Assembly (NCBI RefSeq): GCF_013036045.1
Contig: NZ_WTPX01000033.1
Coordinates: 1 to 38,456 of the forward strand
Direction: 5' to 3'
Length of the DNA stretch: 38,456 bases
Source: Alienimonas chondri
GTDB lineage: Bacteria > Planctomycetota > Planctomycetia > Planctomycetales > Planctomycetaceae
Shown here piece by piece: positions 1-38,456 of the stretch. Position numbers and translations under genes: made by a program. The notes beneath the pieces were generated by a model. The model saw only the letters and a list, made by a program, of their open reading frames with translations. It was not told where the DNA came from and did no database searches. The number at the start of each line of letters is the position of its first letter. The stretch's first letter is position 1.

Positions 1-1854
1 CTGGTTGGCGATCCGATTGCGGTCGCCCAGTTCGTTCAGGTCGGTCTGGGAGAGGCCGCCCTCGTTCGTCGGGACGGCGACGTTCCCGCCGAAGAAGTTC
101 CCGGACAATCCGACGAACATCCCGCCGACGAACCGGAGATGGTGGAGCCGGTCGCCGAGGGAACCGATTCACCGGAGCCGACCGAGCCGGGTTCCGACGA
201 CGGCGAATCGCCGGAGCCGGCATCCGAGGAACCGGAATCCGAGGAACCGGCCGACGATGCCGAGGGCGACGAGAACGCCGCTGCGGGCCTGTTCCAGGCC
301 GCCGGGTTCGCCTCCCTGCCCATGAGTCCGCAGGACGAGACAGAAACTCCGCAGGAGAACGGCGAGGAAAACCCCGCCGGCGAGCAGCCCCCCGCGGAGT
401 CGCCGGAGGAAGCGTCGGCCGAGACCGCTGAGGAACCGGCCGACGAGGAAATGACCGAGGAAGAGTCCCCCGCCGAGGAAACCGCGACCGACGGACTGGC
501 CGCCGAGGAAACGGCCGCCGAAGAGCCGGCGACCGAAGAGCTGGCCGCCGAAGAGCCGGCAATGGAGGCGCCGCAGGACGAAACCGCCGCGGACGAGTCC
601 GACGCCGAGCCGCCGGCTCCGACCGCGGATGACGAAGGCGACGGGGACGAGGCCGCCCCGCCCGCCCCCAAGCCCGAAGAGTTCCTCCCGCTGGACCCGG
701 CTCGCCGGGAGGCGATCCGCGCCCGATTGAAGCGGGAGGCCGTCTCCGAGGAGATGACCCGCCGCATCAACGCGGCCCGGGACGCGATGTACGTCCTCGG
801 CGAGGAAGTGTGGGCGAACGTTCCGAACCCGGAAGACCCCACCGTCGAACTCTCCGAGGAAGAAGTCGCGGAACTTCGCACGGAAGCCCGCGCCACGATC
901 GCGCAGCGGATGGAGGCTTACGCCAAGAAGAACGGGCTGACGTACAAACGACTGCCGTTCCTCAGCTATCCCGAACTCGTCGAGGGCGAAGAGGGAGCGA
1001 CCGACGACGAGAAAGCCGACGACGAAACGGCCGACGGCGATGAGGATGAGGAGGAGAACGACGTCGGTCGCGAGTCGGTCGGCGCCGCGATGGCTCCGTC
1101 CGAGAATCAGTTCCAGCAATCCGGTCTGGCGATCGACCCGCTCGCCGCGAACCTGCGTTCGCCGTTGTTCAGCGACGTGCGGATCGGCGAGACGCCGGGC
1201 GGGACCGCGCTGTTCGCCATCTGGAAGGCGGACCAGCGATTCGCCGAGGAGCAGGAGCTGACCGACGACGGCGTGCGTGAGCAGGTCGTCGAGGCGTTCA
1301 AGCTGCAGAAGGCGGCCGAAGCCGCCGCCGCCCGGGCCGACGTGCTGGCGAAGCAGGCCTCCGAGGAGGGCAAGACCCTCAAAGAGGTCGTCGAGGGCCA
1401 GACCGTGACCGGCAAGAAAGACGGGACGCCGCTGAAAGTCACGGAGACCGGCTCGTTCCTGCGACTGCGTGTGAATCGGCCGTCCGGCATTCAGGCGTTT
1501 ATCCAGGGGCCGACGCCGGTGCGGAACCCGGTGCCGACGATGGAGAACGGCGTCGCGTCCGAGGAATTCCTCGACGCCGCGTTCGACACGCTCGAACCCG
1601 GCGAGGCGGCCGGCGTCCCCGGCGCCCAGCCGGACCGCTCGCTCGTGGTGGAACTGATCAGCCGCGAGCCGACCGACGAACGTCTCTCGGAGCTGTACGA
1701 AACGTTCCTGCAGAACGCCCGCGAAGATCCGCGTCTGTATCAGCAGGCCGGTGACGAGGTCCGCGGCGCCGCGATCAACGCTTTCGTCACGGGTCTGTTC
1801 GACAAGTACGGCGTGGACCGCGAGGCGATCGGGGCGTTGAGCCAGGATCAGTAA
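1..1854 (+). CDS. PpiD/SurA-like acidic protein, C-terminal part (5' truncated)
   Basis: The reading frame is open from base 1, so the gene begins before the window; the first ATG in frame (139) is internal. About 200 residues (roughly bases 90-670) are Pro/Glu/Asp/Ala-rich low complexity with repeated AAEEPA-like units, probably disordered. After this come two folded-looking stretches: a helical, charged block (about 690-990) and, from about 1110, a sequence with FAIWKADQRFAEE, a long Ala-rich helix and the words AKQASEEGKTLKEVVEG. That helix and the following Gly-rich turn resemble the segment next to the parvulin domain in PpiD/SurA-type periplasmic folding factors, so an envelope chaperone-like role is possible. 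No parvulin catalytic domain is visible in this part. The family assignment is an inference; that the gene is real and truncated is clear. Confidence 0.72.
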   Translation: MVGDPIAVAQFVQVGLGEAALVRRDGDVPAEEVPGQSDEHPADEPEMVEPVAEGTDSPEPTEPGSDDGESPEPASEEPESEEPADDAEGDENAAAGLFQAAGFASLPMSPQDETETPQENGEENPAGEQPPAESPEEASAETAEEPADEEMTEEESPAEETATDGLAAEETAAEEPATEELAAEEPAMEAPQDETAADESDAEPPAPTADDEGDGDEAAPPAPKPEEFLPLDPARREAIRARLKREAVSEEMTRRINAARDAMYVLGEEVWANVPNPEDPTVELSEEEVAELRTEARATIAQRMEAYAKKNGLTYKRLPFLSYPELVEGEEGATDDEKADDETADGDEDEEENDVGRESVGAAMAPSENQFQQSGLAIDPLAANLRSPLFSDVRIGETPGGTALFAIWKADQRFAEEQELTDDGVREQVVEAFKLQKAAEAAAARADVLAKQASEEGKTLKEVVEGQTVTGKKDGTPLKVTETGSFLRLRVNRPSGIQAFIQGPTPVRNPVPTMENGVASEEFLDAAFDTLEPGEAAGVPGAQPDRSLVVELISREPTDERLSELYETFLQNAREDPRLYQQAGDEVRGAAINAFVTGLFDKYGVDREAIGALSQDQ

Positions 1855-1865
1855 TCCCGGCGTCC

Positions 1866-1895
1866 TCCCCGCCGGACGTCCGCGTCCGGCGGGGA
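1866..1895 (+). terminator. Terminator-like hairpin after the PpiD-like gene
   Basis: A perfect 13-bp stem (1866-1878 with 1883-1895) closes on a 4-nt loop (tccg), starting 11 nt after the stop codon. It is very GC-rich and is not followed by a clear T-run (atcacgttcc), so it may end transcription weakly or protect the 3' end. It separates the upstream gene from the ABC operon. Confidence 0.55.
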
Positions 1896-1941
1896 TCACG
1901 TTCCTTCCCACGCTGCCCTCCGAAAGTTCGTATCCCCCCGC

Positions 1942-2802
1942 ATGACCGCCGCCGCCGTCGAATCCCCCGCCGCTCCCGCCGCCGTTGATCGGGCTTCGGC
2001 TCCGTCCGACCCGTTTGCCGAGGAATCGGCGAACGCGCCGACGCCCGGCGGACCGCGGGCGATGATCGAGGCGAAGGGTCTGTCGAAGTTCTACGGTCCG
2101 TTCGCGGCGGTGCGGGATGTGTCGTTCTCCGTGCCGGAGGGGCAGGTCTGCGCCTTCCTCGGCCCGAACGGGGCCGGCAAGAGCACGACGATGCGGATGC
2201 TGACCGGCTTCCTCGCCCCCAGCGCCGGCGCCGCGACCGTGGGCGGACACGACGTGGCGGAAGCCCGCATCGACGCCGCCCGCACCCTCGGCTATCTGCC
2301 GGAGAACGGGCCGCTTTATCAGGAGATGAGCCCCGCCGCGTTTCTCAGCTACGTCGGCAAGGCCCGCGGCATGGCGTCGGACCGGCTGAAGCCCCGGTTG
2401 GAGGCGATGAAGGAGGCGTGCAGCCTGGCGCCGGTTTGGGGCAAGCCGATCGCGAAGCTCTCCCGCGGCTACCGGCAGCGGGTCGGCATGGCGCAGGCGC
2501 TGTTGCACGATCCGAGCGTCCTGATCCTCGACGAACCCACCGGCGGACTCGATCCGAACCAGGTCGCCGGCGTGCGGGAGCTGATCGGCCGCCTGCGGGA
2601 CGAGGGGAAGACGCTGCTGATCTCCACGCACATCCTGCGGGAGGTGCGGGCCGTCTGCGATCGCGTGCTGTTGATCAGCGCCGGCCGACTGGTCTTCGAC
2701 GGGTCGGCCGACGACCTCGCCGGCAGCGAGGAAGAGATGGAAGCGAAGTTCCGCGAACTCACCGCTTCGCCTCAGGGGCGAGGGGAAAGGCGTAAGGCGT
2801 AG
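1942..2802 (+). CDS. ABC transporter ATP-binding protein, GldA-like
   Basis: This 286-residue nucleotide-binding subunit powers the membrane protein encoded next. Walker A is GPNGAGKST (74-82). YLPENGPLY (about 119-127) occupies the Q-loop place with Glu instead of Gln, and the signature is LSRGYRQR (173-180) instead of LSGGQ; both variants are usual in the GldA/NatA-type branch. Walker B is VLILDEPTGGLDP (193-205) and the switch His is H230. The first 40 residues are an Ala/Pro-rich extension; the conserved domain starts at Met41 (2062), which is a possible alternative start. The last residues (GERRKA) and the stop codon lie inside one arm of the inverted repeat at 2788-2840. The gene leads an operon with the GldFG-like and DUF4340 genes, a layout known from gliding-type and uncharacterised export systems. 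Substrate unknown. Confidence 0.93.
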   Translation: MTAAAVESPAAPAAVDRASAPSDPFAEESANAPTPGGPRAMIEAKGLSKFYGPFAAVRDVSFSVPEGQVCAFLGPNGAGKSTTMRMLTGFLAPSAGAATVGGHDVAEARIDAARTLGYLPENGPLYQEMSPAAFLSYVGKARGMASDRLKPRLEAMKEACSLAPVWGKPIAKLSRGYRQRVGMAQALLHDPSVLILDEPTGGLDPNQVAGVRELIGRLRDEGKTLLISTHILREVRAVCDRVLLISAGRLVFDGSADDLAGSEEEMEAKFRELTASPQGRGERRKA

Positions 2803-2840
2803 GTCACGCCTTCGTTCGTTTTCCCTTACGCCTTACGCCT
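2788..2840. repeat. Inverted repeat of an aggcgtaaggcgta tag
   Basis: The tag at 2788-2801 is a perfect inverted copy of 2827-2840 (14 bp). A G-T and a G-C pair extend the stem to 16 bp around a loop of about 21 nt. Purine-rich flanks (gaggggaaa before, ctcctttccc after) are also roughly complementary. The left arm contains the ABC ATPase stop codon (2800-2802). It could act as a partial terminator or attenuator between the ATPase and permease genes, or be a dispersed palindromic repeat. Confidence 0.75.
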
Positions 2841-2890
2841 CGCTCCTTTCCCTTCGCCGGGAAGACGCTCACCTCGAAATCCGCTCGCCG

Positions 2891-5629
2891 ATGTCGACCG
2901 TCCTCACCCTGATTTTGCTGCCCGCGGTCCTCGCCGCCGTGGGGTTCGTGATCTATCGCCTCGTCGTCAGTCCGGCGCTACGGGCGGTGTTCTGGCGGAC
3001 GTTCGCCGGCTATTTCAGCGGGGTGCTGGGGTATTTGTTCATCGTGGCCTTCACGGTCGCGGCGAGCCTGATGGCGTTCAATACGACCTTCTTCAGCGCG
3101 AACCTCGCCACGCTGGATCAACTCAGCGCCGGGTTCCCCGTCCTGCTGCTGTTTCTGGTCCCCGCGATCACGATGACGGCGTGGGCCGACGAGCGGAAAC
3201 TCGGCACCGACGAGCTGCTATTCACCCTGCCGGCCAAAGAGGTCGACGTGCTGCTGGGCAAGTATCTGGCGACGTTGGCGGTTTATACGGTCGCGTTGCT
3301 GTTCAGCCTGACCAACCTGCTCGTGCTGTGGGCGATCGGGGCGCCGGACCCGGGGCCGATCTTCACCACCTACCTCGGTTACTGGCTGGTCGGTGCGGCG
3401 TTGTGCGCCGTCGGCGTGCTGTGCAGTTCGCTCACCAGCAGCCCGGCGGTGGCGTTCGTGCTGGGCGTCGCGGCGTGTGCGATCCCGGTGCTGATCGGCG
3501 ATCTGCCGGCGAACGCCTTCGGCATCGCGTTGCCGGCCGGGTTCTTCCGCAGCCTCAGCGTGCCGGAGCAGTTTCGCGACTTCACGCTCGGACTGATCCC
3601 CCTCAGCGGGTGCGTGTATTTCCTCAGCGTCGCCGCGTTCTGCCTGTATGCGAATCACGTCGTCATCCGCCGCCGGCTGTGGGCCGGACGGCGGGCGGGG
3701 ATGGGCTGGCAGTACCTCGTGCGGACCGTCAGCGTCGCCCTGCTGCTGATCTCGTTGAACGTGCTCGCCGGTCGCACCACGGCTCGGGCGGACCTCACCG
3801 CCGAAAACGTCTACACCCTCACCCCGGTCACTGACACGGTGCTCGGTGAGGTGAAAGCGGATCGCCCCGTGACGATTCAGGCGTTTCTCTCGCCGGAGGT
3901 GCCCCGGGCGTATGCGGCGATCCGCAAGCAACTGGTGGGCTTGCTGCGGGAATTCGACCGTCGCGGCGGAGACGCGGTGACGGTGCGGATCGTGGACGTC
4001 GAACCGTTCTCCGACGCCGCCGAGGACGCCCGGGCCTTCGGCATCGAACCGCGGGAAGTCGTCACCTCCAAAGACGGTCGGGCCGTGACGGACAGCGTGT
4101 TCCTCGGACTGGTCGTGACCGGGCCGGGGGATGAAGTCGTGGTGCCGTTCGTCGGTCCGGGCGCCCTGCCGGAGTACGAACTGACGCGCTCCGTCCGCAC
4201 CGTCTCCGGCGAGGAACGCCTGACCGTGGGCGTCCTGCGGACCGACGCGAACCTCAACGGCGGCCAGCGGGACTGGCAGATCGTGCGGGAGTTGGAACTG
4301 CAATACGACGTGGAACCGGTCAGCCCGGACGGCGAGATCGACGCGGAGAAATACGACGTGCTCCTCGCCGTCGCCCCCTCCAGCCTCGAGGAAGAGCAAG
4401 CTGCGAACTTCCTCACCTACCTGCAGACCGGCAAGCCGGTCCTGATCTTCGACGACCCGTACCCGCTGACGCTGAACCCCGGCGGCAGCATCGCCAACGC
4501 CCCCCGCCTGCCCAAACCGCCGCCGGGCGGGATGATGGGGATGTTCAACCAGCAATCGCCCACCCCCAAGGCGGACGACGGCAAGCTGACCCACGTGCTG
4601 GCGGAACTCGGCCTCAAATGGCCGAACGACGTCATCGTTTACGACCCGTACAACCCGTATCCACAGTTCGGCGATCAGGTCAACGATCAGTATCTGTTCG
4701 TCCGCGACCGCGACGACACCGACGTCCACGAACTCAACCCCGACAGCCCGGTCACGCGAGGCCTCGATCAGTTGTTGATGTTCTACGCCGGCCCGCTGTC
4801 CCCGGCGGAGGGGAACGAAAAACAGTTCACCCCCCTGCTGACGACCGGCCCCGGGGGCGGGACGATCGAGTGGGAGAACTTCGCCCGCAGCAGCTTCGAT
4901 CCGTTCGCCGGCGGGGCGGTGTTCGTCCCGAACCGCGATCCGCAGGGCGATCCGACCCCGCAGCCCAGCGTGCTCGCCGCCCGTCTCCAAAGGGAGGCGA
5001 AGGGCGAGGACAAGGGCGTGAACGCGATCTTCGTGTCGGACATCGACATGATCTCCGACCTGTTCTTCAGCCTGAGGGACGATCCGAACGCCTTGGAGCA
5101 AGGCTTGGCGTTCGACAACATCGCCTTCGTGCTGAACGCCGTGGACGTGCTGGCCGGCGAGGAGGCGTTCCTGCCGCTGCGTCGCCGCCGGGCCGATCGC
5201 CGGACGCTCACCGCCGTCGAAGCGGCGACCGCCCGGTTCCTGGAGGACCAGCGGAAGAAGACCGAGGCCGCTCAGGAAGCGCTGGACGAAGCCGTCGACG
5301 CCGCCCAGAACCGGTTCGATGCCGAGCGCGAAGCGCTGGAAGCGCGCGACGATCTCTCCCCGCAGGCGAAGGCCCAATTGCTCGACGCCGCGGAGCGCGA
5401 GGAGCAGCGCCGCTTGGCGATCGAGGAGGAGCGGCAGAATCAGGCGCTCCGCAAAGCGGTCAACCGGGCGGAGGATGAAAAGGACCGCCTCGTGCAGGCG
5501 ACCGAGGGCCGCTTTCGGGCCTACGCCGTCGCCCTGCCCCCGATCCCCGCGATCGCGCTGGGATTGTTCGTGCTGCTGATCCGCCTGCTGAAGGAACGCC
5601 GCGACGTCGACCCGGAACGGCTCGTGTAG
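2891..5629 (+). CDS. ABC-2 permease fused to GldG-like (ABC-type uncharacterised transport) domain
   Basis: A 912-residue membrane protein combining what are GldF and GldG in other bacteria. The N-terminal ~300 residues hold about eight hydrophobic helices (for example around 5-25, 40-62, 82-98, 127-150) with the ABC-2/CcmB-type word TAWADERKLGTDELLFTLP after helix 3. A large extracytoplasmic GldG-like part follows (about 305-780), with RADLTAENVYTLTP just after the last N-terminal helix and the conserved LIFDDPYP region. A charged coiled coil of roughly 90 residues (about 780-870, rich in Glu/Ala/Arg) comes before a final helix (PPIPAIALGLFVLLIRLL) and a short cytoplasmic end. It lies 88 bp after the ATPase. 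The fusion is common in planctomycetes; the transported substrate is unknown. Confidence 0.9.
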   Translation: MSTVLTLILLPAVLAAVGFVIYRLVVSPALRAVFWRTFAGYFSGVLGYLFIVAFTVAASLMAFNTTFFSANLATLDQLSAGFPVLLLFLVPAITMTAWADERKLGTDELLFTLPAKEVDVLLGKYLATLAVYTVALLFSLTNLLVLWAIGAPDPGPIFTTYLGYWLVGAALCAVGVLCSSLTSSPAVAFVLGVAACAIPVLIGDLPANAFGIALPAGFFRSLSVPEQFRDFTLGLIPLSGCVYFLSVAAFCLYANHVVIRRRLWAGRRAGMGWQYLVRTVSVALLLISLNVLAGRTTARADLTAENVYTLTPVTDTVLGEVKADRPVTIQAFLSPEVPRAYAAIRKQLVGLLREFDRRGGDAVTVRIVDVEPFSDAAEDARAFGIEPREVVTSKDGRAVTDSVFLGLVVTGPGDEVVVPFVGPGALPEYELTRSVRTVSGEERLTVGVLRTDANLNGGQRDWQIVRELELQYDVEPVSPDGEIDAEKYDVLLAVAPSSLEEEQAANFLTYLQTGKPVLIFDDPYPLTLNPGGSIANAPRLPKPPPGGMMGMFNQQSPTPKADDGKLTHVLAELGLKWPNDVIVYDPYNPYPQFGDQVNDQYLFVRDRDDTDVHELNPDSPVTRGLDQLLMFYAGPLSPAEGNEKQFTPLLTTGPGGGTIEWENFARSSFDPFAGGAVFVPNRDPQGDPTPQPSVLAARLQREAKGEDKGVNAIFVSDIDMISDLFFSLRDDPNALEQGLAFDNIAFVLNAVDVLAGEEAFLPLRRRRADRRTLTAVEAATARFLEDQRKKTEAAQEALDEAVDAAQNRFDAEREALEARDDLSPQAKAQLLDAAEREEQRRLAIEEERQNQALRKAVNRAEDEKDRLVQATEGRFRAYAVALPPIPAIALGLFVLLIRLLKERRDVDPERLV

Positions 5630-5638
5630 CCATTGTTT

Positions 5639-5741
5639 GTAGTGGCAGGCTTCAGCCTGCCCCGGCGAGCGCAGCGAGCCGGAAGCCGCATCATGTTTTC
5701 GTCCCCCCTGCGCGGCGGGGCGCCCTGAAGGACGCCACTAC
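5639..5741. repeat. Inverted pair of a 28-bp GTAGTGGC...CTTCAG tag with inner hairpins
   Basis: Bases 5639-5666 and the reverse complement of 5714-5741 match at about 21 of 28 positions, both starting GTAGTGGC and sharing TTCAG and GCCCCG. The first copy contains a perfect hairpin (ggcaggct at 5644-5651, agcctgcc at 5654-5661, 2-nt loop). A further quasi-palindrome follows at 5662-5682 (ccggc/gccgg ends). The element fills nearly the whole gap between the GldFG and DUF4340 genes. It looks like a dispersed intergenic palindromic repeat; copies elsewhere could not be checked. Confidence 0.78.
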
Positions 5742-5753
5742 CAGCCTTCCGCC

Positions 5754-7856
5754 ATGACCGAAACCGCCCGCACCGCCGTCTTCGCCGCCGTCGCGGCCGC
5801 CGCCGTCGTGCTCGCCGCCGTGCTCTCGTGGCCCGGGGCGACCGCGGAGACCGCCGGCTTCGAGCAGGTCGGCACCCCCTTCTTCACCGCGTTCGAATCG
5901 AACGCCGGCACTGACGATGAGACCGGTGACGAGCCCTCGGCGGGGAACCTCTCCAAGATCGGCCGATTCACGATCACCGCGTTTGATGCGGACACCGGCG
6001 CCATCCAGGACTTCCGCATCACGCGGGACGAGTCGACGGGCCTGTACGGCATCGCCCCCTACGACTACCCCGCCGAAGCCGCCGAAAAACTGGCTGAGGT
6101 CGCCGCGGCGCTCGGGTCGGTCAAACGGACGGCTTTGCAGAGCCGGCGCCAATCGGACTGGGCGGACCTCGGCGTGGTCGATCCGGCCAGCGAGGACGTC
6201 GGCCAACTGGAGGGTCGCGGCCTACGGGTCGAACTGACCGGCGACGACGGCAACCCGCTGGCGGACCTCATCATCGGCAAGCCGGTCGAGGATCGCGACG
6301 GCTACTTTTACGTCCGCGAACCCCGCGACGACAGCACCTACATCGCCAAGTTGGACGACCTCGATCTCTCCGCCCGCTTCCGGGATTGGGTCGATCCCGA
6401 AGCCCTGGAAGTCGCCGCGTCGGACCTCCGCAAGATCGTCGTTCCGGACGAAACAATCGATCCGCGGGCTGGCGAACTGCTGGTCGGCGACCCGCTGGCG
6501 CTCTCCCGGGAAGACGCCGCCGGCGAGTGGACCGCGGAGAGCCTGCCGGAAGGTCGCGCCGTCGATCAGGCGAAGGCGAACGCGTTGGCCAGCACCGCCA
6601 CCGGTCTGACGATCGCCGGCGTGCGTCCCAAACCGAAGGGGCTGAAGCCGGACCTGACGCTCGACCCCGCGGTCGTGCAGACGGAACGCCAATACAGCGC
6701 GATCGTCCGCGACATCACCGGCAAGGGTTTCTCGATCCTGCCCACCCCGGACGGCGGCGGGCAGGTGATCGGCGAAGCCGGACAGCTGACCGTCGTCACC
6801 GACGAAGGCGTCGCCTACGATCTCGACTTCGGCGAGCTGTTCACCGGCAACAACTACGACTTCGCCGTCGGCGAGGCCGGCGAGGGCTACAAGACGCTCT
6901 CCGCGGAGAAGAAGGACGACGACGCTTCCGGCGAGGACGCCGACGAAGACGCGGAGCAGTCCCAGGGCCGCTACCTGTTCGTTATCGCCCGCCTGGACGC
7001 CGCCGCCCTCGGCGAGCCGCCCGTCGAACCGCAGCCCCCCACCGAGGACGAATCGGCCGCTGAGAAGAGCCCCGAGGACGCTGAGTCTGAGGACGCTGGG
7101 TCCGAGGGAGCGGACGACGCGGAGGACGCCGACTCGCCCCAGAAGCAGTACGAGCGCGAACTCGCCGCCTATCCCGCCGCGAAGCGGGCGTACGACGAGA
7201 AGCTCGCCGCCGCGAAGGAGCGGGTGGAGGAACTGAACCGCCGGTTCGGCGACTGGTACTACGTGGTCGACGCGGATGATGTGGTCGAGTTGTCCCTGAC
7301 CCCCGCCGCGCTGCTTCAGGACGCCGCCCCCGCCCTGCCGGACGCCGGAGCCGGAAACTCGCCCAGCCCCGGGATGCCGGCGCCGATCGAAACGCCCGGC
7401 AGCTTGGAAGACCTCCTCAAAGGGCTCTCCCCCGGCATGCCGACGGCCCCGCCCGCCGACGGCGCGCCTGAGGAAGCGCCCCCAGCGCAAGACGCCCCCG
7501 AGGAAGACGCCCCGGCGGAGCAAGAGCAAGAAGGGACCGCCGTCCCGACGGAGCCGGCGATGAGCGATCGCTCGCCCGAGTCGCCCGAACCGACGCCTTC
7601 GCCTGAAAACCCGGCCCCCTCCGAGTCGATGGATACCGGCGACGCGGCTGCCGACGAAGCCAGCGGTGAGGCCCGACCGCCGGTCTCCGCCCCGCGACCG
7701 ACCCCGCCCGCCGAGACCGACACGCCCGCCGAGTCGAAGGATCCCGAAGACTCAACCGATGAGGAGAGCGAACCGGGCTCGAACGACGGTGCGGACAGCG
7801 ACGAAGAAACGGGCGCTGATGACGCGGGTTCGGCGGACGGACCGGGCGCCGCGTGA
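5754..7856 (+). CDS. DUF4340 domain-containing membrane-anchored protein
   Basis: This 700-residue protein is the third member of the GldA-GldFG-DUF4340 operon. It starts with a single N-terminal helix (about 7-26, TAVFAAVAAAAVVLAAVLSW), then a DUF4340-type beta-rich region: IGRFTITAFD, then LADLIIGKPV and DGYFYVREP, which fit the repeated substructures of this family. Acidic insertions follow (around 385-405 and 420-460, Asp/Glu/Ala/Ser-rich), then a helical stretch ending RRFGDWYYVVDADDV. The last ~180 residues are a Pro/Glu/Ser/Ala-rich, probably disordered tail. The protein is expected to sit outside the cytoplasmic membrane beside the permease. Its precise role is unknown in the family. 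The tail is much longer than the family core requires. Confidence 0.88.
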   Translation: MTETARTAVFAAVAAAAVVLAAVLSWPGATAETAGFEQVGTPFFTAFESNAGTDDETGDEPSAGNLSKIGRFTITAFDADTGAIQDFRITRDESTGLYGIAPYDYPAEAAEKLAEVAAALGSVKRTALQSRRQSDWADLGVVDPASEDVGQLEGRGLRVELTGDDGNPLADLIIGKPVEDRDGYFYVREPRDDSTYIAKLDDLDLSARFRDWVDPEALEVAASDLRKIVVPDETIDPRAGELLVGDPLALSREDAAGEWTAESLPEGRAVDQAKANALASTATGLTIAGVRPKPKGLKPDLTLDPAVVQTERQYSAIVRDITGKGFSILPTPDGGGQVIGEAGQLTVVTDEGVAYDLDFGELFTGNNYDFAVGEAGEGYKTLSAEKKDDDASGEDADEDAEQSQGRYLFVIARLDAAALGEPPVEPQPPTEDESAAEKSPEDAESEDAGSEGADDAEDADSPQKQYERELAAYPAAKRAYDEKLAAAKERVEELNRRFGDWYYVVDADDVVELSLTPAALLQDAAPALPDAGAGNSPSPGMPAPIETPGSLEDLLKGLSPGMPTAPPADGAPEEAPPAQDAPEEDAPAEQEQEGTAVPTEPAMSDRSPESPEPTPSPENPAPSESMDTGDAAADEASGEARPPVSAPRPTPPAETDTPAESKDPEDSTDEESEPGSNDGADSDEETGADDAGSADGPGAA

Positions 7857-7970
7857 GAAATGAGGGTCGGCGGTCGGCGCCGGGGAGAACGGGACGGGTC
7901 GCATCGCGGCTCGGCGGTCGAAGCGTTTCCAGACGCTCGCCCCTGTCTCCCCGAGCCCCGGAGTTCCGCC

Positions 7971-8504
7971 ATGATCCCCTTCGCCCCCGCCGCCCTCCTT
8001 CTCGTCACGTTCGCGCCCCCGGCCGCAGCCGACGCCACTCCCGAAGCCGTCGGCGTGGTGAGGGTCCGAGCGGCCCCCGTCTCCATCACCCGAACGGTGA
8101 AACCGGTCGAACCGGTTTGGCAGCCGGACCTCGCCGCGGCGTTCGCGCTGTCCGCCAAGACGGACAAGCCGGTGCTGGTATTGGTCGGGGCGGAGTGGTG
8201 CCATTACTGCCACAAGCAGGACGACGAAACGCTGACCGATCCCGCGGTGAAGAAGGCGCTCGCCGAGGGCTTCATTCCCGTGCGATTGGACGCCGACGAC
8301 GACGAACGGGTGGTCGAGATTCTGCAGGTCGGCATGCTGCCCCAAGTGGTGATCCTCTCGCCCAAAGCCGATCTGCTGGGGCGTGCCAAAGGCTATCACA
8401 CGCCCGCGAAGTTCCGGTCGGCGCTGTTGGCCGCGACGGCGAAGCACGCCGCCGCCAACGCCGCCCGCCTCGCCGCCGCCCCCGAGACGTCGACGACGCT
8501 CTAA
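7971..8504 (+). CDS. Secreted thioredoxin-like protein (CxxC)
   Basis: A 177-residue protein. The start at 7971 is chosen because a signal peptide follows at once (MIPFAPAALLLVTFAPPAAA, cleavage near residue 20); a frame open further upstream has no such property. The thioredoxin-like domain has the redox motif W76-C77-H78-Y79-C80 and a LPQ turn with the cis-proline candidate P124. The spacing and the word AEWCHYCHK match the Thioredoxin_7/DUF255-like group, which handles periplasmic disulfide exchange. It follows the DUF4340 gene by 114 bp on the same strand and may be co-transcribed. The partner or substrate is not evident. Confidence 0.88.
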   Translation: MIPFAPAALLLVTFAPPAAADATPEAVGVVRVRAAPVSITRTVKPVEPVWQPDLAAAFALSAKTDKPVLVLVGAEWCHYCHKQDDETLTDPAVKKALAEGFIPVRLDADDDERVVEILQVGMLPQVVILSPKADLLGRAKGYHTPAKFRSALLAATAKHAAANAARLAAAPETSTTL

Positions 8505-8584
8505 CCGTCGCTCGGCGCGAACGGCGATCGTACGAAACCCCTCCGGAGGTTGAAGATCGGGCGGTTCGGCGGTAGCGTCCGCGG

Positions 8585-10138
8585 ATGCCTGCGCCCGCCA
8601 CCGGACCCGACTCTGACGACAGCTGGGAAGATCTCGCCGGGGATCTCTTCGGGATTGATCTGACCAAATCCGCCGCCGCGGAGGAGGACGACGACGACTT
8701 TCTCGATCTCCCCGCGCCGAAGTCGAAGAAGGGCGGCGGCGAAGTGACCGCGGAGAAGGAGGTCGCCGCCCCCACCGCCGCCCGCGTGAACCACGCCGGC
8801 GACGCCCCCGCCGAGGACGAGGTCGAAGCCCTCGACGCGGCGGACGACGATTCCGACGACGACGCGGACGACTTCGACGACGATCCGCTGGCGGACCTCG
8901 GCGACGGGTTCTTCGACGACGACGAAGAGGACGTCGACCCGGCCCCCAAGCGGTCGCGCAAGCCCGAACCCAAAGCGGAAGAGCCGAAGCCGAAGCGCTC
9001 CCGCTCCCGGGCGGCTTCCAAAGACAAGGACGACGACGCGGAGGAGAAGCCCTCCCGCCGCCGTCGCTCCGCCAAACCGGCGCCGGCGAAGGTGGAGTCG
9101 AAGGTCGACGAGGACGACGACACGTCGGACTTCTTCGGTTTCGGCGATGAGGACGAGGACGAAGACGACGCCCCGGTCGCCGAAGAGGCGGAGATCGACG
9201 AAGACGAGGACGACGACGCGTCGGACGACGACGAGATCGACGCCGCGGGTTCCGACGAGTTCTGGGAAGCGTTGGACGACTGGGACTGGGACGGCGGCGG
9301 CTCTTCCGATGAGAAATCGAAGCCCTCCCGGTCCGGTTCCCGCAGCGAATCGACGTCGACTTCCAGCCGGTCCTCCCGGCGCGGTCCGGCCCGCGACGAG
9401 TCCGAGAAGCCGAAGCGGCCCCGCCGTGGACGCCCCGCCGCGGTGGAGGACGACGAGAAGCCCAAAGCTCCCGCCCGTCGCAGCCGGACCGAAGCGTCCG
9501 ACGACGAGGAGTCCGATCGTCCCCGTCGTCGCCGCGGCCGTGGCCGCGGCCGGTCGAAAGACGCCGAGCCGGCTCGCTCCGAGAAGGCTGAGGAGAAGGA
9601 CGAGTTCGCCGCCGCCTTGGACGATGCCGAGGACGATGGTTTCTCCGCGGGCTTGGCCGACGAGTCGGACGACGATTCGAACGATCGCCCGACGCGCGCC
9701 TCGGAGTCTGACGACGACGAACGCCCCCGTCGGCGTCGTCGCCGCGGACGCGGCGGCCGCTCCCGGAATCGCGAAGAGACTCGCTCCGAGAGCGACGAGA
9801 CGTCGGAGGACGAACCGGAAGACGACGCCCCCGCGGGCTTCGACGAGGATGCGTCGGACGACGACGACTTCGGCGATCTCGGGTTCGGCGACGACGAGGC
9901 GGACAGCGACGAAGACGAACGCCCGGCCCGCTCGCGTGGCGGCCGTTCGCGTCGCGGCTCCCGGTCGTCCGGTTCGCGTTCCTCCCGCGACGAACGCCGT
10001 GACGGCGGCGAAGCGGTCGACTACGGCGACGTGCCGACCTGGTCCGACTGCATCGCCTCCCTGAGCTTTGGCGGCGGCAACCCCGACAGCGGCGGCCGAG
10101 GCGGTCGCAGCCGCGGCGGCCGCAGCCGGCGGTCCTAG
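8585..10138 (+). CDS. Disordered bipolar protein with Asp/Glu and Arg/Ser/Gly tracts
   Basis: I do not recognise a family for this 517-residue protein. It alternates blocks of Asp/Glu with blocks of Arg/Ser/Lys, including RRRRGRGRGR-like and SRSSRRG words, and ends in RGG/RS repeats (GGRSRGGRSRRS). Almost no hydrophobic core is visible. Short hydrophobic or aromatic motifs stand out: SWEDLAGDLFGID (13-25), SDFFGFGDEDED (near 180), DEFWEALDDWDWDG (near 225), DDFGDLGFGDDE (near 420) and YGDVPTWSDCIASL (480-493). Such RGG/RS tracts are typical of nucleic-acid-binding disordered regions, so an RNA- or DNA-binding scaffold is a reasonable guess. Other frames are also open here because of base composition, but this frame gives the ordered motifs and an ATG after a clean gap. 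The gene ends 23 bp from a convergent gene. Confidence 0.8.
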   Translation: MPAPATGPDSDDSWEDLAGDLFGIDLTKSAAAEEDDDDFLDLPAPKSKKGGGEVTAEKEVAAPTAARVNHAGDAPAEDEVEALDAADDDSDDDADDFDDDPLADLGDGFFDDDEEDVDPAPKRSRKPEPKAEEPKPKRSRSRAASKDKDDDAEEKPSRRRRSAKPAPAKVESKVDEDDDTSDFFGFGDEDEDEDDAPVAEEAEIDEDEDDDASDDDEIDAAGSDEFWEALDDWDWDGGGSSDEKSKPSRSGSRSESTSTSSRSSRRGPARDESEKPKRPRRGRPAAVEDDEKPKAPARRSRTEASDDEESDRPRRRRGRGRGRSKDAEPARSEKAEEKDEFAAALDDAEDDGFSAGLADESDDDSNDRPTRASESDDDERPRRRRRRGRGGRSRNREETRSESDETSEDEPEDDAPAGFDEDASDDDDFGDLGFGDDEADSDEDERPARSRGGRSRRGSRSSGSRSSRDERRDGGEAVDYGDVPTWSDCIASLSFGGGNPDSGGRGGRSRGGRSRRS

Positions 10139-10161
10139 GCTCCATCTCCGAACGCGGCGGG

Positions 10162-11412
10162 TTACTCGCCGTCTGTCGTTTTGTTAGCGGGCGGATCGAA
10201 CCAGATCCGTCGGCCCCAGTCGTCGCGGAATGACGTCGCAAGCGCGGTGCGGCCGGCCGCGAAGAACCTGTCCGGAAGCGTCACGTCGCGGGCTACGTTC
10301 GCGGCGCAGAGGCGCAGGCCGTCGCGATGTTCCGTGAACAGGGCGAATGCCAAGGTTCCGGGGATCTCCGTATCACGGCCTCTGTCGAAACTGGCTACGA
10401 GATAGCCGTCCGAACATGGGACGGCGTCGGCAACCGCCTTGTCCTCATAGAACGGCCATTCGAGTTTCTCTTGGTGGACGACCACGCCGCGCGGGAGATC
10501 CATTCGCGAGATCCCGTCCGACCGTAAAAACGCGACGGTCCGGTCCGCCGCGTTCACCCGGCAGGATAGCGTGCCCAAGCTGCCCGGGAACGCGGCGTGC
10601 GCGACGACTCGACCGGTGTCCGCCTCGAACGTCAGCACGTGGGTCAGGGAGCTGTACGGCCCGAACTTAGAATTGTCGGTCACCGTCACGCACGCCACGA
10701 CGATCAGGCCGTCCCCGATGTCCGCCGCATCGCAGAGCGCGCCGAAGTTCTCGCTGTGCTTGATCGCTCCGGGCAGCACGTCGACCGCCAGCGCTCTCAC
10801 GGGGCCAGGTTCGTTTCCGAAGACTGAAATGTGCTCCGGAAACCCCTTCCCGCCGGCGGCGACGACAATCTCCGACTTCCAAGGTTCGCCTTGCCGCTTC
10901 GGGTCCAAGGTCCGCTCAAGGACGAACCGTGTCGATCTGCGGACTGGGCGGAGCAACCGAAGACCCGCGTGGAACTCTCCTTCTGGCGCCGGGGCGGAGC
11001 CATCCCCCGTCAACCATTTGTCGGGCAGCGGCAAGATCGTCACGCCCGGGGCGTCGCCGCCTTCGCTTGAATCGATCGCCAAACGCTTTCCGTCGCCGCT
11101 GATCGCGAACCGCCCGGGATCAGCCACGCCGTGCCGTAAGCGACCGACGATCTTGCCGTCCGCTCGTACGTCTCGGATCAGGAATCGATCGGTCTGTTCG
11201 GTCCGGTCGCTGAACACGTCGTGCTGTTCGACCCATTCGTGTTCGATCAGCAATGGAACCCCGCCGGCTCCCTCGATCAAGACCGTCGACTGGGGGTCGT
11301 GGAGAACTTCCGGCAACGGGGCGATCTTCAGATCGCGGTCGCGACAGGGCGTTTCCGCCCCATCTGCGGGCGGTCCGGACGACAGCAGGGTGAGCAGTAG
11401 CGGGGTGAGCAT
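10162..11412 (-). CDS. Secreted hypothetical protein, possibly beta-propeller-like
   Basis: A 416-residue protein beginning with a short signal peptide (MLTPLLLTLLSSGPPADGAE). The rest is a series of beta-strand-like segments with words such as GRFAISGDGKRLAID, LTHVLTFEADTGRVVAHAAF and DRTVAFLRSDGISRMDL, resembling the repeating strands of WD40/PQQ-type propellers, though no clear repeat unit could be fixed. It lies 31 bp downstream of mtnA on the same strand and is probably the last gene of that operon. Base composition is slightly less GC-rich than its neighbours. No enzymatic motif was found; the propeller assignment is a guess from texture. Confidence 0.75.
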   Translation of the reverse strand: MLTPLLLTLLSSGPPADGAETPCRDRDLKIAPLPEVLHDPQSTVLIEGAGGVPLLIEHEWVEQHDVFSDRTEQTDRFLIRDVRADGKIVGRLRHGVADPGRFAISGDGKRLAIDSSEGGDAPGVTILPLPDKWLTGDGSAPAPEGEFHAGLRLLRPVRRSTRFVLERTLDPKRQGEPWKSEIVVAAGGKGFPEHISVFGNEPGPVRALAVDVLPGAIKHSENFGALCDAADIGDGLIVVACVTVTDNSKFGPYSSLTHVLTFEADTGRVVAHAAFPGSLGTLSCRVNAADRTVAFLRSDGISRMDLPRGVVVHQEKLEWPFYEDKAVADAVPCSDGYLVASFDRGRDTEIPGTLAFALFTEHRDGLRLCAANVARDVTLPDRFFAAGRTALATSFRDDWGRRIWFDPPANKTTDGE

Positions 11413-11443
11413 GGCAGCAGATCGTTCGGCTTGAGTTCGTTCC

Positions 11444-12568
11444 TCAAGCGGTCTTGAGGTGCTCCGCGACGGCGTCGGCGGTCGGGGATTCGATCACGCC
11501 GCGTTCGGTGATGAGGGCGGCGATCAGATCGGCGGGGGTCACGTCGAAGGCGGGGTTGTAGGCCTCGGCGCCGTCGGCGGCGGTGCGGAGGGCGCCGTAG
11601 TTCAACACCTCGTCGGCGTCCCGCTGCTCGATGGGGATGTCGGCGCCGCGGGGCAGGTCGCGGTCGAAGGTGCTGGTGGGGGCGGCGATGTAGAACGGCA
11701 CGCCGAACCGCTGCGCCATCACGGCGAGGGGAAAGGTGCCGATCTTGTTGGCGGCGTCGCCGTTCGCCGCGACGCGATCGGCGCCGGTCACCACGGCGTG
11801 CACCCGACCGGTCGCCAGCAGGCTGGCCGCGGCGGAGTCGCACAGCACGGTCGTCGGCACGCCGCGGCGGGTCAGCTCCCACGCCGTCAGGCGGGCGCCC
11901 TGCAACAGGGGGCGAGTCTCGTCGGCGTACACGCGCACTCGTTTGCCGGCGGCGGTTGCGCGGCGGTGGGCCTCGAACAACACGGACAGCGCCGTCCCGT
12001 CCCCCGCCGTCGCCAGTCCTCCGGCGTTGCAGTGGGTGAGCAGGCCGAGTTCCCCGCCCGGCCCATCGATCGGCTCCGGGAAGTCCGGCAACAGGTCGGC
12101 GCCGTTCCGGCCGATCGCGGCGCACATTGCCCGGTCCTCCTCCTCGATCGTTCGGGCCTCGGCGAGTAACCGCTCGGCAGCATCTTGCGGGGCGAGGTCC
12201 GGCTCCAAGGAGAGCACGCGGCGACAACGGGCCAACGCCCAGAACAGATTGACCGCCGTCGGCCGGCTCGCGGCGAGCTTCTCAGCGCTCGCGTGCAGGG
12301 CGGCATCAAAGTCGGCCCGCGAGCCGCCCGCGGCGAGGGCGTCTCTCACCCCCAACACCAGCCCGTACGCCGCGGAGACGCCGATCGCCGGCGCTCCTCG
12401 GACGCTCAACCGGCGGATCGCGGCGAAGACGTCGTCATCGGTCCGACAGGCCAGCGCGACCACCTCCCCGGGCAAGAGAGTCTGATCCAGCAGTTCGAGC
12501 GTCCCGTTCGGCCCCTCGCCGATCCAGCGAAGCGTGGGCGGGGCCGTCGGTGCCGGGGGCGAAGTCAT
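11444..12568 (-). CDS. mtnA: S-methyl-5-thioribose-1-phosphate isomerase
   Basis: MtnA converts 5-methylthioribose-1-phosphate to the ribulose form in the methionine salvage pathway in the cytoplasm. The 374-residue protein has the family landmarks in order: RGAPAIG (57-63), THCNAGGLAT with the catalytic Cys180, YADETRPLLQGARLTAWEL (214-232), and TGADRVAANGD with the catalytic Asp264, then NKIGTFPLAV. Length is normal for the family. The ATG at 12568 directly precedes a short Pro-rich leader. It sits 42 bp after the membrane protein gene and 31 bp before the secreted hypothetical. No other methionine-salvage gene is in the window. The related aIF2B subunits share the fold, but the Cys/Asp pair supports MtnA. 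Confidence 0.95.
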   Translation of the reverse strand: MTSPPAPTAPPTLRWIGEGPNGTLELLDQTLLPGEVVALACRTDDDVFAAIRRLSVRGAPAIGVSAAYGLVLGVRDALAAGGSRADFDAALHASAEKLAASRPTAVNLFWALARCRRVLSLEPDLAPQDAAERLLAEARTIEEEDRAMCAAIGRNGADLLPDFPEPIDGPGGELGLLTHCNAGGLATAGDGTALSVLFEAHRRATAAGKRVRVYADETRPLLQGARLTAWELTRRGVPTTVLCDSAAASLLATGRVHAVVTGADRVAANGDAANKIGTFPLAVMAQRFGVPFYIAAPTSTFDRDLPRGADIPIEQRDADEVLNYGALRTAADGAEAYNPAFDVTPADLIAALITERGVIESPTADAVAEHLKTA

Positions 12569-12610
12569 CGAAGAGTCGGGGCGAGTCGAAGGAGCAATCT
12601 CTTTCGACGG

Positions 12611-13504
12611 TTATACCGCAGCGGGCGTGGCCTCCACCTCCGCCGTCGGACGACCGCTGACCCGGGCGAGGGCCACCCCGGCGAGAACCGCCAGCCCGAC
12701 CAGCAGTAACGCCTGCCCCGGGCGGCCATCCGGGATCGCTCGATAGAAGCCGCGGGCATCGAGCGACTGAGTCGTCATCGTTCCCACGATCACGCCGGCG
12801 ATCGGCGCCAGCAGTCCCCAGACCACCCCGGCCGCGGCTCCCGCCACCAGCAATCCCCGCGTGGCGCCGATGACGGACCGCTTCGGCGAGTCGCCGCTGG
12901 CCAGACGAACCGCGCAGCCGGCGGCGGCGCCGATCAGCGCCCACTGGAGGGCGTAAGCGATCATCACGGGGAACAGCTGCGTGTCGCCCACGGCTCCGCC
13001 CCAATCGGCCGCGGTGGGGGAGGCCAGGATCGCGGTCGTCGCCGTTGCGCCCAAGAGGCCGGCCAGAACTCCCGCGAACATCCCGGAACCGAGACCGCGA
13101 AGCGTCCGGCCGGGCCACCTCCGCTTCGCGCTCGCTCCCCTGGGCGGTCCGCACGCCCCCGCCGCGATGCCGAAGGCGCCCGCCATGACCGCGGCGGCGA
13201 ACGAGAGCGCCGCGGCATCCATGATAAAGTCTCGACGGCGCGCGGACTCGGTTTCTTTTCGGATCTGTTCCTCGGTCGCGCCTCTCGGGGCGATATAGAC
13301 CTCGGTGCGAGCGATGACCTGAGTGTGGATCTGGCGGATCGCCACCAAACAGACCGCGGCGGCGATCAAGCCCGCGACCAGGAAGATCGGCAGACGCATC
13401 CAGTCCGGCGTTCCGCCTTGCGGAGAACCGACCGCTGCGGAGGCGTCCGCCGCGGTGAGCGCCGCAGGTTCGGCAGGAGGAACAGCCGAGGCGTCTGAAA
13501 TCAC
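12611..13504 (-). CDS. Multi-pass membrane protein, unknown function
   Basis: A 297-residue protein read from a GTG at 13504. A soluble Ala-rich N-terminus (about 35 residues) is followed by about six hydrophobic segments (near 37-57, 94-118, 137-160, 178-200, 212-242 and 264-282) rich in Gly and Ala. A charged loop with RGATEEQIRKETESARRRD lies between the first two, and a basic loop near 120-135. No transporter or enzyme motif was seen. The gene precedes mtnA by 42 bp, suggesting one transcript. The 169 bp between its start and the methyltransferase stop (13505-13673) show no gene and no strong hairpin. Confidence 0.8.
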   Translation of the reverse strand: MISDASAVPPAEPAALTAADASAAVGSPQGGTPDWMRLPIFLVAGLIAAAVCLVAIRQIHTQVIARTEVYIAPRGATEEQIRKETESARRRDFIMDAAALSFAAAVMAGAFGIAAGACGPPRGASAKRRWPGRTLRGLGSGMFAGVLAGLLGATATTAILASPTAADWGGAVGDTQLFPVMIAYALQWALIGAAAGCAVRLASGDSPKRSVIGATRGLLVAGAAAGVVWGLLAPIAGVIVGTMTTQSLDARGFYRAIPDGRPGQALLLVGLAVLAGVALARVSGRPTAEVEATPAAV

Positions 13505-13673
13505 AGCGGTACGGGGCGGGAAGGACGCGGAACACCCAGCGAGCGAACCGCACCCTATCCATCGCGCAGTTCGGCGTCACCCGGCGCGGCGACGCCCCGA
13601 TTCCAGGGCGCCTTGCGCGGGCGGATTGCCTCGCATGAGAAGCCCGCAGGCACGATTCGCGGGGCGGCGACCC

Positions 13674-14765
13674 TCAGCCCGGCCGGGTCTTCGGCAGACC
13701 CGCTTTGCGCTTCCGCCCGTTGCGGGTGCTGGGGGCGGAGACCGTCGGGGCGTCCGATCCGTTGAGCGGGTCGCCGACGTTGATCGCCTTCAACCGGGCC
13801 GCGGCCCGGTCGGCGTAGTCCTCGGAGAGTTCATACCCCAGCCACTTTCGGCCGAGCTTCTTCGCCACCGCCGGCGTCGTTCCGGTGCCGGCGAACGGAT
13901 CGAGTACCAAGTCGCCCTCGTTGGAACTGACCCGCACGATCCGGCCGAGCAGTTGCTCCGGCATCTGACAGCCGTGGAAGCCTTCACGCTCCTTGAACGT
14001 CCCGGCGACCCGCGGGAAGTACCAGGTGTTCTCGCCGGAGACAAAGCCCTCCGGCATGTCCTGGGGGCGGATGATCCACTGGGCGCCCTCCTCCGCGGCG
14101 GCGGGATCAGTCTCCACCGGATCGAACGGACCGTACTTCCAAGTGTCGTCCGGCAGGCGTCCGGTGGGATTCGCCCGGGGATCGTTATAGACGAGCTGTC
14201 GGGCGCTGGGCACGCGGACCTCCGGGTCTTCCGCGTTGAAGGTGAATTCCTTCGCGTCCTTCGTCAGATGGAACAGATGGGCGTGGCTGCGGGTGAACTT
14301 CCGCGTGCAGTTCACGCCGAAGGTGTAATACCAAACGACCCAACTGCGGCAGTGAAAGCCGATCTCGCGGGTGGAGAGCACCTTTAATTCCGCGGCGAAC
14401 TCGTCGCCGATGGAGAGCCAGAACGTGCCGTTCGGCTTGAGGACGCGGTGGATCTGTTCAATCCACTGCCGACACCAGTCTTCGTACTCCTCCGCGGACT
14501 TCCGGTCGCGGTAGATGTCGTAGCTGAACCCGACGTTGAACGGCGGGTCGGCGAAGACGAGATCGACGCACTCGTCCGGCAACGCCTGCAGGTGCGTCAG
14601 ACAATCGCCCTGCTCGATTTTGCTGCGCGGAGCCGACTTCCGTTTGCGGACCGTTTTGCCGGGGACGACGCCGTTGGTCTTCTTCGGGCGGGCCGATCCG
14701 TTGGTCGCGCGGCCCGGACGCGGGGCCGCCGGGGCAGACGGCGATGATTCGGAGCGACGGGGCAT
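13674..14765 (-). CDS. Orphan DNA methyltransferase (N4/N6 type, beta-class motif order)
   Basis: A 363-residue SAM-dependent DNA base methylase. The catalytic motif DPPF (73-76, in [10 protein letters not shown]) comes before the SAM-binding motif FAGTGTT (291-297, in [12 protein letters not shown]), the order of beta-class amino-methyltransferases such as CcrM. Between them is the likely target-recognition region. The start at 14765 is chosen because the frame upstream is only the shadow of the opposite-strand gene at 14955. Both ends carry basic Lys/Arg-rich tails (about 15-50 and the last 20 residues). No restriction endonuclease gene is adjacent, so it is probably a solitary regulatory or epigenetic methylase. 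Its recognition sequence cannot be read from the protein. Confidence 0.93.
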
Positions 14766-14954
14766 GGGCGGAACCCATCGTAGCCGGTCGCCCCGCCTCG
14801 CGCGAACCGCGGCCGACCGGGGAGCGACACGGCGCCGCGATCGTCCGCCCCCGCCGCCGGGTTGCGGGGGGTGCGGGCGACGGGGATGGCGCCCGGCCGG
14901 CGGATCGCGACACTCCGACCGTTCGCCCCGCCGTCGCTCTTGCATTCGCCGCCC

Positions 14955-15203
14955 ATGTCCCGCCGCGTGTTCGACCCGGCCGATTACGACATCGACCTCA
15001 GCCGGGAGGAGTTCACCGACCGCGTCGTCGAGCAGTTCCACAGCCTGTACCGCGACAGCCTGAGCATCGACGAATTGCTGTTGCACCCCAGCGAGGCGAT
15101 GCACTTCTGCGACCTGGTCCGCCGGAAATACGCCTACTACGGCGTGCCGGACAACGTGATCCTCCGCGTGATGATCGCCCGCCGCAAAAGCGGCGGCCGG
15201 TGA
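14955..15203 (+). CDS. Small conserved-looking hypothetical protein (82 aa)
   Basis: A compact 82-residue protein starting [20 protein letters not shown]. It is helical and charged, with [20 protein letters not shown] and a tail [19 protein letters not shown]. The normal, non-repetitive composition and the start just after the divergent methyltransferase gene (189 bp between starts) support a real gene. No known domain was recognised; the helix pattern could suit a small DNA-binding or adaptor protein, which is a guess only. It is convergent with the kinase gene, 64 bp away. Confidence 0.75.
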
Positions 15204-15267
15204 GCGGAAATCGGTCGCTCGCACGCTCCCCCCGCTTCGCCGTCGCCGCCGGGCGGCGCGCCCGGAT

Positions 15268-17025
15268 TCACCGTCGATACTTCCAGCCAGGGAAGAAAAA
15301 CCCGGCGCCGGTGACGAGCCCGAACAGCAGCACGCCCCAGTCGAGGTGACGCGGGAGCGTCGCCTCCATCCAGGCCATCAACAGGGCCGTCAGAAAACAG
15401 GCGACGGCGGGGATATACAGCGCCCCCGACAGCATCCCGGCCTTCGCGAAGAACACCGCCCCGGCGATCAGACCCAGCACGGGCGACAGATACAGCACGT
15501 CCATGCCGAGCAGCCATTCGATCGCGAACAGCAGACTGCTGCTGACCATGCTGGCCGCCCAGACGTGCGCGATCTGACGCTCCACGAAACTGATCGGCCC
15601 CGCCCGCCGCCGCAGCCCCCAGAAGACGGCCGCCCAGGCGCCCATCCCCGCGGTCCACATCAAGACGTAGGTCGGTCGCGATTCGACGCCGCGGATCTGC
15701 AACACGTTTGTCACCAGGCACAACGCGACCAGCACTGCGGCGTGCCACATCCAGAGCAACCCCCAGTTCTCCAGGATCGGAGCGTGATGGGTTTCGCGGA
15801 AGGTGCGATGGACGAGATCCGTGAACCGGCCGCCGCGGGCGCTGACCGGCTCGCCGGCGAGATAGGCTTCTAAATCATCGGCGAGCGCCGCGGCACTGAC
15901 GTACCGCAGATCCTGCGGCTTCTGAAGGCACTTTAATGCGATTAATTCGAGGTCCGGATCGGCGTCTTCATTGAGCCGGCGGGGGCGGCGGGGTTCGCTC
16001 TCCAACACCCGCATGACGGTGGCGGCGGGCGTTTCGCCGGAGAACGGCGGTCGGCCCGTCAATCCGGCGTAGAGAATCGCCCCCAGGGAATACACGTCGC
16101 TGGCCGGGCCGACCGCCTCGCGACGGCCGGCGGCCTGCTCGGGACTCATCCAGGCGGGGGTGCCGAGGATCGCCCCGGGCTGGGTCAACGTCGGCGCGTC
16201 CTCCCCCATCGCCCCGGCGAGCGACTGCGGTTGCGGCGCCCGACCGGCGAGGCCGAAGTCCGTCACGAACGGGCGCCCGAGCGCATCCAATAAAATGTTC
16301 GACGGTTTGAGATCGCGGTGCAGCACGCCGGCCCGGTGGGCCGTGTCGATCGCCCGCGCAATCGGGGCGAGCGTCGCGGCCAACTCCCGCGGCGGCCGCG
16401 GGCCTTTGCGAAGCTCCGCATCCAGCGTGCTGCCTTCGATCAATCGCATGCTGAAGAACGGCGAGGCGTCCTCCCCCTCGAACCCGCCGACCTCGAACAC
16501 CGGCACGATGTGCGGGTCGTCCAGCCGAGCCGTCGCCTCCGCCTCGCGGCGAAATCGAGCAGCGTCCTCCGGGCTGGCGAGCGCCGCCTGCCGGATCATC
16601 TTCAACGCCACCTCGCGGCCCGGTTCGGATTGAAACGCGCGGTAGACGACGCCCATCCCGCCGCGGCCGAGTTCGTCGCGAATCTCGTACCCCGGCGGCG
16701 GGTGCGGAGCGTTGCGGCGGGGTTCGCCAAGCGTACGGTCCGCCGGCGTTTCTCGACCGGAGACCACGGTCTCCGCCAGCCCGTCGTCGGAGGACCGGTC
16801 GCCGGAGGGGAGGAACTCCCGCATCAACCCGGCCGTGTTGAATAGCTCCCGCAGTTCCTTGGCGAACGCCGGATGCCGCACGCACGCCGCTTCGAGATCC
16901 ACCGGCCGCCCGGCTTCGGCGTCCTCCAACAACGCATCGAGGACGCCGGCGAGGGCGTCGTCATCGGTCGAATCAGCGGAGGGTCCGGCGGCCAGCGACA
17001 TGGCAGTAAGTGTAGCGACGGACAA
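15268..17025 (-). CDS. Transmembrane Ser/Thr protein kinase (PknB-like)
   Basis: A Hanks-type kinase of 585 residues. A leader of about 110 residues (acidic, with [13 protein letters not shown]) precedes the kinase domain: P-loop GRGGMGVVY (120-128), VALK with Lys142, catalytic loop HRDLKPSN (236-243, Asp238), DFG (256-258), and [10 protein letters not shown] (288-297). After the domain (ending near 395) come five or six hydrophobic helices down to the C-terminus, so the kinase is anchored by its tail instead of by one central helix with an outer sensor. All catalytic residues are present, so it should be active. Met9 (17001) is a possible alternative start. The gene lies downstream of corA on the same strand. 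Planctomycetes carry many such kinases; the substrate is unknown. Confidence 0.95.
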
Positions 17026-17060
17026 TCGACGAACGCCCGGACAGCTCGCCGCATCAACCT

Positions 17061-17080
17061 CGGGGGGCCAACGCCCCCCG
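17061..17080 (-). terminator. Hairpin after corA
   Basis: A perfect 8-bp stem (17061-17068 cggggggc with 17073-17080 gccccccg) around a caac loop, lying 44 bp past the corA stop and 36 bp before the kinase start on the minus strand. There is no T-run, so it is only terminator-like; the G6/C6 stem may belong to a dispersed palindrome. Confidence 0.5.
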
Positions 17081-17123
17081 CTCGCCCCTGTTCGCCTTCA
17101 ACCTTCCTCCTTCCACCCCGTCT

Positions 17124-18371
17124 TCACTCCTCCCGCCGCAGCCAGCCCATGCGCCAGAAGAAGAACAGCAGGCCGAGGGCGATCACGGCCATCATGCCCA
17201 GCGCGAACGGGTAGCCGTAGGCCCACTCCAGCTCCGGCATATTATATTGATACTTCGTATCGAAGTTCATCCCCCACAGGCCGGCGATAAAGCTGAGGGG
17301 AATAAAGATCGAACCGACGATCGTCAATACCTTGGACACCTCCCCGCTGCGGGTGTTGACCTGCGCGTAATGAAAGTCGCGCAGGTCGCTGCACAGTTCG
17401 CGATAGGTCTCCGCGAGTTCTAACAGCTGCTGCGAATGATCGTGGGCGTCTCTCAAAAACACCTGCGTGGCGGGCGTAATGAGATCCCGATCCCGCAGCA
17501 GGCTGTTCGTCATCTCGCGATGCGGCCAGAGCAGCTTGCGCACCACCAATAGCTCCCCCCGCAACCGGTGGAGGCGACCGACGACGCCGCGGCCGATCCG
17601 TTCCGAGATCTCATGGTCGAGGCGCTCCAAGCGATCGCCGAGCGACTCCACGACCGGAAAGTATCCATCCAGGATCGCGTCGATCAGCGCATAGAACAGA
17701 TAGTCCGCCCCGCAATCACGGATGCGGCCGCGTTTCCGCTTGAGACGTTCGCGGACCGGGCCGAGGCAATCGCCCGGCTCCTCCTGAAACGTCAGCACCC
17801 AGCCGCGGCCGAGGAACAGGCTGATCTGTTCGGTCTTGAAGACGGGGCCGTCGACGTGGTCGCGGTCGGTATGCGGTTCGGGCGGGGACGGCTTGGCCAT
17901 ATCGGCGACCACGAACAGATGGTCGGGATACTCCTCCAGCTTGGCCCGCTGGTGGGTGTGGGTGACGTCTTCCAGTTCGAGCGGGTGCAGGCCGAAGATT
18001 TCGCCCACCGCATTCAGGACTTTCGCGGACCCCAGCCCGTCGACGTTCACCCAGGCCACGGGGTGCGCCTCCAAAAAGGCGGGGATCTCCGCGGGGGACT
18101 CGAACGTGGTTTCCGCCAGTTTGCTGCCCGTTCCGCCGGACTGGCCGTAGCCGATGCCGGTGAGCACCGGCTTGGGCGCCGTCGGGTCGGAGGCGACCGT
18201 GCCCGGCACCGTGTGCAATTCGCGGCGGGAGGCGCGTCCCCGGCGAAACGGGTTCGGCAGTTTGGCCTTCGGCATCGGCAATCGCGGCCGTCGCCACCGG
18301 AATCGACGGCGGGGGGGCGCGTCGCCGGGCGAGGGCACTGCGATCGACGGGCTGGGCGAAGGGTGGGACAT
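17124..18371 (-). CDS. corA: CorA-type Mg2+/Co2+ transporter
   Basis: A 415-residue inner-membrane divalent cation channel. The family signature GMN is at 367-369 (IAGLWGMNFD) at the end of the first membrane helix, and the second helix (about 388-408, FALGMMAVIALGLLFFFW) is followed by a basic tail. The large N-terminal cytoplasmic domain shows VNVDGLGSAKVLNAVGEIFG and HPLELEDV, typical CorA words. The start at 18371 gives a basic, Pro-rich leader of about 75 residues (RRRFRWRRPRLP), longer than in E. coli CorA; a later start is possible. Upstream codons in the same frame overlap the divergent sulfatase promoter and were not used. The starts of corA and the sulfatase gene are 91 bp apart. 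Confidence 0.92.
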   Translation of the reverse strand: MSHPSPSPSIAVPSPGDAPPRRRFRWRRPRLPMPKAKLPNPFRRGRASRRELHTVPGTVASDPTAPKPVLTGIGYGQSGGTGSKLAETTFESPAEIPAFLEAHPVAWVNVDGLGSAKVLNAVGEIFGLHPLELEDVTHTHQRAKLEEYPDHLFVVADMAKPSPPEPHTDRDHVDGPVFKTEQISLFLGRGWVLTFQEEPGDCLGPVRERLKRKRGRIRDCGADYLFYALIDAILDGYFPVVESLGDRLERLDHEISERIGRGVVGRLHRLRGELLVVRKLLWPHREMTNSLLRDRDLITPATQVFLRDAHDHSQQLLELAETYRELCSDLRDFHYAQVNTRSGEVSKVLTIVGSIFIPLSFIAGLWGMNFDTKYQYNMPELEWAYGYPFALGMMAVIALGLLFFFWRMGWLRREE

Positions 18372-18462
18372 GCGGGCATACTGACGCCCCGCCCGACGGT
18401 TGCCAGAGACGCGAACTTCGCACGGAACCCAATCGTCCTCCGAGAGCCAAACCGGAACGCCC

Positions 18463-19989
18463 ATGTCCCCCGCCCCGCTGCTCGCCGCCCCGCTGTTCGC
18501 TTTGTGCGGGGCAACGCTGCTCGCTCCGAACGCCGTTGCGGCGGACGCTCAAAATGAAGCCGCGGCGCCGGCTCCGCCGAACGTCGTGTTCATCATGTGC
18601 GACGACCTCGGTTGGGGAGACATCGGCTGCTTTGGGCAGGAGATCATCGAGACCCCGCGGCTGGACGCTCTTGCCGAGCAAGGCGCCAAATTCACGGCCC
18701 ACTACAGCGGATTCCCGGTCTGCGCTCCGGCCCGGTGCAGTTTGATGACCGGCATGCACGCCGGGCATTCGTATATCCGCGGCAACGGCTATCCGAAAAC
18801 TCGGGTGAAGGACGAAGACCGCGGCTTGTTCCCCGGTCAAAATCCGATTCCCGCGGACGCCGTCACGATTGCGGAACTGTTCCAGGATCGCGGGTACGCC
18901 ACCGCCGCCGCGGGCAAGTGGGGTCTGGGTTTCGAAGGCAGCACGGGCGATCCGACCAAGCAGGGGTTCGATCGGTTCTTCGGCTACGTCTGCCAGTGGC
19001 ACGCGCACAACCACTTTCCGAGGTTCCTCTGGGACATGACGCCGGATCTCGCGGAGCGCGTCCAATACCCCGGCAACGACCGCACGCTGCACGGCGAGAC
19101 GTACTCGCAAGACGAATTCTTCCGCGTCGCCGACGAGTTCGTCACGCAGCACAAAGACGAACCGTTCTTCCTGTACCTCCCGCTGGTGACGACGCACCTG
19201 TCGCTGCAAGTCCCCGAGGACGAGCCGAGCCTCGCCGGCTATCGCCAAACGATCAAGGAGGAACCCTACAAGCACACTTCCTACCTGGAGCACCCCACCC
19301 CGCGGGCCGCCTACGCGGCGATGGTCACGCGGATCGACCGGCAGGTCGGCGAACTGCTGGACCGGCTGGACGAACTGGGCCTGACGGAGAACACCCTGGT
19401 GATCTTCACCAGCGACAACGGCCCGACCTACGGCCGGCTCGGCGGCGCCGACAGTGACTACTTCAACTCGGCCGGCGGCTTCCGCGGGCGGAAAGGGAGC
19501 GTGTACGAAGGCGGAATCCGCGAGCCGTTGATCGTGCGGATGCCGGGCGTCATCCCGGCCGGCACGATCAGCGATCGGCCGACCTACTTCGCCGACTGGA
19601 TGCCCACGCTCGCCCATCTGACCGGCGGCGAACTGCCGGAGGAGGTCGCCTCCGAGATCGACGGCGTCTCCTTCGCGGCAAGCCTGCGGGGCAAGAAGCA
19701 GCCCGCCCCGGAATTCCTGTATTGGGAGTTCCCCGCTTACGGCGGACAGCAGGCCGTGCGGGTCGGCAATTGGAAGGCCGTTCGCACCGGCCTGTCGAAG
19801 GTGAAGCCGGGCGAGCCGATCAAGACGGAACTCTACAACCTCACCGAAGACCCGACCGAATCGAACGATTTGGCCGCCAAACGCCCCGAGAAGCTCGCCG
19901 AGCTCGTCGCCGTGATGGAGCGGGAGCACACGCCCAGCCAACTGTTCCCGATGCGGGCGCTCGACGCTTCCAAGCAGGCCGCTAACTGA
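18463..19989 (+). CDS. Secreted sulfatase (formylglycine-dependent)
   Basis: A 508-residue arylsulfatase-family hydrolase that cleaves sulfate esters, probably from polysaccharides, outside the cytoplasm. A signal peptide runs to about residue 28 (ending APNAVAADA). The first metal site is in IMCDDLGWGDIGCFG (Asp47-Asp48), and the active-site motif C87-A-P-A-R91 fits C-x-P-x-R, whose Cys is converted to formylglycine by a maturase. A later FTSDNGPTYG supplies the Asp-Asn metal ligands. The C-terminal part (YNLTEDPTESNDLA) is the typical end of the family. Planctomycetes are rich in sulfatases. The gene is divergent from corA, and its stop overlaps the stop of the convergent SDR gene by 8 bp. 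Confidence 0.95.
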   Translation: MSPAPLLAAPLFALCGATLLAPNAVAADAQNEAAAPAPPNVVFIMCDDLGWGDIGCFGQEIIETPRLDALAEQGAKFTAHYSGFPVCAPARCSLMTGMHAGHSYIRGNGYPKTRVKDEDRGLFPGQNPIPADAVTIAELFQDRGYATAAAGKWGLGFEGSTGDPTKQGFDRFFGYVCQWHAHNHFPRFLWDMTPDLAERVQYPGNDRTLHGETYSQDEFFRVADEFVTQHKDEPFFLYLPLVTTHLSLQVPEDEPSLAGYRQTIKEEPYKHTSYLEHPTPRAAYAAMVTRIDRQVGELLDRLDELGLTENTLVIFTSDNGPTYGRLGGADSDYFNSAGGFRGRKGSVYEGGIREPLIVRMPGVIPAGTISDRPTYFADWMPTLAHLTGGELPEEVASEIDGVSFAASLRGKKQPAPEFLYWEFPAYGGQQAVRVGNWKAVRTGLSKVKPGEPIKTELYNLTEDPTESNDLAAKRPEKLAELVAVMEREHTPSQLFPMRALDASKQAAN

Positions 19990-20854
19990 GCGCGTCCGCC
20001 AGTCCCTCCGCCGCCGTCGGGTAGCGGGGAGACCAGTGGAGATCGTTTTTGACCCGATCGTTGCGGCATCGCTTACCGAGGCCGTCGACCCGTCCGCCGG
20101 ACCCGGTGAACGTCGGCGGCGGACCGCCGAAGCGCTCCGCCAGCAGCGAGTAATACTCCCGTCGGGTCAGCGGCCGATCGTCGCTGACGAGATAGCGAGC
20201 GGAGGGCGAGGGGCTCTCCGCGGCGAGGCTCACCGCGCCCGCCAGGTCGGCGACGTGCACGAGGTTCAGCCACGCCTCGGCCTGTCCGCGCACGGGTTCG
20301 CCGCTCCGCACCTGCTCCGCGGACCGTATCACCCGCCCGGGGCCGTAGATGCCGCTGGGCCGCAGGATCACCGCGGCCGCGGAGGGTCTGTTCTCGAAGT
20401 GAGCGAGGATCGCCCGTTCCGCGGCGAGGTTCGCCCGGCCGCCGTCGCTGTCCGGTTCGGTCGGGCTGTTCTCGTCCACCCACCCGCCGTCGCTCTGGCC
20501 GTAGACGCCCGTCGTGGAGATGTAGACGTACCGCCCCGCCCCGCCGGCGGGGCTGTTCAGGACGTTCTCGGCGCCTTGTGCAGCGACCTCCTCGCGGGTC
20601 TCGTCGGCGGTGCGATCGTATCCGACCGCGTGCAGCACGACGTCCGGCGTCGGCAGCGCCGCGAGCGACGCCGGATCGGTCACGTCGCCGATCACGGCCT
20701 CCCAACCGCGGGTCGCGAACTCCGCGGCGGTCGCCGGAGATCGCGTCAGACAGACGACCCGATGTCCCTGCTCCGCCCAAACCGCGGCGACGCGACGGCC
20801 GAGATAACCGCACCCGATGACGAGTCGCGTTTGATTCGACGGCGGAGCGGTCAT
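19982..20854 (-). CDS. Atypical NAD-dependent epimerase/dehydratase (YeeZ-like SDR)
   Basis: A 290-residue Rossmann-fold protein. The nucleotide-binding motif is near the start (VIGCGYLGRRVA, 12-23), followed by VLHAVGYDR, the strand YVYISTTGVYGQSDG and ILRPSGIYGPGR, as in extended SDRs and E. coli YeeZ. The usual YxxxK catalytic pair appears lost: the expected place reads GGRANLAAERA, so it may bind NAD(P) without classical SDR catalysis. The ATG at 20854 overlaps the stop of the upstream gene (ATGA), indicating translational coupling. The 3' end overlaps the sulfatase gene's end by 8 bp. Substrate unknown. Confidence 0.88.
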   Translation of the reverse strand: MTAPPSNQTRLVIGCGYLGRRVAAVWAEQGHRVVCLTRSPATAAEFATRGWEAVIGDVTDPASLAALPTPDVVLHAVGYDRTADETREEVAAQGAENVLNSPAGGAGRYVYISTTGVYGQSDGGWVDENSPTEPDSDGGRANLAAERAILAHFENRPSAAAVILRPSGIYGPGRVIRSAEQVRSGEPVRGQAEAWLNLVHVADLAGAVSLAAESPSPSARYLVSDDRPLTRREYYSLLAERFGGPPPTFTGSGGRVDGLGKRCRNDRVKNDLHWSPRYPTAAEGLADALS

Positions 20855-21360
20855 CGTTTGCCTTTGAAGCGGGGGGCGAGGGGAGTATCGGCCGGCAGCG
20901 CGGTCGCGAAGAACGCGGCGAGATCGGCCCGGGGGTCGTCGTCGGTGATCCGCAGCGGTTCGGCGCTCCCGTCCGCCAGCGCCGCGGCGACCGTCCGCAG
21001 CCGATCGCGAATCGCTTGCAGAGCCGCCGCAAGTTCCTCGGTCGGGAGATCCCGCCGCACCAAAGTCGTGCGGTCCGCGGAGCACTCGCGGATCAACTCG
21101 GCGAGCGTGTCGCCCTGAGAACGATACAGCCGCGGAACGCCGTTCGCGCCGACGGCGAACGATCGCGTCAGGCGGCCGGACGGATCGAAATGATCGGCCG
21201 CGGCCCCGCCGCAATACATGCTGACGCGACCGTCGCGGTGGACGCCGGCGACGACGGGGTTCATCGCGCCCGGCAGACCCGGCACGACGAACTCGACCCG
21301 ACGCCTCAGGGCGACGGCCTCGGCAAAGAGGTCTTCACGGTCGGATTCGGTGCGTGCCAC
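20851..21360 (-). CDS. Hypothetical protein coupled to the SDR gene
   Basis: A 169-residue soluble protein without a recognised domain. It begins MARTESDREDLFAEAVALRR, has a strand-rich middle (VEFVVPGLPGAMNPVVAGV, RVSMYCGGAAADHFDPSG), then VPRLYRSQGDTLAELIRE and a long helix (ELAAALQAIRDRLRTVAAAL). The word LYRSQGDTLAEL and the general layout look conserved and not random. Its TGA overlaps the next gene's ATG by 4 bp, so the two products are probably made together and may cooperate. It is divergent from the M24-like gene with 131 bp between the starts. Confidence 0.75.
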   Translation of the reverse strand: MARTESDREDLFAEAVALRRRVEFVVPGLPGAMNPVVAGVHRDGRVSMYCGGAAADHFDPSGRLTRSFAVGANGVPRLYRSQGDTLAELIRECSADRTTLVRRDLPTEELAAALQAIRDRLRTVAAALADGSAEPLRITDDDPRADLAAFFATALPADTPLAPRFKGKR

Positions 21361-21491
21361 TCAGGGGCCGGACGGCAGGGGGAACGAACGTCGGTCGAGG
21401 GACCGGCGAGGGCGGCCCGCGGAGGATTGTGCGGGGTCCGAAAGGTTACTCTGAACAGCCCGCTCCCCCACGTTCGCCCCACGCCCCATCG

Positions 21492-22667
21492 ATGTCGCAC
21501 TCGGCGAACAGCGCGGAGTTGAACATCTTCGATGCCGACCGCGCGGCGCGTGCCCAAGCCCGACAGGAGGCGATCGCGAAGCTGATCGACGAGCGCGGAC
21601 TCGATGCGGTTCTGCTGACGAACCCGGCGAATCTCGCTTGGATCACCTGCGGCGCCGACCTCTCCGGCGGCGGGCACGAATCCGGCGAACCGGCGGCGGC
21701 GGTGTTTCTGACGCGGCAGTCGCGGGTGGTGGTCTGTTCCGACGCCGACAGCCCGCACCTGTTCGACCGCGAACTGCCGGGACTCGGCTTCCAACTCAAA
21801 CAACGCCCCTGGCGCCAACCGCGGACGGAACTGCTGTCCGACCTCTGCCGCGGCCGGGTCGTGGGGACTGATCGCCCGCGAGGATTCGAGGAGGAGCCCG
21901 ACGCCCCGACCGATCTCCGCGCGGCGCTGGCGACGCTCCGTAGCGAACCGAACGACGAACGAATCGCAGCCCTTCGCGATCTGGGCGCCGACGTCGCTCA
22001 CGCCGTCGAAGCGACCTGCCGCGGAGCGGCGGCGGGGCGGACGGAGAGCGATTTCGTCGGCGAGGTCGCCCATCGCCTGCTCCGTCGCGGCGTGACGCCG
22101 GTTCAATTGCGGGCGTCGGGCGACGGCCGGGCGGACGATCAGCCGCACTACGCGTTCGATCGTCGTCCCGCGCTCCAGCGCCTCACGCTGTGGGCGGTGG
22201 GACGCCGGGCGGGCCTGCACGTCCACTGCGGACGAACCGTCGCCTTCCCCACGCTGCCCTCCGGCGATCGCAAGGCGCTGCTCGGCGCCCATGCGCGCAT
22301 CGCCCAGATTCAGGCGGTCGGTCTCTGCCATGCTCGCCCCGGGGCGGCCTGGCCGGACCTGTGGGCGACGATCGCTCGAATCTACGAGAAGACCGGCCCC
22401 GCCGCGGACTGGGAAGCCGCCCCGGTCGTGCTGCGGACCGGCTTCGCCCGCATTGAAAGAGTCCTCGGCCCGGACGCCGACGAGGCGCTCCGTGCCGGCG
22501 ATCCGTTGGTCTGGCAACCGCGGAGCGGCCCCGCCGCGCTCTGCGACACGGCCGTCGTGTCAGCGGACGGTCCCGCCCACGTCGTCACGGGGATGGAGGA
22601 CTGGCCGCGGGTGAAGGTGCGGGTCGGCGAAGAGACTTTCCGCCGCCCCGGCGTGCTGGAGGCGTGA
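21492..22667 (+). CDS. M24-like (Xaa-Pro aminopeptidase fold) protein lacking metal ligands
   Basis: A 391-residue protein with the two-domain layout of prolidase/Xaa-Pro aminopeptidases: a creatinase-like N-terminal part (RGLDAVLLTNPANLAWITCG at about 36-54) and a pita-bread-like C-terminal part (from about 155). The five metal ligands of M24 peptidases are apparently replaced. The expected D-x-G reads WAVG (A235), and the expected G-Y-x-x-D-x-T-R-T reads GLHVHCGRT (His245 for Asp). The Glu of the EPG motif is Gln342 (VWQPRSG), the last Glu falls at Cys351, and no GHGIG-type His motif is seen. It is therefore probably a non-peptidase homologue. The start at 21492 fits the N-terminal domain boundary. 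Its stop is 6 bp from the convergent cpaE-like stop. Confidence 0.85.
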   Translation: MSHSANSAELNIFDADRAARAQARQEAIAKLIDERGLDAVLLTNPANLAWITCGADLSGGGHESGEPAAAVFLTRQSRVVVCSDADSPHLFDRELPGLGFQLKQRPWRQPRTELLSDLCRGRVVGTDRPRGFEEEPDAPTDLRAALATLRSEPNDERIAALRDLGADVAHAVEATCRGAAAGRTESDFVGEVAHRLLRRGVTPVQLRASGDGRADDQPHYAFDRRPALQRLTLWAVGRRAGLHVHCGRTVAFPTLPSGDRKALLGAHARIAQIQAVGLCHARPGAAWPDLWATIARIYEKTGPAADWEAAPVVLRTGFARIERVLGPDADEALRAGDPLVWQPRSGPAALCDTAVVSADGPAHVVTGMEDWPRVKVRVGEETFRRPGVLEA

Positions 22668-22673
22668 ATCGCC

Positions 22674-23885
22674 TCAGGCGTGGACCTTCGAGAGGAACCG
22701 GAACAGACTTTTGGAGCCGCCGCCGGACGAGGAGGCGGGTTGTGCGTCGATGCCGTCCAGCTTTGCGGAGAGGCCGCGGACGCTCTCCGTCAACCGGCTG
22801 GTCGGGGCGTGCGAGATCAACGGGACGCCGTTGTTGCGGCTCTCGATCATCGTGCCGTAGTCGTTCGGCAGCTTCCAATAAACCTCCCGACCGATCGTCT
22901 CCATCGCTTTGGAGACGCTGATCTGCCGGTCCGTCAGGCCCATTCGGTTCAAGACGATCTTCACCTTCGGGGCGTTCTGCTCCTGAAGATCAAGATACTG
23001 TAGCACCCGCACGACGTTCCGCAGCGCCGGCAGGTCGAGTTGGCAGACCAGCAGAATATCGTCCGCGGCGTCCAACACCGTCTGATCCAGCGCCCCGTAG
23101 CTTTTGCCGATATCGATTACGAGGTGACTGAACGTCGCCCGCAACAATGCAATGACGCGCTTTAAATCTTCAGCGCCCATCGTGACCATCTCTTCCATTT
23201 GCACCGGGCGGGGCAGCAGGAAGGCGCCGCAATCGTGGCGGGTCAGGCTGCGTTTGAGCAGCGAATAATCCAATCGCGAGAGATTCTCCGCGACGTCCTG
23301 AATCGTATAGTCGGGAATAATATCGAGCCAGACGTCGGCGTCGCCCAAGGCCAGATCAAGGTCGATGACGGTGACGCTGTTCGCGGCGTTCTCCGCGAGG
23401 GCGCAGCCCAGGTTGACCGCGAGACTGGTGCAGCCGACGCCGCCGCCGACGCCCGCGACGGCGATCACGCGATTGCTGCGAACGGGTTTGCCGTCCTCGC
23501 CGCTGTGTCCGCCGGATTGACGGATGCGATCCAACGCCGCGACGAAGTCATCGATCTTCAACGGGTGCGAGAGGAACTCCTTCGCTCCGGCCCGCATCGC
23601 CTGCAAAATCAGGCTGCCCTCCTGCGACGCCGACACCGTCAACACGGTGCAATCCGGCACCTCGTGGGTGATGCGATGCACCAGGTTCAAGGCCTTCTGC
23701 GGATCGCCGTCGAGGGCGACCAGCGCCAGGTCGGGGCGGCTCTGGGCGACGGTCTCCGTGAAGCCTTCGTAGCGGCCGGTCTCCGCCTCCAACCAGACCA
23801 TATCCAGGCCCAGCAGCAGGTTCTTCACGTCCCGGCGGGTCCGATCGTCCGGGTCGACCAGCGCTAAGCGGGTGACGTCGTTCAT
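22674..23885 (-). CDS. cpaE: CpaE/TadZ-like pilus assembly ATPase
   Basis: A 403-residue protein with a receiver-like N-terminal domain (about 5-125: LALVDPDD, ALVALDGD, TVSASQEGSLILQAMRAGAKEFL) followed by a MinD/ParA-type ATPase domain (from about 138). The P-loop region reads GVGGGVGCTS (145-154): both the deviant signature Lys and the P-loop Lys are missing (Gly147 and Cys152). DLDLALGDADVWLDI then matches the CpaE/TadZ family. These proteins localise the Tad/Flp pilus machinery to a cell site. The start at 23885 is chosen because the receiver domain begins there. It follows the secretin gene by 104 bp on the same strand. No tadA, tadB or prepilin peptidase gene is nearby. Confidence 0.92.
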   Translation of the reverse strand: MNDVTRLALVDPDDRTRRDVKNLLLGLDMVWLEAETGRYEGFTETVAQSRPDLALVALDGDPQKALNLVHRITHEVPDCTVLTVSASQEGSLILQAMRAGAKEFLSHPLKIDDFVAALDRIRQSGGHSGEDGKPVRSNRVIAVAGVGGGVGCTSLAVNLGCALAENAANSVTVIDLDLALGDADVWLDIIPDYTIQDVAENLSRLDYSLLKRSLTRHDCGAFLLPRPVQMEEMVTMGAEDLKRVIALLRATFSHLVIDIGKSYGALDQTVLDAADDILLVCQLDLPALRNVVRVLQYLDLQEQNAPKVKIVLNRMGLTDRQISVSKAMETIGREVYWKLPNDYGTMIESRNNGVPLISHAPTSRLTESVRGLSAKLDGIDAQPASSSGGGSKSLFRFLSKVHA

Positions 23886-23989
23886 CGAAAATACAGGGCG
23901 TAAAGGAGGGTGGCGGGGCGAGCCCGGGAAGCGCCGACGCAAGCGTGCGTCCTGACGGAGCCGCGTGCGGGCCGAAAATGCAGACCGGG

Positions 23990-26224
23990 TCAGCGACGGA
24001 CCGGCGTCGGAGCCGTCACGCGACCGGCGCCGAACGAGCCGAGTCCGAACCGGTTGAATCCGGTCGCGGTCGCTTCGTTCGTCTCATACCCGGCCGGGGC
24101 GACGTTCGAGGCCCCGGCCTGCGTTCCGGGCGTGGTTTGGTAGCTCGCCGGAGCCATCGCCGAACGCAGGGAATTCCACCCCAGCGCCGGGGCGAAGCGG
24201 CTCGCCTCGCGGTCCGTGCCGGAGTCTTTCTCCACCGGGATCGGCGCGGGGGCCGGCTCGCTCGGCAGGGCCGGCGACGGCGTCGTCGAGCCGGGGTAGG
24301 ACAGCGAGGGCGAGGACCGGGACGGCGACGACGGGTACGACTCGCCCGGGCTCGGCTGCCCCGGGTACGGCTGCCCCGGGATCGACTGGGGGAGGCTGAG
24401 GTTCGGACTCGACAGCGGGACGCCGCTCGGATTGAACGGGACGCCGGACGGATACGGGGACGACGTCGGCGGAACGTCGGAGTACGCCGGGGGGAAGCCT
24501 TGCGAGTCCATGCCGCCGGCGGGGATGCCGGGGCCGACGAACCCTCCGGGGGCGGCGGCGCAGCCCGTGTCGCACGGGCCGACGACGTTGGGAGGACACC
24601 CGGGGCCGCTGTTCGGGCCGCACGGATCGGCTCCGGGAACTTCCATCAGCCCGAGGCCGAACAGTTCGCGGGAGGTCGGCGCGGCGGAGAAGCGACCGGG
24701 TCCGCCGCAGGGCACGTCGTCCGGGTTCAATCCGGCGACCGGGTGCGGGGTCACGAGAATGACGAGTTCGGTCTCCGCTTCCTCGAATTTGACCCGTCGG
24801 AACGCCGCTCCCACCCACGGCAACTCGCCGAGGATCGGGGTCTTCTGGGTGGCGGCCTGCTGGGTGTTTTGAATCAGCCCGGCGATCATCAGCGTCTTGC
24901 CGAACTCCAGTTCGACCTGCGTGTTCGTCTGCCGCTGCGTCAGCCCCGGGACCGTCGTACCGGAGATCGTGGTTCCGCGGGAGAAGTCGAGGTCGGAGAC
25001 CGACGCGGCCAATTCCAAGCGAACCCGCCCGCCGCCGAGCATGATCGGCACGGCGGCCAATTCGACGCCGTAGGGGCGGTATTCGATGCCCACGCTGCCC
25101 AAGCCCTGAGGAATGGGAATCGGGAACTCGCCGCCCGCCTGGAAGTAGCTGGGGCGCCCGTTGCTGCAGACCTGCACCGGCTCGGAGAGCACCTTCAACA
25201 GACGTTCCTCACGCAGCGCCCGCAGAAACGCCTGGAAGACGCCGCTCGCTCCGACCACGCCGGCGGCGATGGTCGGGTTGGCGATGGCCGCCGCGGGGAA
25301 CTGCAAACTCGGCGAACCGCCCAGGGGGATCCCGGTCGTGCCGGACCCGACGCCGCCGATGCCCGCCAGCGGCACGACGTCGCCCACGGTGCTGCTGAAG
25401 AATCCGCTCTCGCCGAACCAGCTGAGGTTCAGGCCCATCTCCTGAGCCTTGCTCCGCTGAACCTCCATGAAGACGACGTTCAACTGCACCTGCTGCGGGG
25501 CGGCGACGCGCATCTGGTTCAGAATATTCTCCGCCGGGAAGTACTGGCCGGCGACCGCCACGATTTGGGAGACCTGCTCCGGCCGGGTGATCCAGCCTCG
25601 CAGCACCACGCTGGTATCGGTGAGGCCGTAGACCTCCACCGCGGTCCCGGGGAACAACCGATTGATCGCCGCCTGCAGGGCGCGGGCGTCGGCCGTGACG
25701 AGCACCTCGATTGAGAACGTCTGCGGATTGCCCTCCGCATCCACGGCCAGCAGATCGACCTGCGTCACGCCGGGACTGGCGGCGTAGAGCCGCAACGACG
25801 TGTTGTCGTCCGCAGTGACGGTGACGACGTTCTCGTCGAACCCGCCGGCGTCCGTCCACTTCATACCCGGGGGCAACAACACCCGCTTGGCGTAGGTTTT
25901 GACGATCTCCGTTCGCGTCGTCGGCTCGGAAAGCTGGACGACGGATTCCGGCGCCGCGGCTTCGGCGTCGGGCGCCGCGGCCGCCGGCGTTTCGATCGCC
26001 GACATCGCCTCGTTCGGCGTCGCGGAACTCCGAGGCGCGTTCGCCGCCCCCGCCCCGTCCTGCGCCCAGCCGAGCGCCGGCACGGCGCACAACGCCCCGG
26101 CGCCCAGCGCCCTTCGAAGCAATACCGATCGCGTGCGGCGTCGCGTTGGCCCCGGATCGGTCTGATCGAGACCAGGCGCCGCTTGCCCCGAGATCAGCGG
26201 GCGGGGGTTGCGAGCGTCGATCAT
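23990..26224 (-). CDS. cpaC: Secretin (CpaC/RcpA-like) with long Pro/Ser/Gly tail
   Basis: A 744-residue outer-membrane channel protein of the Tad/Flp pilus type. After a signal-like hydrophobic stretch (about 34-54) there is a pilus-secretin N-terminal domain (about 100-175), a BON-like region (about 178-240, with GWITRPEQVSQI) and the secretin domain (about 245-496), ending with the family's TPILGELPWVG (462-472) and ELVILVTPHPV (486-496). The last 250 residues are an unusual tail: a Cys/Gly/Pro part (DPCGPNSGPGCPP, GPCDTGC) and Pro/Ser/Gly/Tyr repeats. A GGAG about 8-11 nt before the ATG may serve as ribosome binding site. It pairs with the cpaE-like gene downstream. Confidence 0.93.
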   Translation of the reverse strand: MIDARNPRPLISGQAAPGLDQTDPGPTRRRTRSVLLRRALGAGALCAVPALGWAQDGAGAANAPRSSATPNEAMSAIETPAAAAPDAEAAAPESVVQLSEPTTRTEIVKTYAKRVLLPPGMKWTDAGGFDENVVTVTADDNTSLRLYAASPGVTQVDLLAVDAEGNPQTFSIEVLVTADARALQAAINRLFPGTAVEVYGLTDTSVVLRGWITRPEQVSQIVAVAGQYFPAENILNQMRVAAPQQVQLNVVFMEVQRSKAQEMGLNLSWFGESGFFSSTVGDVVPLAGIGGVGSGTTGIPLGGSPSLQFPAAAIANPTIAAGVVGASGVFQAFLRALREERLLKVLSEPVQVCSNGRPSYFQAGGEFPIPIPQGLGSVGIEYRPYGVELAAVPIMLGGGRVRLELAASVSDLDFSRGTTISGTTVPGLTQRQTNTQVELEFGKTLMIAGLIQNTQQAATQKTPILGELPWVGAAFRRVKFEEAETELVILVTPHPVAGLNPDDVPCGGPGRFSAAPTSRELFGLGLMEVPGADPCGPNSGPGCPPNVVGPCDTGCAAAPGGFVGPGIPAGGMDSQGFPPAYSDVPPTSSPYPSGVPFNPSGVPLSSPNLSLPQSIPGQPYPGQPSPGESYPSSPSRSSPSLSYPGSTTPSPALPSEPAPAPIPVEKDSGTDREASRFAPALGWNSLRSAMAPASYQTTPGTQAGASNVAPAGYETNEATATGFNRFGLGSFGAGRVTAPTPVRR

Positions 26225-26384
26225 CGGGCGGCTCCAGGAGAGTGGCGGCCCCCGAGCGAATCCGCCCGGCAGGCGGAGTTCGATCGTGCGGGCAGGGGCG
26301 GTCGTAACGCCACATCGGCCGTCCGGCGGCTCCCGCTACACCCGACATCCCGGAGAACCGCCATGGTCGGCAGAAGCGGACCGT

Positions 26385-27458
26385 TCACCCCCCGCCCGCG
26401 AAGCGTCGGAGAAGGCCAGCGAGACGATCCACGTCGGCCGCGGTCGCCCTTCCGAACACCGCAAACTGCATCAGAGACCGTTCACGCAGGTATCCGCTGC
26501 GATTGACCCGGACCCCGGCCGTCGCCAGAGCTTCGATCCAGTCCTCGTTCGTATGCGGAGGGGGAACGACGATCGTCACCACGCCCGGCAGCCAAGGTTC
26601 GCGAGCGAACGGAACCAGTCCCGCGGTACGGATGCCCGCCACCAGTCGATTCGATAGCGCCGCGACCTCGGCGAACCGCTGCGGCGCCTCGACCTCGTCG
26701 AGCGCCGCCGCGGTCGCCGCGACGAGCGAAGAGGACAGCGTGAACGGCACCCCGTCGCAGGCGGCGTACCAGCCGAGATCCAACGCCCGCGGCAAGCGCC
26801 CCGGCGACGCAAGCGGCCGGGCATGGAACACGAACGCCAGACCGGGCGGCGCCCGCAGACTCTTCCCGCTCACGGACGTGGCCCACGAAACGCCGGACAG
26901 GTCGACCGGCGTCGCGCCCAATGAACTGATCGCGTCGATCGCCAACGCCGCGTCGGTCTTCGCAGCGACCGCTTTTAGCATCCGCAAGTCGTTCAGGCCG
27001 CCCGTGCTGGTCTCCCCGTGGACGGCCCAGATCCACCGTGCCTCCGCCGCGAGGGCGGCGTTCGTCACTTCGTTCTGATCAAACGGTGCACCCCACGGCT
27101 GCCGACAGACCGCGTGATCCAGTCGCCAGCGTTCCGCATGATCGATGAGCCGCTCGCCGAACTCCCCGTTCGACAACACCAGCCCCGGCCCGGGGCGCAG
27201 CGAGAGTTGACCGGCGACCGCGTCGTTCGCGGCGGTGCCCGTTCCCGTCAGAACTTGCACGTCCGCCCCCCCGCGTCCGGCGTCCCGACGGAAGCCGGCG
27301 AGCCCGCACAGGTCGTCGCGAAGTCGCTCCAGGTCGATCTGGAACGCCGGCTCGCGGTGCGAGCGCTCCGGCCCGGCCAATGCGGCCCGCACCGTCGCGG
27401 ACAGCGGCACGGGGCCAGGCAATAGGTTCACGCTCGCCGCCTCCTTATTGATCCCCAT
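26385..27458 (-). CDS. Class V aminotransferase (PhnW/serine-glyoxylate type)
   Basis: A 357-residue PLP-dependent enzyme. NLLPGPVPLS (11-20) is the family's N-terminal signature, TGTGTAANDA (71-80) is the phosphate-binding loop, HGETSTGG (147-154) and IDAISSLGA (174-182, Asp175) contact the cofactor, and VSGKSLRAPPG holds the Schiff-base Lys199. The closest known relatives by texture are alanine/serine-glyoxylate and 2-aminoethylphosphonate transaminases, but the substrate cannot be settled by eye. The start at 27458 lies inside the end of the upstream GNAT gene (14-bp overlap), so translation is probably coupled. Confidence 0.92.
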   Translation of the reverse strand: MGINKEAASVNLLPGPVPLSATVRAALAGPERSHREPAFQIDLERLRDDLCGLAGFRRDAGRGGADVQVLTGTGTAANDAVAGQLSLRPGPGLVLSNGEFGERLIDHAERWRLDHAVCRQPWGAPFDQNEVTNAALAAEARWIWAVHGETSTGGLNDLRMLKAVAAKTDAALAIDAISSLGATPVDLSGVSWATSVSGKSLRAPPGLAFVFHARPLASPGRLPRALDLGWYAACDGVPFTLSSSLVAATAAALDEVEAPQRFAEVAALSNRLVAGIRTAGLVPFAREPWLPGVVTIVVPPPHTNEDWIEALATAGVRVNRSGYLRERSLMQFAVFGRATAADVDRLAGLLRRFAGGG

Positions 27459-28071
27459 CGGTCGCCCCAGCTCCCTCTTCTGCCGTGGCAACCTCGCTTG
27501 AACCCGGCAGGGCGACGCGGAACGCGCGACGGTTCCGTCGCAGCGCCTGCGGGGTGAGGAACATCGGTTGATAGGGAGCCGCCTCCGTGCCGACCCGCGG
27601 GCCGAAGGGTTCAAACCCGAGATGCGCGTACAACCGAGCCTGACGCGGGGTGCCGGAGATCAACGCGAGGTCGTACCCCTCCTCAACCGCCGCGGAAAGC
27701 AGCGTCTCGGCCAACCCGCGGAACGCCGCGCCGCTCCGTTCGGCAGGATCGACCGCCAACAGTCGCACCTCGCAGGGCCGCCGATGCGGCGGGAGGCGGG
27801 CGAGTCGCTCGTCGAGATCCGGCAGCTTGCCGTCCAACGAGAACGGCCGGCGTCCCCGCAGCACCGTCATGCCCACGACCCGCTCGCCGCCCGGCGCCTC
27901 GGCATCAGTTCGCAGGGCGACGGCGTAGAGGTTCTCCACGTGGAACCGATCGATCAGCCGTCCGTCGGGCTGCGGAGCGTGCTGGGGAATCTCGCCGACG
28001 AACGTGCGATGGTTCAGCCGGTGAATCTGCTCGAACTCGCCCGGGGCGTCGGCGATTTTGAAGCGAAGCAT
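27445..28071 (-). CDS. GNAT-family N-acyltransferase-like protein (FeeM-like)
   Basis: A 208-residue acyltransferase of the GNAT fold. The N-terminus FKIADAPGEFEQIHRLNHRT followed by FVGEIPQH strongly resembles N-acyl amino acid synthases (FeeM) and the PEP-CTERM/exosortase-associated acyltransferases, which use acyl-ACP or autoinducer-like substrates. The core continues with VVGMTVLRGRRPFS, a CEVRLLAVDPAERSG strand-loop and ALISGTPRQARLYAHLGFEPFG, the usual GNAT end. The last ~25 residues are an Ala/Glu/Gly tail. It overlaps the aminotransferase start by 14 bp, so the pair likely acts in one small pathway, perhaps making an acylated amino compound. That pathway is an inference. Confidence 0.85.
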   Translation of the reverse strand: MLRFKIADAPGEFEQIHRLNHRTFVGEIPQHAPQPDGRLIDRFHVENLYAVALRTDAEAPGGERVVGMTVLRGRRPFSLDGKLPDLDERLARLPPHRRPCEVRLLAVDPAERSGAAFRGLAETLLSAAVEEGYDLALISGTPRQARLYAHLGFEPFGPRVGTEAAPYQPMFLTPQALRRNRRAFRVALPGSSEVATAEEGAGATDGDQ

Positions 28072-28232
28072 GACGCATCAACGATACCCGGCGCCACCTG
28101 CTCCCGGCGAGCGTTTTAGACACGGCGCCCGAGAGATCGTGTCGCGAGTGAACAAGGGAGGCCGTCGCCACGGCGCCGATCCGCACCGACTCCGCCAATG
28201 GGAATCGGGTTGCCGGAAGGCACCGGCAGGAC

Positions 28233-28260
28233 CGGCGATGCGACTTCCCTCGCATCGCCG
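28233..28260 (-). terminator. Terminator-like hairpin after the small lipoprotein gene
   Basis: A perfect 11-bp stem (28233-28243 with 28250-28260) and 6-nt loop, 44 bp beyond the lipoprotein stop on the minus strand. A second, 6-bp hairpin lies at 28211-28228. No T-run follows. Together they fill part of the 233-bp gap before the GNAT gene; the remainder shows nothing further. Confidence 0.55.
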
Positions 28261-28304
28261 AGACGCTCTGCCTCAGGAATGACCTCTCGCCACCGAGCGA
28301 TCCG

Positions 28305-28505
28305 TCACTCGCGGGCGGCCTCCGGGGCGAAGCCCGGGTCAGTCACCCGGCTGCCGTCTTCGTTGACGACATCGTCCGCAGCAGGATCCGCGTCGCCGCA
28401 CCCCGCCAAGGCGAGCGGAACGAGGGTCGCAGCCAAAAGAATCGCCTGACTGAGAATGGACGTCACAGAAAACCGGGCTGTGGTGAGGCGTACGGGGCGA
28501 GACAC
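28305..28505 (-). CDS. Small lipoprotein (66 aa, GTG start)
   Basis: The frame extends further upstream, but the GTG at 28505 is the convincing start. It has a Shine-Dalgarno AGGAG at 28511-28515 (minus strand) with 5-nt spacing, and it opens a lipoprotein signal: a basic leader (VSRPVRLTTARF), a hydrophobic stretch (ILSQAILLAATLVPLA) and the lipobox LAGC. The mature part is only about 27 residues, acidic (GDADPAADDVVNEDGSR). Small lipoproteins of this kind are often found beside DUF1559 genes in planctomycetes (family knowledge, not tested). It is divergent from the DUF1559 gene, so the two may share regulation. Confidence 0.8.
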   Translation of the reverse strand: MSRPVRLTTARFSVTSILSQAILLAATLVPLALAGCGDADPAADDVVNEDGSRVTDPGFAPEAARE

Positions 28506-28764
28506 GGGAACTCCTGAACTGGAAGGGGTTTGAACGGCCAAACGATACAGAGAACCTGCCGAGAAGCCACCCGCAGAGCGTGCGTCCCACGGGAATGCAT
28601 CGGCAGCGCCTTGATTGTCACCCCCGATCAGACTACGACTGTACGTCACGCTTGTCGCACCCGTCATTTCGCGACCACTCGTTCGCTGCGGGCCAAGAGC
28701 TTGGACTTCCCTTTCAGGCGTCGCTCCCGCCGCTCCCCTTTCTCACGTTCCGAAAGCGCCTTCA
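28506..28764. promoter_or_regulatory. Divergent intergenic region between lipoprotein and DUF1559 genes
   Basis: This 259-bp gap must hold the promoters for two divergent genes. The only element assignable is the AGGAG of the lipoprotein gene next to its left end. The sequence is less GC-rich than the surrounding genes. No convincing -35/-10 pair could be fixed by eye, and no Shine-Dalgarno precedes the DUF1559 ATG at 28765. Confidence 0.5.
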
Positions 28765-29904
<1,140 letters not shown>

Positions 29905-29939
29905 GTCGCACGTCGCCAATTATGTCGAAAAACCGAACG

Positions 29940-29972
29940 CCGGCCCGGGGCATCGCCCCGGGCCGGTGTTTT
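29940..29972. terminator. Bidirectional intrinsic terminator
   Basis: A perfect 12-bp GC stem (29940-29951 with 29955-29966) and a 3-nt loop, followed on the plus strand by tgttttc. On the minus strand it is followed shortly by gtttttcg, because gaaaaac lies just before the stem. It sits between two convergent genes (DUF1559 and the dehydrogenase) and can end both transcripts. Confidence 0.9.
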
Positions 29973-29991
29973 CATTGCGGCGCTCGCGCCC

Positions 29992-31449
29992 TTACGCCGT
30001 CTCCAATTGCTTGGCGACGGGCACGGGGGCTTCCGTCTGGAATGCTCTCGCCCGGTACAGGAACTCGACGATGTTGCCCTCGTGCGGCTGCAGCCAGTTC
30101 AAAGCGACCGTCGGCACCGGGCCGATGTTGAGGCGATCGATATGCGTCGCGTCCAGCAATTGGTCCTTGAAGTCCGCATCGTCCGTCAGTGCGGTGCCGA
30201 CCAGCGTATAGCCGATCTTCTTCAACATGTCCTTCTGAGGACAGTCCACGACGGAGACGAACGGAAACATATATTCCGTGTTCGCCAGCGGATGCTCCGG
30301 GCTGTCGCAGTGGATCACGGTGGGCTTCAAGAAGTCGTGCGATCCTTTTTGCACCAGGCGCTCGCCGGTGCGGTACTTCGCGGTGACCTCCTCGGCGCCG
30401 GGGGTCTTGAGTTCGTCGTCGATCATCCCGCTGACGGCTTCCGCGACGCCTTCGGTAGTGAAGGCGGAGAGGCCGGCGTCGGGGTCGGCCATCGCCTTCG
30501 GCTCGTGCTTCGCCAAGCGTCGTGCGAGGGCGTCGGCAATCTCGGCGCCGTGTCGGGGGGCGTAGATACTACTGCAATTAATGCAGGAGCGGCCGGAGTT
30601 TGCGTAGACGCTGGTCTCCATCAGGTCGAGGTACGACTCCCAATCGTCGATCTTGTCTTCGCCGATCAAGATCTTGCTGAAACCGCTGCCGTGCACCTGC
30701 ACGCCGGGGTTGCCGGCGTATTGTTCCACGGTCTTTTGCGAGCCGAAGATCATGCTGCGGCCGGCGAGTTCCGTGATCGCCCCGCCGACCTCATGCGGCC
30801 CGGGATATAGTCCGATCGCCTCCGCGGGGATGCCGGCTTTCAAGAAGGCCGCCTGCATGCGATAGGGCGTCCACGGTTCGGTCGAGCCGGGCTTGAGCAC
30901 CAGCCCGATCTGCATCGGGATCACCGGCAGCCAGAGGGTATGCACGCCGGGGCTGTTACTGGGCAGCACGCAGCCGAGCACCGGGCTGTTCGCCTGATAA
31001 CTCACCGTCACGCCGCGATCCTCCACGCCGTAGCCTTTCGCCAGCACGTCCAGCGGCAAGCCGCGGGTGAGGGCGTCGAGGATGTTATCCATCTCCTTCA
31101 AGACGAACGCCGCTTTGTGCATGTTCGCTCGGCACATCTCGACCGGCAGACCGGTGCTGGCGCTTTGCAGGGCGCAGAAGTCGTCCTGCGTCTGCGTGCC
31201 GGTGCCGACCTCCAATGTGCCGTTCAGATAATACTCGCCCGCCTCGCCGCACATCTTCACGAGGGTCGCCGGGTCGATCTTCCGCAGGGCGGCCCGGGCG
31301 TTGTGCGCCTTGCGCATATCCATGCGGAGGACGCCGGCGTTCGCCTGATGCACCTCGGCGAGCACCTCGCCGGTCTCGAAGTTCTTGACCTGCGTCTTTT
31401 CGAGGGATTCGTACGGCGTGCCGAAACGGAGAACGGGGAGTTCGAGCAT
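29992..31449 (-). CDS. Aldehyde dehydrogenase-family acyl reductase (EhpG/LuxC-like)
   Basis: A 485-residue member of the aldehyde dehydrogenase superfamily. The cofactor/catalytic Asn is in LPSNSPGVH (Asn165), the NAD(P)-binding Lys in LVLKPGSTEPW (Lys186), and the nucleophile is Cys289 in NSGRSCINCSS. The last element has GRSCI where typical ALDHs have GQxC, as in acyl-CoA or acyl-adenylate reducing members. The gene lies directly downstream of an adenylating enzyme gene (84 bp). The likely role is reduction of an activated acyl group to an aldehyde, as suggested for EhpG beside EhpF in phenazine tailoring. This pairing is family knowledge plus inference; the acid substrate is unknown. Confidence 0.87.
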   Translation of the reverse strand: MLELPVLRFGTPYESLEKTQVKNFETGEVLAEVHQANAGVLRMDMRKAHNARAALRKIDPATLVKMCGEAGEYYLNGTLEVGTGTQTQDDFCALQSASTGLPVEMCRANMHKAAFVLKEMDNILDALTRGLPLDVLAKGYGVEDRGVTVSYQANSPVLGCVLPSNSPGVHTLWLPVIPMQIGLVLKPGSTEPWTPYRMQAAFLKAGIPAEAIGLYPGPHEVGGAITELAGRSMIFGSQKTVEQYAGNPGVQVHGSGFSKILIGEDKIDDWESYLDLMETSVYANSGRSCINCSSIYAPRHGAEIADALARRLAKHEPKAMADPDAGLSAFTTEGVAEAVSGMIDDELKTPGAEEVTAKYRTGERLVQKGSHDFLKPTVIHCDSPEHPLANTEYMFPFVSVVDCPQKDMLKKIGYTLVGTALTDDADFKDQLLDATHIDRLNIGPVPTVALNWLQPHEGNIVEFLYRARAFQTEAPVPVAKQLETA

Positions 31450-31533
31450 GATCTTTAACGTAAGTAAGAAAGGCGGAGCGTTCGGCAGCGTTCAACATCG
31501 AGAGAGCCGCATTCAAAGCGGCTTCTTCACATC

Positions 31534-32799
31534 TCAATACACCCCGACGGTCGTCTTCTTGGCGAAGACGTGGTAGGGCCGCACGCCGCTGACGCCGTCC
31601 CAGGGATACTTGCCGCAGGGCTTCTCCCGTTCGCCCTCGTCCCGCTCCAGGAAGCCCGGGATGAACAGTTCCGGGGTGAGGGTGTACAGCTTCACGCGGC
31701 CCGTGGCGCCGTAGTCGACGGCCTGCGTGTGATCCTTGAAGTCGACGACTTCCGTGACGGCCCGCGGCTGGGGGGCGTAATAGGTAATTTTGTAATTATC
31801 TTCCGGCTTGAACGGCTTGCCGCAGGCGAGGCCCATCAGCGTGTTGCCGTAGGTCGGGGTGAGGTACACCTTGCCTTCCAACAACTCCTCGGTGGCGAAT
31901 TTATACCATTGCGGCGTGAACTCCGTGCCGCCGCCGAAGATCCCCGTGATGCCCATTTCGGCCAGCGAGGTGCCCTCGTCGAGCGCCCGCATCGCCAGCG
32001 CTTCGAGCAGTTTGGGGGTCGTAAACAGGCACTTCACGTCATGACCGCTGGTCAGGACAATCCAAGCCTGGTCGATGACGTGCTTCTGATAGTCCTTCGC
32101 CACGTCGGCCTTGCCGGCCTTCAGACTCTTGACCACGAACCGCGGATCGAGGTCGACGCAGAACGCCATGCCGCCACGGTGCTGGGCCAAGTGCTCCACC
32201 GCCAGCCGTAAGCGACGCGGACCTGACGGGCCGAGCATCAGCCAGTCGCTGCCCATCGGAAACTTGTCCTCCGGCAGCGTGTCGCTGAATAGTTCGTAGT
32301 CGATCCAGTGGTCTTCGGCGACGAGCCGCGACTTGGGCGTCCCGGTGGTCCCGCCGGTCTCGAAGACGTACAGCGGCTTCCCTTCGAGCCCCTTGGGCAG
32401 CCAGCGACGAACCGGTCCCCCGCGGAGCCAGTCGTCCTCGAAGATCGGGAACTGCTTGAGGCCGTCGAAGTCCGTGATCGCCAGCGGGTCGAAGTCGTAC
32501 GTCTTCGCCTTCTCCAGCCAGAACGGGCTGCCGGTCTCCGGGCTGAAGTGCCACTTGACCATCGCCCGCGTGTGGGCGTCGAGCATCGCCTTGCAGTTCG
32601 CGACGGCCTCGTCGGGCGCCGGGCCGGCGGGGTCGGCGCTGTTCGGGTCGAAGTAGAAGCGGTGCACCCAGTCCGGGCTGCCAGGCGAGGGCAACTCCCC
32701 GGCGCCGGCGTCCGGCACGCCGACGCCAAGCGGTTGGGCCGCCCCCGCGGCGGCGCTCGAATCGGCGGCCGGTGCAGTCTTCGGTGCGGCAGCGCTCAC
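31534..32799 (-). CDS. AMP-forming acyl-adenylating enzyme (EhpF/phenylacetate-CoA ligase-like)
   Basis: A 421-residue ANL-superfamily enzyme that should activate a carboxylic acid as acyl-AMP. The phosphate-binding loop is TGGTTGTPKS (148-157). Further landmarks are GIFGGGTEFTPQW and a PTYGNTLMG segment in the position of the A5 motif. The protein is shorter than classical acyl-CoA ligases (about 500-550) and lacks an obvious full C-terminal lid, resembling EhpF and LuxE-type proteins. The GTG at 32799 was chosen; the frame also extends to an ATG at 32970, but those residues look like untranslated leader. An Ala/Pro-rich stretch of about 35 residues precedes the folded part. Confidence 0.85.
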   Translation of the reverse strand: MSAAAPKTAPAADSSAAAGAAQPLGVGVPDAGAGELPSPGSPDWVHRFYFDPNSADPAGPAPDEAVANCKAMLDAHTRAMVKWHFSPETGSPFWLEKAKTYDFDPLAITDFDGLKQFPIFEDDWLRGGPVRRWLPKGLEGKPLYVFETGGTTGTPKSRLVAEDHWIDYELFSDTLPEDKFPMGSDWLMLGPSGPRRLRLAVEHLAQHRGGMAFCVDLDPRFVVKSLKAGKADVAKDYQKHVIDQAWIVLTSGHDVKCLFTTPKLLEALAMRALDEGTSLAEMGITGIFGGGTEFTPQWYKFATEELLEGKVYLTPTYGNTLMGLACGKPFKPEDNYKITYYAPQPRAVTEVVDFKDHTQAVDYGATGRVKLYTLTPELFIPGFLERDEGEREKPCGKYPWDGVSGVRPYHVFAKKTTVGVY

Positions 32800-33137
32800 G
32801 GGGCGATCTCTGGGCGAACAGTTCAGGCGGAGGGGGATCGGCAGGCGACGATCCGGGAGCCGGGATTCTAAGGAACCCCCCGCCGCCGGCCACCGAGTCG
32901 CGCTTCGCCCCGCCCACGCCACGTCGCGAAAACGCAACACCACCGGATCAGAACGTTGCACAATCCGCACACTTCCTGATCTTCCGAAAGACTGATCTCA
33001 AAATTTCCCGCCCCGTATCCCACTCCCTGACATAGCTTTACACAGACCAGCCGGCCCGACCGGGCCGATCGGCCCGCGAGTTGCCGCGTTATCCAGCCTT
33101 CCGCCGACCGAACCTTCCCCGCAACGAGTCCGATCCC
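32800..33137. promoter_or_regulatory. Divergent intergenic region with a 16-bp palindrome
   Basis: This 338-bp gap without a gene lies between the adenylating enzyme gene (-) and the STAS gene (+). The middle (about 32935-33045) is the most AT-rich part of the area, fitting promoters for both sides, but I could not fix boxes reliably. A perfect 16-bp palindrome (33061-33076, cgggccgatcggcccg) sits 61 bp before the STAS ATG. It overlaps an alternative 6-bp hairpin (arms 33052-33057 and 33062-33067), so the two structures exclude each other. Operator or attenuator function is possible. Confidence 0.5.
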
Positions 33138-33563
33138 ATGGCCAATCGCTTCGACCGTATCACGATTGAAGATCGCGCCGGCTTCCACGTGCTCGATTTG
33201 GGCTGCGTCGACATCTGGGACGGCGCCGATCTGTCGCTGCTCCGGGAGTCCCTGCAATTGCTCATCATGACGGAGGGGCATTCCGCGGTGGGCGTGGACC
33301 TCTCCCACGTCAAATACATCCCCAGCGGATTCTTCGGGATGTTGTACGACTGGCGGGAGCGGGGCGTCGACATTCGCCTGTACGATCCGCAGCCGAACGT
33401 CGCGGCGATGATCTGGTTCCGCCAGTTCGCCGAGCCGGTCGGCGGCGGGGTGTACGATCTCGTCGGCGAGAACCGCATCGAACTGCCGCCCGAGGGCCAG
33501 CCCGGCTATCGCGAACCGGACGAGGACGAACTCTTCGCCGCGACGACCGCGCTGGCCCGCTAA
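33138..33563 (+). CDS. STAS-like (anti-sigma antagonist-like) protein
   Basis: A 141-residue protein with the alternating strand-helix texture of STAS domains: FHVLDLGCVDIWDGAD, then LLRESLQLLI, then AVGVDLSHVKYIPSGFFGMLYDW, then VDIRLYDPQP. The expected phosphorylation motif (D-S-x-G) is altered to IPSGFFG: Ser63 sits in the usual place but the preceding Asp is Pro. It may therefore act as a binding module without the usual kinase switch. The acidic C-terminal tail (GYREPDEDELF) is outside the fold. The start at 33138 is supported by the domain boundary; no Shine-Dalgarno is seen. A methyltransferase gene follows after 25 bp, probably in the same transcript. Confidence 0.75.
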   Translation: MANRFDRITIEDRAGFHVLDLGCVDIWDGADLSLLRESLQLLIMTEGHSAVGVDLSHVKYIPSGFFGMLYDWRERGVDIRLYDPQPNVAAMIWFRQFAEPVGGGVYDLVGENRIELPPEGQPGYREPDEDELFAATTALAR

Positions 33564-33588
33564 TCTCCGACGCTTTCATTGCACATCC

Positions 33589-34212
33589 GTGGCAGCGCCT
33601 CCCGAGTCGCCTGACGCCGAATACGCCGCCCTCGCGGAGAACTACGACCGCGACTGGGCCGAATACAACCGGGCGACCGCGGATCGCACGTTGCGGGTGT
33701 TGCGGAACAGAACGAGCCAGCCGGGGCGGACGCTGGACGTCGGTTGCGGGACCGGGGTCATGCTTCAGGATCTTGCCGAGCACGGGGCGAACGCGGTCGG
33801 GTTGGACCGCTCCGCGGAGATGCTCGCGGCGGCTCGGAACCGGTTGAGAAGGACGCCGTTGGTGCGGAGCGACGCGGCGGCGCTGCCCTTCCCCGACGAG
33901 ACGTTCGATGCGGCGGTCACGAACTCCGCATTGCACTATGCGGACGACCCCGCGGCCTGCGTGCGCGAGTTGGCGCGGGTCGTCAGACCGGGCGGCGTGG
34001 TGGTGTGGACGGACTGGGACGGCGGCGCCCTGACGACGCGCGGCGTTCTCCTCTGGCTGAGAATCACGCGGCGCCCCCTGGGGCGGACGCTGACGGCATC
34101 CGCCATGGCCGAAGCGCTCGGAGACGCGGGGCTGAACGACGTCCGCGTCGAACGCTGGCGACATGGCCTGCTCTGGGGACTGGCGACCGCTTCGGGCCGC
34201 AAGCCCGGCTGA
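33589..34212 (+). CDS. Class I SAM-dependent methyltransferase
   Basis: A 207-residue small-molecule-type methyltransferase (Methyltransf_11-like), read from a GTG at 33589. Motif I is LDVGCGTG (49-56). GLDRSAEML supplies the acidic residue after strand 2, LPFPDETFDAAVTNSALHY is the motif II-III region, and ELARVVRPGGVVVWTDWD is the usual post-motif helix and strand. The last third (GRTLTASAMAEALGDAGLNDVRVERW) is standard. The substrate is not readable. It is 25 bp after the STAS-like gene and convergent with the zinc-ribbon gene. Confidence 0.9.
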   Translation: MAAPPESPDAEYAALAENYDRDWAEYNRATADRTLRVLRNRTSQPGRTLDVGCGTGVMLQDLAEHGANAVGLDRSAEMLAAARNRLRRTPLVRSDAAALPFPDETFDAAVTNSALHYADDPAACVRELARVVRPGGVVVWTDWDGGALTTRGVLLWLRITRRPLGRTLTASAMAEALGDAGLNDVRVERWRHGLLWGLATASGRKPG

Positions 34213-34282
34213 TCGCACGTCGCACCTCAGCGAACCGAGCGTCCCGCCGCACGCGGTCCGCCCGGGAATCGCGGAAGCGGCC

Positions 34283-34804
34283 TCACGGCCACGCGAACAG
34301 GGCAGCGGCTTCGGCCCTCACCTCGGCCAGCGCCTCCGCGGCCTCGGGGCCGGCGAGCGTCGGATCGAAGACGAACTCGCCGGACAGATCCGCCCAATCT
34401 TCTGCGAAGCTGCTGCTGCCGCCCCGTCCCGAGCGAGACCGGGGACGGCGGTCGTGGTCGCTGACCCGCGTCTTGCGGTAGGCGGTCGGGTCGCCGCTCG
34501 CCTGTGGCCGGAAGTGTTCGAGGTACAGACTGAGGCTGCGGGCGCTGCGTTCGGAGCGGTACAACGTCCACCCGGCGGCCTCCGCGGCGTCCAACACGGC
34601 CCGGCAATGAGCGAACCGCCGCCCGGCGAGCCGATTCGCGGCGCGATGTGCGTCGGCCGGGTTCGGATCGAGGAACGCCTCGGCCGGATCGTCGCAGGCG
34701 AGGCACAGTGTGAAGGTCCCTTCCCCACTCAATTCGGCCCCGCATCGACGGCAAACGGTCGCCGGCTTGAGGAAGCGCAACGGGGGATCGGGCCGCCAAA
34801 GCAT
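34283..34804 (-). CDS. Small zinc-ribbon hypothetical protein
   Basis: A 173-residue protein with a four-Cys zinc ribbon near its start: C18-RR-C21 and C34-LA-C37. A helical region follows (DAHRAANRLAGRRFAHCRAVLDAAEAAGW), then LYLEHFRPQASGD, a basic Ser/Arg-rich linker (DRRPRSRSGRGGSSS) and an acidic helix ending VRAEAAALFAWP. No catalytic motif was recognised. It may bind nucleic acid or a protein partner. It is divergent from the FlgI-like gene with 190 bp between starts, a stretch in which I see no further element. Confidence 0.75.
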   Translation of the reverse strand: MLWRPDPPLRFLKPATVCRRCGAELSGEGTFTLCLACDDPAEAFLDPNPADAHRAANRLAGRRFAHCRAVLDAAEAAGWTLYRSERSARSLSLYLEHFRPQASGDPTAYRKTRVSDHDRRPRSRSGRGGSSSFAEDWADLSGEFVFDPTLAGPEAAEALAEVRAEAAALFAWP

Positions 34805-34994
34805 CGGCGAAAGGGTAGCGACCCTGGGGCGCGAAGTGTTTGAAAAGGGCCGCGGACGGACGGTTCGGGCGCGGCCGCCGTTGACCGCCGCCGCCCGTCC
34901 GACCTACGACCCGCCGCTCCCCCAGATTCGCTCCCGTCGGCCCGGTCTCGATCGGCCCCGGAAGCGGTCCGCCGATCGTCCGCAAGGTTCCGCC

Positions 34995-37193
34995 ATGGCC
35001 GGCCCCGCCGCGCAGCCCACCGACCTGAAGACAAGCGGGGCGGCCCCGCTGCGGGCGGCGCGCTCGTCGCTCACCGCCGCGGCGGCGGTCTGCGGGGCGC
35101 TCGCCGGACTCGTGGCCCTCGCCGGGCTGCCCGGTTGCGCGGTCTTCTCCCTGCCGGACGGGGACACCTTCGCCGCGATCAATCCCCTCGCGGAAGACGA
35201 GGCGGCGAAGCGGGCCGAGGAGAAATGGAGCGGCCTGGAAGAGTCCAGCGTCACCATCGAGACGAAATACGTCGGCCAGTACACCAGCGTGACCGGCCGC
35301 AATGCGGTCGTCGTCTCCGGCGTGGGGCTGGTCACCGGACTGCAGGGCACCGGCGGCAACCCCGTGCCGGGCGAGTATCGCACCCGACTGTTGGACGACA
35401 TCAAGACCCGCGGCATCACCGGCGGTAAGGAACTGCTCGCCCGCAAGGACACCGCCCTGGTCGCCGTCACCGCGTACATCCCCCCGCTGGTCGACAAGAG
35501 CGAGCCGCTGGATGTCGAAGTCCGCATTCCCCCCGGTTCCAACGCGACCGATCTGTCCGGCGGCTGGCTGCTGGAATGCGATCTGACCGAGGGCGCCACC
35601 TTCAACGGCGCCTTCCGCGAAGGGAAAACCCTCGCCTCCGCGACCGGTCCCGTACTGGTTCGGGCCAGCGACGACCCGGCCGCCCGTCGGGCGACTCTGT
35701 CGCGCGGCAAGGTGCTCGGCGGCGGCATCACCAAGGTCGACCGCGCCTTGGAGATGCGGATGCACCACCGCTACAAGCAGTCGCGCATGGTGCAGAAGGT
35801 GGTCACCGCGATCGGAAAACGCTTTAACCGCCGCGGCCCCGGCGGCGCCCTGGAGTCGATCGCCCACGCCCACACGGACGTCAAAATCACCCTCGACGTG
35901 CCGGAGATCTATCAGGAGGACTTCCCCCGCTTCCTGCGCGTCGTGGACAGCATCGCCATGAACGAGCGGCCCGTCGCCCGCCGGCTGAGGCTCGAACAGC
36001 TCGAAGAGGAACTGCTGGCCGGCCCGACCGCCGAGGTCGCCGCGATCCGTCTCGAAGCGGTGGGCGAGGAAGCGGTGCCGATCCTCAAACGAGGCATCGC
36101 CAGCGAGGATGAAGAGGTGCGTTTCCACGCCGCCGTGGCGTTGGCGTATCTCGGACGCAGCGACGGGCTGGAGATCTTGCATGACGCCGCCCGGGACGAG
36201 CCGGCGTTCCGCGTGTACGCCCTCGCGGCGCTCGCCGCCGCCGGCGGACCGCAGGCCGCCACGCAGCTGCGCAGCCTCCTCGCCGATCCGCTGCCCGAGA
36301 CTCGCTACGGGGCGTTCCGCGCCCTCTGGTCCGTCGCGCCGGACGACGCCTACCTGAACCACATCCCGATGCGGGCGATCGATGAGATCACCGGCCGCCC
36401 GACCGGCCCCATGCTGTTCCACCTGCACCCGGTGCGGGTCGACGGCGGCGGGCTGGACCTCGAAGACGTCGTCGAGAACGACGCCCAGCCGCTCGATCCG
36501 CTGGTCCACATCAACCACAACCGCCGGGCCGAGGTCGTGCTGTTCGGCCCGGACCAACGGTTCGTCGCCCCCCTGACGCTGCGGGCCGGTCGCCTGCTGG
36601 TCGGTTGCCCGCCGCGGGGAGATACGGTGACGATCTCGCTGATCGTTCCCGGCCGCGAGGACGTTCGCGAGACCAGCACGAAGATCTCCGAGGTCATCGC
36701 CGCCTGCGTGGAACTGGGCGCCTCCTACCCGGACATCGCCGGCCTCCTCCAGGAAGCCGACGCCCAGCACAACCTGCCCGGCCAACTGGCGATCGACGCC
36801 CTGCCCGCCGGCGGCCGCGTCTACCGCCGCAAAGGCGACGGCGGGGGCAGCGCCCCGGTCGGCTCCGGCGGCCTCACCCCGAACCTGTACCGATCCACCG
36901 CCGCCCCGGAGAGTCCGGACGCGTTCGACCGGTTCGAGCCGGACGACCTCGACGGCGAAGAGTCCGTCGACGAGTCGTCGGACGACGCCGAGGAAAACGA
37001 AACCGGGACCGCGGGCGAGGTCGAGACGGGCGCGCCCCGCACCGCGGAAGCGGCGCCGACCGAACCGGAACCGATGATCGAACAGCCGGAGTCCGAGGGG
37101 ATCGGGTCGAAGTTCAAGAACCTGTTCAGCGGCGTGGGCGACGCCTTCAGCCGCGACCTGTCCGACGAAGACTGGGGGGCGGACGTCGAATAG
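34995..37193 (+). CDS. FlgI-like (P-ring) lipoprotein with HEAT-like repeats
   Basis: A 732-residue envelope protein. A long basic n-region and a hydrophobic stretch end in a lipobox-like LPGC (Cys48), so it is probably lipid-anchored. Residues about 85-325 match the flagellar P-ring protein FlgI in texture: GVGLVTGLQGTGG (109-121, compare GYGLVVGLNGTGD), AVTAYIPP, then SGGWLLECDL, and LARKDTALVAV. From about 345 to 455 there are two or three HEAT-like helical repeats (EEVRFHAAVALAYLGRSDG, FRVYALAALAAAGGPQ, ETRYGAFRALWSV). A beta-rich part and an acidic disordered tail (about 640-710) follow. Start 34995 keeps the lipoprotein signal. No other flagellar gene is nearby, so its place in a basal body is uncertain. 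Confidence 0.85.
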   Translation: MAGPAAQPTDLKTSGAAPLRAARSSLTAAAAVCGALAGLVALAGLPGCAVFSLPDGDTFAAINPLAEDEAAKRAEEKWSGLEESSVTIETKYVGQYTSVTGRNAVVVSGVGLVTGLQGTGGNPVPGEYRTRLLDDIKTRGITGGKELLARKDTALVAVTAYIPPLVDKSEPLDVEVRIPPGSNATDLSGGWLLECDLTEGATFNGAFREGKTLASATGPVLVRASDDPAARRATLSRGKVLGGGITKVDRALEMRMHHRYKQSRMVQKVVTAIGKRFNRRGPGGALESIAHAHTDVKITLDVPEIYQEDFPRFLRVVDSIAMNERPVARRLRLEQLEEELLAGPTAEVAAIRLEAVGEEAVPILKRGIASEDEEVRFHAAVALAYLGRSDGLEILHDAARDEPAFRVYALAALAAAGGPQAATQLRSLLADPLPETRYGAFRALWSVAPDDAYLNHIPMRAIDEITGRPTGPMLFHLHPVRVDGGGLDLEDVVENDAQPLDPLVHINHNRRAEVVLFGPDQRFVAPLTLRAGRLLVGCPPRGDTVTISLIVPGREDVRETSTKISEVIAACVELGASYPDIAGLLQEADAQHNLPGQLAIDALPAGGRVYRRKGDGGGSAPVGSGGLTPNLYRSTAAPESPDAFDRFEPDDLDGEESVDESSDDAEENETGTAGEVETGAPRTAEAAPTEPEPMIEQPESEGIGSKFKNLFSGVGDAFSRDLSDEDWGADVE

Positions 37194-37199
37194 ATCTCT

Positions 37200-37342
37200 G
37201 TTACTGAAGGATCAGACCGAGGATTGTGTCTCCGACGAACGCTTGCGGTTTCGCAGCGTCCGAGAGCTGTGGAGCGCCGCGAAACCGCAAGCGACGCCCG
37301 CATCCCCAAGAGGACGCAATCCTCAACCTGACGCCCAGTAAC
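37200..37342. repeat. 143-nt nested inverted repeat before smc
   Basis: Three complementary blocks nest inside each other: gttactg/cagtaac (37200-37206 with 37336-37342), a 13-bp stem with two G-T pairs (37219-37231 with 37312-37324), and a perfect 14-bp stem (37241-37254 with 37279-37292). The two halves are recognisable inverted copies of one roughly 65-bp tag containing gaggattg and gcttgcggtttcgc. It fills the gap between the FlgI-like gene and smc. It could fold as one long imperfect hairpin in RNA, or be a palindromic mobile or dispersed element. There is no T-run after it. Confidence 0.8.
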
Positions 37343-37368
37343 GGGGCGTCCCGACGCCGAGGGTCATC

Positions 37369-38456
37369 ATGCTCCGCTCCCTCGAACTGGCCGGCTTCAA
37401 GTCGTTCGCGGACCGCACCCGGTTCGAGTTCCACCCCGGCGTGACCGCCGTCGTCGGCCCCAACGGGTCCGGCAAATCGAACGTCATCGACGCCGTCAAA
37501 TGGATTCTCGGGGATCAAAGCCCCAAGAGCCTCCGCGGCAAGAAGATGACGGACGTCATCTTCAACGGCTCCGCCGGCCGCAAAGCCTCCGGCAGCGCGG
37601 AGGCGACGCTCACCTTCTGCAACAAAAGCGGGTGGCTGCCCGGCGCGGAACGCGGCAACGTTTCCGTCGGCCGCAAGGTCTGGCAGAACGGCGACAGCGA
37701 ATACCTCCTCAACGGCCGATCGGCACTGTTGAAAGAGGTCCGCGACCTGTTCGCCGGCACCGGCGCCGGCGGAGCGACCTACGCGATCATCGAACAGGGC
37801 CGCGTCGCCCAACTGCTCGAAGCGAACGCCGCGGGCCGCCGGGCCGTGTTCGAGGAAGCCGCGGGCGTCTCCCGGTTCAAGGCGAAACGGGACGAGGCGG
37901 AACGTCGGCTGGCCCGCACGGAGCAGAACCTGCTGCGGCTCACGGACGTCGCGGATGAAGTCGAGGCGCAGCTCTCCGCGACCCGTTCCAAAGCCAAAAA
38001 GGCCGGCGAATGGAAGCGACTGGACGCCGAGCTCCGCCGCTGGTGGGTCGGCCTGGCCTGCGATGAATGGCGGGCGCTCGAAGCCGACCGGGCCGCCGCC
38101 CGCGCCGATGCGGGAGGAGACGACGGGGAGTCCGCCGCGCTCGCCGCGGAGATCGCCGAACTGGCCGCGGCGGGCGAGGAACTGGATTCCGCCTTCGCCG
38201 CCGCCGACGCCCGCCGGCGCGATGCGGAGAGCGCCGCGAATGCGGTTCGCTCCGGCTTGGCCGCGGACCTCGCCGCCGCCGCCGCCGGCCGGGATCGCGT
38301 GGCGGAATGGGAGGGCGAAGCGGCCCGACTCGATCGCGACCGCACCGCCGCCGCCGTGCGACTGGCGGAGGCGACCGCGGAGGCGGACCGCGACGCGGCC
38401 CTGCTGGAACGGGCGAACGAGGAACTCGCCGAGCGGACCGCCGCTCACGCCGCCGC
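37369..38456 (+). CDS. smc: Chromosome segregation ATPase SMC, N-terminal part (3' truncated)
   Basis: The frame runs off the end of the window after about 362 codons. The N-terminus LELAGFKSFADRTRFEF, the Walker A GPNGSGKS (30-37) and VIDAVKWILGDQSPKSLRG (39-57) are diagnostic of SMC, as is the later IIEQGRV with EEAAGVSRFKAKRDEAERRL. From about residue 165 the sequence becomes coiled coil, very Ala/Glu/Arg-rich. SMC compacts and segregates chromosomes as a dimer with ScpA/ScpB. A GAGGG lies 8 nt before the ATG, next to a small hairpin (37345-37350 with 37353-37358). Walker B and the signature lie beyond the window. Confidence 0.95.
   Translation, partial: MLRSLELAGFKSFADRTRFEFHPGVTAVVGPNGSGKSNVIDAVKWILGDQSPKSLRGKKMTDVIFNGSAGRKASGSAEATLTFCNKSGWLPGAERGNVSVGRKVWQNGDSEYLLNGRSALLKEVRDLFAGTGAGGATYAIIEQGRVAQLLEANAAGRRAVFEEAAGVSRFKAKRDEAERRLARTEQNLLRLTDVADEVEAQLSATRSKAKKAGEWKRLDAELRRWWVGLACDEWRALEADRAAARADAGGDDGESAALAAEIAELAAAGEELDSAFAAADARRRDAESAANAVRSGLAADLAAAAAGRDRVAEWEGEAARLDRDRTAAAVRLAEATAEADRDAALLERANEELAERTAAHAA

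Follow-up and report, generated by a model that had tools for sequence, protein, structure and literature searches.

The gene at 8585-10138 and the encoded protein

The window, meaning the whole stretch of 38,456 nucleotides of Alienimonas chondri DNA that was analyzed, carries at 8585-10138 a gene for a disordered charge-block protein of 517 aa, which belongs to the family studied here. This gene and the features described with it are on the forward strand. The genes for a GldFG-like ABC protein, a DUF4340 protein (5754-7856; Pfam PF14238, with synteny in part of the family) and a thioredoxin-like protein (7860-8504; Pfam PF13899, with synteny) precede it in this order, the last of them immediately upstream. 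The DUF4340 protein, which is encoded beside the ABC protein, has a long C-terminal tail of its own that is acidic and proline-rich.

The charge layout of the protein was compared with that of shuffled sequences. Asp and Glu account for 31.5% of the residues, and Lys and Arg account for 17%. The variance of net charge in 15-residue windows was 0.100, versus a shuffle mean of 0.030 and a maximum of 0.053 in 2000 shuffles. Thus, the Asp/Glu and Arg-rich blocks described in the earlier note are present, and their segregation lies beyond all 2000 shuffles. Runs of four or more Arg residues were found at residues 158, 314, and 382-387. Two Arg-rich blocks stand out, RRRRGRGRGRSKD at residues 314-326 (9524-9562) and ERPRRRRRRGRGGRSRN at residues 379-395 (9719-9769), of which R383-R387 are nearly invariant in 33 sequences. 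The protein further contains 19 RS dipeptides and four RGG, two of the latter being located in the RGG/RS-rich C-terminal tail (residues 503-517; 10091-10135).

Three short aromatic motifs are set in this chain: an N-terminal helical motif, SWEDLAGDLFGID, at residues 13-25 (8621-8659), which is kept in homologues; a middle aromatic motif, DEFWEALDDWDWDG, at residues 224-237 (9254-9295); and a C-terminal helical motif, YGDVPTWSDCIASL, at residues 480-493 (10022-10063), which was used as the search signature. They had been described as repeated within the protein. This did not hold, as each is present as a single copy starting at residues 13, 224, and 480, so the recurrence is between homologues and not inside the protein. 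AlphaFold2 prediction with a 33-sequence alignment gave a mean pLDDT of 46 and a pTM of 0.20, in line with the disorder suspected before. Helices were predicted solely at residues 14-22, 26-31, 225-231, and 486-494, which correspond to the three motif sites, and the mean pLDDT reached 85 for residues 481-490. W227, L230, P484, and W486 are invariant in the 33 aligned sequences. In addition, a motif of the FGxG(L/I) type is represented by one good copy, FSAGL in AEDDGFSAGLADE (residues 353-357; 9641-9655), and two degenerate ones. No Pfam or NCBIfam family matched the protein at E<=0.1, no sequence relative was found in the PDB at E<=0.01, and no second protein with the C-terminal motif was found in the same genome (41.7 bits versus 14 for the runner-up).

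Codon usage, which the earlier note had named as a check on the reading frame, was analyzed with the ortholog from the same genus. Across 497 aligned codons, 195 differences fell on position 3, compared to 100 on position 1 and 79 on position 2. GC content by codon position was 0.75/0.54/0.84, similar to that of three neighboring genes. Synonymous and non-synonymous codon changes numbered 8 and 0 in the N-terminal motif region (residues 11-31), 4 and 1 in the middle motif, and 4 and 2 in the C-terminal motif, versus 97 and 136 outside the three motifs. The position-3 bias and the purifying selection at the motifs therefore indicate that this frame is very likely translated and that the motifs matter. 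The sequence at 8585-10138 is a real, conserved gene.

Distribution of the family

In the following, families within the class are labeled f1 to f14, and f1 is the home family of this genome. A search with the full-length protein matched six of 59 genomes, its own among them, and a six-member profile matched 64 of 150 home-family genomes. With the C-terminal signature alone, 115 of 124 home-family genomes were matched at E<=0.05, a count that includes G063 (E 0.046) by score alone and at least one chance match (G019). When 118 genomes of the class were searched at E<=0.01, 56 were signature-positive, comprising 30 of 30 in f1 and 26 from f5, f7, and f9-f14. This count was made partly by score, the two weakest, G197 (E 0.007) and G232 (E 8e-4), being among the score-only rows. 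Signature matches in G202, G048, and G177 (E 0.02-0.09) were set aside as likely chance by score or frame length. Outside the class, a sample of 392 genomes of the phylum gave five matches at E<=0.01. Three of these (G572, G722, and G680), together with the f1 match in G019, are chance matches in presumed sulfatase and formate-dehydrogenase-like proteins, as named from a reading of the sequences alone; the other two of the five are G583 and G699.

ORFs were extracted at 38 of 40 home-family loci, with L058 and L087 having no extractable ORF. The incomplete L075 (216 aa) was excluded from the reference list, and the 33-sequence alignment left out L055, L072, L074, L078, and L082 as well as L075. 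All 38 f1 ORFs matched a fixed pattern for the C-terminal motif, and 35 matched one for the N-terminal motif, showing that homologues do conserve the aromatic motifs. Homologues from other families were obtained through the C-terminal signature at 20 loci, to which 12 more were added. A motif of the W-x-x-L-A-x-x-L-G type near the N-terminus was present in at least two copies in 28 of these 32 and in at least one copy in 31, versus at most two sequences with even one copy in 200 shuffles. The other-family homologues share the plan of acidic and Arg-rich stretches with an IPTWxEAI-type C-terminal motif, and most of those read have an RG-rich tail. In several homologues, the RG/RGG tail is longer than that of the window protein. 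Some homologues contain tandem repeats in the disordered part (DPRDIDPRD... and PERGER...; L128 and L132, L203 and L204). None of the ORFs read joins a family member to an enzyme. The motif conservation and the predicted disorder support the earlier view of a disordered protein that has conserved motifs of the docking type and is built like a scaffold.

RNase E inserts and the FGxG(L/I) motif

The charge-block design resembles that of the RNase E scaffold, and we therefore checked whether RNase E has a scaffold of its own here. RNase E and the signature were surveyed in one sample, the 118 genomes of the class. In 55 of the 56 signature-positive genomes, RNase E was detected, each time through a single profile match beginning at position 1 or 2. 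Among the signature-negative genomes, it was found in 60 of 62, and in 56 of these 60 (two of the 56 being contig fragments) the match starts past position 62; of the remaining four, three belong to f8 and one to f6. All 17 sequences that were read of the 56 late-starting ones have a long insert splitting the S1 domain. Over the 20 signature-negative RNase E loci read, a disordered insert within the S1 domain was observed at 19. The insert spans 31-71 aa in the 26 signature-positive genomes measured; in the 20 signature-negative genomes measured, it spans 161-944 aa and is disordered and charged. RNase E at L172-L190 (f2, f3, f4, and f8) carries a disordered insert of 215-944 aa that lies inside the S1 domain and not at the C-terminus. 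In the genome of the window, RNase E is encoded at a separate locus (G000:C301) and has an S1 insert of 40 aa.

When a tree was built from the RNase E core (39 rows), a single branch with weak support (76/38) separated the signature-positive rows from the others. The complementarity of insert and stand-alone protein may therefore be a single event, i.e., one evolutionary switch. The exception in f6 (G041; L191/L156) has no signature and an S1 insert of 25 aa. Its RNase E extends 284 residues after the profile match, versus 84-150 in the other 19 loci, and this region is rich in S, R, T, and E. The long C-terminal side of the f6 enzyme is perhaps a third solution.

The motifs of the inserts were then compared with those of the family, after removal of the duplicate RNase E loci L143 and L144 from the counts. 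The FGxG(L/I)-type motif was found in 35 of 39 f1 members with 51 copies (shuffle mean 0.8, maximum 4, 500 shuffles) and in 16 of 20 long RNase E inserts with 35 copies (shuffle mean 0.5, maximum 4). The other four inserts are without it even in a loose form. When preceded by at least two acidic residues, the motif has a density of 2.5 per 1000 aa across 38 f1 members and of 2.8 across the 20 inserts, as against 0.05 in 333 neighbor ORFs, not all of which are proven genes. In non-f1 members, the acid-preceded form was found in three of 32, with nine loose matches in 15,690 aa. The terminal motifs of the family are not enriched in the inserts, where one W-motif and one PTW-type match were found in 20. 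Of the putative docking motifs, FGxG(L/I) is shared with the RNase E inserts by f1 members and is rare in members from other families. Arg blocks of six or more residues were present in 37 of 39 f1 members versus six of 20 long inserts.

A motif-model scan of ten whole genomes returned 24 rows at E<=0.3. Ten of these are family members or RNase E, and the 14 others, where about three were expected by E-value, comprise four Rho, three SpoVG, one Ski2-like helicase, one NYN-domain protein, two ArsR-type regulators, and three chance-looking rows. The best match was a family member or RNase E in nine of the ten genomes; their own ranks are partly circular because their family or RNase E sequences were part of the model. 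In the tenth genome, G001, the best match was an ArsR-type regulator, and the family member scored only E 1.0. Below the E<=0.3 cut, one more Rho and one more Ski2-like helicase, recognized from their sequences, carry the motif. The Rho of the genome under study (L256, G000:C46:25906) is one of the four within the cut. Across the ten genomes, five Rho proteins (L256, L255, L259, L270, and L277) have a disordered-looking N-terminal region with FGxG(L/I). In the two ArsR-type regulators of this genus (L250 and L265), the FG motif is within an N-terminal extension, and the NYN-domain protein (L263, G047) has a long proline-rich tail with a terminal FGAGL.

SpoVG was present in 116 of 118 genomes, and 50 of the 116 were read, comprising the 30 best-scoring and 20 chosen across families with their tails unseen; 49 of the 50 were new to the motif search, that of G062 having already been seen. 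In 44 of the 50, the C-terminus is a motif of the FGxG(L/I/V) type (shuffle mean 0.017, maximum 2, 2000 shuffles). The six without a terminal motif are from f3 (one), f4 (two), f6 (one), and f7 (two). SpoVG of the genome under study (L317; SpoVG loci in L287-L336) terminates in GAFGDGL. SpoVG of Listeria is reported to bind RNA (PMC4959528).

We tentatively suggest, at odds somewhat short of even, that RNase E, Rho, SpoVG, a Ski2-like helicase, a NYN nuclease, and the scaffold share a docking motif, (D/E)xFGxG(L/I), sometimes placed at the C-terminus; that a common hub reads this motif and thereby gathers an RNA-decay assembly; and that in one lineage the scaffold was freed to become the window protein. 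This motif network is the bolder part of the proposal, and it is independent of whether the window protein touches RNase E. No description of a planctomycete RNA-decay assembly of this kind was found in the literature searched, whose coverage left out most subscription journals.

Proposed role and alternative explanations

We propose, with a probability of roughly 55%, that the protein is a disordered RNA-processing or RNA-decay scaffold of the degradosome type that acts in trans and replaces the RNase E S1 insert of related families. The sharing of motifs with RNase E inserts, Rho, and SpoVG points indirectly to a role in RNA metabolism. According to this proposal, the Arg-rich blocks and the RGG tail would bind RNA, and the acidic blocks together with them would favor weak self-association. 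Docking of partner proteins, presumably the RNA-decay and termination machinery with RNase E among them, would fall to the conserved helical motifs at the two ends and to the conserved FGxG(L/I)-type motif, and an effect on RNA decay would follow. The large disordered S1 insert of RNase E in related planctomycete families would do the same job in fused form, while here RNase E retains a short insert and the scaffold would be supplied by a separate gene. The distribution thus suggests two scaffold arrangements in the class, a giant S1 insert in some families and a short RNase E with a stand-alone scaffold in others. If so, scaffold and enzyme can be uncoupled in evolution, and the shared FGxG(L/I) motif offers a direct way to search for the members and the hub of a planctomycete RNA-decay assembly.

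Among the closest known counterparts is the scaffolding C-terminal half of proteobacterial RNase E. The charge-blocked tail of Caulobacter RNase E, which forms BR-bodies, suffices for phase separation (PMC10412687). In Pseudomonas, the RNase E tail bears PNPase-binding motifs that vary widely between species (PMC11964227), and in Rhodobacter capsulatus, RNase E is part of a complex that also contains two helicases and Rho (PMC3071783). The last report also tabulates planctomycete RNase E at 509-588 aa, too short for degradosome scaffolding (PMC3071783). Like these tails (PMC10412687 and PMC11964227), the window protein has a predicted-disordered chain with alternating acidic and Arg-rich blocks, the latter of the RNA-binding type, and short conserved docking-type motifs in an otherwise variable chain. 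Unlike them, it is not fused and has other motifs; it is encoded outside the RNase E polypeptide by a separate gene and thus falls outside the RNase E family. It would nonetheless work like a degradosome scaffold.

Also in contrast to the proteobacterial C-terminal tail, the matching region of the sister lineages is an insert inside the S1 domain. The inserts in f2, f3, f4, and f8 resemble the family in being acidic and Arg-rich and in an FGxG(L/I) density about that of f1 members. They differ from it in being fused and in having no enrichment of the PTWxxAI C-terminal and SWxxLAxxLFG N-terminal motifs. The disordered N-terminal region of Rho is another low-complexity segment on an RNA-metabolism protein, with FGxG(L/I) in five of ten genomes as in the window protein, but it is attached to a folded enzyme whereas the window protein stands alone. 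Planctomycetota Rho has been noted to contain disordered regions (PMC10284900).

The eukaryotic SR/RGG proteins share RS dipeptides and an RGG-type tail with the window protein. SR proteins are defined by an RS domain together with an RRM domain, which they require. The window protein has neither an RRM nor another folded domain in the Pfam and NCBIfam searches, with zero matches at E<=0.1, and differs further in its strong acidic blocks, so it does not belong with SR proteins.

Alternatively, the protein may be a condensate protein associated with RNA or ribosomes that has no particular tie to RNase E; its acidic and Arg blocks and its docking motifs would then serve another RNP, for example, a transcription-linked complex with Rho and SpoVG. 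The FG motif is indeed common to Rho and SpoVG, RNase E inserts show no enrichment of the terminal motifs, and non-f1 members rarely carry the FG motif. We consider this explanation unlikely, as it turns both the insert complementarity and the FG motif in the RNase E inserts into coincidence. A polyelectrolyte that organizes the chromosome or nucleoid, with motifs binding DNA-associated partners, would agree with the high charge, the Arg blocks, and the FG motif of the two ArsR-type regulators, and ScpB is encoded a few genes away in five of 39 f1 maps. It is never adjacent in those five maps, however, and most motif-sharing families act on RNA, which makes a nucleoid role improbable.

The gene neighborhood was analyzed in 39 f1 maps and 20 other-family loci. 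In f1, the thioredoxin cluster was found in 12 maps and the ABC and DUF4340 clusters in 11-13; they are missing from the remaining maps, some of which are short contigs. The tRNA methylthiotransferase MtaB is encoded downstream in 15 of 39, in some cases with one intervening gene. The 20 other-family loci had no match to the MtaB, DUF4340, GldFG, or thioredoxin clusters, and an ABC ATPase matching the ABC cluster was found at five of them, beside different genes. Since only this ATPase recurs, and in different company, we rejected the neighbors as a guide to function, and the ABC-DUF4340-thioredoxin arrangement was taken as local synteny. The f1 maps and the 20 other-family loci likewise contain no pointer to RNA decay. 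The partial sharing of these clusters in f1 would suit an accessory of the upstream ABC transporter/DUF4340/thioredoxin operon. Their absence from the other f1 maps and, except for the ABC ATPase, from the other families, together with a predicted fold confined to the short motif helices, leaves that role very improbable compared to the scaffold proposed here.

The view that 8585-10138 is low-complexity sequence without conserved function or an untranslated frame could draw on the high GC, a long antisense ORF, and the fast-evolving linkers, but it is hardly tenable given motifs that are kept across families and are under purifying selection. The antisense ORF, of 829 aa at 7752-10241 on the reverse strand, spans the gene and is read as a high-GC shadow frame.
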